A stretch of 64,000 bases of DNA. Source: Gammaproteobacteria bacterium. GTDB taxonomy: Bacteria; Pseudomonadota; Gammaproteobacteria; Pseudomonadales; Pseudohongiellaceae. Shown here in pieces: positions 1-64,000 of the stretch. The position numbers and the translations under genes were made by a program. The stretch covers positions 1 through 64,000 of the forward strand of contig BPDI01000008.1 in NCBI GenBank assembly GCA_019654215.1, in the 5' to 3' direction. Numbering within the stretch: position 1 is the stretch's first letter; every line of letters starts with the position of its first letter. Below the pieces are notes generated by a model, which was not told where the DNA came from, ran no database searches, and saw nothing but the letters and a program-made list of their open reading frames with translations.

Positions 1-387
1 TCCTGGTCAATTTAAAGCAGGAGTGTCTCGCTATGGTGTCGCTGATTGGATCACCGGATTAGAAATCGCCTCACCCGCATTGAAGGCGTCCGACCGATTG
101 AGTATGGTGATATCCGCTTACCGGAGTGGCGAAGCTTTTATGAAGTGAACTCTCCCATTAGCAAGCAGATCGAATCGATGTGCCAGTGCTCTATTCCCAT
201 GGGGTTATGGATCCTCGAATCGATATTCAGGAAAGTGAAACTATGGTAAGTGCACTTGGGGAAAACGGGATGAGGCGCCGTTTATTCTATACCCGACGAA
301 GGGCATGGATGGAGTAAGATGTCTAATGGGCTTTTTTACTACAGGCGACAGGCAGAGTTTTTGGAATCGCAGCTCTCCCTGGAGTAG
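1..387 (+). CDS. Prolyl oligopeptidase-family (S9) serine peptidase, C-terminal end, frameshifted
   Basis: This is the 3' end of an S9-family alpha/beta-hydrolase peptidase; the catalytic serine lies upstream of the window. The reading is spread over all three frames. It begins [15 protein letters not shown], moves to [20 protein letters not shown], then to [16 protein letters not shown] (catalytic Asp in VMDPR), and ends after the catalytic His in [10 protein letters not shown], with stop TAG at 385-387. At least three single-base indels are needed (near 100, 170 and 275). Because order and motifs are intact, sequencing error is more likely than decay. The family is secure; the substrate (oligopeptides or dipeptides) is not. 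Confidence 0.7.
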
Positions 388-543
388 CAAGAATCCATCG
401 AATAGCTTTATTAAAAGTGAATTGACCAGTCTAGAAAGCCGTTTTGGGTAAGGGATCTTGCTAAATGCTTGACGAAGTATAATAGGCAAAGATTTATTGT
501 GTTGCCGGTGTTGGAGTTCCGCGAAGAGTATTCATTCGATGCT

Positions 544-1000
544 TCAAGCTTTGTTTTCTTTCATCACAACTAAGAATTAATTGTTACCTGATAGCTGCGG
601 GAAACCAACCAGCTGGTCATTGATTTGAAGATAGCGGTTCATGTCTGCACAAATAATTCGAATCAAGAAACCCGGGTTCACCGCTCACGGTATAGCACTC
701 AACTATTTCCGGAATCGATTAAATTTAAAATTTCGAAGATTTTGAATTCCTGCTGCGTGTGATTTTTCAATGAAAGGTGGCAATGCACATGATATGTCTG
801 GCGACGCGAGAGAGATCAATTCTTGCTGATAAGATTGAATACTTTTCCTTTTTTCCCGGGGCCGACTCGTTGCAAACAGGAGCTGGGAGACAGCAAACTT
901 TCTCCGCCAGGTCCTGATTGGTTATGCGACCGTTCCTTTGCAGGGTCTGTAATATCTTCAAGTCGATTTTGTCGATTTTTAGGTCTTTATAAATTCTGGC
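544..1000 (-). CDS. Lrp/AsnC-family transcriptional regulator, frameshifted
   Basis: Reverse-strand reading gives DKIDLKILQTLQRNGRITNQ followed by DLAEKVC, the N-terminal winged helix-turn-helix of Lrp/AsnC regulators. Next come IDLSRVARHIMCIATFHIEK and then ECYTVSGEPGFLIRIICADM with NRYLQINDQLV, the ligand-binding RAM/ACT-like domain. At least three indels (about 865-905, 735 and 600) break the frame, and the start codon is not clear. The stop used is TCA at 544-546. It is divergent from astC with about 140 bases between them. Lrp-type proteins answer to amino acids, so this is a plausible local regulator of the arginine-catabolic operon; that link is inferred from position only. Confidence 0.72.
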
Positions 1001-1140
1001 AATGTGCTGTCTAAGTAGAAATTCGGATTCTACCGAAATTTTAAATTTGGAAGAGTTAAAATAAAAACAGCTTATTTATCAATAGAAAAAGATAGGTAAG
1101 TCCTTTGGGCCGAACTTGGTAACTACACTAAAAAAATTCG

Positions 1141-2353
1141 ATGGGGAGAGTGGCCGAAAAAAGTAGATAAGGGTCGGGAAGATTCAAGGGCCGCACTTTG
1201 GCCCAACTACAGCCCACCCCAGGGACTGGTATTTATTCAGGGTAAGGGTAGCGAATTGTTCACTGAGGATGGGGAAGCCTATCTTGATTTTCTATCGGGC
1301 ATTGCCGTTACCAGTTTCGGTCACTCCCATCCCCATCTCGTCGCTGCGCTTAAGAATCAGGCTGAAAAACTCTGGCATCTATCGAATGTGCATCGAATAC
1401 CATCGGCCGAAGAACTGGCCCGACGACTCGCGGCCAACAGTTTTGCTGACAATGTGTTCTTTGCAAACTCCGGAACCGAAGCAATCGAAGCAGGAATAAA
1501 AGCAATTCGTGGATACCATGCAACACGGGGGAATGCTGATCGCAATCGTATCATTGGTTTCACTGATAGTTTTCATGGGCGTACGATTGCCGCTTTAGGA
1601 GCGGCGGGAAATCAATCTCACATGCAGAGTTTTGTAACTGGTGATAATGGATTTGACCAGGTGCAATGGGAAGACATGGATGGACTTAAAAGTATCATCG
1701 GACCTCAAACTGCAGGAATTATTTTAGAACCTATACAGGGAGAAGGTGGAATAAGACTGGTTAACCAAACTTTTCTGCAAGAAGTAAGAGAGCTTTGTGA
1801 CGAGAATGGGTTACTCCTGATGTTTGATGAAGTTCAATGTGGCATCGGCAGATCGGGGCATCTATTCGCTTACGAAGCATTTGGAGTCTATCCAGACGTC
1901 ATGGCATTAGCTAAAGGTCTCGGTGGCGGGTTTCCAATTGGTGTTTGTCTAACTAAACAGGCAGTTGGTGAGTCGATGGTAGTTGGTTCCCATGGCAGCA
2001 CTTTTGGTGGCAATCCCTTAGCGGCGACAGTGGGCAATGCAGTTTTGGATTTAGTCCTAGAAGATGGCCTCTTAGATTCGGTCAAAGCCAAGGGGCAGAT
2101 ACTTAGTCAGTGCATTGAAGATTTGATAGCCAAACATTCAGACAAGATTGAATCAGTGCATGGCTTGGGATTAATGATGGGAATAAAATGCAAAATTCCA
2201 AACACTGATCTATTAGTCCAACTCCGAGAAAACAAATTACTTATAGGTAAGTCTGGATCAAACATGATTCGACTATTGCCTCCTCTTAATATTTCTCAAG
2301 AACACATCGAGCAAGCGATTTCCATTCTCGATGCTGTATTAAGTAATAAGTAG
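1141..2353 (+). CDS. astC: Succinylornithine/acetylornithine transaminase (AstC/ArgD type)
   Basis: Class III PLP-dependent aminotransferase, about 403 residues. In the AST pathway it moves the amino group of N2-succinylornithine to 2-oxoglutarate, giving succinylglutamate semialdehyde. Visible motifs: FLSGIAVTSFGHSHP, FANSGTEAIEAGIKA, FHGRTIAALGAAGN, ILEPIQGEGG, MFDEVQCGIGRSG (PLP-binding Asp) and ALAKGLGGGFPIG with the Schiff-base Lys. The open frame begins only at 1256, but ATG at 1141 plus removal of one A from the six-A run near 1160 gives MGRVAEKVDKGRE leading into ALWPNYSPPQGLVFIQGKGS, the expected N-terminus. It is the first gene of the operon, 8 bases before the M20 gene. ArgD and AstC differ little in sequence; astA, astD and astB downstream decide for AstC. 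Confidence 0.88.
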
Positions 2354-2361
2354 ATTAGAAA

Positions 2362-3600
2362 ATGAGTTTCAAAGAAAGTTGTAAATGGATCGATTCTCGA
2401 CAAGAAGACCTGTTGAATAATCTCATGCGGTTGTCAGAAATTAATTCTGGAACCAGCAACCTTGAAGGCATAAAGACGGTCGCAGACTATTTTAGATCTT
2501 ACTTTTCTGGAACTGCTGATTCCATTAGCGAGATTCAATCGCAGTCTCGTGAGCACACTGATATTTCAGGAAATAAAATCAAAGAAGAGTTTGGCAACTT
2601 ACTTTCCTTTAAGAAAAGAACGGAAGCGCCAATTCAAGTTTTACTGGCAGGGCATATGGATACCGTCTTTCCTCTGTCCCATAGTTTTCAAACACCAAAA
2701 AAACTAGATGAAAACACTTTGTTAGGACCAGGCGTTGCTGATATGAAAGGCGGAATATTGGTCATGCTCACAGCTTTACAAGCCTATGAAGCTTCTAACC
2801 ATTCCAATCAATTAGGTTGGCGCGTAATTCTCAATGCCGATGAAGAAACAGGATCTCACGGATCGGCAGAAACCCTAGAGGCAGCAGCGACCACAGCAGA
2901 TGTTGGCCTAATTTATGAACCGGCATTAGCAGATGGCACTTTATCGAGAGCTCGCAAAGGGTCTGGAAATTTTACTGTTGTCGCAACTGGCCAGGCTGCA
3001 CACGCCGGCCGGGAATATGATCAAGGTAGAAATGCCATAATGGGACTATATTCCGCTGCCCAAAAATTGGAGCAGCTTACAGAACTAGAAAATGGAATTA
3101 CGGTAAATATCGCACGAATCTCTGGTGGTACTGCTTTCAATGTTGTTCCTGCGGCCGCTGTTTTGCAGTTTAACGTGCGCTGTCAGTCAGTTGATCAGCA
3201 GCATGAGCTCGACGCAAAAATGAAGGCAGTTATTCATGAAACTGCTCAACAAAGCGAAGTCGCTTTAGAGATTAGCGGAGGCTTTTCGAGGCCTCCGAAA
3301 AGCATTTCTCCTGCAAACCAACTTCTGATGGATTGGGTTGTGGAGAGTGGCAAACAGTTGGACATCGATGTGCAGTTTAAGGACACGGGTGGCTGCTGCG
3401 ATGGGAATAATCTTGCCGCAGTTGGGTTACCCAATGTCGATACTCTCGGAGTGCTAGGCGGACAAATTCACACCGCCGATGAATTCATGCTAATCAACAG
3501 CCTGACGGAGCGAGCAAAACTAAGCCTCAATATTTTGCAAAAAATTTCAGAAGAAGGTGATCGCTTACAAGCTCTCAGTAAGCGAGATAACAAGAATTAA
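2362..3600 (+). CDS. M20-family zinc peptidase/deacylase within the ast operon (candidate desuccinylase)
   Basis: Intact 412-residue cytosolic M20/CPG2-like hydrolase; no signal peptide is visible. The di-zinc site is complete: His98 in AGHMDTVFP, Asp127 in GPGVADMKGG, the catalytic Glu161 and ligand Glu162 in NADEETGSHG, Glu186 in IYEPAL and His370 in QIHTADEF. The dimerisation (lid) domain runs from about 200 to 310, with AAHAG at 212-216. It lies 8 bases after astC, and astA begins 2 bases after its stop. The AST pathway ends with hydrolysis of N-succinylglutamate, normally by the M14-type AstE, which is absent here. M20 enzymes commonly cleave N-acyl amino acids, so a stand-in for AstE is the obvious guess. 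A general glutamate carboxypeptidase is the alternative. Confidence 0.8.
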   Translation: MSFKESCKWIDSRQEDLLNNLMRLSEINSGTSNLEGIKTVADYFRSYFSGTADSISEIQSQSREHTDISGNKIKEEFGNLLSFKKRTEAPIQVLLAGHMDTVFPLSHSFQTPKKLDENTLLGPGVADMKGGILVMLTALQAYEASNHSNQLGWRVILNADEETGSHGSAETLEAAATTADVGLIYEPALADGTLSRARKGSGNFTVVATGQAAHAGREYDQGRNAIMGLYSAAQKLEQLTELENGITVNIARISGGTAFNVVPAAAVLQFNVRCQSVDQQHELDAKMKAVIHETAQQSEVALEISGGFSRPPKSISPANQLLMDWVVESGKQLDIDVQFKDTGGCCDGNNLAAVGLPNVDTLGVLGGQIHTADEFMLINSLTERAKLSLNILQKISEEGDRLQALSKRDNKN

Positions 3601-3601
3601 A

Positions 3602-4632
3602 GTGTTAATCAGAACAGCCAATGAGGGTGACTTGCCGAGTTTGTTAAAACTTTCTGCCATGCTACCACCGGGTATGACGTCAATGCCATTTGACAAAAAC
3701 ACCTGGAAGTCAAAGATTGAGTTAGTAGAGGAAAGTCTAGCGAGAAAGAAGAGAACAGATTCGGAATCAGTTTACTTGCTTGTGCTTGAGGATCGCGAAA
3801 CCCAAAATATCGTGGGTACTGCTGGAATAGTTGCAGGTGTAGGATTAACCCGACCTTTCTACAATTACAAATTGTCCAAAGAGTCTAAATTTTCTGAAGC
3901 GCTGGATATTAGGGTTACCAGTAACTTATTGAATCTGGTTAATGATTTTACTGGCGAGACTGAACTCATATCTTTGTTTCTGATGCCGGACTATAGAAAG
4001 AACAGCATTGGTCAATTTCTATCTCGCGCTCGCTATTTGTTTATGAGCGATTTTCCAGAGCGATTCAGCGATATCGTATTCGCAGAGATCCGTGGCTGGT
4101 TAAACGAAAGTGAAAAGTCTCCGTTCTGGGAACACTTAGGTAAAAAGTTCTTTAATCTGCCTTTTGCCCGTGCCGATTTCATTAGTGCAGTAAACGGCTC
4201 TCAGTTTATCTCAGACTTTTAAAGCCAAGATTTCCCGTGTATTTGGAATTACTTCCAGAAGAAGTGGTAGAGGTTATTGGTAGACCACACGAAGAATCAG
4301 TACCAGCAAAGAGATTACTAGAACGGGAAGGGTTCAGTTATCAGGGAACTGTCGATATTTTTGATGCTGGGCCAGTTATGGAATGCGAACGCAGTAATAT
4401 TGAATCCATTAAAAATGCAAAGGCATTAACAATAAATAATATTGCCTCTGAAATTGGTGAAGATGAATCATCGCCCAAATGCATAGTTAGCAATCGTTGC
4501 CTCGAAGATTACCGTTTGATCATGGCGCCTATACGCTATGAGGAGGGAGAAGAAGCTACTATCTCAGAACAAGACGCTGAAATATTAGGAATCAGTGTGG
4601 GCGCTCAAGTTCAGACTTTAGAGTTACGTTAA
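3602..4632 (+). CDS. astA: Arginine N-succinyltransferase (AstA), one frameshift
   Basis: AstA makes N2-succinylarginine from arginine and succinyl-CoA, the first AST step. The start is GTG at 3602, giving VLIRTANEGDLPSLLKLSAM. Family hallmarks follow: GMTSMPFD, VLEDRETQNIVGTAGI, FYNYKLS, ETELISLFLMPDYRK, AEIRGWLNESEKSPFWEHLG and FARADFI. After FISDF (about 4218) a one-base slip moves to the frame that reads FPVYLELLPEE, VIGRPHEESVPAKRLLEREG and DIFDAGPVMECE, then the C-terminal domain ending at 4632. The summed length, about 343 residues, is normal for AstA. The indel lies in tttta and is probably a sequence error. astD starts 4 bases downstream. Confidence 0.88.
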
Positions 4633-4636
4633 AAAT

Positions 4637-6106
<1,470 letters not shown>

Positions 6107-6110
<4 letters not shown>

Positions 6111-7457
6111 CTACCTGAACAGCTATGAAGTCAACTTCGATGGTTTAGTTGGCTTGACTCACAACTATGCCGGTCTTTTTTTATGGTAATGTCGCGTCAT
6201 CGAGTCATGGTGGATTGACTTCATCGCCACGGGCAGCGGCGCTGCAGGGTTTGGAAAAAAAGATGGCTCTGCATCGGCTTGGATTGAAGCAAGCCCGTCC
6301 TACCTCCGCAGGAACGACCGCATATACCCACCTTAATCAAATTGGGATTTAACGCAGCGACAGAAGCAGAAATTATTGCGAAGGTAGCACAGGAAGCTCC
6401 TCAGAAACTTGCTTCTGCCTATTCAGCTTCTTCAAAGTGGGTTGCTAACGCGGCAACTATCAGTCCTTATGCAGACACTGCTGATGGCAAAACTCACATC
6501 ACCCCTGCAAATTTAACTAGCATGTTCCATCGTTCGATTGAGGTCGATACCACTTCGCGAGTATTGAAATCAATTTTTGCTGGAGACGAGTATGAGCACC
6601 ACCCGCCATTGTCGGCGGACTCAACATTGTCCGATGAAGGTGCTGCTAATCACACTCGATTTTGCGGCGCATATGGCGATCCTGGTGTAGAGCTATTTGT
6701 ATTTGGAAGCAGTAAAAAAAATCCTTATCTTGCACCAGAGAAATTTCCAGCCCGTCAGACTTTAGAAGCATGCCAATCAATTGCCAGCAATCATGGCTTG
6801 GCTTCAAGTAAAACAATATTTGCTCAACAAAACCCGAAAGCCATTGATGCTGGTGTATTTCACAATGATGTTATTGCTGTGGGAAATCGAAACTTGCTGT
6901 TCTATCACGAACAAGCTTTTGTGAATAATTCAGAAGTTTGTGATCAGCTCAGTGCTGTTTTCGATCAGGGTGAACTGATTTTTATTGAAGTTCCTAAAGC
7001 TCAAGTGAGTTTAAAAGATGCCATTGCTTCTTACCTATTTAACTCTCAACTGCTTAGTGTTCCTAGTACAGAAGGAACCACAATAATTGTTCCGACTGAG
7101 TGTCGGGATATTGAATCAGTTCATGATTATCTTAATAAGCTCGAAGCTGAGAACAGCGCCATTGATCGAGTTATGTATTTCGATTTGCGCCAGAGTATGA
7201 ATAACGGCGGCGGCCCGGCTTGCTTACGTTTAAGAGTAGTTATGAGTGAAGAACAAATAGATAGTTGTGGGACGAATGTATTCCTAACAGATTTACTCTA
7301 TGAACAACTTAAGACCTGGATCGAAGCACATTATCGGGAAAGCCTGGTGCCAGAGGACCTGGCGGATCCAGCTTTGTTGGAAGAATGTCGTCGTGCCCTG
7401 GATGAGCTATCCGAGCTACTTAAGTTAGGATCGGTCTATGATTTTCAGTTGAACTAG
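6107..7457 (+). CDS. astB: N-succinylarginine dihydrolase (AstB), frameshifts near 5' end
   Basis: AstB hydrolyses N2-succinylarginine to succinylornithine, two ammonia and CO2. ATG at 6107 overlaps the astD stop, suggesting translational coupling. Three slips (about 6115, the T run near 6176-6182, and 6297) separate YEVNFDGLVGLTHNYAGL, YGNVASSSHGGLTSSPRAAA and LPPQERPHIPTLIKLGFNAA. From 6342 the frame is clean: SKWVANAATISPYADTADGK, DEGAANHTRF, FAQQNPKAIDAGVFHNDVIA and NNGGGPACLRLRVVM, which holds the catalytic Cys. It ends LLKLGSVYDFQLN. Length (about 450 residues) and motif order match the family. It is the last operon gene and overlaps the convergent phosphatase stop by 4 bases. Confidence 0.9.
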
Positions 7458-9034
7458 CGAGCATCCATCTGAGCTGCTTCCATCATCACATGGAAGATCA
7501 CGTTCTGTTCCATCACTCCTCGAATTAAATCTGAGCCCGCTCCTATTGCATAAATTGCTACATCTTCCCCCGCATGAGTTTCACTTGACATGTGAACGAG
7601 GGATTCGGAATGAAATCCTTCGTGAGTTGTATCCACATCACTTAAATCGGCCCGTCTATTTTCCTGAACTGGAACTGTGTAGATTGCTTCGGCTGAATTT
7701 CGACCTGGAGTTTCTGCAAATCCCCTACCGTTGGCATAGCCGAGGGTAGTGTAAGGTAGACCATCTCGGGCAAGAGTTGGCTCTGTTCTAGGTTGTCCTG
7801 CTGCATCCAGGCCTACAACTTTCCCTAAGATAGGATTTCCTCGTTTTGGATAACCAGCGATGGTAAATACGTGGCTGTGATCTGCAGTTACTATAATCAG
7901 GGTTTCATTAAGGTCCACCATCTCAACCGCAGTTTTTACTGCGCTAGCCAATTCGATAGTATCTCGCAATGCACGAAATGGATTTACTGCATGATGGGCA
8001 TGATCGATTCGTCCAGCTTCGATGTTTAGGTAATAGCCTTGTTCATTTTTACTGACTATTTCAATGGCTTTCGCAGTCATCTCAGTGAGTGTCGGCTCTC
8101 CACCTCTATCAGCTGGAGTATCATAGGAATATTGCATGTGAGAAGGATTAAACAGACCTAACAAGTGATCTACGCTTTGTGAATCGATAGCATCAAACTG
8201 TTCTTTATTCCATACATAGGCTGCATTATTGTGATTTTCAACCCATTCTTCCGGTAGATTTCTTCCGTCTAAACGTCCACCCTGTCCGCCGGTTTCAGGG
8301 TCTGCTCCGTCTGTCCTGGGAATGAAGTTTCTTCGCCCTCCACCCATGGCAACCTCAATTCCATCACTACCTGGCACATTATCAACGAATTCGATTAACT
8401 GTCGGGCGATATCAGGGCAATCCCCTGCATTGCGCAGATTTTCTGCATCTCCGTCATCTTCAAAATCCCGCTCCATACTATGTGCATAGTTTGCAGCAGG
8501 TGTGGCATGGGTGAGACGGGCAGTACTTACGACTCCTGTAGACATCCCTTTCGTTTCAGCCAATTCGAGAAATGTCTGTAACTCATTTCCGGCCTCGGTA
8601 CTGCAATCTCCGCGTTCTACGTTTTGATTGATGCTGATTATCCCTCTGTCGGTTTTAACACCGGTAACCATGGCTGTCATCGTGCCCGCAGAGTCAGGCA
8701 CCTGCGCGTCAGTGTTATAGGTTTTAGCGAGGGCGACATTAGGAAAGGTTTCGAAGGAAAGCTCGTGTTCTTCTCCTGGATTCCCTTCTAATTGTCCAGC
8801 AAGAATTCGAGCTGCTGTGACTGTAGATACACCCATACCGTCTCCAATAAATAGAATTACGTTTTTGGCTATTGGTATTTCAGCATTGGCGTAACGATAG
8901 GACAGGTTGCGTTCAACTACTGCTCTACCTTCCTCGTACCAACGCGCTGGTGTTTCTTGGGCGTTAGAGGAAAGAGTGAGTGTGCTGAGAAAAATAGCAG
9001 GCCAAAGCCAGAGATTAATCTTTGAGAGAATCAT
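7454..9034 (-). CDS. Alkaline phosphatase (PhoA-type), exported
   Basis: Intact 526-residue alkaline phosphatase that releases phosphate from organic monoesters in the periplasm. A Sec signal peptide spans about residues 1-25 (hydrophobic INLWLWPAIFLSTLTL, cleavage near SNAQ). Metal and active-site motifs are NVILFIGDGMG (Asp65), the nucleophile Ser115 in PDSAGTMTAMVTG, EAGRIDHAHHAVN, VTADHSHVF and SSETHAGEDV. It is monocistronic and convergent with astB (4-base overlap). With the PhoD-like, acid phosphatase and SurE genes elsewhere in the window it points to a phosphate-scavenging lifestyle. No Pho box was recognised upstream. Confidence 0.93.
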   Translation of the reverse strand: MILSKINLWLWPAIFLSTLTLSSNAQETPARWYEEGRAVVERNLSYRYANAEIPIAKNVILFIGDGMGVSTVTAARILAGQLEGNPGEEHELSFETFPNVALAKTYNTDAQVPDSAGTMTAMVTGVKTDRGIISINQNVERGDCSTEAGNELQTFLELAETKGMSTGVVSTARLTHATPAANYAHSMERDFEDDGDAENLRNAGDCPDIARQLIEFVDNVPGSDGIEVAMGGGRRNFIPRTDGADPETGGQGGRLDGRNLPEEWVENHNNAAYVWNKEQFDAIDSQSVDHLLGLFNPSHMQYSYDTPADRGGEPTLTEMTAKAIEIVSKNEQGYYLNIEAGRIDHAHHAVNPFRALRDTIELASAVKTAVEMVDLNETLIIVTADHSHVFTIAGYPKRGNPILGKVVGLDAAGQPRTEPTLARDGLPYTTLGYANGRGFAETPGRNSAEAIYTVPVQENRRADLSDVDTTHEGFHSESLVHMSSETHAGEDVAIYAIGAGSDLIRGVMEQNVIFHVMMEAAQMDAR

Positions 9035-9188
9035 TCTGTTAGTCCGTTTTAACTGAGGTGATTATGCAATTCGCATGTTACATGAAAATGAGTCTTAAAT
9101 TAGTAGGATAATTTTCCCAATTCAAGATTTTGCAAACATTAAATGACTAAGGTCTAATAATCCCTGCGAGAATTAGAGGACAGCTCCG

Positions 9189-9404
9189 ATGGAAATTGAG
9201 ATCAACTATTGCATGGCATGAAACTATCAGCCAGATGCTGACCGTGTGTCGGCAGAAATTAAAGAAGCGGTCGGGGTCGAAGCCACATTGATAGCCGGAG
9301 GCGGCGGTATCTTCGATGTAAAGCGGGATGGTGTCCTGATATTCTCTAAGCATAAGCTCGGCAGATTTCCCAATGAGGGAGAAATCGCAGATTTGCTTAA
9401 GTAA
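9189..9404 (+). CDS. SelW-like (Rdx family) selenoprotein, Sec encoded by in-frame TGA
   Basis: A 71-residue thioredoxin-like protein of the SelT/SelW/SelH (Rdx) family, read as MEIEINYCMA-U-NYQPDADRV and on through AGGGGIFDVKRDG, IFSKHKLGRFPNEGEIADLL. TGA at 9219-9221 falls at residue 11, exactly at the redox-active second position of the family's CxxC/CxxU motif (here Cys8-Met-Ala-Sec11). AGAGGA at 9175-9180 is a good ribosome-binding site 8 bases before the ATG. A hairpin fitting a bacterial SECIS follows the TGA. Ordinary gene callers would miss it because the TGA splits the frame. No selA, selB, selC or selD lies in the window, so decoding is inferred. The alternative, that TGA is a base error for TGC or TGT, is weakened because local damage elsewhere is indels, not substitutions. 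Confidence 0.85.
9236..9257 (+). promoter_or_regulatory. Candidate bacterial SECIS hairpin
   Basis: Directly downstream of the in-frame TGA the RNA can fold as CTG(A)CCG / TGTGT loop / CGGCAG: 9238-9240 pairs with 9253-9255 and 9242-9244 with 9250-9252, with A9241 bulged. The apical loop (9245-9249) starts 23 bases after the TGA and carries a G as its second base. This matches the known bacterial SECIS layout of a short stem with a small G-containing loop roughly 16-37 bases past UGA. Pairing was done by eye. Confidence 0.65.
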
Positions 9405-9410
9405 GTCTAC

Positions 9411-11099
9411 TTAATCTTCTACCAGGTGATGCTTAGGATCTACTGGTCGCATTAATGCATTACTAACCAGCGCAATAGCCAGCAAGGCTGCCATTAACAC
9501 CATAGTCGAATTGTAAAGACTGCTAGTCGGGTCCGTAGTCCCGGCAGGAGCGATTTCCATCAGCCGAGAAATAGTTACGGTATTCGAAGCTACCAAGGCT
9601 TCTAATTGATCAACGCCTGCGCCGAACTGTGCCTGGAATGCAGATACATCTGTCACAGAAACTAAATCTTCAATGGCATTATTGACTGAATTCTGACGCA
9701 AAGAAGTAATTGCAAGCGGTCCTAATACTCCGGCTGTACTCCAGGCGGTTAATAAGCGTCCATGAATTCCGCCTACATATTTCGTTCCAAAAATGTCGGC
9801 AAGGTATGCAGGTATGGTGGCAAAACCACCGCCGTACATCGTAAAGATGATCATTGTGGCGGCATAAAAATAAACCAGCCAGACCACAGATGGGTTGACG
9901 CTTACTTGCTGTGCCGTGATTGGTACAGAAAGGTAGAGAACTATTCCTAAAGCAAAGAATATCCAGTAAGTAGTTCGCCTACCTATGTAGTCCGATGTGC
10001 TTGCCCAAATAAATCGTCCAACCATATTGAAGGCGCTAATCATTACAACATAGGTAGCGGCAAATGCGGTGTCGACTACTTGCGGTAGTGACGAACCAAA
10101 GATTTCCGTAATCATGGTTCGTGCTACCCCCAGCACCCCGATTCCGGCCGTAACGTTAAAGCAAAGCACTATCCATAACTGATAAAACTGTCGTGTCTTT
10201 AAAGCTTCGTCGATGTGTACATTATGGCTGGAAATTAATGCACCTCTTTCCTCCTCGCTGGGTTCTTCCCAGCCAGCAGGCTTCCAACCTTCAGCTGGTA
10301 TTCGATAAGAAAAAGCGGCCAACAACATAACGACTAAATAGATTAGTCCTAAGACCAAGAAGGCTTCAGCAACACCAGCAGCACCTGTTTCAACTACATA
10401 AACCCCTTCCGGCCCAGGCACTGTCATGTCTCTAACTTCCGTCGCACCAACTACAACTACTTCTCTTAAAGTTCCGCTTACTTCGGCGAATCTGCGACCG
10501 GCTTCAGTAACCAGATTGACATCTGTAGCTGCTCCTAAATACTCGGGTGCTTGATAAAACGTGCGGATGAAAAATTCTTTCAGTGGTGTGCCGATCATTG
10601 CACCGCCGCCGAAACCCATAATGGCCATGCCAGTAGCCATACCACGACGGTCTGGGAACCAACGTATGAGTGTACTTACAGGAGATACATACCCCATGCC
10701 GAGGCCAACGCCACCAATCACACCGTAGCCTAAATAGAGAAGCCACAATTGATGAGTCAGAATTCCAGCAGCCCCCACGATATAACCGCCACCCCAGCAA
10801 CATGCCGCTACTACACCGACTTTGCGTGGTCCAGCTTCTTCCAACCATTTTCCGGCAAAAGCCGCGGCTAGGCCTAGAGATACGATAGCTACAGTAAATA
10901 CCCATACCACTGCGCTAAGACTCCAATCGTCCGCGGCGCTGGTAACCACGCCGTAAACACGAGTGAGGGGAGGGTTGTAAATACTCCAGGCGTACACTGA
11001 CCCAATACATAAATGAATCGCGACGGACGCTACGGGAACACGCCAACGGTTGTAATCAGCAGGCGCAATAATGCGTTCCTTGGAGAGAAGTCCGGCCAT
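9411..11099 (-). CDS. MFS transporter, oxalate/formate antiporter (OFA) type
   Basis: Intact 562-residue major facilitator protein with about 12 membrane segments. The N-terminus RWRVPVASVAIHLCIGSVYA followed by WSIYNPPLTR is the OFA-family signature, and GYGVIGGVGLGMGYVSPVST and GMGIMGFGGGA-like stretches follow (MATGMAIMGFGGGAMIG). It is longer than usual (about 410): an insert after helix 6 at about 210-250 is rich in Val, Glu and Thr, and a second, near the C-terminus (SVTDVSAFQAQFGAGVDQLE), lies before the last helix. Such proteins exchange small mono- or dicarboxylates; the substrate here is unknown. It stands alone, and its stop lies 6 bases from the end of the convergent selenoprotein gene. 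Confidence 0.85.
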   Translation of the reverse strand: MAGLLSKERIIAPADYNRWRVPVASVAIHLCIGSVYAWSIYNPPLTRVYGVVTSAADDWSLSAVVWVFTVAIVSLGLAAAFAGKWLEEAGPRKVGVVAACCWGGGYIVGAAGILTHQLWLLYLGYGVIGGVGLGMGYVSPVSTLIRWFPDRRGMATGMAIMGFGGGAMIGTPLKEFFIRTFYQAPEYLGAATDVNLVTEAGRRFAEVSGTLREVVVVGATEVRDMTVPGPEGVYVVETGAAGVAEAFLVLGLIYLVVMLLAAFSYRIPAEGWKPAGWEEPSEEERGALISSHNVHIDEALKTRQFYQLWIVLCFNVTAGIGVLGVARTMITEIFGSSLPQVVDTAFAATYVVMISAFNMVGRFIWASTSDYIGRRTTYWIFFALGIVLYLSVPITAQQVSVNPSVVWLVYFYAATMIIFTMYGGGFATIPAYLADIFGTKYVGGIHGRLLTAWSTAGVLGPLAITSLRQNSVNNAIEDLVSVTDVSAFQAQFGAGVDQLEALVASNTVTISRLMEIAPAGTTDPTSSLYNSTMVLMAALLAIALVSNALMRPVDPKHHLVED

Positions 11100-11276
11100 T
11101 TATGAAATCCTTTCTGCCATCTTTAGCGAAATGGCAGTCTTTGTTTTTATATTTAATAGCTGGTCGTAAAACTAACGCATTACATGGAATCTGTAAAAGG
11201 TAAGAGCCTTTGGTGCTTGGTTTAATCAGATGAAATGAACTAGGATGACAGAAAATAAAAATAGCAGGGGGATATC

Positions 11277-11789
11277 ATGGTGGAATCCTATACCCGTGGC
11301 CAAAAAATTCTACATTGGTTACTCGCCGTTCTTGTGTTGTTTTGGTTGTTAGTTTCCGGGCAAATCGCTGCTTCTTCTGAAGGCGAACAGAAAGGTATGA
11401 TTCTGATGTTCCATTCCGGTGGGGCGCTAATCATATTTGCGTTGATGATGTGGCGCTATTCAAAACGCCGCAAGAATCTTGTTATGCCTTTAGCCGAGCT
11501 GAAATCCTGGGAACAATCCTGGAGCAGAAAAGTTCATGTCTCTTTTTATGTGTTGGTTACTTTGATGGCGATAACAGGAATTCTGCAAGGCGTGTTCTTC
11601 GATCAAGCGGTGCGCGTGTTTGGGGCCATCAATATCACGGTAGGTCATAACGAGTCATTGATGTCGACTTTTAATCTACTTCACAATGTTGTGTCGAAAA
11701 TTTTTCTAGCGTTGATTGCGCTACATGTGTTGGCGGCATTAAAGCATCAATTCGTTGATAAGCTCCCTTTTATAAAACGAATGACTTGA
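11277..11789 (+). CDS. Cytochrome b561 family protein
   Basis: A 170-residue four-helix di-haem b561 of the bacterial CybB type, which passes electrons from ubiquinol, sometimes to superoxide or a periplasmic partner. It begins VESYTRGQKILHWLLAVLVL with the first haem-ligand His in helix 1. FHSGGALIIFALMMWRY, VHVSFYVLVTLMAITG and LHNVVSKIFLALIALHVLAA supply the other His ligands in helices 2-4. AGCAGGGGG just before the ATG is the ribosome-binding site. It lies between convergent neighbours and is not in an operon, so a specific partner cannot be named. Confidence 0.88.
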   Translation: MVESYTRGQKILHWLLAVLVLFWLLVSGQIAASSEGEQKGMILMFHSGGALIIFALMMWRYSKRRKNLVMPLAELKSWEQSWSRKVHVSFYVLVTLMAITGILQGVFFDQAVRVFGAINITVGHNESLMSTFNLLHNVVSKIFLALIALHVLAALKHQFVDKLPFIKRMT

Positions 11790-11875
11790 AAACTAGCACT
11801 AGTCTTGAGTAGTTTCTGTCAAACGCTGGGACGAATGTCGCGCTTCTATGCGCTTATGAAGTCATGGTTCTTTAG

Positions 11876-12412
11876 CTAATTAGAATGGATATGACTTCTA
11901 TCTATGAAGCCATTGGCATTTGGCATTTCGATAGCTATTAGAGTATCGGCGTTTAATTCGGTGTCTTCGCCGATAATTTCATTCATGAAAAGCACATAGG
12001 CAGTAACCTGATACGCCTGTTCATTGGTAAGAGATTTGGGCGCAGTTGCCGGCATTGCACGTCGTATGAAATCGAATACCGTGCTGGCGTAAGGCCAATA
12101 ACTACCTACAGTGCGCAATGGTGGGCCTTCCGATTGCATATCACCGCCGACAATTATGGTGTTGCCTGAAGTGCCTTCACCATCTGCCCCATGACATACA
12201 GCGCAATTAATGTCATAGACTTCCTTGCCCTGTCTGGCAGTACCACCGCCAGGGGGAAATCCAGTTCCACTTGGTTCTGCAATTAGATCGAATCCTTCCA
12301 AATCTGCTTCAGTGATCGGAGTGCCAAGTCGCACTCTTTCTTGAGAGTTAACAACAAGGGTACTTAAAGCAACACAAATTGCAAAGAATATTATAACAAC
12401 TTCCTTATACAT
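11876..12412 (-). CDS. SoxD-like c-type cytochrome
   Basis: A 178-residue exported monohaem cytochrome c. The signal peptide is VVIIFFAICVALSTLVVNSQ. The haem-binding site is CAVCH at residues 70-74, followed by GADGEG, and the likely axial Met is in RRAMPATAPKSLTNEQAYQV. The proline-poor spacer SLTNEQAYQVTAYVLFMNEI is typical of the cytochrome partner of SoxC-type molybdenum dehydrogenases. The start overlaps the soxC stop by 8 bases, so the two are translated together. Much shorter than the dihaem SoxD of Paracoccus, it corresponds to one haem domain only. Confidence 0.85.
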   Translation of the reverse strand: MYKEVVIIFFAICVALSTLVVNSQERVRLGTPITEADLEGFDLIAEPSGTGFPPGGGTARQGKEVYDINCAVCHGADGEGTSGNTIIVGGDMQSEGPPLRTVGSYWPYASTVFDFIRRAMPATAPKSLTNEQAYQVTAYVLFMNEIIGEDTELNADTLIAIEMPNANGFIDRSHIHSN

Positions 12413-13676
12413 AAACGTTTGACACCTCTCCGAAACTATTTACACTCCAACTCTGAATGCAATGATTATGATAGGTACTAATGTTGCCTCTTTCCGCGAG
12501 AATTGCATCACGGGTAGGTTGCACATTGCCTAGGCTATCTATAGCTCGACTCTGCAGCACCGCTGATCCCCCATCCCAAGCCCACGGAATAGTAAAACGA
12601 GTAAGGGCCTTATCCAATTGTAATCCTTGAATCGCTGCGTCAGCCCAAGTCTGACCGCCATCGGCACTAACTTCTACTCGACGAATGCTGCCGCTGCCAC
12701 TCCAGGCAACACCCGTTACTTGATAGATGCCCGGTCGATCTAATGACATCTGGCCAGACGGTGAAGTGATTAAGGACTTAGTCCCCATTGGGAATGTGAA
12801 CTGATAACTAGAGCGATCGTGCAGAGTATCGGAGTACTTACTGGTTTCATCTCTAAACTGTGCCGCTTCTCGAGTTAGTTTGATTTGAGTTAACCATTTA
12901 ACGCTGATATTACCTTCCCAGCCTGGAACGAATAGGCGCATCGGAAAGCCCTGTCCCGGCATTACCGGTTCGCCATTCTGAAACAGCGCGATAATTACAT
13001 CGTCTATAGCTTTATCAATTGGTATAGAGCGCCCCATGCTAGCTGCATCGGCGCCCACTGCTGCGAGCCACTTGGCTTCTGGTAACACTCCAGCCTCATC
13101 TAACAATGCTGATAACGGAATGCCAGTCCATTCAGCGCACGAGACTAAGCCATGAAGGCTTTGGGCAGTGCCATCCTCATTCCCACCACGGAGTAAGGCT
13201 CCGCTGTTGCCGGCGCATTCCAAAAAATACACGCGGCTGATCATTTCATACTTAAGTAGATCTTCATAATTAAAGACAAGAGGTTGGCGAACCAGCCCAT
13301 TAATGACTAAATGATGACCCGAAGGGTCAATGTCCGGTATGCCGGCATGATGTCTTTCGAAGTGCAAACTGTTGGGCGTGATCGAACCCTGAAGATGTTG
13401 CAAAGGGGAGCGTGAGGAACCGCCGCCTGGGTAGGTGGCGTTTGGGGCTCCATGCGTGCGCTGAAAATGTTGCGTATGTCTGGAGGGAGCTCCGTAAGCG
13501 CTTGCGCCGGGGCCTGGAGTGCGCGACCAACTCGGTATTTCAAAGTTGATTCCGGCATCGGCTCCCAGCACTGTGCTGGAAGCCACCGCTCCAATTCCAG
13601 TAGCTCCGATACTTAGCAAATATCGTCGACTAATTAATCCATTACCCGCGACCTTGTCATAAATTTTATGCGGCAT
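12405..13676 (-). CDS. soxC: SoxC-like sulfane/sulfite dehydrogenase, molybdenum subunit
   Basis: Intact 423-residue sulfite-oxidase-family enzyme. A Tat signal (ISRRYLLSIGATGIGAVASS, Arg17-Arg18) sends the folded molybdopterin protein to the periplasm. LHFERHHAGIPDIDP is diagnostic of SoxC, and Cys154 in YFLECAGNSG is the molybdenum ligand. LRLFVPGWEGN-like text (MRLFVPGWEGNISVKWL) is followed by the C-terminal immunoglobulin-like dimerisation domain (about 300-423) with SGSIRRVEVSADGGQTWADA. SoxCD oxidises protein-bound sulfane sulfur, and free-standing homologues oxidise sulfite. No soxX, Y, Z, A or B is in the window. Upstream by 16 bases is the TPR gene, downstream the cytochrome. Confidence 0.87.
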   Translation of the reverse strand: MPHKIYDKVAGNGLISRRYLLSIGATGIGAVASSTVLGADAGINFEIPSWSRTPGPGASAYGAPSRHTQHFQRTHGAPNATYPGGGSSRSPLQHLQGSITPNSLHFERHHAGIPDIDPSGHHLVINGLVRQPLVFNYEDLLKYEMISRVYFLECAGNSGALLRGGNEDGTAQSLHGLVSCAEWTGIPLSALLDEAGVLPEAKWLAAVGADAASMGRSIPIDKAIDDVIIALFQNGEPVMPGQGFPMRLFVPGWEGNISVKWLTQIKLTREAAQFRDETSKYSDTLHDRSSYQFTFPMGTKSLITSPSGQMSLDRPGIYQVTGVAWSGSGSIRRVEVSADGGQTWADAAIQGLQLDKALTRFTIPWAWDGGSAVLQSRAIDSLGNVQPTRDAILAERGNISTYHNHCIQSWSVNSFGEVSNVYV

Positions 13677-13692
13677 TAAGACTCCTTGTTGA

Positions 13693-15276
13693 TTAAAGAC
13701 CTAGGTATCTTTCAGTTTCATCTATTTCCGCAATATCATTATCCTTCCAAAGGGAATAGAAAGCCTGATATCTCTGTCTAGCATTGTAATCATCATCCAT
13801 GCCGGCGTAACTTCTCGCTGCTCCCAAAAGTGCGCGCGGTCGATTCGCCATGCGTCCCAATGAGGCTTCATAAAGTGTGGCAGCATTTTCATGGCTACCC
13901 ATTGTTAGCAGTAGATCGCCCGCGAGTTCATGAACTGGCTTTAAGGGACTCGCCGCTCCGCGCGGCGGCGATTGGCTTTCTGCAATGGATATGGCATCCA
14001 TTAGAAGCTCAATAGCTTCTTCTTCCTGTCCTTTCTTAAACATGGTTAAAGCGGAAACCTCCATGCTAATCAAGTTAAGAGTTGTATTGTCTGGGGTTTG
14101 CGACGCAAGAGCTTCTAACCTATCGGCGACGGATTGAGCCAGATCAAGATCTCCCAGATTGGCAGCACTAAGGCCTAGTGCTAGCAATTCGTCACTACTT
14201 AAAGAGTCAGTCAATTCATAAGTTTGCCATTGCTCAGTTTCGATTATATGGCGGGCTTTCATGGTTTTGAGAGTGCCAGTCGAGCGAGGGTCGCCAGGAT
14301 TGTTTGCAAGAACATCACCCGCTCTATTAATCCACATTTCTGAACGGTCAAAATGTCCGAGCTGAATATCGCCATATTGACCCCAGTCAGATGAATGATT
14401 CTGGTCTCCTGCGGCGTCACCTGGTTCCCAAAGGTCCCAGCCTGCCTGAAACGCTGAATCATTCCATTCAGCAACTTTGTCCCACATGCCATGTTGAATA
14501 AAAATATGGGTAGGCATGTGCCGAGCATGCGATACAGCGGGCGCGATGCTTGCGTACTTTTCAGCGGCGGTCAGAGCTAGAGGTGCATAAGTCGGATGAT
14601 CAAATGAGTGAATTATGTAATGCGCCGCGCCTGGATGATTTGGATTTTCCCTGAATAGATCCATCGCTATTGCACCGGCCTGCATGCTGATTTCTGTGCC
14701 GGATTCGGTGAGGAAGTTGTTAAGTACCCTGTCATCTTGAGACACTGTAGCCCCGCTCAGCATGGAAACGGCGGTGAAAGCAGCTACTTCCCTATCCTCA
14801 GGAAAATCTTCGTAAAGGTCTTGCATAGCGTACATCCAAGCTAATCTTTTGTCTCCCAATGAGCCTTCTGTAAAAGCAAATGCCTCTGCAGCTCTTACGA
14901 AGCCTTTTTCCCTCTGAGTAGGCGCTTTTGATAATCTTTCCTCTGAGGTTGTACCCAGACGGTTAAGGGTTTCTTTGGGGGAATCTGGGTCTTGCAGCAC
15001 GGGTATTAGGGGATGATTGTAGGTAAATGCTTCACCCCAGTATGCTAAAGCAAAATCGGGCTCGATTTCTTGAGCTTTCCGGAACTCACCTCGTGCCTGT
15101 TTCCAGCCAAAACTATGTAGGTATCCGACTCCTAGGTCGAAATGTTTTTGCGCTTCTTCAGAAGCTGAAGTAGGAAAATCAAAGGTTCCCACTTGCTCTA
15201 GTTCGGCTCCCACGGTATTCGCAGAAATAAAGCCGCACACAATAAAGCATACCGTCAAATTTAAGTAGTTTTTCAT
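13693..15276 (-). CDS. Exported TPR-repeat protein, first gene of the soxC operon
   Basis: A 527-residue protein with a Sec signal (LNLTVCFIVCGFISANTVGA) followed by tetratricopeptide helices. The clearest is SEEAQKHFDLGVGYLHSFGW, with ARGEFRKAQEIEPDFALAYW, and C-terminal repeats appear at about 380-500 (LGLSAANLGDLDLAQSVADR, LLGAARSYAGMDDDYNARQR). The middle carries PTHIFIQHGMWDKVAEWN and HYIIHSFDHP, conserved in a widespread family of uncharacterised periplasmic TPR proteins. No catalytic motif is recognised. Its stop lies 16 bases from soxC, so it probably shares a transcript and may help assemble or present the dehydrogenase; that is inference. Confidence 0.85.
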   Translation of the reverse strand: MKNYLNLTVCFIVCGFISANTVGAELEQVGTFDFPTSASEEAQKHFDLGVGYLHSFGWKQARGEFRKAQEIEPDFALAYWGEAFTYNHPLIPVLQDPDSPKETLNRLGTTSEERLSKAPTQREKGFVRAAEAFAFTEGSLGDKRLAWMYAMQDLYEDFPEDREVAAFTAVSMLSGATVSQDDRVLNNFLTESGTEISMQAGAIAMDLFRENPNHPGAAHYIIHSFDHPTYAPLALTAAEKYASIAPAVSHARHMPTHIFIQHGMWDKVAEWNDSAFQAGWDLWEPGDAAGDQNHSSDWGQYGDIQLGHFDRSEMWINRAGDVLANNPGDPRSTGTLKTMKARHIIETEQWQTYELTDSLSSDELLALGLSAANLGDLDLAQSVADRLEALASQTPDNTTLNLISMEVSALTMFKKGQEEEAIELLMDAISIAESQSPPRGAASPLKPVHELAGDLLLTMGSHENAATLYEASLGRMANRPRALLGAARSYAGMDDDYNARQRYQAFYSLWKDNDIAEIDETERYLGL

Positions 15277-15432
15277 TTTTAATCCTCAATCTTATTTCAC
15301 CAATATCTGTAAGGTTGCCAAGTCCCTGAGAGCATTGCAAATACTTCTTAGCAGTGAATAGCACAAGTAACGCAATCACTGTAATATTTTGATTATTAAG
15401 AACTAATTTCTCAAATATTTGTGAGTGTCCAG

Positions 15433-15942
15433 ATGAAAAAAGTTGGGCTGTTTCTTTTTCTTTCACTAGCCATACTTCTTACCAAAGGAGCTTACTCACA
15501 AGAAATCGGTTGCGATTCTCTTGCTGGGTTTGATGAATTTGATTTCTGGGTCGGCGAATGGGAAGTTTTTGACAGTACCGGAACAACTAAAGTAGGCCAG
15601 AGCAGCATTGAGAAAATGGAGTCCGGTTGCATGATCATGGAGAACTGGACCAGTGCCGATAAAATTACGGGAACTGGTCTCAATTACTTCAATCCGGTAA
15701 CCCGTGAGTGGCGTCAGGTTTGGGTATCTGCCAGTCGTTACTCAATCGATATCGTTGGTGGAATTAGAGCGGGGGCGATGGTACTTGAAGGCAGCATCTA
15801 TAATTTCGCCGGAGCAGTTTGGGATTTTCGCGGCACCTGGACTCCTAATGCGGACGGATCAGTGCGTCAATTCCTCGAGCAATACAACCACGACAGCGAA
15901 CAATGGGATCCCTGGTTCTATGGGATTTATAAGAAGCTGTAA
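15433..15942 (+). CDS. Exported DUF1579-like protein
   Basis: About 169 residues from ATG 15433 (MKKVGLFLFLSLAILLTKGA signal peptide, cut near YSQ). An alternative upstream GTG at 15421 would add four residues. The mature part starts with FDEFDFWVGEWEVFDSTGTT, the signature of DUF1579-like lipocalin/beta-barrel proteins. FNPVTREWRQVWVSASRYSI and DGSVRQFLEQYNHDSEQWDP complete the barrel. The function is unknown. It is convergent with the GST gene, 8 bases away. Confidence 0.78.
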   Translation: MKKVGLFLFLSLAILLTKGAYSQEIGCDSLAGFDEFDFWVGEWEVFDSTGTTKVGQSSIEKMESGCMIMENWTSADKITGTGLNYFNPVTREWRQVWVSASRYSIDIVGGIRAGAMVLEGSIYNFAGAVWDFRGTWTPNADGSVRQFLEQYNHDSEQWDPWFYGIYKKL

Positions 15943-15949
15943 GATTACT

Positions 15950-16573
15950 CTACAAACCGTGAACTACCATTACCTTTTGCACAGCTGGTCGATCTCGCAT
16001 GCGTAAATGGTGTTCATAGATTTTTGAAAAGTCTTTCATATCAACTTTGTCTCCCGCCAACCAATTTGAAATGCAAAATAGATAGCAATCACAGATACTG
16101 AAGTCGTTACCTAATACCCAGGGTCCAAAAAACATATCGTTTTCGATTAGGCTGAATGAATCGTGCATAGTTCTAGGAACTTTGGCAGTCATGGCAGCTT
16201 TTGAGTGCTCATCATCTTCTTCTACCCAACGACTCCCTCTCATTTTATGGGCATGATTAACATGCACGGTTGAGCAAAGGTAATTGTTGAATTCCTGCAT
16301 TTTGGCAAACCGGAAAGGATCATCTAGTGGAGCAAGTTTTGCAGCGGGATTGGACTGAGCGATATAACCAAGTATCGCAGGGGTTTCAGTAATTACCCCC
16401 TGACCAGTTACTAAAGCTGGTACTCGACCTTTTGGGTTTACTAGCAAATAATCTTCTGATTGTTGCTCAGTAGTTCTGAAATCAACTAGCCGTTCTTCAT
16501 ATTCGACGCCAGCTTCTTCCAGCGCTATCTGGGAGGCAACGGAAACGGTTTGAATAGCATAGTAAAAAATCAC
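15950..16573 (-). CDS. Glutathione S-transferase family protein
   Basis: A 207-residue cytosolic GST. The N-terminal thioredoxin fold has QTVSVASQIALEEAGVEYEE and NPKGRVPALVTGQGVITETP, the cis-Pro and glutathione-binding ExxA-type region (ETPAI). The C-terminal helical domain contains LGNDFSICDCYLFCISNWLA with the N-capping Asp. The start is GTG, which overlaps the stop of the GMC gene as GTGA, so the two are translationally coupled. A role in handling the aldehyde or electrophile made by the oxidoreductase is conceivable but unproven. Confidence 0.88.
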   Translation of the reverse strand: MIFYYAIQTVSVASQIALEEAGVEYEERLVDFRTTEQQSEDYLLVNPKGRVPALVTGQGVITETPAILGYIAQSNPAAKLAPLDDPFRFAKMQEFNNYLCSTVHVNHAHKMRGSRWVEEDDEHSKAAMTAKVPRTMHDSFSLIENDMFFGPWVLGNDFSICDCYLFCISNWLAGDKVDMKDFSKIYEHHLRMRDRPAVQKVMVVHGL

Positions 16574-18189
16574 GTTAAGCTTTCTCCTTTTAAAATAAAC
16601 TGAGCACCTTTTTCAGCGATCATTACTGTCGGAGCATTCGTGTTGCCAGAAGTTATGCGCGGCATTATAGACGCATCTATCACTCTTAACTTATCAACTC
16701 CATGAACCTGAAGTCGATCATTTACTACTGCCATTTCATCGCCACCCATCTTGCAGGTACCTACCGGATGGAAAATTGTGGTACCCAGGTTTCGAGCTGC
16801 ATCTAGTAATTGTTCATAGCTTTGTATTTCCGAGCCTGGTTTTAATTCGATAGGATTAAATTTTTTTAAAGCATCTGCCGCCATAATTCTGCGTGTGAAT
16901 TTTAGCCCATTGACTGCCACTGCCTCATCGTCAGGAGAAGAAAGGTAGTTTGGTGAAATCGCTGGAGAGTCCTGCGGATCGTTTGATTTAATCCGCACAT
17001 GACCTCTACTACTTGGTCTCAAGTTGCAAACAGATGGAGTGATAGCATTGTAGCTGTGTAATGGATCGCCAAACTTATCCAATGACAAGGGTTGCACATG
17101 CCATTCGATGTTTGCGGAAGTCTGTTCTTCGTCACTCTTGGCAAAAGCTCCCAATTGCGAAGGCGGCATGGTTAACGGTCCGGTTTTAAACAAGAAGTAC
17201 TCCATGCCCATAGCTAATTTGCCGAAAAAGGAATTCGCCCGTTGGTTCAAAGTCACGGTGTTATCAACTTTGTAGACGCTTCTTACCTGCAAATGGTCGT
17301 GGAGATTTTCTCCTACTCCCTCCAGATTCAAGTTTGTGTTTATCCCTTTTTCACTGAGCAATTTTCCTGATCCGATACCCGACAACTGCAAAATCTGAGG
17401 TGATCCTATTGACCCGGCAGCTAATAAGATTTCTTTTTTTGCGGTGAAGAGTTGCGAGGCTTCACTTTCGATACGTGCATGTATGCCGTCTGCCATTAAC
17501 TTGTTAGCGCCTTCTTTTAAAGCAATTTTTTCAACATGTGTATTGGTAAGTACTGTTAGGTTAGGTCGAGATTCAACAGAACGAAGATAGGCTTTGGAAG
17601 CGCTCCAGCGTGAGCCGCGCTTTTGGTTCATTTGGAAATAGGCATTGCCAAAATTGTCACCGCGATTAAACTCTTCGATCTTCGGAATACCACATTCTTC
17701 AGCTGCGTCACGCCATGCGTCCAGAATTTCCCAATTAACCCGTCTTTCTTCTACCCGCAGTTCGCCACCGCTACCATGAAATTCATCACCGCCATGCTGA
17801 TAATCTTCTGACTTTTTGAATACTGGAAGTACGTCGTTCCAACTCCAGCCTCTATTTCCTAGGGAAGCCCAATAATCAAAGTCGCTTTGCTGGCCTCGCA
17901 TATAGATCATTGCGTTAATAGAAGAGCAACCACCTAACACTCTTCCTCTGGCATAACCAATAGTTCTGCCATTAAGACCTGGGTCAGGTTCTATTTCATA
18001 ACACCAATCGGTTCTGGGATTTGCAATTGTGTAGAGATAACCAACAGGAATGTCGATCCAGAAGTAATTGTCTTTTCCGCCTGCTTCTAATAACAAAACT
18101 TCATTGTTGGGGTCAGCGGACAAGCGATTTGCCAGTACGCATCCTGCGGTGCCTGCGCCGACAATAATGTAATCGTATTTTTTTGGCAT
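16570..18189 (-). CDS. GMC-family FAD oxidoreductase (choline dehydrogenase-like)
   Basis: Intact 539-residue glucose-methanol-choline oxidoreductase. The FAD dinucleotide fold is YIIVGAGTAGCVLANRLSAD at the N-terminus. GRVLGGCSSINAMIYMRGQQ is GMC signature 1, LLAAGSIGSPQILQLSGIG is signature 2, and the catalytic His lies in GTTIFHPVGTCKMGG; DASIMPRITSGNTNAPTVMI closes the FAD site. Substrates in the family range from choline to long-chain and polyethylene-glycol alcohols, and sequence alone does not choose. It forms a two-gene operon with the GST downstream. Confidence 0.9.
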   Translation of the reverse strand: MPKKYDYIIVGAGTAGCVLANRLSADPNNEVLLLEAGGKDNYFWIDIPVGYLYTIANPRTDWCYEIEPDPGLNGRTIGYARGRVLGGCSSINAMIYMRGQQSDFDYWASLGNRGWSWNDVLPVFKKSEDYQHGGDEFHGSGGELRVEERRVNWEILDAWRDAAEECGIPKIEEFNRGDNFGNAYFQMNQKRGSRWSASKAYLRSVESRPNLTVLTNTHVEKIALKEGANKLMADGIHARIESEASQLFTAKKEILLAAGSIGSPQILQLSGIGSGKLLSEKGINTNLNLEGVGENLHDHLQVRSVYKVDNTVTLNQRANSFFGKLAMGMEYFLFKTGPLTMPPSQLGAFAKSDEEQTSANIEWHVQPLSLDKFGDPLHSYNAITPSVCNLRPSSRGHVRIKSNDPQDSPAISPNYLSSPDDEAVAVNGLKFTRRIMAADALKKFNPIELKPGSEIQSYEQLLDAARNLGTTIFHPVGTCKMGGDEMAVVNDRLQVHGVDKLRVIDASIMPRITSGNTNAPTVMIAEKGAQFILKGESLT

Positions 18190-18540
18190 TCTTTATCGTT
18201 AATGAAAATTTCTTATACCTAGAAATTTATCTTAATAGTTGCTCCATTAGTAAATTAAGATTCTAGCGCATAAATCAACCAGAGTTCTGGCTAGTCTCTC
18301 CCGGCCACACTATGTCTTTGTATCAATTAATACATATCTCGGAATAAGGTGTGTCGCTGTCTAAGAGAAGGCACAACTTTTTAAAGTTTGAGATTTCCTC
18401 ATTTGGGTCACACTTTGAGTCTAACTATTTTTGAAATGAGAGGCGCTTCAAAAATTCAGGTTTTGATTCTTTGGTAAATTGAACCAATCTTGTAAATTCA
18501 ACACCTCAGACTAATTTTTCCACTCACTTTGATCTAATTA
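18190..18540. other. Intergenic divergent promoter region
   Basis: This 351-base gap separates the divergent GMC and methyltransferase genes and should hold promoters for both. It is AT-rich, with no coding pattern that I can recognise. A small inverted repeat TTGGT (18471-18475) / ACCAA (18483-18487) lies about 55 bases before the methyltransferase start. I saw no terminator or RNA gene. Confidence 0.4.
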
Positions 18541-19464
18541 ATGATAGATCCAATCGAAGCCGCACTCGGATTTTTCTTTCAAGCTAAACACGTGGAATGC
18601 TGTCGAGTATTTCACGGGCGGGGCCAATTATTTCAAGGTTTAGAGCATGTTTGCCTGGATTGGTATGCACCAGTTCTGCTAATCACTGCTTATAAGTCAA
18701 ATATCGACATCGATGCTTTTCTAACTGTAATTGACAAAGCCGACTTGCATTCCCAAATAACTTCGATTCTGTTACAGAAGCGCTATGAAGAGGGGGCTCC
18801 TGTAGAAATTTTAAAAGGAACTGTACCGGATAAAATCCTCGCTCTCGAAGATGGATTGGTTTTTGAGGTGCGCCTGGGCAAGCAACAAAATAGTGGCTTG
18901 TTTTTGGACATGCGTCCCCTCAGAAGTTGGGTCAAGGCAAACTGCGATGGTAGAAACGTGTTAAACCTTTTTGCGTATACCTGCTCATTTTCCGTAGCGG
19001 CCTTAGCGGGAGGAGCGAATTCTGTAACCAATGTGGATATGTCTAAGACCAGTATGCGTTGGGGCTTGGAAAATCACGCCCATAATCGCCAAGATGTTAG
19101 TTTGGTAAATCAAATTCCCTACAATGTGTTTACTTCCTGGGGGCGTATTAAACAGTTAGGTCGCTATGATCTGGTAATTATTGATCCGCCGACAAGACAG
19201 CGTCGCAGTTTTGATGCTGAGAAAAATTATGGATCAGTAATAAAAAGAATGACTCAGCTATGCAACGACAGGGCAGATATTATCGCCACCCTTAATAGTC
19301 CATTTCTCGATCAGCAATTTTTATTGGACAAATTTTCCAAAAATGCTCCTGCGGCGGAGTTTGTCGAATCAATTCCAGCAGCGGAGGAATTTGAAGACAA
19401 GTATCCGGGGAAAGCTTTAAAGATACTGAGGTTCAAATACAGAGAAAGAAGAAGACTGACTTGA
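18541..19464 (+). CDS. RlmI-like SAM-dependent methyltransferase
   Basis: A 307-residue class I methyltransferase of the RlmI/RlmK-like group (Methyltrans_SAM). The region GLFLDMRPLRSWVKANCDGR followed by NVLNLFAYTCSFSVAALAGG is motif I for SAM binding, VTNVDMSKTSMRWGLENHA supplies the acidic ribose ligand, and YDLVIIDPPTRQRRSF carries the DPP catalytic-loop motif. Homologues methylate cytosine in 23S rRNA, but the usual N-terminal PUA domain is absent: the first 110 residues are a different small domain. The exact target is therefore unassigned. Its 3' end overlaps the convergent phosphoesterase by about 48 bases. Confidence 0.82.
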   Translation: MIDPIEAALGFFFQAKHVECCRVFHGRGQLFQGLEHVCLDWYAPVLLITAYKSNIDIDAFLTVIDKADLHSQITSILLQKRYEEGAPVEILKGTVPDKILALEDGLVFEVRLGKQQNSGLFLDMRPLRSWVKANCDGRNVLNLFAYTCSFSVAALAGGANSVTNVDMSKTSMRWGLENHAHNRQDVSLVNQIPYNVFTSWGRIKQLGRYDLVIIDPPTRQRRSFDAEKNYGSVIKRMTQLCNDRADIIATLNSPFLDQQFLLDKFSKNAPAAEFVESIPAAEEFEDKYPGKALKILRFKYRERRRLT

Positions 19465-21209
19465 AGAAAAGTTCAGGGGGGTGTCCCGATTACAAGCGCC
19501 GGATAAGGCGTTGGGTCTGCGCTTAAGGCAAATTTCCCCTTCTAGCTCAAATGTAAAAGTGCCACGCTGGGATTGCCCAAATTCATCAGTACTCCTTACG
19601 ACTATTTGATGTAGTCCAGTACTTAAGTTTTCAGGTATTGTTAGTTCCCAGACATGCGATGATCTATCTGGAGTGGGGTAAGCGTCATCGGTGTTTCTAA
19701 ATTCTTCATATAAAGCTTCGATAAAAGGGTCAGTTCGCACTGTATAGGTCATGATTCTTTCCGGGTTACCATCTATTGAAGCCCTCACTGAATCCCGAAT
19801 TCCACCATCAAAAAGATTGACTACTAGCTTTGTGCCAGCTTGCAACGCTCCTCTATGAATACCGTTATGTTCACTTAAAACCATTGGTGGATCTAGCATG
19901 ATTCGCATACGATTTGTGCCATCGGCACTGGAAGGAAAAGGTATAAATTCCGGAACTAGGTCCACATTATCAAACTTCAACACATAGAAGCCATTGGGAT
20001 TGCCATCTTCCATCATGGCGTCCCGTACTCCGCGAAAATCACGCGGTCCCCTGGTCCAGCCACTGCCCCGAACTTCACCTAATGTGTGAGCGATCCAGGG
20101 TTTTGCCACTCCATCCGTGTTGATGGTTTACCTGTACCTTAAAACTATTACTGGTGTCGTGTCCGGCTAAGCCGTAAATATTTTCGAAGGGTTCAAGAAT
20201 TTCCAGCAGGTTTGCAAAATTTTCTGTGTTAGGTCCAGTTAAAATTGAAGAAACGCCTCATCTGCTTCGGCAATCAAAGGAATGTGACTGGCGATCACAA
20301 TTAGTTTGTCCGTCGGTACATGGGCTAGATCATTTCGTAGCCACTGCAATTGCACCTCGCTTATGTAACCGCGGTAAACACTACTGCTAAATTCGTTGCC
20401 AGCACCTGCATACTCGACTTATTTAGTGCGACAAAATGCACATTCCGTAATCAAAAGAATAATAGGGTGGTCCAAAGTGCTTCTTGTAGGTTTCATTGGC
20501 AAATTGCGCGTTAGGCGATTCAAAATTCATATCGTGATTGCCAGGCAAATACCATTGGGGGATTCCCATTAAACCCATCATAGCCTTATGTCTGTCATAC
20601 AGTCCTAAATTATCAAATACGAATCCCCAACAGTTAGCCCGAATTCAACTCCCAAAAAGGGTTTTAATTAAGGGATTAACCAGATCTTCCCGGATCATAT
20701 CCTGGCCGGTTTCATACTGAGCCTGAGTGTCAGCAAAAACCCTGGGCAGAAATTTAATTCCGGATTCCGTTGGTATAAGAGGGAAGTCAACGGATGTTGG
20801 CAGCGGACCAGTGGCTTCTTAACAGGCCACATCCATTCCACCGATGTACCTGCAATTTGTGCAGGAGTTCCATTTGGATAGTGGCTATAGAAAAATTGGG
20901 CACATTGGATTCATCAACCGGCACCAAGTAGTTAGCCGGCTTAGAAATAAAACTATTTCCGAGGTGCGATAGAAATTTCGTACCTCCCATCGCTATTTGT
21001 GATGGTCACATCGCAGCCATTAGATAAAGCCACATTGGCAACGCCGGTTTCTGAGCTTCGCGTACGCCATTGTTATTGGAATCTGCAAAAACCACTCCCT
21101 GGGCTGTCTGAGCTCCTGCCCTGCCACTATCACATTGTGCTAATACGGAGTTAGTTGAAATGATAAACTGATCGCCAATAAAAATTTAATAATGCGGGTT
21201 TATATCCAT
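19417..21209 (-). CDS. Calcineurin-like metallophosphoesterase with N-terminal Ig-like domain, multiple frameshifts
   Basis: Reverse-strand pieces reconstruct a three-domain secreted phosphoesterase. First is an N-terminal prealbumin/Ig-like domain (TAQGVVFADSNNNGVREA, ALSNGCDVTITNSDGRYEI; MetallophosN type). Next is the phosphoesterase core (LYDRHKAMMGLMGIPQWYLP then GNHDMNFESPNAQFANETYK, with the GNHD metal motif, and YYSFDYGNVHFVALN). Last is an intact C-terminal domain, 19417-20109 (AKPWIAHTLGEVRGSGWTRG at its start). At least six indels interrupt 20110-21200, including the GD and GH metal-ligand loops. The ORF start is uncertain; ATG at 21207-21209 is the best upstream guess. Likely exported and hydrolysing phosphoesters; the substrate is unknown. 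Confidence 0.72.
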
Positions 21210-21265
21210 AGGAGGGCTCGCGGTCGCGTTTTTTTTAGCTTAGCTAAAACAGTAAAAGAATAATT

Positions 21266-22203
21266 TCATTTTTTGTTAAAGGCTTGCTTTAATTCTTTTG
21301 CGCATTCACTAATAGCTTCCTTGGCCTTGTCAATCACTCCTGGCATGGTTAAAAAACCATGCATCATGCTTTCATAATGTGAATGTTTAACCTTAACTCC
21401 GGCACTTTCCATTTTCTCAGCATACGCTTTGCCCTCATCCTGTAATGGATCGAAACCAGCGCTAATTACAAAGGCCGATGGCAAGTCACTTAAATCTGAT
21501 GCATTTAGGGGAGATGCTTTCCAGTGACTCCTATCATCACCTTCAGAGAAGTAGTGCTCATAAAACCAGTCGATTAATTCGTTAGTGAGTCGATATCCTT
21601 TGCCAAATTTTTGATGTGATTTAAATTCACAACTCATATCGGTACAAGGGTAAACTAGTAACTGAAAAATGAATTGTGGTCCACCTGACTCCTTTTCAAT
21701 TAGAGAGACTACAGCCGCCAGGTTGCCTCCAGCACTGTCACCACCTATAGCAACATTATTAGGATCTCCACCCAAAGAATTTGCATTTTCTGCGACCCAC
21801 ACGGCAGAATCCCAGGCATCTACCACTGCCGCGGGAAATTTATTTTCCGGAGCTAATCGATAATCAACTGATACCACAATACATTCAGCTTCTACACAGA
21901 TGCCTCGGCAGACACAATCGTGACTCTGTAATGAGCCAATGGTATAGCCACCGCCGTGATAGTAAACCAATACTGGTAAGTCAGAATTGTCAGATGGCTT
22001 ATAGATCCAAGCAGGAATAGGTCCCAGCGAACCGGGAATCTCAATGGTCTCGATCTTATGGGGACTGGTGGGGTGCCTCTAACTGCCTCGCTAGCCTGAT
22101 CGTAGACGGTACGTGCCGCCTGCGCCGAATAGGCATTAAAAGGCGGTGCACCAGATTGCTCAATGCTTTCCAGGAGTGCCTTGGCTTGCGGATCTAGTTT
22201 CAT
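21266..22203 (-). CDS. Alpha/beta hydrolase of the hormone-sensitive lipase family, one frameshift
   Basis: About 312 residues in two frames joined near 22058: KLDPQAKALLESIEQSGAPP in one, then IPGSLGPIPAWIYKPSDN in the other. The oxyanion motif is YYHGGGYTIGS, the nucleophile Ser is in GGDSAGGNLAAV, the Asp in SAGFDPLQDEG and the His in SMMHGFLTMPG, all standard for bacterial HSL (GDSAG family IV) esterases. No signal peptide is seen, so it acts in the cytosol. It is divergent from the serine hydrolase gene with a gap of about 105 bases. Confidence 0.85.
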
Positions 22204-22308
22204 GAGATATTTGGATTTAAGAAAATTTACATCAGTCTAACATTGCTACTTAGTTCCTATCTATTGCGTGCCTGTACATATATGAAGGATTGCGGCATTC
22301 TCGACATT

Positions 22309-23577
22309 ATGGTTATAAGGCTTATAAAGAAAGTTTTTCTAATCGGTGTATTTCTATCCTGGTCTGCTGGTAGTTTACTTGCAGCTGAGCCAAAGGAGTT
22401 TGTGTCAGCAAGCAGTTGGGAAGAAGTGCAGCAACGGCAGAGATTATTACCCACTGATGATATCTGGTGGACAGTAACTGGCAAGCAAATGGCATGGATG
22501 CACAAAAATGTGCATCAGCTTTTTCCAACAGTTAATGTTTATCGATCGGGGCAAGTTAATGAACTTAAGTTTAGACCAAATTCCGAAATAGCAATTTTTC
22601 CGGTTGAAACGGCAAGTGGTGAATTGTCATTTGCTGAATTCTTAGCTAGTGATTTAACAACAACCTTAGGTTTGTTAATTCTTCATGAAGGCAAAGTTGT
22701 ATTCGAATCCTATCCCCGGATGGAGCCCCACGAAAAACCAATCTACTGGTCAGTTGCCAAAGTAATGCCATCTCTTTTAGTTAGGATCTTTGAGGAGCGA
22801 GGCCTCATTGATAGCAACAATGGCATAGAGCAGTACATACCCGAACTCTCATCGTCTGCATTTGCCGGAATTACTGTACGAAACATTCTCGACATGGCTA
22901 CCGGCCTTGATTGCCAGGACGAATATGAGAACCGACAGTCTTGTTATTACCAGTATTCAATGGCTATAGGAGATGGCTTTAGAGAAGAAGGAGCTCCTGA
23001 TAATCCTTATGACTTTCTTTCCACTCTGAAAGCTGCAAAGCATAACGATCAAGGTCAACAATTTTCTTACTCAGGAGTTAATACATTTATTTTGGGCTGG
23101 CTGATCGAAAAAATAACCGGTGAGCCATTTCAGGACACGTTTACTCGTGAAGTTTGGAGACATATCGGCGCCGAATCTGATGCGTCTTTTCTGGCTTATC
23201 GTTATGGTATTCCGTTAACTCATGGTGGATTCTTATCTAATATGCGGGATATGGCACGATTTGGACTGTTGTTTACACCGTCGTATTCAGCCGTAAGTGA
23301 CAACAGAATAGTTTCACAGGAATTCATAGAGCTCTTATTAGATGAGCCTAATCTGAATCTTATTAGAGATGATGGGAGCCATAATAGTTATCAATGGGAC
23401 TACATTGATGAAGACGGGTTTATGATCAAAGGTGGTTGGGGAGGTCAGGCATTGGTAGTTAATCCGCGCTACGATTTAGTTGCGGTTTATACAAGCTATT
23501 TCAAAGAAGACTACAGTCAGCAGAACCTTCGACAGTCATTACTAAATCTATTACGTAATCTGTACGTCGAAAACTAA
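22309..23577 (+). CDS. Beta-lactamase-like serine hydrolase (class C/CubicO), exported
   Basis: About 422 residues from ATG 22309, which gives a clean signal peptide ([20 protein letters not shown], cut near LLAAE); an in-frame upstream ATG at 22243 region would put 22 non-signal residues in front. The catalytic SxxK is SVAK in [19 protein letters not shown], the YxN-like motif is YSGVN in [20 protein letters not shown], and IKGGWGGQ near the end resembles the KTG/HxG strand. The family includes esterases and D-aminopeptidases. It precedes the sulfatase by 11 bases, probably on one transcript. Confidence 0.87.
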
Positions 23578-23588
23578 GAGGCAAATAA

Positions 23589-25070
23589 GTGAAAACAAAA
23601 ACTCTGGCAAGAAACTAGTTTCAGTTTTTACATTTTTAATAGCTTCAACAATTGCGGCACAATCGAGGCAACCCAATATCGTTTTTATTTTCGCCGACGA
23701 TCTGGGCTATGCAGATACCAGCGTTTATGGCAGCGAGGTGATTAGAACACCCCATATCGATGCTTTAGCGGGAGAAGGAATTCGCTTTACCCAAGGCTAC
23801 GTATCCCACCCGGTATGTAGTCCTTCCCGAGCAGGGCTTTTAACCGGACGATATCAACAGCGCATGGTTGGGAATTTAATCCAGCTCGCCGTGATGACGC
23901 CGCTGGAATGGATATTAATGAACAAACCATAGCAGATGCGCTAAAAGCTCAGGGCTATGCGACTGGAATGATTGGTAAATGGCATTTAGGCCACGCTGAA
24001 GAACATCATCCCATGAGTCGAGGGTTTGATGAATATTTTGGTGTATTGGCAGGGGGTTCCCAGTTTTTTGAAACTTTACCAGAGGGTGGCGAGTACGCTC
24101 TCAACGGTGCTCCAACAAAACGAACTCCTTACAATGGAATATATAGAGAAGAGAGCTGGTGCAGGTCGATGAATACCTGACAGATGTCTTCACCGATGAG
24201 GCCATCACATTTATTGATCACCACGCAGATGACCCATTCTTCCTCTACTTGAGTCACACCACGCCCCACACGCCATTGCAAGCAACCAAACAATATCTCG
24301 ATCGCTATGGGCATATTCGCAACATGGCAACCCGAGTTTATGCGGCCATGGTTTCCTCCTTAGACGACAGTGTTGGTAGAGTCGTTCAAAAGTTGAAAGA
24401 CATCGGACAGTATGAAAACACTATCATTGCATTCCTTAGTGATAATGGATGTGCTGGATACATCGATAACGCATGTTCAAACGGCGAGCTTGCAGGATTT
24501 AAACGCTATCATCAGGAGGGTGGAATACGCATTCCCTTTATTCTGAGCTGGCCTACCGAACTGAAAGGAAATCGTGTACTAGACACCCCGGTAATATCTC
24601 TCGATTTATTTGGTACATTCACTGCGGCGGCGGGACAAATGGTTGAAACAGAAGATACCGTTAATTTGCTGCCCTATTTAAAGGGAGAAGAGGAAGGAAA
24701 TCCTCATGATTTTCTCTATTGGCGTTCTGGAGCAACAATGGTGATTAGGGATGAACGCTGGAAACTTATTAAGTTTAAACTTAGTGATTTTGACGATGAC
24801 GCGATAGATACAACGGGTCGTCTAACACCCCCTGCTGGTGGTTGGCATGCGGATGCACCCCTCGGACATAAATTGGTTCTGTATGATTTAGCAAACGATT
24901 CAGGGGAAACTACAAATCTTGCGGGGCAACATCCTGATATTATTGCAAGGTTGGAAGCAGAATACGCGCAATGGAATGCGCAATTGCCGCCAGCTAGTGA
25001 AGCGATTCTTCCTGGACTACGCTCGATTCAAACTGAGATTGATGGGTCTAATGTCCAATTAATATTTTAG
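23589..25070 (+). CDS. Sulfatase (arylsulfatase type, FGly-dependent), frameshifted
   Basis: A secreted type I sulfatase of about 490 residues. A GTG at 23589 with AAGAGG before it begins the signal peptide ([16 protein letters not shown]; one indel after about ten codons). [18 protein letters not shown] carries the calcium-ligand Asp pair, and [19 protein letters not shown] is the sulfatase signature whose Cys (23816-23818) would be turned into formylglycine. [29 protein letters not shown] and [10 protein letters not shown] supply further ligands. Frame breaks occur near 23865 and 24155. No sulfatase-modifying enzyme is in the window. The likely role is removing sulfate from algal polysaccharide or other sulfate esters, by analogy only. 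Confidence 0.85.
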
Positions 25071-25180
25071 GGAGTCACTGGTCAATTGATGGATGATCAT
25101 CGAGGTATAGATTTTCGATTTTTTATGGAAACGAGTTTTCAGTGCTAAGCATTATGTGGTTAATTCATTAGGAACAAGAA

Positions 25181-26719
25181 GTGGAAGATTCAACACCCAT
25201 CGTGGTCGGTGGCGGCCAGTTTACGGAAAAAGAGTTTCATCCTGAAAAATCTCAACCTCCAATGGGGATTGCAGGAGAAGCCGCTAAAGCAGCAGTAGTA
25301 GATACCGGAATCGGGGATTCAATTGCAGCTCATATTGATACTGTAGTTTCGATTCGGATATTTCCCGATTCTACTAACCGCCCACGCTTACAAATTCCTT
25401 TTGGGCGAGCAGAGAATCCACCGCGCGCCGTTGCGGCTCGCATCGGTGCGAACCCAACAAATGCGATTTATGGCAATGTTGGTGGCAATACACCACAGAA
25501 ATACATCAATGAATTGGCTGAGCGAATTACTGAAGGCGACGTTGGAATAGCGCTGATAGCTGGATCGGAAGCAATAAAAACTGCACAAACAGCGATGCGC
25601 AACAACATCATGCTAAATTGGCAGGAAGAGCATGAAGGATCTTTAGACGATCGAGGTCTGGGTGAAGCTCTTTTTACTCCCCATGAGTTTGCTCATGGTG
25701 TTGGTATTCCAATTCAAACTTACCCTCTGTTCGAAAATGCGTTGCGGCATCATAAAGGATTAAGCATTGAAGATCACATGCAACAAATGGGATCTCTTTT
25801 TGAGAAATTCTCAGAAGTTGCAGCAAACAATCCCCATTCCTTTTATGGAACATTTAGAACCGCAGAAGAACTCATTACAGTAACACGAGAAAACCGCTGG
25901 ATCAGTTTCCCTTATCCGAAGTGGATGAATGCCATGGACGGAGTAAACCTAGGTGCGGCAGTGATAATAACTTCAGTTGGTAAAGCAAAAGAATTGGGAA
26001 TCGATCCAGCAAAGTGGGTGTTCCTGCATGGTTGTGCCGAAGCGAATGAAAAAATAAATGTCACTGACCGAGTTAACTACTATTCAGCTCCAGCCATAGG
26101 AGTTAACGCTCGTCATGCAATGGATATGGCTGGAATCTCAGTGAGTGAAATCAACTACTTTGATTTCTATTCCTGCTTTCCTTCGGCGGTAGAACTCGCC
26201 TGCGAAGAACTGGGAATTGAATTTGATGATCCCCGGGGCTTTACGGTTACTGGTGGTCTGCCTTTCTTCGGCGGACCTGGTAATAATTATTCCACCCATG
26301 GATTAGCTTCTATGTTGCCAATGTTGCGTGCCAATCCTGATCTCTTTGGCATGGTTACCGCTAACGGTGGCTACCTATCTAAACATTCGACAGGGATCTA
26401 TTCTGCCAAGCAATATGAAGGAAATTGGAAACGGGAGAATCCAAGTAGTTATCAACATGAAGTGGATGATTTAGTGAGTCCAGCCTTTACAGAAACTCCT
26501 GACGGTCCGGCGGTTATCGAAACCTACACTGTGTGCTTTGCTAAAGGGGAACCGGAAAGAGGTATTGTGATCGGCAAGCTTGCAGGGACGGGTCAGCGCT
26601 TTGTGGCCAATACACCTTCTGACCCAGGGTTGTTAATCGCGATGACGCAGTCCGAGCAAATAGGCAGGCAAGGCAATGTTTCAAACAATGAGGGAATGAA
26701 TTTGTTCGTTCCATCTTAG
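25181..26719 (+). CDS. Thiolase-superfamily protein (TLP type) lacking the usual acyl-Cys
   Basis: Intact 512-residue thiolase-fold protein, annotated in related genomes as acetyl-CoA acetyltransferase. The N-terminal half has IVVGGGQFTEK and GIALIAGSEAIKTAQTAMR; the C-terminal half has EINYFDFYSCFPSAVELACE and TANGGYLSKHSTGIYSAKQY with the conserved His. At the place of the acyl-accepting Cys (normally a CASG-type motif) it reads IYGNVGGNTPQKYINELAER, so Cys is absent. A C-terminal extension from about 430 (PAVIETYTVCFAKGEPERGI) is the small barrel domain of thiolase-like type 1 proteins. It probably binds acyl-CoA; catalysis of Claisen chemistry is doubtful. Confidence 0.82.
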   Translation: MEDSTPIVVGGGQFTEKEFHPEKSQPPMGIAGEAAKAAVVDTGIGDSIAAHIDTVVSIRIFPDSTNRPRLQIPFGRAENPPRAVAARIGANPTNAIYGNVGGNTPQKYINELAERITEGDVGIALIAGSEAIKTAQTAMRNNIMLNWQEEHEGSLDDRGLGEALFTPHEFAHGVGIPIQTYPLFENALRHHKGLSIEDHMQQMGSLFEKFSEVAANNPHSFYGTFRTAEELITVTRENRWISFPYPKWMNAMDGVNLGAAVIITSVGKAKELGIDPAKWVFLHGCAEANEKINVTDRVNYYSAPAIGVNARHAMDMAGISVSEINYFDFYSCFPSAVELACEELGIEFDDPRGFTVTGGLPFFGGPGNNYSTHGLASMLPMLRANPDLFGMVTANGGYLSKHSTGIYSAKQYEGNWKRENPSSYQHEVDDLVSPAFTETPDGPAVIETYTVCFAKGEPERGIVIGKLAGTGQRFVANTPSDPGLLIAMTQSEQIGRQGNVSNNEGMNLFVPS

Positions 26720-26744
26720 TGATTCTTGAAATTAGGATTTAGGA

Positions 26745-26930
26745 ATGACGCAGCTAGAACAAAATAAAATTGATACAGGATTTATCCCCAAATAAAAGTC
26801 CTCAGATTTCCTCGAAAGCATTGGCCTTGCGGGTAAGATTGCAATCATAATCGGAGGCTATCCAGAAAACATGAAGCTAACCAAAAAGCTTGCTAACTTA
26901 GTCTATCAAGTTAAGAAAAGGCCACGTTGA
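26745..26930 (+). pseudogene. Short-chain dehydrogenase N-terminal remnant
   Basis: AGGA then ATG at 26745 reads MTQLEQNKIDTGFIPK, an in-frame TAA, then SSDFLESIGLAGKIAIIIGG, which is the opening beta strand and glycine turn of an SDR Rossmann fold. Instead of the expected SDR body, 23 unrelated residues follow and a TGA overlaps the next gene's ATG (TGATG). Either most of an SDR gene has been deleted, or the sequence is badly damaged. The length of missing sequence (about 200 codons) argues for deletion. Confidence 0.45.
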
Positions 26931-28351
26931 TGCAAGAATTTAAAGTCATGGTTCCTGGCGCTGTAGCTGTCGACACGATAGAAGTTACTTCGCCATTTGA
27001 TTGTTCGGTAGTTGGAACAGTTGAACGCATCGATGATCGAGGTGCTGAGTTGGCGCTCAACACTGCTGATAAATTGTTTAAAGATAGATCTCGATGGTTG
27101 TCAGTGCATGAAAGAGTGTCTGTGTTAGAAAAAACAGCCGAACTCATGCAGTTACAATTCGATGACCTGGTGAATCTGTCCTTAAGTGAAGGCGGAAAGC
27201 CATATGCAGACTCACAGGTGGAAGTCGCTCGTGCCATCGATGGAGTAAAGAACTGCATCGAGTGTGTACGTTCCGAACACGGCACTGAAATACCCATGGG
27301 ATTATCCCGCATCAATGAATCGTATTGCCGTGACTTCTAAGGAACCAATTGGTCCGTCATGGCAATAAGTGCATTTAATCACCCCCTAAATCTTATCGTG
27401 CATCAAGTGGGTCCGGCAGTTGCATCGGGATGTCCAGTAATAGTTAAGCCGGCAACCGATACAGCACTTTCTTGTTTCAAGTTTGTTGAATTACTGCGCG
27501 AGGCTGGATTGCCTGACGAATATGCTCAGGCGGGGTAGTTACAAGTAATGATATAGCGACTGATATGGTGACCGATTCCCGATCCCCTTCTTCAGTTTTA
27601 TAGGCAGTGGTGCAGTTGGCTGGATGTTAAAGAGCAAATTAGCCCCTGGAACTCGATGTGCATTGGAGCAGGGGGGAGCGGCACCGGTTATCGTCGCCGA
27701 AGATGTTGATCTTGATGCCATGCTGCCCTTATTAGCGAAAGGTGGCTTCTATCACCCGGGCAAGTTTGTGTTTCTGTGCAAAGAATCTTTGCACACCATT
27801 CCGTGCCGAAGAAATCGCCAGCGTCTTGCAAAGATGGCTAATGCCTTAATCGTTGGTGATCCGGCAGACCCGAAAACCGAAGTGGGGCCAATTATTCGTC
27901 ATAAAGAAACTGATCGAGTCGCAGAATGGGTAGATGAAGCAGTTGCTGCAGGTGCGCAGTTAATTTGCGGTGGCACAAAAATTTCTGACGCTTTTACCAA
28001 CCAACAGTGATATTGAACCGCCAGCAGAAGTAACTTTGCGCAAACAGGGAAAAATTTGGCCCGGTAATTAGTGTCAATGCCTATTATGAATGGAGCAGGC
28101 CATGCGATGGCCAACGAAGTGCCATATTCGTTTCAGGCTCAGTGATGAGTCAGGATATCGATAAGGCTATGTATGCTTATCGAAGATTTAAAAGCGTCGG
28201 CGGTAATGGGGAATGATCATACAGCTTTCCGTGTTGACTGGATGCCGTTTGCTGGATTAAAAGAATCGGGCTATGGATTGGCGGCATACCTTACACGTAT
28301 GAAGATATGCAAATCGAAAAGATGTTGGGGGTTAAATCAAAAAAACTTTAA
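26930..28351 (+). CDS. Aldehyde dehydrogenase family protein, multiple frameshifts
   Basis: About 475 residues across several frames. The intact start is MQEFKVMVPGAVAVDTIEVT, and NTADKLFKDRSRWLSVHERV, LSLSEGGKPYADSQVEVARA, AISAFNHPLNLIVHQVGPA, VKPATDTALSCFKFVELLRE, LAPGTRCALEQGGAAPVIVA and GPIIRHKETDRVAEWVDEAV follow in family order. It ends TYEDMQIEKMLGVKSKKL after MPFAGLKESGYG. Frame breaks lie near 27335, 27525, 27590, 27770, 28000 and 28270. The cofactor-fold Glu (LEQGG) is present; the catalytic Cys region near 27775 is scrambled. The C-terminal LKESGYG and EDMQIEKMLG resemble NADP-linked succinate-semialdehyde or glyceraldehyde-3-phosphate types, but the substrate is open. Confidence 0.8.
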
Positions 28352-28828
28352 CTAGTCGATCGGCCCTAAAGGGCTTGCCGGACAATTCTCGGTCTCGAGA
28401 GTCCAACTTGAATTACTTATTAGCCACTGACCATCTTGTTTGATCAGCTGAAATGAATCTATACCACAGTGACTGAACACGCCGTCTACATGAAAGTCAT
28501 AGGGTGTCCACACTACTGCAATATTTCCCTGAATCAAAACAGTCTCATCCCATGAGCGCTCTTTAGCATTTCTTCCGGGGCGAGTTAGTGCTGTTACCAC
28601 TTCATCGTAACTCATTACATTGAATTGAGCCTCGCCATCATCCAGTTCTCTGGCGGATATATTTAGAGAGTTAGGAACTAAAATTGATTCCAGCAGTTGC
28701 CTATCGCGGAACTCTATGGAATCAAAAAACTTCTGCACAGTCTCCAGAATTAAAGCGCGATCATCAGATTGGCTAAAACTGATAATTGAGTAACTTAGTG
28801 CCACTGCCAATATTAAAAGTTTGTACAT
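28352..28828 (-). CDS. Exported NTF2-like (SnoaL/lumazine-binding type) protein
   Basis: 158 residues with a Sec signal (YKLLILAVALSYSIISFSQ). The mature part is an NTF2 alpha+beta cone: DDRALILETVQKFFDSIEFR, the central VWTPYDFHVDGVFSHCGIDS strands and QLIKQDGQWLISNSSWTLE. Proteins of this kind have been called nuclear-transport-factor-2-like or DUF4440-like; most have no known reaction. It is convergent with the aldehyde dehydrogenase, directly abutting its stop. Confidence 0.8.
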   Translation of the reverse strand: MYKLLILAVALSYSIISFSQSDDRALILETVQKFFDSIEFRDRQLLESILVPNSLNISARELDDGEAQFNVMSYDEVVTALTRPGRNAKERSWDETVLIQGNIAVVWTPYDFHVDGVFSHCGIDSFQLIKQDGQWLISNSSWTLETENCPASPLGPID

Positions 28829-29013
28829 TATTTTCTCTCAAGTTTTTGCTTATGAGCTCACTAATGAGCAATTTTCCTACGAAAATCTTAGCAATTAAGT
28901 AATAAAATTGTCATAGCGCCAATCTTTTATTTGATAAATTTGGAACAACTTATGACTTCGCGATATCTTCTAAATTCAGCAAGAAAGAAAAAGGGAGTCA
29001 ATGCCTCTATTTT

Positions 29014-29382
29014 TTATTTCAGAGATTCAATAATTTCGGAATCAATCAGTGTACCTTGATTGCCAAAAGAATTGCGCACGTAGTTAATAATGGTGGCCAT
29101 ATCTTCGCTGGATATTGCGCCATCAAAGGAAGGCATTTCTCCCCTACCGATAATGAGCATTAGCGCAACATCGACACCACTACCCACACTAATTCGTTTC
29201 CAGCTAATGCAGGATAAATATTTGGTATGCCCATACCATCGGGTTGATGGCATTCCGCGCAGTTTTCAAGAAACAGGCGCTCACCATTTTTTTTTTGTAG
29301 CAAAAACTATTGGGGAAGTAGCAAGACAACAAATCGTCAAGATAACAGGCAATCGACGGAGTTTTGCGACGCGTTTAAACAT
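29014..29382 (-). CDS. Small exported cytochrome c, frameshift in an A/T homopolymer
   Basis: About 122 residues. ATG at 29380-29382 gives a signal peptide (FKRVAKLRRLPVILTICCLA ... SPIVFA). The run of A around 29291-29300 (T on the given strand) has a length error. After it the frame reads GERLFLENCAECHQPDGMGI, with haem site CAECH, then PNIYPALAGNELV, the axial Met in GRGEMPSFDGAISSEDMATI and NYVRNSFGNQG. This is a class I cytochrome of the type found as electron acceptor for alcohol/aldehyde dehydrogenases. A second indel at about 29195-29205 is likely. No dehydrogenase partner is adjacent. Confidence 0.8.
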
Positions 29383-29484
29383 TGATGGTATTACTATAAC
29401 ACCGACATTGAAAAGTGAGTAGCAGGGGAACTCGAAGGTAAAAAGTGCTATAAACACTGCCTTAATTAGATATAGTTCTGATCA

Positions 29485-30495
29485 ATGAATTCACTCAGCC
29501 GCTGCTTTTCAATAGTATTTTTATTGATAGCTTCGCTTGGAACTTCTATAAGCGCGCAAGATCAAGCCGCGCAGATGGTTGAAGCACCCCGGCCCAGCGG
29601 ATTGGAAACCGTAGAGTTTTTCAGTCCTGCCGTAAATCGCATGATGAAATTCGATATCGTTTTTCCTTCGGATTATTGGGAAACAGAAGATCATTATCCA
29701 GTTCTCTATTTGCTTCACGGATATATGCAGAATTACACAGTATGGGGTCGCAATCTTGCAGCTGCTTTCTATGCGCGCAATATCAATGACTTGATACTTG
29801 TATTGCCTGATGGTGGCAACAGTTGGTATGTAAATTGGTCAGAAAGCGAAGATGAACAATCTAATAATTGGGAAGATCACATTGTTCAAGATGTGATTAA
29901 TTACGTTGATATTAATTTTCGTACTGAAAACCGCAGAGAAGGCCGTGCAATTTCTGGATTGTCCATGGGAGGGTTTGGAGCTTTTGCCATTGGTTTAAGA
30001 CATCCTGAGATGTTTGTATCGATAGGTTCAACCAGTGGTGCATTAAGTTATGCAAGAAGTAGCGCTGCAGCAATCGCTGCAGGTATTAATCCGCAATCAC
30101 GTCAACGCGGAGATGAGGATCAAGCTCGATTTGCAGAAGCGGACGCTATAATTTCCGACATCATAAACATTCCCGGATTTTCAACACAGGAAGAAAGAAC
30201 GCCAATAGGGACGGTATTCACGACAGAAGAACAAGCCAAAGCTTATGACCCATATGAAATTATCTATAACGTGCCAAGAAGTCAGATGCCACATATCTAC
30301 ATTGATTCTGGAACAGAAGATGGATTAATCGCAGAAGCGAGAGAACTGGTGCAACTACTAATGGTTAATAATGTTCCATTCGATTACATGCAAAGTCGTG
30401 GGCAGCATAATTCTGAATACTGGCGCAGATCTATCGGGCACATGATGACTATCCAGCATGAAGTAATGCGCAGAGCATTGGGTAATCGACCCTAA
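29485..30495 (+). CDS. Exported esterase D-like alpha/beta hydrolase
   Basis: Intact 336-residue esterase of the S-formylglutathione hydrolase/tributyrin esterase family. A signal peptide spans about 1-24 (FSIVFLLIASLGTSISAQ). VLYLLHGYMQNYTVWGRN holds the oxyanion region, AISGLSMGGFGAFAIGLRHP the nucleophile Ser (GLSMGG), IYIDSGTEDGLIAEAREL the Asp and QSRGQHNSEYWRRSI the His. Because it is exported, an intracellular formaldehyde-detoxification role is unlikely. The ModF gene starts 37 bases after the stop, but the two products share no obvious process. Confidence 0.88.
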   Translation: MNSLSRCFSIVFLLIASLGTSISAQDQAAQMVEAPRPSGLETVEFFSPAVNRMMKFDIVFPSDYWETEDHYPVLYLLHGYMQNYTVWGRNLAAAFYARNINDLILVLPDGGNSWYVNWSESEDEQSNNWEDHIVQDVINYVDINFRTENRREGRAISGLSMGGFGAFAIGLRHPEMFVSIGSTSGALSYARSSAAAIAAGINPQSRQRGDEDQARFAEADAIISDIINIPGFSTQEERTPIGTVFTTEEQAKAYDPYEIIYNVPRSQMPHIYIDSGTEDGLIAEARELVQLLMVNNVPFDYMQSRGQHNSEYWRRSIGHMMTIQHEVMRRALGNRP

Positions 30496-30532
30496 GAATA
30501 ATTCCAGCAGCGATCTATATTCGAATGAGGCA

Positions 30533-32032
30533 ATGACTGAACTCCTGCAGGTTAACAACGCTATGTGTCGTATTGGGCGGCATAAAGTACTCAGTATCGA
30601 ATCGTTTCGAATTGAACAAGGGCAACACTGGTGTCTCTTTGGCCCTAATGGTGCTGGCAAAACTCTTCTCGCAAATTTAATCGCAGCTAAGCGAATTGAA
30701 TCAGGTAAATATGTAACTTATTGCCCCAACTTTGTGCCGGTTCGCGATATCCACACAGTGTCATTTGAAGAACAACAAAAATTATGGCAGAAAGATAATC
30801 GTCTGGATATCAGTGAATACAGTGAGGATGCTCACGATACAGGGACACAAGTAATCGAACTTGTTAGAAGTACGAGAGCAAGCGGGCAGCAAGATTCGGA
30901 GTTATTGGAGCAATTATCCAGTGAGCTTGACATCGCTCACTTGCATACGAAGGGGATTCGTTTTTTGTCTTCAGGGCAGATTCGCAAAGTGCTTATAGCT
31001 AGGGCACTTTATGCGTTTAATCCAGATTCTCCTCAAGTAGTAATACTCGATGATCCCTTGGAGAGTATCGACGGGGACTCCCAGGAACGAATAAAAAGTT
31101 GCATAGATAAATATTTGCATTCAGGTTTTTCTAGCATTCAGCTCTGTCGAAGAAAAGTTGACGTCTTGCCTGGTGTAAGTCACATAGCGCTTATGCAAGA
31201 TTTAAAGATATTGCAGCAAGGGGATAGGACAAAAATCGAAGTTGGTAATACTTTTCGTCAATTACAAAATCGAATTCCAAAGATTCCTGATCAATTACCA
31301 AATAGTTCAATTGAGCCCAATAAAGAAAAGAGAGAGGTTTTAATTGAGTTGTTACAAATTAATGCGAGCTATGGTCCTCTCGTTGTCCTCAATAACTTAA
31401 ATTGGGCCATGTATTCTGATCAACATGTGCAAATCGAAGGGCCGAATGGTTGTGGCAAGTCCACATTGCTCAGCCTCATTGATGGCGAGAATCATAAAGC
31501 CTATGGCCAGGACGTAACCCTGTTTGGAACAAAGAAAGGCAGTGGAGAAACCATTTGGGAAGTGAAAGCAAAATTTGGTGTTGTGTCCAATGAGTTACAC
31601 AATAAGTATGTAAAAGGATGGAAGGTAATCGATGTAATCGTTTCGGGATTCTTCGATTCGGTAGGGCTCTATGACGACAGTGGTACTCAGGAAATAGAAA
31701 TAGCAAAAGACTGGTTGGGTGCGCTTGGTATCATGGGATTGGAAAAGTATTTCTATCACGAAATCTCGTTCGGTCAGCAACGCTTAGTTTTACTAGCAAG
31801 GGCAATGGTTAAACAGCCCAGAATTCTGGTGCTTGATGAACCGTGTGTTGGGCTAGACGACTTTCATCGAGTGTTAATACTGGGAGTGCTAGACAAGATT
31901 ACCGAGCAAACGGCAACTAATATTATATATGTAAGTCACATAAGAGATGAAAAGCCGCAGTGTATTAATCGTCGATTAAGTTTTGTCTCAAATAATAACG
32001 GTGGCTTTCGGATAGAAGAGTCTGTAGTTTGA
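30533..32032 (+). CDS. modF: ModF-like ABC ATPase with two nucleotide-binding domains
   Basis: Intact 499-residue soluble protein with tandem ABC domains. Domain 1 has Walker A FGPNGAGKTLLANLI, signature LSSGQIRKVLIARAL and Walker B VVILDDPLESIDG. Domain 2 has IEGPNGCGKSTLLSLIDGEN, ISFGQQRLVLLARAM and ILVLDEPCVGLDD. The stretch GQDVTLFGTKKGSGETIWEV is particularly close to E. coli ModF (PhrA). ModF is linked with molybdate genes but its action is unclear. No modABC is in the window; the molybdoenzyme SoxC 17 kb away is the only other molybdenum link. Domain 2's D-loop/Walker B is better conserved than domain 1's, as in E. coli. Confidence 0.87.
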   Translation: MTELLQVNNAMCRIGRHKVLSIESFRIEQGQHWCLFGPNGAGKTLLANLIAAKRIESGKYVTYCPNFVPVRDIHTVSFEEQQKLWQKDNRLDISEYSEDAHDTGTQVIELVRSTRASGQQDSELLEQLSSELDIAHLHTKGIRFLSSGQIRKVLIARALYAFNPDSPQVVILDDPLESIDGDSQERIKSCIDKYLHSGFSSIQLCRRKVDVLPGVSHIALMQDLKILQQGDRTKIEVGNTFRQLQNRIPKIPDQLPNSSIEPNKEKREVLIELLQINASYGPLVVLNNLNWAMYSDQHVQIEGPNGCGKSTLLSLIDGENHKAYGQDVTLFGTKKGSGETIWEVKAKFGVVSNELHNKYVKGWKVIDVIVSGFFDSVGLYDDSGTQEIEIAKDWLGALGIMGLEKYFYHEISFGQQRLVLLARAMVKQPRILVLDEPCVGLDDFHRVLILGVLDKITEQTATNIIYVSHIRDEKPQCINRRLSFVSNNNGGFRIEESVV

Positions 32033-32035
32033 GAG

Positions 32036-32466
32036 CTAACCTCTAATATAATTTTCCAGTTGCTCTATTGTTGATTGCTGATCACTAATTATATCTGCGA
32101 CCAAGTCACCAATAGAAAGTACACCTACCACTCGACTGTCATCTATACTGGCACAGTGACGAATATGATTATCGGTCATTAATGCAAGTGAGGCTTGCAC
32201 GCTCTCATGTGAAGGCGCTGTTACTACCTTTGCACTCATGATTTCTTCAACTTTGGTTTCTGAGATTGTCTCCCTTTAAGAATTACGTCTCTGGTGTAAT
32301 CTCGCTCAGAAATTATGCCGACCAACTGCAGGTCGGTCATAACCAGTAGCGCGCCGCAGCGCTTATCAGCCATCATTTGAATTGCCTCGTAGACACTAGC
32401 AGTTGGACTGATGGACCAGATTTCATTAATCTGTTTTCGATTTAGTATTTGATTGACTGTATGCAT
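32036..32466 (-). CDS. Two-CBS-domain protein, one frameshift
   Basis: About 143 residues, both CBS domains, which bind adenosyl ligands. ATG at 32464-32466 starts HTVNQILNRKQINEIWSISP, then VYEAIQMMADKRCGALLVMT and GIISERDYTRDVILKGRQSQ. One missing base near 32248 joins this to ETKVEEIMSAKVVTAPSHES and TDNHIRHCASIDDSRVVGVL, then SIGDLVADIISDQQSTIEQL. Stand-alone CBS pairs like this are usually stress- or energy-sensing proteins with no fixed partner. It is convergent with modF, 3 bases apart. Confidence 0.85.
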
Positions 32467-32506
32467 CTTTCACCCCTTGTCAATCTCACGCAGTGGGTGA
32501 CGGAGC

Positions 32507-33059
32507 TCAATTTACACGCGATAGAGAAATATTAGCGTAACCTACATTGTTGCCATAAAAACCGCGACTGTCGTTAACAAACAGGGTGAGTTCGCCGTCA
32601 CAAGCTGCGACAAAGTTGTAACTACCACTATCATCAACTTCAAGATCAGAAACCCCGCGAAGACTGTTACGACTGCAGCGAGATTGATACAACATTAGTT
32701 CAAACCAATTATGATCAGGTGAGCGCTTTGTCGATGTTAACCATTCGTATCGCATAACACTGTTTGCAAAGCCCATTTCATCAATTGGTTCACCATTTTC
32801 GTTTTGGTCATATATCTGGTCAATCCAGTAACTAAGTATGCTGATATCCATTGTGTAACGTGCACCGAATTGTAAATTTATTCCTGTACCAAAATTTGGA
32901 TCTTTGGTGAAAAAGTGTACGTTTTTTCCTTCACCAACATTGAGCGACTCGCCTTGAAAAGAACTCTCGTAAAGGCGAATGCCGGGAAAGGAACAGCTGC
33001 TAAGAATAAAAGTTAGAACACAGAAAGTGAAAACAGATTTAGCGACTTTTTGATTTCAA
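32507..33059 (-). CDS. Predicted lipoprotein of unknown function
   Basis: Not recognised as a named family. The frame intact from 32851 extends upstream as FFTKDPNFGTGINLQFGARY and SCSFPGIRLYESSFQGESLN, to KSVFTFCVLTFILSSCS, which is a lipoprotein signal with lipobox LSSC. A TTG at 33057-33059 with one A removed from the AAAAA run gives MKSKVAKSVFTF. The mature part has VSDLEVDDSGSYNFVAACDG and LTLFVNDSRGFYGNNVGYAN, reminiscent of a C-terminal beta-sandwich carbohydrate-binding-like fold. About 183 residues, probably anchored in the outer membrane. Confidence 0.6.
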
Positions 33060-33199
33060 CCACTGATACAACTCCAATCAAAAGGAATAGATTCTGGAAT
33101 TTCAGAATAGACACTAAGACTAGTCTACTCTTGCGCCCACAAGAGCTCAAATCGGAAAAATCTGAAAGAAATTCAATAATTTAACTCAGTTTCAGGAGT

Positions 33200-33988
33200 T
33201 TATTTACCAGTCCAAACCGGCTTTCTTTTCTCAATATAAGCTTTTCTAGCTTCTTTACTATCTTCGGAATCAAACGCGGATGAGAGTGCGTCGACAGCAG
33301 TTTCAGGTACTTGTTGGAAGTTCATATCTTCCATTTCATAGAGGAGGTCGCGGGTGCGCTTTAATGCTAGTGGGGACATTTCAGCGATTTTTGCTGACAT
33401 TTTTTCGGCTTCATACATTAAGCTGCCAGCACCTACTACTTTAGTAATTAATCCCATGCGTTCCGCCTGAGCGGCTCCTAGTGATTTTCCAGTGAAGATC
33501 AATTCCGCTGCCTTCATGCGTCCGATTAAGCGCTGCAGAATCCAAACATGCATACCAGGAGGGGCAGCCAGATTGGGTACACCGGGATAACCAAAGTCAG
33601 CATCGTCGGCTGCGATGATCATGTCGCAGGCGAAAGCAAGAGTGCATGCTCCTTCTCGGGCATATCCATGCACTGCCGCAATAATAGGCTTCGATAAACC
33701 GCGAACGATATCCATCGTTCCCATATAAAAAAGTCGCAAGAACTCCTTCATTTCTGAAGAATTAAACTCTTCAAGATATTTCAAGTCTACTCCGCCAGAG
33801 AGTCCAGGTCCGTTTCCTGCTAGCACGATAACCCGCACATTTGGATCTGCGTCTGCTTGTCTCAGCGCCGCGTGATATTCAAGGGTCATGTCTCGATCAA
33901 TTAAGTTGGCTGGCGGGCGATCAAGAATTATCTTGGCGGTTTGTTCTTCTATTTCGTATTGTAGGGAGGTAAAGCTAGGGTCGGACAT
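33200..33988 (-). CDS. Enoyl-CoA hydratase/isomerase family protein
   Basis: Intact 262-residue crotonase-fold enzyme. ILDRPPANLIDRDMTLEYHA and VIVLAGNGPGLSGGVDLKYL contain the first oxyanion loop; KPIIAAVHGYAREGACTLAF, then ACDMIIAADDADFGYPGVPN, the second. The hydratase Glu at the HGxxxGAG site is Glu in YAREGA, while the next usual acid is replaced within PNLAAPPGMHVWILQRLIG, so hydration is less certain than CoA binding. GKSLGAAQAERMGLITKVVG completes the fold. It is a lone gene, divergent from the sugar dehydrogenase. Confidence 0.87.
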   Translation of the reverse strand: MSDPSFTSLQYEIEEQTAKIILDRPPANLIDRDMTLEYHAALRQADADPNVRVIVLAGNGPGLSGGVDLKYLEEFNSSEMKEFLRLFYMGTMDIVRGLSKPIIAAVHGYAREGACTLAFACDMIIAADDADFGYPGVPNLAAPPGMHVWILQRLIGRMKAAELIFTGKSLGAAQAERMGLITKVVGAGSLMYEAEKMSAKIAEMSPLALKRTRDLLYEMEDMNFQQVPETAVDALSSAFDSEDSKEARKAYIEKRKPVWTGK

Positions 33989-34132
33989 CTCTTAGGTTAT
34001 TCTCTTATGGCGTATAGATTCTTTTTTACAGCGTTAGCAGTATATATTTGGTGCTCACATCTTATAATAGCAGCGCCCAACTGCCAGAGATGAACAGAAA
34101 TAAATCGTTAATTTAGCAAACGGAACAAAATC

Positions 34133-35559
34133 ATGAAAATAGCTATAGCAACATTTATTACTGGAATGATAGTAAGTCTACCTCTCGTGGCTGCTGAGTC
34201 CAGGCCGGATCCCATTGCAGATCCAATTCCGGAAAAAATACAGAAAGGGGACATATCTGTTGCTTTGCAGGACTTTGTGCAGATTCCCGAATCTCAAGAT
34301 TCCGCGATGCCTGAGCGCACTAATGTTGCCCACGCTCGGATTCAATTCATGACACCGCTTCCGGATGGGTCGGGCCGCCTGGTCGTAAACGATTTAAGAG
34401 GATTACTTTATTTAATACCTGAAACCGGTGGTGAACCATCCATGTATCTGGATGTGCGTCAGCACGATATCGGATTCGACGATTCCATGTTTCCTAATGA
34501 AACGGGCTTAGCAGGGGTGGCATTCCATCCTGATTTTGGCAGCGAAGGTGCTGCGGGTTACGGAAAATTCTACACGGCGATCAGTGTTTCATCAGACAGT
34601 GGCGAAGCAAACTATCTCGATGACAATTCAGAAAACCATAAGAGTGTTATTAGAGAATGGACAGCTGATGATCCTAATTCTAATTCCTTTTCTGGCTCGA
34701 CGCGCGAAATTATTCGTATTGGGCAGTTCGATCAGAATCACAACATAGGAACTTTGGCTTTTAATCCAGCGACAAATCCAGGCGATGCCGATTACGGAAT
34801 GCTCTATGCCAGCATGGGAGACGGTGGCGGTGCCAACGATCCCATGGAGTATGGACAATCGACCTTCGAACCCATGTCAGGTATTTTTCGCATAGATCCT
34901 CTGGGTGGTGAAGGTGATTCTGCTTACGGTATTCCAGCTGACAATCCTTTTTTGAGTAGTTCAGATTTTGCTCCGGAAACGTGGGCCTATGGTTTACGCA
35001 TCCGCAGGCATTCTCTTTCGATATAGATGGCACTATGTATATCTGCGACATCGGGCAAACCCAGATTGAAGAAGTAAATATTGGTGTGGCCGGAGCAAAC
35101 TATGGCTGGCGAGTCAGGGAAGGTACATTTGCCACAGCTTTTGGGCTCGGTGGTGTCAGACCTAATCCGGTATACCCCAGGCCAGAGGATGATCAGGAAT
35201 ATACCTATCCTGTTGCACAATTTGATCACGATGAAGGTAATGCCATCAGTAGTGGATTCGTTTATCGCGGTTCTGCTGTTCCTGAATTGCAGGAAAAATT
35301 TGTTTTTACCGACATGGTTACAGGAAGAGTGTTTTATATCGATACGGACAATTTAGAACCTGATAATCCAACAACTATTCTTGAACTGCGCATAGAGTTT
35401 TTTGGTTTTGAGCGAAATGTTGCGGATGCGCTGGGATTTCCTAACACATATTCTAGGGGTAACCGTGCTGGACTGCGCCTAGGCATAGACTCTGAAGGTG
35501 AGCTCTATTTCCTCACTAAAGGCGATGGAAAAATCAGGAAAATGGTTCCCGCCTCATAA
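34133..35559 (+). CDS. PQQ-dependent sugar dehydrogenase (GSDH/sorbosone type), one frameshift
   Basis: Exported six-bladed propeller of about 475 residues. Signal peptide IAIATFITGMIVSLPLVAAE. Conserved strands are MPERTNVAHARIQFMTPLPD, FHPDFGSEGAAGYGKFYTA, FDQNHNIGTLAFNPATNPGD, MGDGGGANDPMEYGQ and TWAYGLR. At about 35012 one base is lost, and the frame changes to PQAFSFDIDGTMYICDIGQT, EEVNIGVAGANYGWRVREG, then SGFVYRGSAVPELQEKFVFT. These are the PQQ- and calcium-site loops of the soluble aldose/sorbosone dehydrogenase family. The substrate is unknown; PQQ synthesis genes are not in the window. Confidence 0.88.
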
Positions 35560-35724
35560 ATACAAACTCTCGAAGTAAGAAGTTGTGGTCGACATAATCG
35601 TTATAAGAATCATAGTTCAAAAACTTTTCCTAAGGTCTGTGTTATTAATGCACGCCGCTTAAGCAGTAGTCCTCCTCGACCAGTTTCTGGTATGGTTTAA
35701 ATACCTAAGAAGCGAGGAAAACTA

Positions 35725-37305
35725 ATGAACCGCAGAAAATTTATCCGCAATAGTGGTCTCCTGACTAGTTCCTTGGTCTGGCCTACTCTCTCTAGTGCTC
35801 AAGACAGTTGGTCTGGCGGCCAAATCCAACACTTAATACCGCTCGCTAATCACGACTCGATAATGCTCAAGGTTTCCTTCGTTGAACCGCAAAGTAATCC
35901 CACTCTGCGGGTAGGATCACGAGCAATTGAGGGCGTGCAAACCGATACCCTGGGTCGCTTTTGGACTTTCGTAGCGGATGGTTTGGAAAGCGATCAGGAG
36001 TACGAATTAAGCCTGCAGCAACAAGGGACTCGATATGCAGAGTCCTGGCCTTTGATGACAAATCCGGCTGCAGATACTGAAACTGAAACAATGCGATTGC
36101 TTGTATTTAGTTGTGCAGGTGGACCTGATGATGCACAAACTGAAAATGGCGCGTGGCGCTATCTGCCAGTATCTACTCGACAGCGATTATTTAATAGAGC
36201 TTTGTCATTTGCGCCTGATCTGGCGATCGGAATCGGGGATCAGGTTTACTGGGATCAGAATATTGCTCGTCGGTGGCGTGGCAATGCAACTGCACAAGCA
36301 AATAGGGAACGAATTTGGGGCAAGTACGGTTCATTCGACGAAGATTTACCAGTCTTCGGCTCCAATAATGAGGCAGCACTAACATCTTGTTTGGATGAAC
36401 AAATAGCTTCTCTGTATGGTACAAACTTCCGTTCAACACCGTTGATACTCACCCAGGACGATCACGACTATTTCGAAAATGATGAAGGCACCGATGACAT
36501 CATTACTTTTCCGCCGCGCAATTTTACTTCGCAATTAGGTAGAGCATCTCAGCAACTTTATTTTCCTGAGTACTTGCCGGAATTAAATCGCCCATTACAT
36601 TTAGCCGGTTCAAATAGGAATGGCTTAAGCGAGTCATACGGTTCATTTCGTTGGGGATCCTTGCTGGAATTACTTCTTTATGACTGCCGGCGTTTTATAA
36701 CTCTTGCTGGGCCCACTGCAGTCTTTATCGAAGAGCAAACCGAACGGTGGATCGCCGAAAGAACCGCAGATGAAAGCAGCACTCGTCATTTAATCCACAT
36801 TCCTTCGACTCCATTTGGTTGGACTGCTGGGAAATGGGGTGAATGGTATCCGGATTATCTTCAGCCCAGCGGTCAGCTTGGAATCGAGAATCCAAAACCT
36901 TATTGGCAAGCAGGTTGGTATCAACAACATCAACGAATTCTTTCCAGCATGTCTGCGCAGGACGAGCGCATTCCGATCATCGTATCAGGCGATCTTCACG
37001 CAATTGGTTCCGGCATGATTACGCAAAGTGGTCCATTAACATTTGAAAATCCTGTGCATTCTATACTTGCCGGGCCAATTAGCACTGGTACAGGCTGGCC
37101 AAGCGGGGTAAGAGGCACCGGAGCGCAAGTACCTATTGATTTGGAAGTGGAGGAGAGAGTGCATCCGGTTGAGAACAACGGCTTTTCAATCTTTGATGTA
37201 AATTCCGATAGCATTGATGTACGACAATTTGCCTGGTTGCCTGAGCAGGGATTAGAAGCTATTGATAATCTGGAGCCATTCTCTAGATTTAGCATTAGCC
37301 GTTAG
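35725..37305 (+). CDS. PhoD-like alkaline phosphatase/metallophosphatase, Tat-exported
   Basis: Intact 526 residues. Tat signal NRRKFIRNSGLLTSSLVWPT (RRKF) is cut near SSAQ. The N-terminal beta-sandwich (about 30-110) precedes the phosphatase core, with metal motifs LAIGIGDQVYWDQ, TQDDHDYFEND and VSGDLHAIGSGM. LLELLLYDCRRF is typical of PhoD-family proteins. PhoD enzymes are Ca/Fe phosphodiesterases and monoesterases with broad substrates, and this one would work in the periplasm. GAGGAAAACTA precedes the ATG. Confidence 0.87.
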   Translation: MNRRKFIRNSGLLTSSLVWPTLSSAQDSWSGGQIQHLIPLANHDSIMLKVSFVEPQSNPTLRVGSRAIEGVQTDTLGRFWTFVADGLESDQEYELSLQQQGTRYAESWPLMTNPAADTETETMRLLVFSCAGGPDDAQTENGAWRYLPVSTRQRLFNRALSFAPDLAIGIGDQVYWDQNIARRWRGNATAQANRERIWGKYGSFDEDLPVFGSNNEAALTSCLDEQIASLYGTNFRSTPLILTQDDHDYFENDEGTDDIITFPPRNFTSQLGRASQQLYFPEYLPELNRPLHLAGSNRNGLSESYGSFRWGSLLELLLYDCRRFITLAGPTAVFIEEQTERWIAERTADESSTRHLIHIPSTPFGWTAGKWGEWYPDYLQPSGQLGIENPKPYWQAGWYQQHQRILSSMSAQDERIPIIVSGDLHAIGSGMITQSGPLTFENPVHSILAGPISTGTGWPSGVRGTGAQVPIDLEVEERVHPVENNGFSIFDVNSDSIDVRQFAWLPEQGLEAIDNLEPFSRFSISR

Positions 37306-37321
37306 GAAAGAAGGGTGAATT

Positions 37322-37664
37322 ATGAATAATTGGATTTATTTAATAGTTGCAATTGTTTCTGAAGTAGTGCAACTTCTGCACTAAAAGCCAGCGCAGGCTT
37401 TACAGTATTGATACCGTCAATAATTGTTGTGACGGGTTACAGCTCAGCGTTTTATTTTCTTTCCTTAACTTTAGGGCCATACCTATAGGCATGGCCTACT
37501 CCATTTGGTCTGGTGTTGGAGTTGCATTTATAACCCTAATTGGTTGGAAGTTCTTTAATCAGAACCTTGATCTGCCTGCGATTATCGGAATACTTTTAAT
37601 CGTGCTGGTGTTATCGTTATGTATACTTTTTCAGAGTCAGTTGCTCGTTAAGGAGAAAGCTTGA
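37322..37664 (+). CDS. Small multidrug resistance (SMR/EmrE) family transporter, frameshifted
   Basis: About 110 residues, four helices, proton-coupled drug/cation exporter of the inner membrane. ATG 37322 reads [14 protein letters not shown], containing the essential membrane Glu; a slip near 37370 leads to [20 protein letters not shown], and another near 37472 to [20 protein letters not shown], then [20 protein letters not shown]. Ends at TGA 37662-37664. It sits 16 bases downstream of the PhoD-like gene. Substrate unknown. Confidence 0.85.
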
Positions 37665-37911
37665 ACGAAGTTTAGTTTATATTAATCCGCAATCTCGCGG
37701 TGGCATCGCGCAGCTGGATATCAGGAAGGGAGTTCCAAGTGTGTAACAGGTCAAAGACAAACCCTAAGTCCCGCCAGATAATGATCCATCTACTGAAGCG
37801 GCCACTCTTAAACATGCTTTTCCTTATGAGTGTAAATTAATTGCGAAAGCTTGTCCAAAGGTGTACTTAGGGAAAGCCCGCAAAAAATAACTGGAACTAA
37901 ACGGTGAAAAT
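37665..37911. other. Unassigned interval between SMR and MBL genes
   Basis: About 250 bases. One frame reads PSTEAATLKHAFPYECKLIA followed by KACPKVYLGKARKK and a stop near 37890, which has a coding look, but I do not recognise it and find no start. It could be the tail of a small frameshifted gene. Confidence 0.3.
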
Positions 37912-38769
37912 ATGAAAAAGAAAATAGTCGAGCTTAAAAAAAAGCTTTTCCTTTACCTTTCTTTAGCAGGGCTCTAGTGTCTTCTTCTTTTGCAATTGCC
38001 CAGAATCGATTAGCAATAGAAGAAGTAAAAGATGGTCTCATATGATCACAGGCCGGGAGGCAACATGGTGTTCGGTTACTTCTGAGGGAGTAATTCTAAT
38101 CGATGATAAGTTTCCTCAAGATTCGATGAAATTCAGTCACTAGTTGCTACAGTCAGTAACTTACCTGTGCGCTATGTAGTCAATACTCATCACCATGGTG
38201 ATCATTCTGGAAGCAATCCTGGATTTTTACCAATAGCTGAAGTAATTGCTCATAAGAATGCGCGTGAAAATATGATTCGTGGCAATCAGGACGGGTTACC
38301 AAGAGTTGTTTACAATAATGAGACTTCAGTGTTCTTGGGTGGAATCGAAGTGCAAGTCTTCCATTTGGGTAGAGGACACACCAACGGGGACTCAGTAGTT
38401 TATTTCCCTGATTTGAAAACTTACACGGTGGGGATTTACTTCATGGAACTGCGCCATTCATTGATTATGGTAATGGCGGAACCAGTCGTGGTTGGGTTGG
38501 CACTATGAATAATATTCTTTCGCTTGATTTTGATACTGCGATACCAGGCCATGGTGTAGTATGAATCGTCGAGATGTGCTCAACTTTCGTAATCAAATGG
38601 AATCGGTACGTCATCGAATGGCTAACCTAATACGTAATGGTCTAGACGCTGATGATGCCCTGAAGAAATCCCCGATGGTAATCTGAGTTGGACTCAAGCG
38701 GAAAACGGTTTGTTTATGCAACGCAGTATTCCTGGATTTTATGAAGAAATCTCGGCGGAGTTAGATTAA
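37912..38769 (+). CDS. Metallo-beta-lactamase-fold hydrolase, exported, frameshifted
   Basis: About 285 residues. The metal-binding motif is intact: VVNTHHHGDHSGSNPGF (HxHxDH). The ligand-bearing FHLGRGHTNGDSVVYFPD follows. Further C-terminal pieces are TMNNILSLDFDTAIPGHGVV, NRRDVLNFRNQMESVRHRMA and SIPGFYEEISAEL. The N-terminus (ATG 37912) encodes a probable signal peptide broken near 37945, then FAIAQNRLAIEEVKDG and EGVILIDDKFPQD. At least five indels are needed. The PGHG loop and general plan match the quinoprotein-relay/MBL group rather than true beta-lactamases. Confidence 0.8.
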
Positions 38770-38796
38770 ACAAAACGAGTTTTAAAGAGGTAGCTC

Positions 38797-39192
38797 GTGT
38801 CAGGTGAAGTTGATTTAGAAAAACTGCTTGCCTTTTTGCAGCCGAAGTTGCTCGAGGGTGAGTTTGTTTTTTGCAATCTTAAAGATAAAACCCTCAACGA
38901 TGTTTTAGAGCTGAACCCTCTTAGCGCTACAGGGAAGATGAAGGTCTCAGTCTTCTCCTTTCCAGAGAGCAGGCTGAAGGTGCTGGTATCAAGTATGACT
39001 CAGTTTTCAGAGGCATCACCTTGTCGGTGCATTCTAGCCTTGATGCCGTTGGGCTAACTGCAGCAGTCTCAAATAAGCTTGCAGCCAATGGTATTCCTGC
39101 CAATATATTGCGGCGCATTTCCATGACCATGTATTCGTACCAGCAGGGAAAGCTGAACTTGCATTACAGTTACTCACGAATTAAAAGCGTGA
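38797..39192 (+). CDS. ACT-domain protein (double ACT, DUF2241-like), frameshifted
   Basis: About 131 residues, from GTG 38797 with AAAGAGG upstream: SGEVDLEKLLAFLQPKLLEG and EFVFCNLKDKTLNDVLELNP form the first ACT-like domain. A slip near 38930 moves to SREQAEGAGIKYDSVFRGI, then SVHSSLDAVGLTAAVSNKLA and ANGIPANILA with a further slip, and HDHVFVPAGKAELALQLL. Such small cytosolic proteins are thought to bind amino acids; the ligand is unknown. Confidence 0.75.
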
Positions 39193-39320
39193 GCCGTAGC
39201 TCGCTTCCGCACTTCTGGGGTATAGTTGTATCCCTTTTCTCCTAAACAGGCGTGGAGGGCAGGTAGAATCTGGGTTCTGCCTGCAAAGTCCTAGAAAAAA
39301 AAAGAATAAAGGACCCGGAA

Positions 39321-41738
39321 ATGACCGCTTTTTTCGCAAGATCTCTATCTATCTCGCTGTACTTACTATTTGCACTCTTGCCAGGCCCAGTCTACTGAGC
39401 AAATTAATATCGCTGGGTTAGAAAAACCTGTCGAAATTCTCAAGGATCGCTGGGGTATTTCTCATATTTATGCAAAACTGAGCACGACCTGTTTTTTGCA
39501 CAAGGCTATAGCGCTGCCAGAGATCGCTTATTTCAGTTTGAAATTTGGCGTGCCCAGGCAACTGGTACTACTGCAGAGATACTTGGGCCCAGAGCCATTG
39601 ATCGGGATCATGGCACGCGGCTGTTCAAATTTCGCGGTGATATGACCCAGGAAATGAATCACTATCACGACAATGGTGCGGAAATCATTACCGCATTTGT
39701 TGATGGTGTTAATGCGTATATAGATGAAGCATTAGAAGACCCAGATGATCTGCCTTTGCCATTTCATTTATTAGATATTCAACCTAAGCATTGGACTCCT
39801 GAAGTTGTTATTTCTCGTCATCAAGGACTGTTAGGAAATATTGGGTTAGAGCTAAGCACCGGTAGAGCAGTCTGTCTCATTGGGGAAGATAAAGTCCGCG
39901 AGTTGCGATACTTCCACCCCCCTGATCCCATTCTTACTCTTGATGAAAAAATCAATTGTGGTTCCTTGGTTAACAACGACATTCTTCATTTATATAACAG
40001 CTATCGCAGACCTATACGATTTCAGCCCAACGATATTGTTCTCGCCCAATACCGTAATGACGACTCCGCATTCCAAAGTATCGCTACAACCATAACGGCG
40101 GAAGAACAGGAACTACAAAAACGTAGCATCGATGATATTGGTAGCAATAACTGGGTAGTTAGTGGTGCTCTAACCCAAGATGGCTGGCCCATGATGATTA
40201 ACGATCCGCATCGAGCTCAGGAGTTCCTTCGCTTCGCTATTGGGCCCATTTAGTGGGTCCAGGATGGAACGTGATTGGTGGTGGTGAGCCGGAAATTCCG
40301 GGTATCTCAATTGGTCACAATGAGCACGGCGCCTGGGGTCTCACAGTATTTAATACCGACGGCGAAGACCTCTATGTCTACAAACAAATCCTGACAATCC
40401 CAATCAGTATTTTTACAACGGACAATGGGAAGAGATGCGGATCATTACCGAGACATTTAATGTTAAAAGTGGTGATCCAGTTCTGTTGATCTGAAGTACA
40501 CTCGCCATGGTCCCGTTATTTTGAAGATGGAGCGAATATTTAGCTTATGCAATACGCCAGCCTGGATGGAAGTAGGGGGAGCGCCTTATCTTGCTTCGCT
40601 GCGGATGGATCAGGCCAAGACTTGGGAAGAATTTCGTGTTGCTTCTAATTACAGCAATATTCCTGGCGAGAACATGATCTGGGCGGACCGGGATGGCAAC
40701 ATCGGATGGCAGGCAGTTGGTATCGCTCCGATTCGAGAAATTTTAGCGGTATGGTCCGGTATCAGGAGATGGTCGATACGAATGGGATGGCTATCTTCCA
40801 ATTATTGCCAAGCCACATGAATACAATCCTGACCGTGGTTACATCGAGACATCCAATAGTAACTATACGCCACCAGATTTCCCTTACCTGGACGCGATTG
40901 GTTACACCTGGACCGATCCATTTCGTTGGGCTCGCGGTAGTGAAGTGCTAGGGTCTGGTCGAAAGTTCAACATGACCGACATGATTGAATTGCAACATGA
41001 CTATTTATCTATCCCGGCGCGAACATTGATTCCATTCTTCCCTGATGTCGAAGCTGATAACCCCAAGTCGAGCAGGCACGTCAGATGTTGCTTAGCTGGG
41101 ATTTCGTCCTAGATAAAAACTCTATAGAGGCAGGAATCTATGTAGCTTTCGAACGGCAACTCTTGGATAACATCGAATTATTAAAAGTACCTGTAGAAGC
41201 TCAGCGTTATATTTCGGTAGGTATGAAAACCACTATCGATATGTTATTAGCTCCGGACGGTGATTTCGGGGAAGATCCTATTCAAGGTCGAGATCAATTT
41301 CTTTTGCGAACACTTGCTGAAGGAATTGCTACTCTGCGTGAAAAGCTTGGGCCGAACGTTGAAGACTGGGTATATGGTCAGGAAAATTACAAACATGCCA
41401 TTATTCGTCATCCGCTAGGACCAGCAGTGAATGATGAGTTAAGAGCTAGACTCAATGTGGGTCCAGCACCTCGTGGCGGTAATGGCTTTACTTTGGGAAA
41501 TACTGGCAGTGGTGATAACCAAACTTCCGGGGCTTCCTTCCGCATCTTTGTGGACACGCGAGATTGGGATAACACCCTGGGCATGAATACTCCAGGACAG
41601 GTAGGTGATCCTGACAGTCCGCTGTATGACAATCTGTTTGATTTGTGGGCAAATGATAAAGTATTTCCAACGTTCTATTCACGGAATAAGATAGAGTCTG
41701 TGCTCTATGAAAAACTGGAATTAAATCCGGCGAATTAG
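39321..41738 (+). CDS. Penicillin acylase family (Ntn) hydrolase, exported, multiple frameshifts
   Basis: About 805 residues. Signal peptide TAFFARSLSISLYLLFALL. The alpha-chain region has KPVEILKDRWGISHIYAK and GDMTQEMNHYHDNGAEIITA. The autoproteolysis site is GSNNWVVSGALTQDGWPMMI, where the Ser after the conserved Gly becomes the N-terminal nucleophile of the beta chain, at about 40140. Beta-chain pieces: GPGWNVIGGGEPEIPGISIG, HNEHGAWGLTVFNTDGEDLY, NYSNIPGENMIWADRDGNIG and a clean C-terminal half, 41085-41738 (FTLGNTGSGDNQTSGASFRI). At least eight frame breaks occur before 41085. Relatives cleave penicillins, acyl-homoserine lactones or cyclic lipopeptides; which applies is open. Confidence 0.83.
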
Positions 41739-41817
41739 TTCAGGGCTCGAATCGCTTTGTTTAGAATATGTAAATCAAAAAGTTAAAAAATAAGAAAGAA
41801 AAGAAGAGGCAAACAAA

Positions 41818-43286
41818 ATGGCAAACGTAGATTTATTAGATAAAGAAGGTCTCCGGCTACCAATTAAAATCGATACTACTTCCAATGGTGAGTACGAACC
41901 GCTAGCGATCTCGGAATGTAATGAGAAGGGCAACAAGCTTGCAATGGAATGGGCGACAGAGAATGCTAAGAAGAAAGGGCAATCCCGGCGCCAGTTTCTT
42001 GTTTCCAGCTGTGGTGCTGCCAGTACATTGCTGGCAATGAATCATGCCAATGCTTATCACGGCAAGAATGGAGGTTTTTTCGATATCACTCAACAGAGCG
42101 CACTGGATAATGATTCTGCCAACGCTGAAGTTGGTGGTGGAGAATTTATCTTTGATGTGCAAGGACACTATGTGAATCCTGAGGGTGATTGGCTGAGTCG
42201 TATTCCTCCCGATGCTCGACCCTATGCAGGAATGGCAAAAGCGCAATGTGAAGCAGCCAATACCGGCGGTGATCGCGGCTATATGGGCTGTCTCTCCGAA
42301 AGCGAATTCATTAAAGATATTTTCATGGATAGTGACACTGACATCATGGTGTTGTCCTTTGTGCCTTCAACCCATGAGACAGAGCCAGTACTATCGAAGA
42401 TGCGGCTAAGACTAGAGAGATCGTTGCTGAATTAGAAGGCAGTAAACGCCTGATGATTCATGGTCGCGTAAATCCAAACCAGGACGGTGATTTGGAGGCA
42501 ATGGATGAGCTTGCTGAGAATTGGGACATTTCTGCATTTAAAACCTATACGCAATATGGGCCAGGCGGTATTGGCTTCTTTCTACACGACGATGTTGGCG
42601 TGGGGATGATTGAACGAGCGCAGAGATTAGGCGTACGCAACATTTGTATCCATAAAGGACTGCCATTCGGTCCTCGATCCTACGAGCATAGCCAATCCAG
42701 TGACGTTGGAATTGTGGCGAAGATGTTTCCTGAAATGAACTTTTTGATCTATCACTCCAGCTTTGTAAGGCAACGAAGAACAGGCATTTGAAGATGGTGC
42801 AGGTCGTGATGGAATCGACACTTTGATTCAGTCACTAGTCGATAATGAAGTAGCGCCTAATTCAAATGTATATGCAGAATTAGGAAGTACCTGGCGCCTT
42901 TTAATGCGTGATCCCGAAATGCAGCACATTCGCTTGGTAAGTTATTAACCTATTGTGGTGAAGACAATGTACTTTGGGGAACCGATTCGATTTGGTATGG
43001 ATCGCCCCAAGATCAGATTCAGGCTTTTAGAACATTCCAGATTTCGGAGGAATTTCAGGAACGCTTTGACTACCCAGAAATAACTCCAGAGATTCGCCGC
43101 AAGGTTTTTGGACTGAATGCCATGTTGCCTTATGGCGTTGATGAAGCCGAAGTTCGCACATTAACCTCCACTGACATTGTGACCAAGGAAAAGTTGGCTT
43201 ATCTGGAAGATCCACAGCCTAACTTTCTGACCTATGGTCCGAAGAACCGCAGAGAGTTTCTAAACTTCTTGAAATGGGGTGGTTAA
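41818..43286 (+). CDS. Amidohydrolase-family protein with internal Tat motif, frameshifted
   Basis: About 490 residues. The N-terminus is unusual: roughly 57 polar residues (ANVDLLDKEGLRLPIKIDTT onward) precede a Tat signal QSRRQFLVSSCGAASTLLAM, which is found much farther in than usual. Then comes FDVQGHYVNPEGDW, in which the amidohydrolase HxH is replaced by QGHYV. Frame breaks near 42400, 42765, 42935. Later segments are GSKRLMIHGRVNPNQDGDLE, VRNICIHKGLPFGPRSYEHS, NFLIYHSSF and NSNVYAELGSTWRLLMRDPE, with DNVLWGTDSIWYGSPQDQIQ, typical of the amidohydrolase 2 (PF04909) family. It ends FLNFLKWGG, followed by a terminator. Confidence 0.8.
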
Positions 43287-43315
43287 ACTAAGTTCACTTC
43301 ATCAGTCGAAATCAC

Positions 43316-43351
43316 AAAAACCGCAGATACCACGAGCATCTGCGGTTTTTT
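43316..43351. terminator. Bidirectional rho-independent terminator
   Basis: AAAAACCGCAGAT (43316-43328) pairs with ATCTGCGGTTTTT (43338-43350) around the loop ACCACGAGC, with an A run on one side and a T run on the other. It lies between the convergent amidohydrolase and dmeF-like genes and can stop transcription from both. Confidence 0.93.
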
Positions 43352-43371
43352 ACTTCATCTGAAAGTTAAAA

Positions 43372-44286
43372 TTAAGCTTCTTCGTAAGTGTGAACTTCTA
43401 CGCTTAGATGATGCAGAGTTATGTGCTCTTCGATCAGTAGTTTGTAATGATCCGGTTGTTGAGGATCTGTCGAAACAATAGAAACAATTGCTGAAAACAC
43501 TCCAGGTCCAACAATCCAAAGGTGGAGATCCACTATTCGACTGTTAGCATCTGCTTCAATGATTTCCTGAATATTGTTGCGAGTATTTTCAGATGCCTGC
43601 TCATCTAACAGAATCGCACTGGTTGTTTTCAATAAACTAATGGACCAGCGTGCTACCAAAATTGCTCCAACTATTCCCATAATAGGGTCCATCCAAACTG
43701 CACCAAAATACTTTCCTATTACCAATGCAAATATTGCTAACAAAGAGGTAAGAGCGTCGGCTAGCACATGCAGATAAGCAGACTTTAAATTGTGATCATG
43801 GTGGTGATGGTGATGATGATCATGGTCATGGCCAGCATCGAGTATAAATACTGAAGCTCCATTAACAATTAAGCCGAGCACCGCTACAAAGATGGCCTGA
43901 TTAAAAGCTATCTCTACTGGATTGATTAAGCGCACGACACTCTCAAATGCCATCATTGCCGCGAATACCGCGAGCAAGATTGCACCCGTATATCCTCCGA
44001 GTGTATTCACTTTGCCGGTTCCAAAACTATAACGTTTATTATGAGCATGACGGCGGGCATAGACGTAAGCGAAGGCACTGATGCCAAGAGCTACCGCATG
44101 GCTTCCCATATGCAGTCCGTCCGCCAGCAGTGCCATAGAGCCAAAAGCAATTCCTGCAGCAATCTCTACCACCATCATGCTTGCCGTAATGGCAATTACT
44201 ATAAATGTGCGAAATTCGCCCGGTCTCTTCAGGTCCTGACCGAAGGTATGAGTGTGGCGCTTGTTATCTAATATTTCTTCCTTCAT
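43372..44286 (-). CDS. dmeF: CDF-family metal efflux transporter, DmeF type
   Basis: Intact 304-residue cation diffusion facilitator with six membrane helices. SMALLADGLHMGSHAVALGI is the metal site of the DmeF (Co/Ni) branch, where Zn transporters have HMLxD. A His-rich cytosolic loop (DAGHDHDHHHHHHHDHN) lies between helices 4 and 5. LHVLADALTSLLAIFALVIG holds the second metal-binding half, and the C-terminal domain contains IVDLHLWIVGPGVFSAIVSI. It exports divalent cations against protons; Co/Ni preference is inferred from the HMGSH motif. No DmeR-like regulator is adjacent. Confidence 0.9.
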   Translation of the reverse strand: MKEEILDNKRHTHTFGQDLKRPGEFRTFIVIAITASMMVVEIAAGIAFGSMALLADGLHMGSHAVALGISAFAYVYARRHAHNKRYSFGTGKVNTLGGYTGAILLAVFAAMMAFESVVRLINPVEIAFNQAIFVAVLGLIVNGASVFILDAGHDHDHHHHHHHDHNLKSAYLHVLADALTSLLAIFALVIGKYFGAVWMDPIMGIVGAILVARWSISLLKTTSAILLDEQASENTRNNIQEIIEADANSRIVDLHLWIVGPGVFSAIVSIVSTDPQQPDHYKLLIEEHITLHHLSVEVHTYEEA

Positions 44287-44396
44287 ACCATTGCGACACT
44301 GCGTCGCGCCTCATCCGGGGGTTATAACTCGATCCATTTGTTATAGTATCTGGGTGTTAGCTATGAATTTATGATTTTGCATAATATGGAGTGACA

Positions 44397-44975
44397 ATGA
44401 AAAAGCTAGCGTTCGGGATTATATCCTTATCAATTTTTTCGTCAGTATCTTTCGCCGTAGAAGAACCAGCTCCCGAGTTGGCTGAGATTATTAATTTCCG
44501 CCAGTATAGTGACCGTTTTGCAAGCGCAGGCCAACCGACACGTGAACAATTTCAAGATATAGCCAATCAGGGATTTGAGCGCGTGGTCTACATCGCTTTT
44601 ACCAACAACCCAAATGCATTGCCTGATGCTGATCAGGTGGCAAAAGAACTTGGCATGGAATACATGCAGGTGCCCGTGGATTTTTCTAATCCGCTGCCTG
44701 ACGAGTTTTATGCTTTTGCAGATTCCATGGAGCGCAATCGCGACAAGAAAACTTTGTTGCACTGTCAAGTAAATGCCAGAGCAACAGCCTTTAGTTTTCT
44801 CTATCGAGTAATTTATGACGATGTTTCTCTTGAAGTAGCGAAAGCTGACATGAATACTGTTTGGCAGCCTAATGAGGTCTGGCGGGATTTTATTTTTGAA
44901 GTACTCTCTCAAAACAATATTGACCCAAACTGCAGTTCATGTGACTGGACACCCCCGCCCCCAAGAGGACAGTAA
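44397..44975 (+). CDS. Exported phosphatase-like protein with HCxxNxR motif (DUF442/tyrosine-phosphatase related)
   Basis: 192 residues from ATG 44397, preceded by GGAG. Signal peptide KKLAFGIISLSIFSSVSFAV. FRQYSDRFASAGQPTREQFQ and IANQGFERVVYIAFTNNPNA resemble the DUF442/beta-lactamase-hydrolase-like fold. The active loop is LLHCQVNARATAFSFLYR, Cys-x4-Arg rather than the Cys-x5-Arg of classical tyrosine phosphatases. The C-terminus carries CSSCDWTPPPP, a possible disulfide or metal pair. Periplasmic; substrate unknown. It is divergent from dmeF with about 110 bases between. Confidence 0.78.
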   Translation: MKKLAFGIISLSIFSSVSFAVEEPAPELAEIINFRQYSDRFASAGQPTREQFQDIANQGFERVVYIAFTNNPNALPDADQVAKELGMEYMQVPVDFSNPLPDEFYAFADSMERNRDKKTLLHCQVNARATAFSFLYRVIYDDVSLEVAKADMNTVWQPNEVWRDFIFEVLSQNNIDPNCSSCDWTPPPPRGQ

Positions 44976-44988
44976 ATAAAGGGGAAAC

Positions 44989-45125
44989 ATGAAAGCAGTA
45001 AACCTCTACTTAACCTTCGATATTAACTGCGAAAAGCTTTTAATTTTTAAAGGGAATACTCAAAGCTCGCTTTGATCATTTGAGCCGAGCAGAAGTTGAT
45101 GAGCTATATTGTAAACTGAATTAAG
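44989..45125 (+). pseudogene. VOC/glyoxalase-family remnant
   Basis: AAAGGGGAAAC then ATG 44989 reads KAVNLYLTFDINCEKA(FNFY), the typical first strand of PhnB-type VOC proteins. It then jumps to LSRAEVDELYCKLN, which in full-length members lies near residue 95, so about 60 codons are missing. This looks like a true internal deletion, beyond the single-base slips seen elsewhere. Confidence 0.5.
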
Positions 45126-45201
45126 GGGAAGAAGCCTCTATATCGCCTTGAACACTGCCCTGGCTCAAATAGACAAGCGCCCAATGAAGGATACTTACCA
45201 C

Positions 45202-45234
45202 AAAAAAAGAGAGGCCCTACCGGCCTCTCTTTTT
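45202..45234. terminator. Rho-independent terminator
   Basis: AAAAAGAGAGGCC pairs with GGCCTCTCTTTTT around the loop CTACC (arms about 45204-45216 and 45222-45234). The flanking A and T runs let it act in both directions. It ends the minus-strand redoxin/copper-protein gene (stop at 45264) and the plus-strand VOC remnant. Confidence 0.93.
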
Positions 45235-45263
45235 GTTACTAGCAATAAGCTACGAGATATTAA

Positions 45264-47123
45264 TTAGTCTTCGCCGCCTTGGTCGATATTCTTCCAAGAG
45301 TAGAAACCCATAAACATCTCTTCCCAGCTCTGTTCACCCCACTTAACTTCAATAGAAGGATCTGGATTTGCGGGATTCTGTGCTGAGTTATCGAATGCAC
45401 CTTCCGCAATGATCTGAGTACCTGCTGGTATACGATATGGCTCAGCAAATTCGTGTGCTAGCTGCCAGTTGAAATCATAATCGGGCACAGAAAGTAATAG
45501 TTCTTCACTTCCGTCAGGGTACTTGGCAGTAAACTTCATGCGCTTACCGCGGAAATGCATGTGAGGCATCAGGCTATATAGTTCAGCTTCTTCTCTCACA
45601 TGTGTTACTAGCTGCATTTCGTGATCTTTTGCCTGTGGCGGAATCGCAATTGTGAAAGCATTACCAACACCTCCTGACATGCGTTCTTCTGGCACCTCTC
45701 CTTCTGGATAGAACCAAACACCGATTTCAGTTTCGTCGGTAAGCTCCTTACCTGAGGTAGTATAGTGAAGCTGAAGGCTCACAGTTGTGCCAGCTTTCAG
45801 CAACCCGCCAACTCCTTCTTCGCTCATTTGCACACTATTTCCAGGAGCGTAACCAGCGATAGATCCCAGATCAGGGTCGCTTCCTCCAAGTAATGAGCCT
45901 ACATCAATGTCAGGGTTTTCCTCGAAAATCTTGCCGATGTCAGGGGCTTCACCTGTAGCGATTGCAGCAAACATCTCAGCACGAATAGCTGCAGCACGCT
46001 CTTCGGGCAAGCTGTTTATTGCGTTAACGAATGCGGTTTGAACGTCTTCAGCACCGCCAGGTGGAATAATTGTCGTGATAATATGGTGAAGAGCTTCTTT
46101 CTTGTCTGGTGCTACTTCAGAAGCGCGAACCCAGCGATCTTCTGTTAAACCAAGATCGATTGGAATATCCCGGTACTCAACTACGCCAGTAGCAGGCACT
46201 GCCTGAGGAGGAATTCTTACAATCAAATCGGGCTCACCTAATTCTTCAGCAACTGTCCACTTTGTGTCAGACCATACTAGATCTTCCAGTGGATCAACGT
46301 CCCCATCTACCGGAGAACCAGCATCCACCCAGCGAACCAGAGTCTGCATTTCAGCGTCAGAAAGATTCATTTCATTCTTCATGAGATGGCTGACTTTATT
46401 GTCGATCTGACCAGGAGGCATGCGCTTGGTCATTACCACTTCACGAATCATTGGAGACCAACCTTGTAATGCAAGCTTGCTGTCCATTGCGAAAGGAGCA
46501 ATACCGCCTTCGCGGTGACAGTTGGCACAGTTTTCTTTAATTACAGGAGCAACATCCGAGACGTAAGAAGGAACGTTATCGCTACCTGGACCAGTTAAAT
46601 TGATTGTTGCCCCGTCGGTAGCAACCGTTACGAGAGAATCATCAGCGCCATCAAGCAAAAGTTGAATAGATGTAGCTAGTTCTGCATCAGTTGAACCACG
46701 ATAGACCATTTCAAATGACTTGGGGTTGTAAACAACAACTTCATCAAGACGAGTAAGGCCGAGTGCCTCTGTAGCAAGCTGGGCATCGTCCATTAGAACT
46801 GGATAATCTACGCCAAGAGCTGCGATATCTGCAGTAACCGCTTCACGATCAGTTTGAACGCCAGGGTTCATCAAAAAGAAAACAACACCCTGCTCAGCAA
46901 AATTTGCTTCCAGGTCCTGGAACGCAGCCAACGCCTCGGTGTCTGTTGCGCCGACGGCTTGAGGTAGAATTACTACAGCATTCTGGTCGTCATACCAGGC
47001 CATATGATGCTGTGCACCTTGGTTGTCTATCAGCGCGAAATCGCCTATGCGCTCACCAGCGTAAACGGCAGTAGTGACTATGGCTACAAGCGCGACTAAT
47101 AGGAAATGCAGTGATTTTTTCAC
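45264..47123 (-). CDS. Redoxin - cytochrome c - copper monooxygenase-like fusion protein, exported
   Basis: Intact 619 residues. Signal peptide KKSLHFLLVALVAIVTTAVY is cut after A22. Residues 23-160 form a thioredoxin-like (AhpC/redoxin) domain that lacks the CxxC or peroxidatic Cys, and RLDEVVVYNPKSFEMVYRG is its C-terminal beta strand. A monohaem site CANCHREGGIAPF lies at 199-211, with a possible Met ligand in TKRMPPGQ. From 290 on is a type II copper monooxygenase-like module: His346-His347 (KEALHHIITT), His453 (LQLHYTTSG) and the MPHMHFRGKRM motif (His521, His523). An acidic insert (about 375-425) splits the two copper half-sites. Such proteins recur in marine bacteria without assigned function. 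Terminator follows. Confidence 0.82.
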   Translation of the reverse strand: MKKSLHFLLVALVAIVTTAVYAGERIGDFALIDNQGAQHHMAWYDDQNAVVILPQAVGATDTEALAAFQDLEANFAEQGVVFFLMNPGVQTDREAVTADIAALGVDYPVLMDDAQLATEALGLTRLDEVVVYNPKSFEMVYRGSTDAELATSIQLLLDGADDSLVTVATDGATINLTGPGSDNVPSYVSDVAPVIKENCANCHREGGIAPFAMDSKLALQGWSPMIREVVMTKRMPPGQIDNKVSHLMKNEMNLSDAEMQTLVRWVDAGSPVDGDVDPLEDLVWSDTKWTVAEELGEPDLIVRIPPQAVPATGVVEYRDIPIDLGLTEDRWVRASEVAPDKKEALHHIITTIIPPGGAEDVQTAFVNAINSLPEERAAAIRAEMFAAIATGEAPDIGKIFEENPDIDVGSLLGGSDPDLGSIAGYAPGNSVQMSEEGVGGLLKAGTTVSLQLHYTTSGKELTDETEIGVWFYPEGEVPEERMSGGVGNAFTIAIPPQAKDHEMQLVTHVREEAELYSLMPHMHFRGKRMKFTAKYPDGSEELLLSVPDYDFNWQLAHEFAEPYRIPAGTQIIAEGAFDNSAQNPANPDPSIEVKWGEQSWEEMFMGFYSWKNIDQGGED

Positions 47124-47755
47124 GAATCAATCCTCTTAATTAATTAATTTTTTCCTAAACGGAAAATAAGCTAGACCTCCTAATTTTACTTAATTTCTAG
47201 CCGTTTGCAGCCCTTTTTTTCACTTTTTGTTACCAACGGAAACAAATCGGCTACAGCCTTGTAAACGCGTGCTTTTCAAGAAATCAGAATCTGTAAAACC
47301 TGTCTCTCTTCAATTAATGGATGGTTGAGAACAGTTACTAGTTTTTCTAAGTCCAATTAATCGATCAATTTCTGATCAAAAAATCGGCAGCCTGCTCCAT
47401 CGCGCAGAATAAATCGAAGTATGCGAAAGCACTATTGAAGGGGGAATCGAAGCTCAAAAATCTTTGAAGTTAATAAGCGGCTGCAATGGCTCTTACATCC
47501 ATGCCATGCGATCGCGCAATGAAATCCTGTCACTAGCGAAACAGTGGGACTGTTATGCAAGCGCGCAAGATTCTCCTGAGGAATGGGCCGGTGTATCCTC
47601 ACTTTCCGGAAATTGAGTTTAAATGCATTGTCTCAGATATTTCGGAACTGCCAGCCAAGTAACAGCGTATAGTTAACTGACATAACTTTTGTAATTGGAG
47701 TTAACGCGAAAGATGAGCTAAATTGCCTGCCCTGGACCAGAAAGACTCTAAATTA
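47124..47755. other. Gap between the redoxin gene and hemH, possible gene remnant
   Basis: The first 200 bases look like upstream AT-rich promoter DNA for the minus-strand gene. From about 47390 to 47660 there is coding-like text in more than one plus frame (ARKILLRNGPVYPHFPEIEF then KCIVSDISELPAK, stop near 47660; also RSRNEILSLAKQWDCYASAQ). I do not recognise the family. It could be a frameshifted small gene upstream of hemH. Confidence 0.35.
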
Positions 47756-48802
47756 ATGACCAAAGCTGTTCTTCTATTAAATCTCGGCACGCCTGCAGAA
47801 CCTACTGCGGGAGGCTTGCGTGATTTCTACAAATATTTCTTTGCCGATCCTTATGTCTTCGACTTCAACCCGTTGCTACTTTGGTTGTTACGCAACATGA
47901 TCATCATTCCGTTTCGCGCACCGAGGGTGGCCAAAGACTACGCCAGTATCTGGATGGATCAGGGCTCGCCATTAAAAGTCTATGCCGACCGAATGCAGCA
48001 TAGTGTGCAGGAGTCTTTTGATAAGCGGGGCGACGAGGTCATTGTTGTAAATGGCATGGCCTACAGTGAACCCTTTGTCTGGGACGTAATGCAGGAATTA
48101 GAGCGTCGGGAAGTAACTGATTTGCTATTGTTGCCAATGTTCCCTCAGTATTCGACCGCAACCACTGCTTCAATATTCAATCAGGTAAAAATTGCAGCGG
48201 AGAAATGGCAGAACCAACCTAATCTAATTTTTGTTGACAGTTTGTTTCAGGAACCAGCGTTTATTCGAGCCTGGTCTATCGTAGTTACCAAACACCTGCA
48301 AGCGGAGCAATTCGATCATGTGATTTTCAGTTATCACGGCGTACCAGAGAAAACGATCAAAAAATCTGATGATGCTAATGTTTGTGAGTTTGGTGATTGT
48401 TGCAAACAGCTGGATGAAAATAATCGATACTGTTACCGCGCTCAGTGTATACAGACTACCGAAGCCATTGTGCAAGCCTTGGGCTGGGAAAATGTCAACT
48501 ACTCAGTGGCATTCCAGTCTCGTTTCGGCCCACTCCCTTGGCTGCAACCCTATCTGGATGAACATCTGAAGAGTTTATTGGGTGAAGAACAAAAACGGAT
48601 AGCAGTAATTACTCCTTCATTTATATCTGATTGTCTGGAAACGTTATTTGAAATCGGTAGGGAATATCGTGGAGAATTTCTCGAAGCCGGAGGCGAAACT
48701 TTCGAACTTATACCAAATTTAAACGATGATCAGGCCTGGTTTAATTCTGTTTTTGAGATCGCCAGCGTGTATTTAGCTCATGACTCCTCAAACTTATCTT
48801 AA
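47756..48802 (+). CDS. hemH: Ferrochelatase (HemH)
   Basis: Inserts Fe2+ into protoporphyrin IX, the last step of haem synthesis, cytosolic or membrane-bound. MTKAVLLLNLGTPAEPTAGG is a normal HemH start at ATG 47756; an in-frame TTG at 47723 would add 11 residues. The catalytic His is in VIFSYHGVPEK, the facing Glu in CLETLFEIGREYRGEF, and MFPQYSTATTAS is conserved. A Cys-rich insert VCEFGDCCKQLDENNRYCYR followed by AQC is of the type seen in several proteobacterial ferrochelatases and might bind metal. About 348 residues, intact. It supports the many c-type cytochromes of the window. Confidence 0.93.
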   Translation: MTKAVLLLNLGTPAEPTAGGLRDFYKYFFADPYVFDFNPLLLWLLRNMIIIPFRAPRVAKDYASIWMDQGSPLKVYADRMQHSVQESFDKRGDEVIVVNGMAYSEPFVWDVMQELERREVTDLLLLPMFPQYSTATTASIFNQVKIAAEKWQNQPNLIFVDSLFQEPAFIRAWSIVVTKHLQAEQFDHVIFSYHGVPEKTIKKSDDANVCEFGDCCKQLDENNRYCYRAQCIQTTEAIVQALGWENVNYSVAFQSRFGPLPWLQPYLDEHLKSLLGEEQKRIAVITPSFISDCLETLFEIGREYRGEFLEAGGETFELIPNLNDDQAWFNSVFEIASVYLAHDSSNLS

Positions 48803-48861
48803 TCGAAGTGGCAGCTTGTATCAGGATGTAGTCTAACGTTATAGGTGAAAAACAGAGAATT

Positions 48862-48975
48862 ATGAAAGCTTTTCTGCCAGCTCCAGGCATTAAACTTATC
48901 TTTCTATTCTTGCTGAGTTGTTTTTCGGTTCACTTACAAGCGATCGAGCCGGATCAGGACACTGGCGGGCTATAA
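48862..48975 (+). CDS. Short signal-peptide ORF, possible truncated gene
   Basis: 37 codons: KAFLPAPGIKLIFLFLLSCF followed by SVHLQAIEPDQDTGGL, a convincing Sec signal with cut near LQA, then a stop. A mature part of about a dozen residues suggests the rest of the gene was lost or lies in another frame, though I could not find it before the convergent phosphatase gene ends at 49026. Confidence 0.35.
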   Translation: MKAFLPAPGIKLIFLFLLSCFSVHLQAIEPDQDTGGL

Positions 48976-49025
48976 CGGATTGTCCTGTTTAAAACATTCG
49001 AGAAGAGATGCTGCAGAAAATAATA

Positions 49026-49840
49026 CTATTGGCTTTCTCTCTGCCAAGCCGCACTTGAGGCAGCCGAATGCAGTATCTCCCTATTTTGACCATTTGCCGG
49101 TGGCTCTGAATCCCCAAAGATGGCTCTTATCCAATGACCATCAGTCGGATTCGGGAATATGATGTTCTTGACACCAAAATCGCTACTTCTTTCACTCGCC
49201 AGAGATCTGCGCTCCTCCACATCGGTCAAGTAATAATCCCTAGAAAAATCGTTGAGGTTATCCCCGAGCAAAACGACCACCTCAAAGTCTTCCATAATAT
49301 CTCGCTGAATTACCTCCTTGTTTGATGAATCTCTAAGGACGATCAGATGCTCAGCGTCAACGTTATCAAATCCAGCTGTCTGAAGGTTTTTTTGCGCTAG
49401 GTCGAATGTATATTCACCCTGATCTCTATTAGTGATATAAAATATTTTTACATTATTTTGTCTGCAGAACTCAGCGAATTCCAGAGATCCTGGACTTGCG
49501 GTAAAAAGGTCCTCTTCAACCCATAAGTCCCATACTGCATCATCAAAAAAATCTTCTCCGTTTGCAATCATATAACCCCAGTAGGAATTTGCGAGCAATA
49601 GGTTTCATCAACATCTGAAATTATTGCTAAAGGCTTCTGCGGCTCATGCCTTCTTGCGATCGCCGTCTCAACTTGTATTTTAGCTATATTGAAAGCTTGG
49701 TGGTATAAAGCTAAGTGTTCCGCCGCTGTCTGCTTCCAGGCAACCGCATATGCCAAGTTATTTTGCTGAGCATATATAGCGGACGAAAAAGTAACAAAAG
49801 CAAGGCTTATAAACAGTTTCGCTAGTGGTGTATTTCTCAT
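49026..49840 (-). CDS. HAD-type acid phosphatase (class C/lipoprotein e(P4)-like), one frameshift
   Basis: About 270 residues. Signal peptide RNTPLAKLFISLAFVTFSSA is cut at IYAQ. The first HAD motif is LAIISDVDETLL-like: IISDVDET in the upstream frame and LANSYWGYMIANGEDFFDD in the next, joined across a slip near 49590. Motif II Thr is in IFYITNRDQGEYTFDLAQKN, and the later Asp pair in VVLLGDNLNDFSRDYY. Motifs and length match HAD-IIIB/class C acid phosphatases, which dephosphorylate nucleotides and other small monoesters outside the cytoplasm. No lipobox is seen, so it is probably soluble. It is divergent from surE 59 bases away. Confidence 0.87.
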
Positions 49841-49899
49841 ATCCTAACCTCACGAGATTCGTGTAATTTTGTCTTAACTATAATCAATTAGGGATAATA

Positions 49900-50742
49900 A
49901 TGGACCGTGCCAATATCAAAAAAATCGCGACCGTATCGACAGTATGCTTCTTTGCATCTTTTTGCTATGAAGTAGCTGCTCAAAATTATCGCATACTCGT
50001 TACAAATGATGACGGAGTAGATTCGCCTCTCCTTCATACTCTTGTAGCTGAACTAACATTAATCGCCGACGTGGAAATTGTCGTAGTCGCCCCAGATAGG
50101 AATCAATCTGGAAGCAGCCAGTCAAGTATCGGCGGCCCTTTAGTCGTTACAAAAGTTGATCTCGAGGGTGTGGCCGAGGCCTATTCAGTATCTGGTAGAC
50201 CTGCTGATGCTGTCCGTTTTGCTGTAGTTCAATTGGACAGTGAACAAAGTTTCGATTTGGTGATATCCGGAATCAATCGTGGCGCAAATGTCGGAAATGT
50301 CTCTCATCTATCAGGCACAGTGGGGGCAGCGATGGAAGGTTTGTATCACGGCATACCTGCCATCGCAGTATCACAAGAACTTTCCGGAGTCGACACAGAA
50401 GCCTCTGCCAGATTTGTATCGCAGATAGTGAAGCGATACCGATCCATGACGCCACTCCAAGGTGTGGTTATAGCGATAAACATACCTAGTGGTGAACTAC
50501 AAGGAGTGGCCGTGCGTGGCATGGGAGACTCATACCTAAAGACTGACTCTTACAGTCTAAACCAAGAGAATGGAGAAGAGCCTTACTTTGAACCTGAGCG
50601 TATTCGGGTTGAAAGCGTTAACCCTTCAACCGATACCTATGCTTATCAGCAAGGTTATATAAGCGTGACGCCGTTAAAATTTGACTGGACAGCTTATTCG
50701 GTAATCGATGAGATAAATACTTGGAATTTAGAGTTACCGTAG
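49900..50742 (+). CDS. surE: SurE-family 5'/3'-nucleotidase with a signal peptide
   Basis: 280 residues. Family motifs are complete: ILVTNDDGVDSPLLHTL (metal-binding DD), VAPDRNQSGSSQSSI (second metal site Ser/Asn region), YSVSGRPADAVRFAV and VISGINRGANVGNVSHLSGT, then VGAAMEGLYHGIPAIAVSQ. Unlike the cytosolic housekeeping SurE, it starts with an export signal (NIKKIATVSTVCFFASFCYE, cut near AAQ) and is not next to pcm, nlpD or rpoS. It is therefore probably a secreted scavenging nucleotidase acting with the divergent acid phosphatase. Confidence 0.9.
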   Translation: MDRANIKKIATVSTVCFFASFCYEVAAQNYRILVTNDDGVDSPLLHTLVAELTLIADVEIVVVAPDRNQSGSSQSSIGGPLVVTKVDLEGVAEAYSVSGRPADAVRFAVVQLDSEQSFDLVISGINRGANVGNVSHLSGTVGAAMEGLYHGIPAIAVSQELSGVDTEASARFVSQIVKRYRSMTPLQGVVIAINIPSGELQGVAVRGMGDSYLKTDSYSLNQENGEEPYFEPERIRVESVNPSTDTYAYQQGYISVTPLKFDWTAYSVIDEINTWNLELP

Positions 50743-50778
50743 ACTGAATTATGAATTTAGACTACATGGAGAATCTCA

Positions 50779-50934
50779 ATGCACCAGAAAATCTAATACC
50801 TGGTGGCACGCCGCAACGTACAAGGGCTTTCCTGGGCCTTTTTCGCAGATGCCGGAGGTTTGATTGCCGATGGGACTCTTAGTCAAGACATAGTGCATGA
50901 CATCACCCGCGATGCTTGGAAACAGGACAACTGA
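50779..50934 (+). CDS. Micro-ORF A of a coupled pair, one indel
   Basis: GGAG then ATG 50779 reads MHQK, and with one added base continues SNTWWHAATYKGFPGPFFAD and AGGLIADGTLSQDIVHDITR, then DAWKQDN with TGA at 50932-50934 (a second slip lies near 50845). About 51 residues, no signal or membrane segment. Its stop overlaps the ATG of the next ORF (TGATG), the pattern of a translated operon. Family not recognised. Confidence 0.4.
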
Positions 50935-51095
50935 TGGTAGTTGCTGCATGTCTCTTCCTGGGTTTCCTAATTCGTTATTGGCGGCGAAAAATAACTTTTG
51001 TACCAGGGGTTATCCTGAGCAATTTGCTGCCTGCATATTTCATTGGCCCAATCTCCGTTTGGTGGCTTCTTCAAAGACTGGCCATTCTGAGTTAG
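50934..51095 (+). CDS. Micro-ORF B, small membrane protein
   Basis: 53 residues: VVAACLFLGFLIRYW is one membrane helix, then the basic RRK turn, then VPGVILSNLLPAYFIGPISV as a second, ending LLQRLAILS. The frame is clean. The start overlaps the stop of the preceding micro-ORF. No homologue is recognised. It may be a small two-helix membrane protein or the C-terminal part of a longer gene whose frame is broken upstream. Confidence 0.4.
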   Translation: MVVAACLFLGFLIRYWRRKITFVPGVILSNLLPAYFIGPISVWWLLQRLAILS

Positions 51096-51126
51096 CGAAT
51101 TTGGCCACAGCCACATTTTATAGTGA

Positions 51127-52309
51127 TCAATATTGATCGAATCTATAGCCTACATAGTTTTCTGCGAGGCTTTTTGAAGCGGAGCTGGAACTAAACAAAT
51201 ATTCCAATTCAGCTCTTTGTAATCGTTGTTGAAATGGCGTGCTGTCTGGAAACTTGTGAAGTAGTGAAGTCATATACCAGGAAAAATGCTCGCCACGCCA
51301 AACTTGTTGCAAACATTTTTTCGGATAGATTTTAATTAGATCTTCTGATCCTTTTGCGTACCACTCGCTAATAGCTTCACTCAAGTAATTGACATCTGAA
51401 ATTGCCAGGTTCATTCCCTTCGCACCAGTTGGGGGGACGATATGCGCTGCGTCTCCTGCTAGAAACAGGCGTCCAAATCGCATTGTTTCACAAACATAAC
51501 TGCGCATGGGGGTGATTCCTTTTTCCAGTATTTCACCTTCCTCCAATTTCCAGTCATTAACAATTTCTAAACGATCATGAAGTGCTTGCCAGATGCGATC
51601 ATTAGACCAGTCTTCAAAAGAATCATCTGGATTGCACTGAATATAGTTGCGGGTAATGGTCGGCGAACGCATGCTATGCAAGGCGAAGCCTGCTTCGCTA
51701 TTAGCATAAATTAATTCTTCCGAAGAAGGCGCTGCTTCAACCAGAATACCCAGCCAGGCAAATGGATAATCGCGACTAAAGCTCTTTCTCTTTGCTTCGG
51801 GGATCGATTTACGGCTTACGCCATGGAAACCATCGCAGCCGGCGATGAAGTCGCATTCTGATTGTTTCACTTCGCCTTCATGAGAAAATTTTATAGTAGG
51901 CTTGTCACTTTCAATGCCCATTAGTTCAACATCGCTGACCTCAAAAAGAATTTTCCCATCTTCTTTGATTCGCGCGCTGATCAAATCCTTAACGACTTCT
52001 TGCTGGCCGTAAATACTAATTCCTTTCCCATCAGTGAGTTCGTTAAAATCAATACGATGTGATTGATTGTCGAAGCGAATCTCGATGCCATGATGGGGTA
52101 TGCCTTCCTTCAGGAGGCGATCACCAAGCCCGACTTCTGTAAGTAGGTTAACTGTTCCTTGTTCAAGCACGCCGGCACGAACCCGGTTTTCAATGTAATC
52201 TCTACTCCGACTTTCCAGAACCAAGGAATCGATACCCTGACGCGCTAATAAGTGAGAAAGTAAGGGGGCCGGCTGGTCCAGCACCAATGATTCCGATCTG
52301 TGTCTGCAT
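51127..52309 (-). CDS. pobA: 4-Hydroxybenzoate 3-monooxygenase (PobA), one frameshift
   Basis: Flavoprotein hydroxylase giving protocatechuate from 4-hydroxybenzoate. ATG at 52307-52309 reads MQTQIGIIGAGPAG, the FAD fold. An extra C in the run near 52265 shifts the frame to LLSHLLARQGIDSLVLESRS. Then ENRVRAGVLEQGTVNLLTEV, the DFIAGCDGFHGVSR NADPH/FAD motif, and RLFLAGDAAHIVPPTGAKGM with NLAISDV. The 394-codon span is exactly normal for PobA. The open frame continues upstream to 52542, but that extension is out of frame with the GxGxxG motif and is spurious. It is divergent from the pca genes across 185 bases. Confidence 0.93.
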
Positions 52310-52494
52310 GATTTTATTACTTTGGATCGACAGAGTGATTGGTGGTTGACATATATTAAAGCCTGATTTCTTAAGTTATTGAACCTCTTTTTGCGATTAC
52401 CAGCACCACTCTTCAATGTGTTAGTTATGGCCATCAATTGGTAATATGGTTCGGAAATCACATTACGAATACCTGGATAGGATAGGGGCAGACG
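52310..52494. promoter_or_regulatory. Shared divergent promoter region of pobA and pcaC
   Basis: 185 bases between two divergent catabolic transcripts, so both promoters and any PobR/PcaR-type operator must lie here. I could not identify a specific operator by eye, and no regulator gene is adjacent. Confidence 0.5.
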
Positions 52495-52893
52495 GTGTCT
52501 GAAGAAAAACCCGATAAAGAATTGTACGAGCTTGGATTGCAAGTTCGAAGAGAAGTTTTAGGCAGCGACTACGTCGACGCAGCGCTGGTTAATTCCAACG
52601 ACCTAGATGAAGAATTTCAACGTTGGATTACGGTAACTGCATGGGGAGCGATATGGGGGCGGAGCACTCTAACTCGTCGCGACCGCAGCCTAATAACTAT
52701 TACGCAATTAGCCAGTTTAGGTCATCTTGAGGAACTTGCTTTGCATCTGCGCGCAACAGTATCCACTGGTCTAAGCAGGGAAGATATTAAAGAAGTACTA
52801 ATGCAGGTTGGAGTCTATTCAGGAGTGCCTGCGGCAAACAGTGCTTTCCGTGTAGCCAAACAAGTATTTAACGAACTGGACCAATCGGCTTAG
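52495..52893 (+). CDS. pcaC: 4-Carboxymuconolactone decarboxylase (PcaC)
   Basis: 132 residues from GTG 52495. It decarboxylates gamma-carboxymuconolactone to beta-ketoadipate enol-lactone. GLQVRREVLGSDYVDAALVN, FQRWITVTAWGAIWGRSTLT, RRDRSLITITQLASLGHLEE (with the catalytic region), LHLRATVSTGLSREDIKEVL and GVYSGVPAANSAFRVAKQVF match the family throughout. The frame is intact. It leads the pca operon; pcaD, which would complete the lactone step, is not in the window. Confidence 0.92.
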   Translation: MSEEKPDKELYELGLQVRREVLGSDYVDAALVNSNDLDEEFQRWITVTAWGAIWGRSTLTRRDRSLITITQLASLGHLEELALHLRATVSTGLSREDIKEVLMQVGVYSGVPAANSAFRVAKQVFNELDQSA

Positions 52894-52915
52894 GATTGTA
52901 TTTTTTAGAAAACAA

Positions 52916-53637
52916 ATGGCTAAGATAGATTTAGATCAACATCCTCCTTACCTTTACCCCGATTACAAATCATCGGCTTTCCGTGGTCCTACGCAAGACC
53001 CAATAGATTTCTCTTGTCTAACCGCTTTGAGTCCAAGTGAAGTTGTAGCTGAATTTGCTGGAGGATTGCGGAATCGATTTGGTGTTGGAGACTTAGATCA
53101 CGACTTGATTCGAAATGCTCAGCAGGGCGGCATTCCTTTAGGCGAGCGTATGGTGGTCTCTGGTCAAGTGCTTAGTCAATGGGGCAAACCTGAGCCAGGG
53201 GTATTAATAGAAGTATGGCAGGGGAACGCGAGCGGCCGTTATGCTCATAAGGTTGATGACCATGATGCGCCACTAGATCCAAATTTTCTTGGTGTCGGTC
53301 GTTGTATTACCGACAAGGAAGGTCGTTATCGCTTTTATACAATTAAGCCTGGAGCTTACCCCTGGAAGAATCATCCCAATGCTTGGCGCCCTCAACACAT
53401 CCACTTTTCTTTGATTGGTGAGTCGATTGCTGATCGCCTTGTAACACAGATGTATTTTCCCGGAGATCCATTGCTCGATTATGACCCGATATTCACTGCG
53501 GTGCCGGATTCAGCGAAGGAGCATTTAATCTCTACTTTAGATTTGAGCATTACGGAAGCCGATTTTGCCTTGGGTTATCATTTTGACATCGTACTGGCTG
53601 GTGCTAATGCAACACCGGTAGATGGGAGCATGATTGA
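52916..53637 (+). CDS. pcaH: Protocatechuate 3,4-dioxygenase beta subunit (PcaH)
   Basis: Intradiol ring-cleavage subunit that holds the non-haem iron. YPDYKSSAFRGPTQDPI, MVVSGQVLSQWGKPEPGVLI and YRFYTIKPGAYPWKNHPNAW carry the two Tyr ligands, and RPQHIHFSLIG the two His ligands. The chain ends where PcaH normally ends, at HFDIVLAGANATPVDG, but there is no stop: the frame runs on through SMIDLMKSDLPLTPSQT into the alpha subunit. End coordinate is therefore set at the family boundary. The fusion may be real or the result of a single-base error (see findings). Confidence 0.9.
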
Positions 53638-53640
53638 TCT

Positions 53641-54198
53641 TATGAAATCCGACCTGCCCTTAACGCCATCACAAACATTAGGACCTTATTTCGCAATTGG
53701 CTTGAACCAATCTGAAAATGAAGGTCGACTGGCGAGCCCACTGGGCAATGAGATTACTGGAGAAGGCGAAATAATCTCTATAGCTGGTAGAGTGATTGAT
53801 GGAAATGGAGACCCAGTGCCTGATGCATTGATTGAAATACGGCAAGCGGATGTTCAGGAAGTTTTAGTAATCCTGGCTTCTTTGGTTTAGCTCGCAGTCA
53901 CACTGGCGAAAATCTTGAAGCAAAATACTCCTTTATAACCATTAAACCAGGCGCCGCGACAGAGTTGGAAGCACCATACATTTCAGTCGCAATCTATATG
54001 CGAGGATTGCTGACTCATGTTTATACTCGTTTGTACTTTTCCGATGAATCATCAGCAAATGAAAAGGACGCATTACTAAATCAAGTTTCTGAAGCCCGAC
54101 AGCATACGCTTATTGCGCACCACAATGAGTCTGAAGGAATCTATGAATTCGATATTCATATGCAAGGTAAAAATGAAACAGTATTTTTCCAGTTGTAA
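53641..54198 (+). CDS. pcaG: Protocatechuate 3,4-dioxygenase alpha subunit (PcaG), one frameshift
   Basis: About 186 residues from ATG 53641: MKSDLPLTPSQTLGPYFAIG is the usual PcaG start, and GEIISIAGRVIDGNGDPVPD, ALIEIRQADV the intradiol beta strands. One slip near 53860 leads to SGSFSNPGFFGLARSHTGEN, then YSFITIKPGAATELEAPYIS and VAIYMRGLLTHVYTRLYFSD, and the C-terminus YEFDIHMQGKNETVFFQL. The alpha subunit shapes the active site with PcaH. pcaB starts 12 bases after its stop. Confidence 0.9.
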
Positions 54199-54210
54199 GT
54201 GGTGGACTAA

Positions 54211-55530
54211 ATGGTAAGCGCACAGGATTCAACAATCACATCATCAAGTTTCTCTGACAAAGAAATTGCAGAGTTGTTTAGTGATGTTGGTGAAATCGAT
54301 GCCTTAGTGTTATTTGAACGGGAATTGGCTCGGGTGCAGGAATCGTTGCAAATTATTCCAGAAGGAATCGGAAAGGAAATCTATGCTGTGCTCGAAAATG
54401 CAAAATTCGATACTGAGCTACTTGCAACAGGATTCGAAAACGATGGCATTCCAATTCCTGCATTACTAAAGCAGCTGCGTGAACAATTGGAACCTGCAGT
54501 GGCAAACTATCTGCATTTTTGTGCAACCAGTCAGGACGTAATCGATACTGCATTAATCATTCGTATCAAATCAGCAGTAGAGATAATAGGAAAAAACCTC
54601 AAGGGCTTAACCGCAGAGTTAGGTAGGCTTGCTCAGAAACATAAAGCCACCGTAATGATTGGGCGTACTCGCAATCAGAGTGCATCTCCAACCGTATTTG
54701 CACTAAAAATTGTAAACTGGTTGGCACCACTGCAAAGGCAACAACAAAGGCTAAATGAATTGCTACCTCGATTGTTGGTTATTCAATTTAGTGGCGCCAC
54801 AGGCACTAATGCAGCTCTAGGTAATAAAGGAAGGGAAGTAAGTAGCGCTTTAGCGGCAGCATTGGGGCTTGCTACAGCAGATTCTTCCTGGCATGCGCAA
54901 CGAGATACTATAGTTGAATTTTCGAACTGGCTTAGCATGACAGCTGGGCAGATTGGCAAGATGGCGCAGGATATTTTGTTGATGGCGCAGAATGAAGTGG
55001 GAGAAATTAGGTTCAGTGGTGCTGGAAAATCTTCCACCATGCCAAACAAGTTCAATCCCGTACTCGCCGAAACCTTGCTAAGCCTAGCAAGTTATTGTCG
55101 GAGTCAATCGGATCTTATGGGATCCACATTAGTCGCTTCCCATGAGCGGGATGGAGTTTGTATGTCGCTTGATCGACTGGCATTCCCACCTTTAATTTGC
55201 GCAGCGGCAGCGAGTATCACGCAGGCAATAAAATGCCTGGCCAGCATGAGCGTTAACGAAGAAGCGATGAGCAGAAATCTGATTGCTGACAACGGACGCA
55301 TTATGGCTGAAGCGGCGGTATTTGAGCTGGTTAAATCAATGAAGCGAAGCAAAGCATCTGCGTTGGTAAGGCAGGCCTGTGAACTAAGCTTGACTAATAA
55401 CAGTCATATGATCGATGAGTTGCAATCTTTAAGTGATGTCAATCTGAATTGGGATGAATTAAAAAAACCAAAAAACTATTTAGGAAATGCTGAGGAAGTT
55501 ATTGACAGTGTTTTGCAAATAAATAGTTAA
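54211..55530 (+). CDS. pcaB: 3-Carboxy-cis,cis-muconate cycloisomerase (PcaB)
   Basis: Intact 439-residue member of the fumarase/argininosuccinate-lyase superfamily, forming gamma-carboxymuconolactone from the ring-cleavage product. IPIPALLKQLREQLEPAVAN, YLHFCATSQDVIDTALIIR, MIGRTRNQSASPTVFALKIV and the superfamily signature GKSSTMPNKFNPVLAE are present, as is LGLATADSSWHAQRDTIVEF. Fourth gene of the pcaC-H-G-B operon. A C-terminal pcaB-specific region runs to residue 439. Confidence 0.92.
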   Translation: MVSAQDSTITSSSFSDKEIAELFSDVGEIDALVLFERELARVQESLQIIPEGIGKEIYAVLENAKFDTELLATGFENDGIPIPALLKQLREQLEPAVANYLHFCATSQDVIDTALIIRIKSAVEIIGKNLKGLTAELGRLAQKHKATVMIGRTRNQSASPTVFALKIVNWLAPLQRQQQRLNELLPRLLVIQFSGATGTNAALGNKGREVSSALAAALGLATADSSWHAQRDTIVEFSNWLSMTAGQIGKMAQDILLMAQNEVGEIRFSGAGKSSTMPNKFNPVLAETLLSLASYCRSQSDLMGSTLVASHERDGVCMSLDRLAFPPLICAAAASITQAIKCLASMSVNEEAMSRNLIADNGRIMAEAAVFELVKSMKRSKASALVRQACELSLTNNSHMIDELQSLSDVNLNWDELKKPKNYLGNAEEVIDSVLQINS

Positions 55531-55552
55531 CTTTTCATTAAGGATGAATTCC

Positions 55553-56579
55553 ATGATTTCTAGGTGTGTTTTAATTCTTTCTTTGTTTTTGATCAGCTCA
55601 GCTTCTGCGCATCATTCGCGTGCTGTTTTTAATCTCGATACAAATGTAGAAATAGAAGGAACACTGGTCGAATTAGCCTGGCGTAATCCCCATGCCTATG
55701 TGATTGTCGAAAGCATTGATGAGCAAGGTAATCCGGTTGAGTGGACATTTGAAGGGCATTCCATCGCCGGTCTTGTACGCAATGGCTGGAATCGAAATTC
55801 ATTTCAAGTGGGTGAGCGTGTGGTAGTGGATGCTCGGCCTAATCGAGACCCTCAAAGATTGTTTGGATTATTGAATTATGTAACCAAGGCTAATGGAGAT
55901 ACGCTATATGCATTTAGTCGTCCTCCGGAAGATACGCCGCCGCCGCGACGTCCCATTACGCCTTCAACAGATTTTTCTGGTACTTGGCGGCCAGTTCTTG
56001 ATCTGCGTCAAACTCTAGTTGGTGGTTTCGAGCCTCCTGCGGGCTGGCCTTATACCCAAAGAGGGCTGGCAGAAGTTGCGATCTTTGACATTAACGATGA
56101 TCCAGGACTTGATTGTGAATCTTATCCAATGCCACGTATAACTCGCTTTCCCTACAATCAACATTGGGAAGTATCCGGTGACACTATTACGATCGTACAT
56201 GAACAAGCTACTACGGTCAGAAATATGAATATGAATTCTGGTGCATCTATTCCTGCTACTCATGTGCCGGATCAAAATGGTTATTCAATGGGTCGTATTG
56301 CCGGTGACGGCGCATTAATTGTAACTACAGCCGGATTTGCTAAACACAAAATGGGGTAGTGAACGAGGAGTGAGTTCAAGCGACCAAAAAGTCGTGATTG
56401 AAACCTATCGCTTGACTGATGGTGGTTATGGCCTGGAGTTGACCTATACCATTACTGATCCGGAATATTTAACTGATACGGTTAGGCTTGGTCGAAATTT
56501 TCGCCTCATACCAGATTACGATTTTACTGAAGAACCATGTGATCCAGTGCAAGCTCGTCGCCATCTGCAGTTCGATTAG
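55553..56579 (+). CDS. Exported DUF6152-like protein, one frameshift
   Basis: About 342 residues. AAGGA precedes ATG 55553 (eight bases), which fits better than ATG 55544. Signal peptide ISRCVLILSLFLISSASA is followed by HHSRAVFNLDTNVEIEGTLV and ELAWRNPHAYVIV, the DUF6152 signature. The second half (FSGTWRPVLDLRQTLVGGFE, DDPGLDCESYPMPRITRFPY, IVHEQATTVRN) is shared with many marine proteins of unknown function. A slip at about 56355 leads to KVVIETYRLTDGGYGLELTY and the end CDPVQARRHLQFD. It is 22 bases after pcaB, but a role in aromatic catabolism is not implied. Confidence 0.8.
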
Positions 56580-56682
56580 AAAAAGGGTTCATAAAAGGAC
56601 CCAAAGGGTACCATTGACTCAAAATCTACTCACCCATGAATTGGATTACTAACCGATTTTACGGTCAACCCAAAGTCAGTAA

Positions 56683-57734
56683 TTACTCGATTAACTTTTT
56701 CCCGGGTTTTTTCCCTTGTTGAGTCCAGTGGCCGCTATCCATTACGGTGTGCTTTTCCAGATCTGTAATGAAATCTTCCATGCCGTCCGCGGAAGAAGGA
56801 GGCAGGATTACGTCGTTCTCTGCGCCAATGTATAGACTGGGTACTTCGATGCGAGTTAGAGCATTGGCCATAACGGCGCCAATTCTTCCTGCTGCGCGAT
56901 ACCAATTAAGTCCACCGGTAAAGCCTGTGGCTTCATAGGTTTCAGTGAAGAAAGTGCATTACTTGTTCAGACATGAATGGTTCGCCAGGGGGAGTGTCTC
57001 TCTGTAGCATGGCGAGCAGATCCATACGTCTTTCGCCCTGAATCTTCGGGAATTTGCGCAAACGCTTCTGCATCCCAAATGCCACCGCGAGACAAAATGA
57101 AATCGAAGGTCTTGCGGACGTCCGCTCCAAGAATTTCTTCGGCATATCCAGGTTGCTGAAAAGTGGCAAAGTAGTAGCGTGGTGTCATAATAATTAAAGA
57201 TGGTTCACTATCTTCTGCTGGAGGCAAGTTCGTAGGGCGAGCCGCAGATGTGTTTAAGCCGATTACACCAAGGCAGCGATCCGGATGAAGGCGAGGCATT
57301 GCCCATACCACTGCGCCACCCCAGTCGTGACCAACGAATATGCTTTTTCTATGCCTTTGGCATCCATGATGCCCAGTAAATCATCGCAAAAAATACCGAG
57401 GTCATATTGCATTGAATCCTCAGGGGCCTCGGTCAATCCAAAACCCCTCTGATCAGGAGCAATGGCGTGAAATCCTGCTGCAGCTACTGCATCGATTTGG
57501 CTTCGCCAACTAAAGGCTAACTCTGGCCATCCATGACAGAACACCACGGCAGGTCCTTCACCTTTTTCGTAGACAGCCATATCAATCCCGTTAGTCCGAA
57601 TGAAGCGTGGCTCAGGCATCATGGGCGCAGGTCGCACTCTATTATTTTGTCCATGAGCCGAAATCGGAAGCAATGCGCTGCCAATGCCGGCAATGGTGGA
57701 ATGCTTTATAAATTCCCGACGAGTTTTTTCTCAT
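56683..57734 (-). CDS. Tat-exported epoxide hydrolase-like alpha/beta hydrolase, frameshifted
   Basis: About 350 residues. ATG at 57732-57734, with one A removed from the AAAAAA run, gives MRKTRREFIKHSTIAGIGSA, a Tat signal. Then FCHGWPELAFSWRSQIDAVA (HGWP oxyanion motif), APDQRGFGLTEAPEDSMQYD and, after a slip near 57340, HDWGGAVVWAMPRLHPDRCL with the nucleophile Asp, all hallmarks of alpha/beta epoxide hydrolases. The lid is EPSLIIMTPRYYFATFQQPG, and the C-terminal part VPSLYIGAENDVILPPSSAD carries the acid and MDSGHWTQQGKKPG the catalytic His. Slips near 57340, 57000-57020 and 56945. It is the third gene of the minus-strand PQQ operon. Confidence 0.83.
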
Positions 57735-57775
57735 TACTTTTATGCTCCCCTCTCTAGAATATGGGTTTTCTTTGC

Positions 57776-58926
57776 TCAAGGAGTTTTTTTTCGCTCTTCA
57801 CGACGATCTACTTGTTCATCTAAGTTTGGCTTATTAAATTCAGCTTTAAAAGGATAGTCATGCTTTACTATTTGGCTCTCGCATTGATCTGTTTTTTGGA
57901 ATTATCCATTCACATCCAGGTGTTTTTTTGGGGGGCCATTGTTCCAACAGGCTAATAACTCCGCAAAATCTTCAGATTGGGTGCCAGGGGCATGGGGGGG
58001 GCATATGATCATTTGGGTGCCAGCCGTCCCCTAGAAATTCTTCAACCTTTTTTCATTCCGAGGCGGTGACAATTCAGGCAAGAATTATCTTCAATGTGAA
58101 TGGTACGCATGCCCCCAATCGCTTCCACCTAGTTGATAGTAAGGAAATTTTTGCTCCATTTAAAACATAGGGACTGCAGTTTGCGAGGGATGGCTAGTCA
58201 GCTTCGCCGCATCTATGAATGGATTGTGGATAAATGGATCGCTTTGATGGCATTCCACACATTGTGTGTCTTGTGGTGGGGGAGTAACCCCACATTGAAT
58301 TCTTCAGGTTCATCTGTGCTCGGCAATGCCCCCGAGCATACGGTTTTTTTTTTTTGATCAATAAAAGTCCAGGGGAGATTTTATCACCGCTCTCAAAAAA
58401 AAGCTGTAGCTCCTGTAATTGAATTGTAGCCAATCAATTGCACTGATTTTTGGCATATCAAATTTTTTCTGTATCTCTTCCATCATGACGACAGAAGCTA
58501 ACCCAGAAAAACATGGGGTAATGATTTGCCTACTGCATTTTTTGCCTTGATAGCGCTGGAGGCTCGATCCGGACATGCAATCCCCTATCTGCAAGCTCGG
58601 ATTATCGCAATTGTGCAATCCTGGTTTTCCCCCAATGTCTTCACGCCATCAATATATATTGGTATTTCAACACCAGCACCGCAGTCAACAACAGGTATTA
58701 CTCCTAGTTCTGGCTCGATCATTTTAGCATATTCCCATTGGTGTTGATTTTTTTTCCATAACTATTGTTATCTGGCATGCATGATTGCCTTTGTGAAAAT
58801 AGTTTTATGATTTTTTTCTGAAATAAGATTTTGATCTTGTAGATAAAAGGTTTTTTGGGCGAAGCATAAATTAGGGCCACAGTTGCTGCGATTGCTAGAA
58901 AATATGCCCTGGAAATAATTGATCAT
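57776..58926 (-). CDS. Exported dihaem c-type cytochrome-like protein, heavily frameshifted
   Basis: Reconstructed from scattered reverse frames. ATG at 58924-58926 abuts the PQQ-dehydrogenase stop (TAAATG) and reads INYFQGIFSSNRSNCGPNLC, ending FAQ, a likely signal. Then QWEYAKMIEPELGVIPVVDC, GAGVEIPIYIDGVKTLGEN, SLQIGDCMSGSSLQRYQGK, LPHVFLG, two haem sites QCVECHQSDPFIHNPFIDAA and TIHIEDNSCLNCHRLGM, and a tail of KHDYPFKAEFNKPNLDEQVD and RREERKK. About 380 residues and more than ten indels, many in G, C or T runs of 7-12. I do not recognise a named family; two CxxCH sites make it a candidate electron carrier for the dehydrogenase. Confidence 0.62.
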
Positions 58927-60895
58927 TTAATCTGCCTTAGTTTTTTTATGGAATGATAATGCCATGAGTTGTTTTTGGTTCGCCCCTGGCTCCTCCGCCA
59001 AGAGCAAAAAACGATGTACTGTTTTTTCCCTTCGCCATATAAGTTTTTGGGTGCAGCATGAAAAACGATTTGGTAACTGCATCCACCAGGGGTTCTTCAC
59101 CGGTGTCCCCTTTTCATAAACGCCTAAAAAGATTAACTTCGAATCCCTGCCCGATAAACAAAAGAGATTTTGTTAATAATGGGCCGCCTAGTTTCTCGAA
59201 ATTGCCAAGCGGTGGAAGTTCCAATCCCTGCAAAAACTGCGTGATCCCGAGGTCCTTCTCCAACCGGAAAAATGCCATAGTTTTTTCGCCTTCATTCATG
59301 TCGAATGCGACTAACTGAGAGTAAGGTGGTTTTTAAAAAATGGTAATCCACGAGGGCCCCCCCCAAATCCCGAAACCCCCGGTCTAATGGTTAAGTCAGA
59401 ATCATTTTTCTTTTTGGCGGATTGATATTTACTGTAGAAAAAAAGTGCCCAAGAAGGCACAAATAATCGCTGTGTCCCCGGGATCGAATGCAGCACCCCC
59501 CCCAATTTTTCAAACCCCCACTCCAACCAGGGCGAATAACATTGTCTCCTGGAAACCGGAGGCGTGTAGAGCGGTCCGCTATTGTATTGGTTAAAAAATT
59601 TCCAAAGCTTCGGCTCTTAATTCAGGGGTAAAATCAATTAAGTCCTCGACCGTCGCACCATTGGTTAAAAATAAAGGCGGCTTGGTCGGAAACGGCTGAG
59701 TGGGTGACGTGACTTCTCCCAACACTTGAGATTGGGGAACGGGACGCTCTACTATTGGCCATACGGGTTCACCGGTGATTCGATCAAACACGAATGTAAA
59801 GCCTTGCTTTGTGATTTGTGCGACCGCTTTTATTGTTTGGCCGTCAACTACGATGTCTATCAAGTTTGGAGCGGCGGGTGGATCATAATCCCACACTGAA
59901 TGATGCACCATTTGATAGTGCCAGGCTCGTTCGCCGGTTTCTGCATCAAGTGCAACTAAAGAATTAGAAAACAGATTGTCTCCAAGACGATGACCACCGT
60001 AGTAGTCCGGTACTGTCGTTCCAATTGGCAAATAAACCAGTCCTAATTCTTCATCGGCGCTCATCATGGTCCAAACATTTGCACCACCAGTGAAACTCCA
60101 GGCATCCTCGGGCCAGGTGCCCCGCGCCGAATTCGCCAGGTTGAGGAATAGTGTGAAAGATCCATTGCATCTCGCCAGTGTGCACATTAAACCCGCGCAC
60201 GTGACCTGGCGGTGCTTCTCTAAAATCTGTCCCTTCCGTCATTGCGGAGCCAACGATGACGACATCACCGACTACTATGGGAGGCGAACTCACAGCATAA
60301 AGGGAAGAGTCAATTGTACGACCAAGACCGCGTTTCAAATCGACACGGCCGCCGCGACCAAACTCTGGATCCAATCTTCCTGTTGCCGGATCTATAGATA
60401 ACAAATAAGTGCGTCCACCAGCATATAAAAGCCGCTCTTGTTCGCCATCGGTCCAATAGGCGAGTCCGCGTGTCATAAAACCATGCACAGCCGGGCGACC
60501 ATCAACATATAAAACTGGATCGAAACTCCACAGAGTTTCCCCGCTGGTTGGATCTATGGCAGCAATCTGCCCCCGTGAAGTTGTTGTATAGATAACACCA
60601 TCCACCATTAATGGCGTTACTTCGTAAGCGTAGCTGCGAAATGAACCACGTTCACGAATCACTGCATTACTATTACGAATTTCCTGGTCAACAGATTCCC
60701 AGGTCCAGGCAACTTGCAGTCTCTGGACGTTTTTTCCCCATTGATTTGGTCCAAAGGTGAATACTTGCTGTGACCGCTGTCACCCCCATAACTAGTCCAA
60801 TCGTTACCGTTGCTGCCTTGCTGCGCTTTTGCTGCTATTGGGCAGAAAAGGCTTAGCAAAAGACTGACTATTGATAAGGCTTTTGTAGTTCTCAT
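58927..60895 (-). CDS. Exported PQQ-dependent dehydrogenase (quinoprotein), frameshifted
   Basis: About 655 residues, eight-bladed propeller. Signal peptide [20 protein letters not shown] is cut at [64 protein letters not shown]-type blades, [20 protein letters not shown]-like text ([19 protein letters not shown]), [20 protein letters not shown] and [20 protein letters not shown] are typical of quinoprotein glucose dehydrogenase-type enzymes. Clean 59591-60187 and 60051-60662 overlap at a slip near 60120. Another slip is near 60660-60735. Downstream of 59590 the sequence is very poor; recognisable are [32 protein letters not shown] and [20 protein letters not shown], then SFHKKTKAD and stop at 58927. 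Confidence 0.85.
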
Positions 60896-61015
60896 GAATC
60901 ACCTGCGAATGAATCGATTCAGCTGATTTTACCGTTTCATGGGAGAATTCAAACTACTCTATAGAGATTCCCATTGGCTATAATGCCCTTAAAAGAACAA
61001 CTAGGGAGACACCGA

Positions 61016-61564
61016 ATGAATGAAGAAGCTCCAGCTAAAAGCAGATTATTTAGGATATGGATAGGAGGCGGTTTATTAACCGTTGCCTTACTGGGAGTGA
61101 GCGGATTTATTATTTTCTCCACTATCTGTCCATGCACCACCATGCCTGGTGGTTATCTTTTCGGTGAAACAGTGCAAGAGCCTGTGGCCGACTGGAATAA
61201 CACAACAGCAAATCAGGAAAATCTTTGCCAGCTGCAAATATGGGCTGGTCTTCGTCCTCATTCGATAAATCTCAATTGCATGGCTACGCCACAAGGGGAA
61301 TTATTCTTAAGTTGCTCTGTTTGCGATAGAAAATATTGGGCAGCACGAGTGGATCAGGATAAAGAAGCCGTTTTGAGACTTGGTGAAAGACTTTATCCAG
61401 TTCAGTAAATCGAGAAACGATCCTGCAACTATGGACCGCGCTTTTCGAGCTAGAGTTAATAAGTTGCAATATACCGATATCGAAACCATGGTGACACCAA
61501 GACCGCCATTGGACAGGAACGCTTCGATCATTGGTGGACATTTCGGGTGAGTTCAAGGACTTAG
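61016..61564 (+). CDS. Small membrane-anchored protein of unknown function, frameshifted
   Basis: AGGGAG precedes ATG 61016. NEEAPAKSRLFRIWIGGGLL then TVALLGVSGFIIFSTICPCT shows a short cytoplasmic tail and one membrane helix. The remainder is periplasmic, with CPCTTMPGG, CQLQIWAGLRPHSINLNCMA and LFLSCSVCDRKYWAARVDQD, five or six Cys that could form disulfides. Slips near 61400 and 61515 lead to NDPATMDRAFRARVNKLQYT and ERFDHWWTFRVSSRT. About 180 residues. Family not recognised. Confidence 0.6.
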
Positions 61565-61595
61565 ACTTTCTAAACCATATAAAAAAAAACCATTC

Positions 61596-63550
61596 ATGAC
61601 TTCATGCGTTAAGAGAACTCGTGTTGCGATAACCGTTATTGCTGCCTTTTTTCAGTTTTACCAGACCGAGCAGCTTTAGCACAACACGACGAAGAACTTG
61701 AAGAAATAATCATTACTTCTACTCGAACACGTCGTAGTTTTGAAGTCAACCAACTCGAGTTGAAGTCCTAGGCGGTGAAGAAATAAATGAAAAGGCCAAT
61801 ATGAAGCCTGGTGACATCCGTATGTTATTAAATGAAAGTACGGGCATTTATGTACAACAAACTTCTGCCACTAGTTTTAATTCCAGCATTCGCATTCAGG
61901 GGCTTGATGGTAAATATACCCAGATATTCAAGATGGAATGCCTCTCTACGGAGGTTATTCTGGGGTTTTAGTTTATTGCAGATCGCACCAATAGATTTCA
62001 GCAAGTAGAAGTAATTAAAGGATCTAATTCGACGCTCTTTGGCGGTGGTGCGATTGCTGGATTGGTAAACCTGGTAACACGGGCTCCAGGTGAGGAGCCA
62101 GAAAATTCTTTTTTTGTCAATCTCACGTCGGCGGATGGAATAGACACCAGTGGTTTTTTTTCGCGACGGATTGGAAATCAAAACGTAACAGTATTCACTT
62201 CTTATAATTCTAATGATGCTTATGACCCTGCAGATAATGGTTTTAGTGCGATACCGGAATTTGAAGATGGACATTTAAGCCCAGGTTTTTTTTTTTAAAA
62301 GGGGCCAACAGCGAAAGTGTTTTGGATTTAGTGTTATTACGGAAGATCGATTGGGTGGCAATCTAAATCACATCGAAGGAAGAAGATTACAGCCAACTTA
62401 TTTTGAAGACAGTGATACAACTCGAATTTCAACCCAATTTGAACACATTAAACAATTAAGTTCGGGAAGAGAATTTGTATTGCGCAATAGTGTGAGTCGT
62501 TTTGACCGGGAACTGAAAATTCCAATGTTCAGTTTTGCTGGAGCTCAAACTTCGAGTTTTTCTGAGATACATATTCTTGGAACGAATGAGAACGTTGACT
62601 GGGTGTTAGGTGTTAATTTGTTGACTGAAGATTTTGAGCAAGACAATCCATTGCTCAGTCTGGCTCACGATTTTAGTGGTAATACGACGGGTATATTCGC
62701 TCAATCAACCATGCCAATATCAAGTCGCTGGATGTTGGAAAGTGGGTTAAGGCTAGACCATACTTCTGCATACGGCACCTTTGTGCTCCCACGTGTAGCT
62801 TTAATGTACAATATTTCCGAAGACTCCACTCTTCGTATCGGTGGTGGTCTCGGATACAAAGAACCAACCTTATTTACGCAAGAATCTGATGCACTATATT
62901 TTCTAAATATTTTGCCTCTAGACGAGGTTCGGCTTGATGCCGAGCAATCTGCAGGATTGAATATTGATATAAACCAGTCTTTTGATTTCGCCAATGGGAT
63001 GTCACTTAATCTGAATGCATTGGTTTTCTATACTCGAGTAAATGACCCGCTGCAGTTAGAAGCTATGACTCAAGGTCACTATATTTTCTCTCAGCCGCAG
63101 GATTATCTCGATTCTAAAGGAACAGAAATAAATGCCGCTTGGTTTTGGAATGATTTTAAATTGTTCCTTGGTTATACCCGTACTGATGTTGAAGAGCATG
63201 GGTTGGTTGGAGTTAGTGAAAGCACCCTAATTCCCGAAGATCGAGTAAATGCAGTGTTCGTTTACGAGCGAGAAGATGATTTCCGAATAGGTTTAGAGGC
63301 TTATTATTTTGGGCAGCAAACTTTAAATGATGGATCCACAGGCCGGGACTACTGGATTTTTGGTTTAATGATGGAAAAAATTTATTCTGAGGATTACTCA
63401 TTATTTCTTAACTTTGAAAACTTTACAGACACTCGCCAGACGAGATACGAACAGATAAATACGGGTACATTACTGAATCCGGTTTTTAATGACATCTTTG
63501 CGCCATTAGACGGGTTTGTCATTAATGGCGGGATCAAGATTCGGATTTAG
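61596..63550 (+). CDS. TonB-dependent outer-membrane receptor, frameshifted
   Basis: About 650 residues. ATG 61596 gives a signal peptide TSCVKRTRVAITVIAAFF, slipping near 61655 to SVLPDRAALAQHDEELEEII with ITSTRTRRSFEVN. The plug domain: EVLGGEEINEKANMKPGDIR, MLLNESTGIYVQQTSATSFN, SSIRIQGLDGKYTQIL, EVIKGSNSTLFGGGAIAGLV and NLVTRAPGEEPENSF. Slips lie at about 61760, 61930, 61972 and the T run at 62285-62296. The barrel is then clean from 62351, ending INGGIKIRI with a terminal aromatic-poor beta strand. Plug motifs match siderophore/vitamin B12 types. The ligand is unknown. Plug and barrel are compact (short for the family). Confidence 0.87.
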
Positions 63551-63720
63551 AATAAATGATTTGGTTATTATTTGTGTGCGACCACAATTCAGAAGTTACT
63601 TGTCAGTATCCTCAGGGCCGCGCTCGCAAATACTTCCTAAGTGTTCGCCCGTTAAGGTGAGGTTTTTGGGACGGGCTTTCCTGATAAATGTTGCCTTCCC
63701 CGATATGGTTTCTCGATGCA

Positions 63721-64000
63721 CTAATTGTTAAAGATATCGAGCGGGAGTACGGCTGTTACTCCGACGTTTGGAGAATCTACCAGTTGGCTAATTCTAAGGT
63801 CTACAGCGACACTTGCGATTACATACGCTTGGTTGCGCGTGTATCCATAAGTCGTAACTATGTAATCAATAATTCCATCGATAGCATTTCGTGCGGCAAG
63901 GTTTATGTCATTAGACAAGTTGCTTAATCCAGCCACCACATCAGAATTTAGATACTGCATGTCAGGAGGGACTTCACCGGGTTCTTTTACCGGGATGCCA
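63721..64000 (-). CDS. Acetamidase/formamidase, C-terminal end (runs off window)
   Basis: The reverse strand from the right edge reads GIPVKEPGEVPPDMQYLNSD, SNDINLAARNAIDGIIDYIV, TTYGYTRNQAYVIASVAVDL, RISQLVDSPNVGVTAVLPLD and IFNN. This is the characteristic end of FmdA/AmdA proteins (YVIASVAVDLRISQLVDSPN), which release ammonia from formamide, acetamide or other short amides. The frame is clean over 93 codons. The catalytic half lies beyond 64000. Convergent with the TonB receptor; the 170 bases between hold no recognisable gene. Confidence 0.88.
   Translation of the reverse strand, partial: GIPVKEPGEVPPDMQYLNSDVVAGLSNLSNDINLAARNAIDGIIDYIVTTYGYTRNQAYVIASVAVDLRISQLVDSPNVGVTAVLPLDIFNN

Follow-up and report, generated by a model that had tools for sequence, protein, structure and literature searches.

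We identified a SelW-like gene of the Rdx family at 9189..9404 on the forward strand of the window, the 64,000-nt stretch of DNA analyzed here. We consider it highly likely, with a probability of about 93%, that this is a functional selenoprotein gene in which the UGA at position 9219 is decoded as selenocysteine (Sec). The gene, the conservation of its TGA, the covariation of a downstream hairpin, a tRNA-Sec and the predicted fold of the product were all computed here. A preliminary description of this DNA had already proposed Sec decoding, and the proposal gained support from a TGA common to all loci read, from a covarying SECIS element and from the presence in the genome of tRNA-Sec, SelD and the selA and selB loci.

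A SelW-like gene with one in-frame TGA

The gene starts with an ATG at 9189-9191, is preceded by a Shine-Dalgarno-like AGAGGA (9175..9180, forward strand) with an 8-nt spacer, and ends with a TAA whose last base is 9404. Its 71 codons include a single in-frame TGA, codon 11 (9219..9221, forward strand), which forms a CxxU motif (C8-M9-A10-U11) within YCMA-U. The ATG, the AGAGGA, the 71 codons and the TGA in YCMA-U agree with the preliminary description. With UGA translated as Sec, the product is MEIEINYCMA-U-NYQPDADRVSAEIKEAVGVEATLIAGGGGIFDVKRDGVLIFSKHKLGRFPNEGEIADLLK. ORF callers that halt at TGA would skip this gene, which is overlapped by an antisense ORF of 68 aa (9147-9353).

The SelW-like identity of the protein held up in profile searches, for which the TGA was entered as Cys standing for Sec. 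Pfam Rdx (PF10262) matched residues 2 to 70 with an E value of 1.5e-15 (57.6 bits, cut-off 22.6), and TIGR02174 matched with 43.8 bits (cut-off 34.2). The equivalog model NF041051 (SelTWH_Campy) was narrowly missed, at 86.6 bits for a cut-off of 88, so that the protein is not filed there. Solved relatives retrieved by sequence search were C17orf37 (MIEN1) and bacterial SelW-related proteins, and the Sec position is a Cys in 2ljk and 2fa8, the two for which alignments were shown. An AlphaFold2 model based on an alignment of 26 proteins from the window and the loci (mean pLDDT, 92.1) predicts a thioredoxin-like fold with C8 and U11, in which a strand (residues 3 to 8) is followed by a helix (residues 14 to 28). 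The model superposes on SelW-related structures, the best PDB match being 2fa8 (TM score, 0.90; rmsd, 1.2); mouse SelW (2npb) was also among the structure matches, with an E value of 3.3e-3.

Conservation of the TGA codon

We searched for selW in 97 genomes of relatives, 61 from the genus (our own genome included) and 36 from the order, and obtained a match in 40. Within the genus, the gene is present in 37 of the 61 genomes, again counting our own; one of them has two matches, and all 38 genus matches contain exactly one internal stop, a TGA. No version with Cys was found in the 61 genomes of the genus at an E value of ≤0.001. Beyond the 37 carriers, genome G050 matched over a 32-residue tail only, and two weak matches outside the genus have no internal stop. 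A scan of named genomes gave 226 matches, the best 80 of which were taken for reading; these 80 span Gammaproteobacteria, Planctomycetes, Verrucomicrobia, Desulfobulbaceae, Chloroflexi, Acidobacteria and others. Codon 11 is TGA in 110 of 110 loci, made up of the 30 loci from relatives and the best 80 of the 226 named matches and corresponding to 93 distinct sequences, with our own copy counted and some genomes present twice. Of the eight genus matches without a locus, two, both from genome G057 and outside the 110 loci, were read base by base; codon 11 is TGA in these as well. These two nearly identical SelW genes with TGA (3324-3737 and 8956-9255 of locus L136) lie about 5.5 kb apart, separated by genes that may belong to tyrosine catabolism.

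Since Cys occupies this position in 2ljk and 2fa8, one might suspect a Cys-type SelW in which the TGA arose by an ordinary nonsense mutation or by misreading of a Cys codon. We regard such a pseudogene or sequencing error as extremely improbable in view of the conservation of TGA in all 110 loci, which makes a misread TGC or TGT at 9219-9221 not credible. The covariation of the SECIS described below argues in the same direction, as does the bias of substitutions in selW toward third codon positions (1, 2 and 13 at positions 1, 2 and 3 in our own lineage).

A covarying SECIS hairpin downstream of the UGA

A hairpin at 9236..9254 on the forward strand, with 9236-9242 paired to 9248-9254, consists of 6 bp plus an outer U-A pair and carries a CGUGU loop (9243-9247), the second base of which is G. 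The 6-bp stem and the 5-base, G-containing loop had been reported previously and were borne out, but not their placement 23 bases after the TGA: the distance from the UGA is 14 nt for the start of the stem and 21 nt for that of the loop, and the value of 23 nt matches the loop G. The bSECIS model, as presented in PMC13188914, has a loop of 3 to 9 nt, a stem of 4 to 16 bp, a G at one of the first two loop positions, a UGA-loop distance of 16 to 37 nt and a low folding energy. The 5-nt loop, the stem of 6 to 7 bp, the G at loop position 2 and the 21-nt distance of selW all lie within these limits. Compared to shuffled sequences, its folding energy was unremarkable (z between −0.35 and −1.42); of the four pieces folded, those of 42, 62 and 95 nt prefer another structure. 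The rule taken alone is weak evidence, because its loose form is satisfied after 62% of the 1228 forward-strand TGAs of the window. A bSECIS score of at least 14 was obtained after 5.9% of the forward-strand TGAs, and selW scores 17. Counting both strands, the window has 2354 TGAs, of which 5 are followed by a CGUG-loop hairpin of at least 5 bp at 16 to 37 nt; among these five, the TGA of selW alone continues into a long open frame (60 codons versus 0, 3, 16 and 4). An Rfam search of 8900-9700 gave no match to a SECIS family; the sole listing was a snoRNA with an E value of 1.4.

Covariation, in contrast to the rule alone, supports the assignment of this hairpin as a bacterial SECIS. Among the 93 distinct sequences, we used the 36 of the ADRVS type, to which the window belongs. 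The third bases of codon 17 (Ala) and codon 21 (Ser) pair in 34 of 36 sequences, versus 17.8 expected and in six types of pair (C-G, U-G, G-U, A-U, G-C and U-A), a result reached in 0 of 100,000 permutations, which ignore sequence relatedness. The loop is closed by a C-G, G-C or U-A pair in all 36. Over the inner four pairs, 142 of 144 cells are paired, whereas 3000 draws from a synonymous-codon null averaged 60.4 and reached 86 at most. Arg-19 is encoded by CGU in 36/36 sequences, a codon used for only 8% of 26 downstream Arg codons in the same sequences. The outermost pair (9236-9254) is not conserved (19/36). In a 24-sequence alignment, the covariation score of 0.297 was reached by 0 of 500 shuffles, which likewise ignore relatedness, and slid controls, which preserve it, gave at most 0.069. 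The five inner pairs were predicted independently by RNAalifold.

In the remaining 57 sequences, most of them from other phyla, a hairpin occupies the same place. Its loop is AGUYU or GGUCU in 51 of these; pair 20-32 is formed in all 57 and the complete set of four inner pairs in 43. A G stands at loop position 2 in 93 of 93 distinct sequences. The hairpin offers a clean case of a SECIS recognized from covariation at synonymous sites, its place and loop G being kept across phyla and its sequence varying. In one relative (G017, locus L052), the SelW sequence is altered around the hairpin and the C terminus is unrelated after residue 55; this is possibly a decaying copy.

An open frame by itself would also be compatible with the UGA being read as another residue, for example Trp, through suppression or a change of code. 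We give this reading hardly any credence: the position aligns with the Cys of Rdx proteins, the genome contains a tRNA-Sec, and the covariation of the hairpin would have no purpose under a code in which UGA means Trp.

Other genes with an internal TGA

In our own genome, PF00578 has 13 matches, 4 of which contain one internal TGA; one of these is a fragment below the cut-off. The remaining three are a peroxiredoxin with FTGGU and two peroxiredoxin-like proteins with DWUPxC, encoded at 14565-14927 of contig C1, 101023-101487 of contig C5 and 49129-49524 of contig C13. In all three, a 6-bp stem capped by a CGUGN loop can form 20 to 21 nt after the UGA, much as in selW, and for one of them (L148) the best-scoring form has 7 bp and a GUG loop. 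From their sequences, these three genes probably encode further selenoproteins. PF02627 (AhpD-like) has 5 matches in the same genome, 0 with an in-frame stop.

Sec machinery and the frame breaks in selA and selB

The preliminary description had suggested searching the assembly for selA, selB, selC and selD. All four were found in our draft genome (2.96 Mb in 71 contigs, 72.9% complete), although selA and selB are frame-broken in the assembly. The tRNA-Sec (selC) has a TCA anticodon and scores 65.5 bits for a cut-off of 47. SelD is part of a 757-aa Pyr_redox_2-SelD fusion encoded in one frame (2212-4485 of locus L134). This fusion joins SelD to a pyridine-nucleotide-disulfide oxidoreductase domain and has the CxxC motif CAGC inside; Ndh-SelD fusions are described likewise in the GOS paper (PMC2398784). 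Across the genus, tRNA-Sec scored above the cut-off in 50 of 61 genomes under stricter filters, which lose weak matches. Eight of the 11 genomes without a match carry selW, and selA is intact in all six that were tested for it; missing matches may therefore reflect genome incompleteness.

The selA and selB genes of our genome lie on contig C12 (55000-68000, locus L133), where selA (1515-2773 of the locus; 56526-57849 of C12) is spread over several frames with stops and selB (8290-10252 of the locus; 63289-65251 of C12) is split into two overlapping ORFs. By contrast, 25 of the 26 other genomes tested for selA have an intact copy (G024 has none), and selB is full length without stops in 12 of 15, including the sister genome G097; of the other three selB genes, that of G036 has one stop, that of G025 is missing its first 50 positions and that of G016 is cut by the contig edge. 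Aligned with the sister, selA differs by 7 one-base indels and, at its end, by 23 nt in length; selB differs by 1 indel. Such breaks, set against the intact genes of the relatives, are what would be expected if the lineage had just lost selA and selB function, in which case the UGA would terminate translation and SelW would no longer be made. SelW and the three peroxiredoxin-type genes, with their SECIS hairpins intact, would then sit behind unreadable UGAs, shaped by past selection.

We consider this loss improbable. Long decay would relax the bias between codon positions, yet the bias is kept in our own lineage, with substitutions at positions 1/2/3 of 49/22/89 in selA (39/30/99 in the sister), 70/40/121 in selB (93/46/139) and 49/34/88 in astD of the window (42/31/105), an excess at third positions comparable to that of intact controls. 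This holds for astD even though it differs from the sister by 13 indels (11 of one base and 2 of two bases). Also against a loss, selW and the three peroxiredoxin-type genes have no further frame break. Indels are clustered as well: gaps not divisible by 3 between the window and the sister number 16 at 4800-6300, 3 at 6300-11700 and 4 at 11700-12000. Homopolymers are enriched at the indels of astD (3.15 versus 2.45) but not of selA (2.43 versus 2.44), and the latter is a point in favor of a genuine loss and against assembly error. From the clustering and the retained codon-position bias, we conclude that the frame breaks of selA and selB are probably local indel errors in the assembly, and we infer that both genes are intact in the living organism.

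The window itself contains a segment at 4186-6290, presumably carrying astA- and astD-like genes, with many one- and two-base indels relative to the sister locus L053; the flanking genes for the alkaline phosphatase and the MFS transporter are free of indels.

Genetic neighborhood of selW

As previously noted, selW adjoins an alkaline phosphatase gene, which matches PF00245 and is divergently oriented (7454..9034, reverse strand). The convergent gene on the other side (9411..11099, reverse strand), labeled OFA in the preliminary description, encodes an MFS transporter (PF07690). Both neighbors are linked to selW by synteny only: an alkaline phosphatase homologue adjoins selW in 11 of 22 compared loci and a partial one in two more, and an MFS homologue lies directly downstream in 9 loci and further downstream in 6. 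A different gene pair is found downstream of selW in 9 of the 22 loci. We looked for a functional partner or client in these 22 neighborhoods, and none was indicated, the phosphatase and the MFS transporter being the genes that recur.

Proposed function and comparison with known selenoproteins

We propose that SelB carrying Sec-tRNA-Sec would bind the hairpin at 9236-9254, which would allow the ribosome to decode the UGA at 9219 as Sec and to produce a 71-aa thioredoxin-like protein in the cell. The C8-x-x-U11 pair would probably alternate between a selenenylsulfide and a selenol-thiol form, and SelW may act as a thiol-dependent antioxidant or reductase on some client. In PMC1088965, the function of SelW-like proteins is called unclear, with the CXXU motif suggesting a redox role, and an interaction with glutathione is mentioned.

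SelW-like CxxU selenoproteins form an abundant marine family known since at least 2005 (PMC1088965). By abundance, they are reported to rank first among the families of the Sargasso Sea set (PMC1088965) and of the table in the 2008 GOS study, which gives 427 Sec and 56 Cys sequences (PMC2398784); in a later marine survey, their share of 11.3% was the largest (PMC9402790). Given this abundance in all three surveys, our find is confirmed but ordinary: it is a new member of a family already common in the sea. It adds a clear case of predicted Sec decoding in a genus one of whose genomes (G025, OX638378.1) bears the name uncultured Pseudohongiella sp.; our literature search found no publication combining Pseudohongiella with selenoprotein.

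Compared with the SELENOW-like bacterial selenoproteins (PF10262), as characterized in PMC1088965, PMC2398784 and PMC13188914, we found no essential difference: the Rdx domain, the CxxU motif and a downstream bSECIS are common to both. For Campylobacter jejuni SelW (CJnc60), Ribo-seq and mass spectrometry are reported to show full-length translation past the Sec site (PMC11955535). Like this protein, ours is small, with a UGA that is predicted to be read by tRNA-Sec, and its best-scoring NCBIfam model is named after Campylobacter; unlike it, ours has 71 aa and remains at 86.6 of the 88 bits, whereas the C. jejuni protein has 80 to 81 aa and is established by experiment. The Cys-type bacterial Rdx structures 2fa8, 2obk, 2p0g and 2oka share the fold predicted by our model, with TM scores of about 0.8 to 0.9, but their chains are longer and, where aligned (2fa8), they have Cys in place of Sec.
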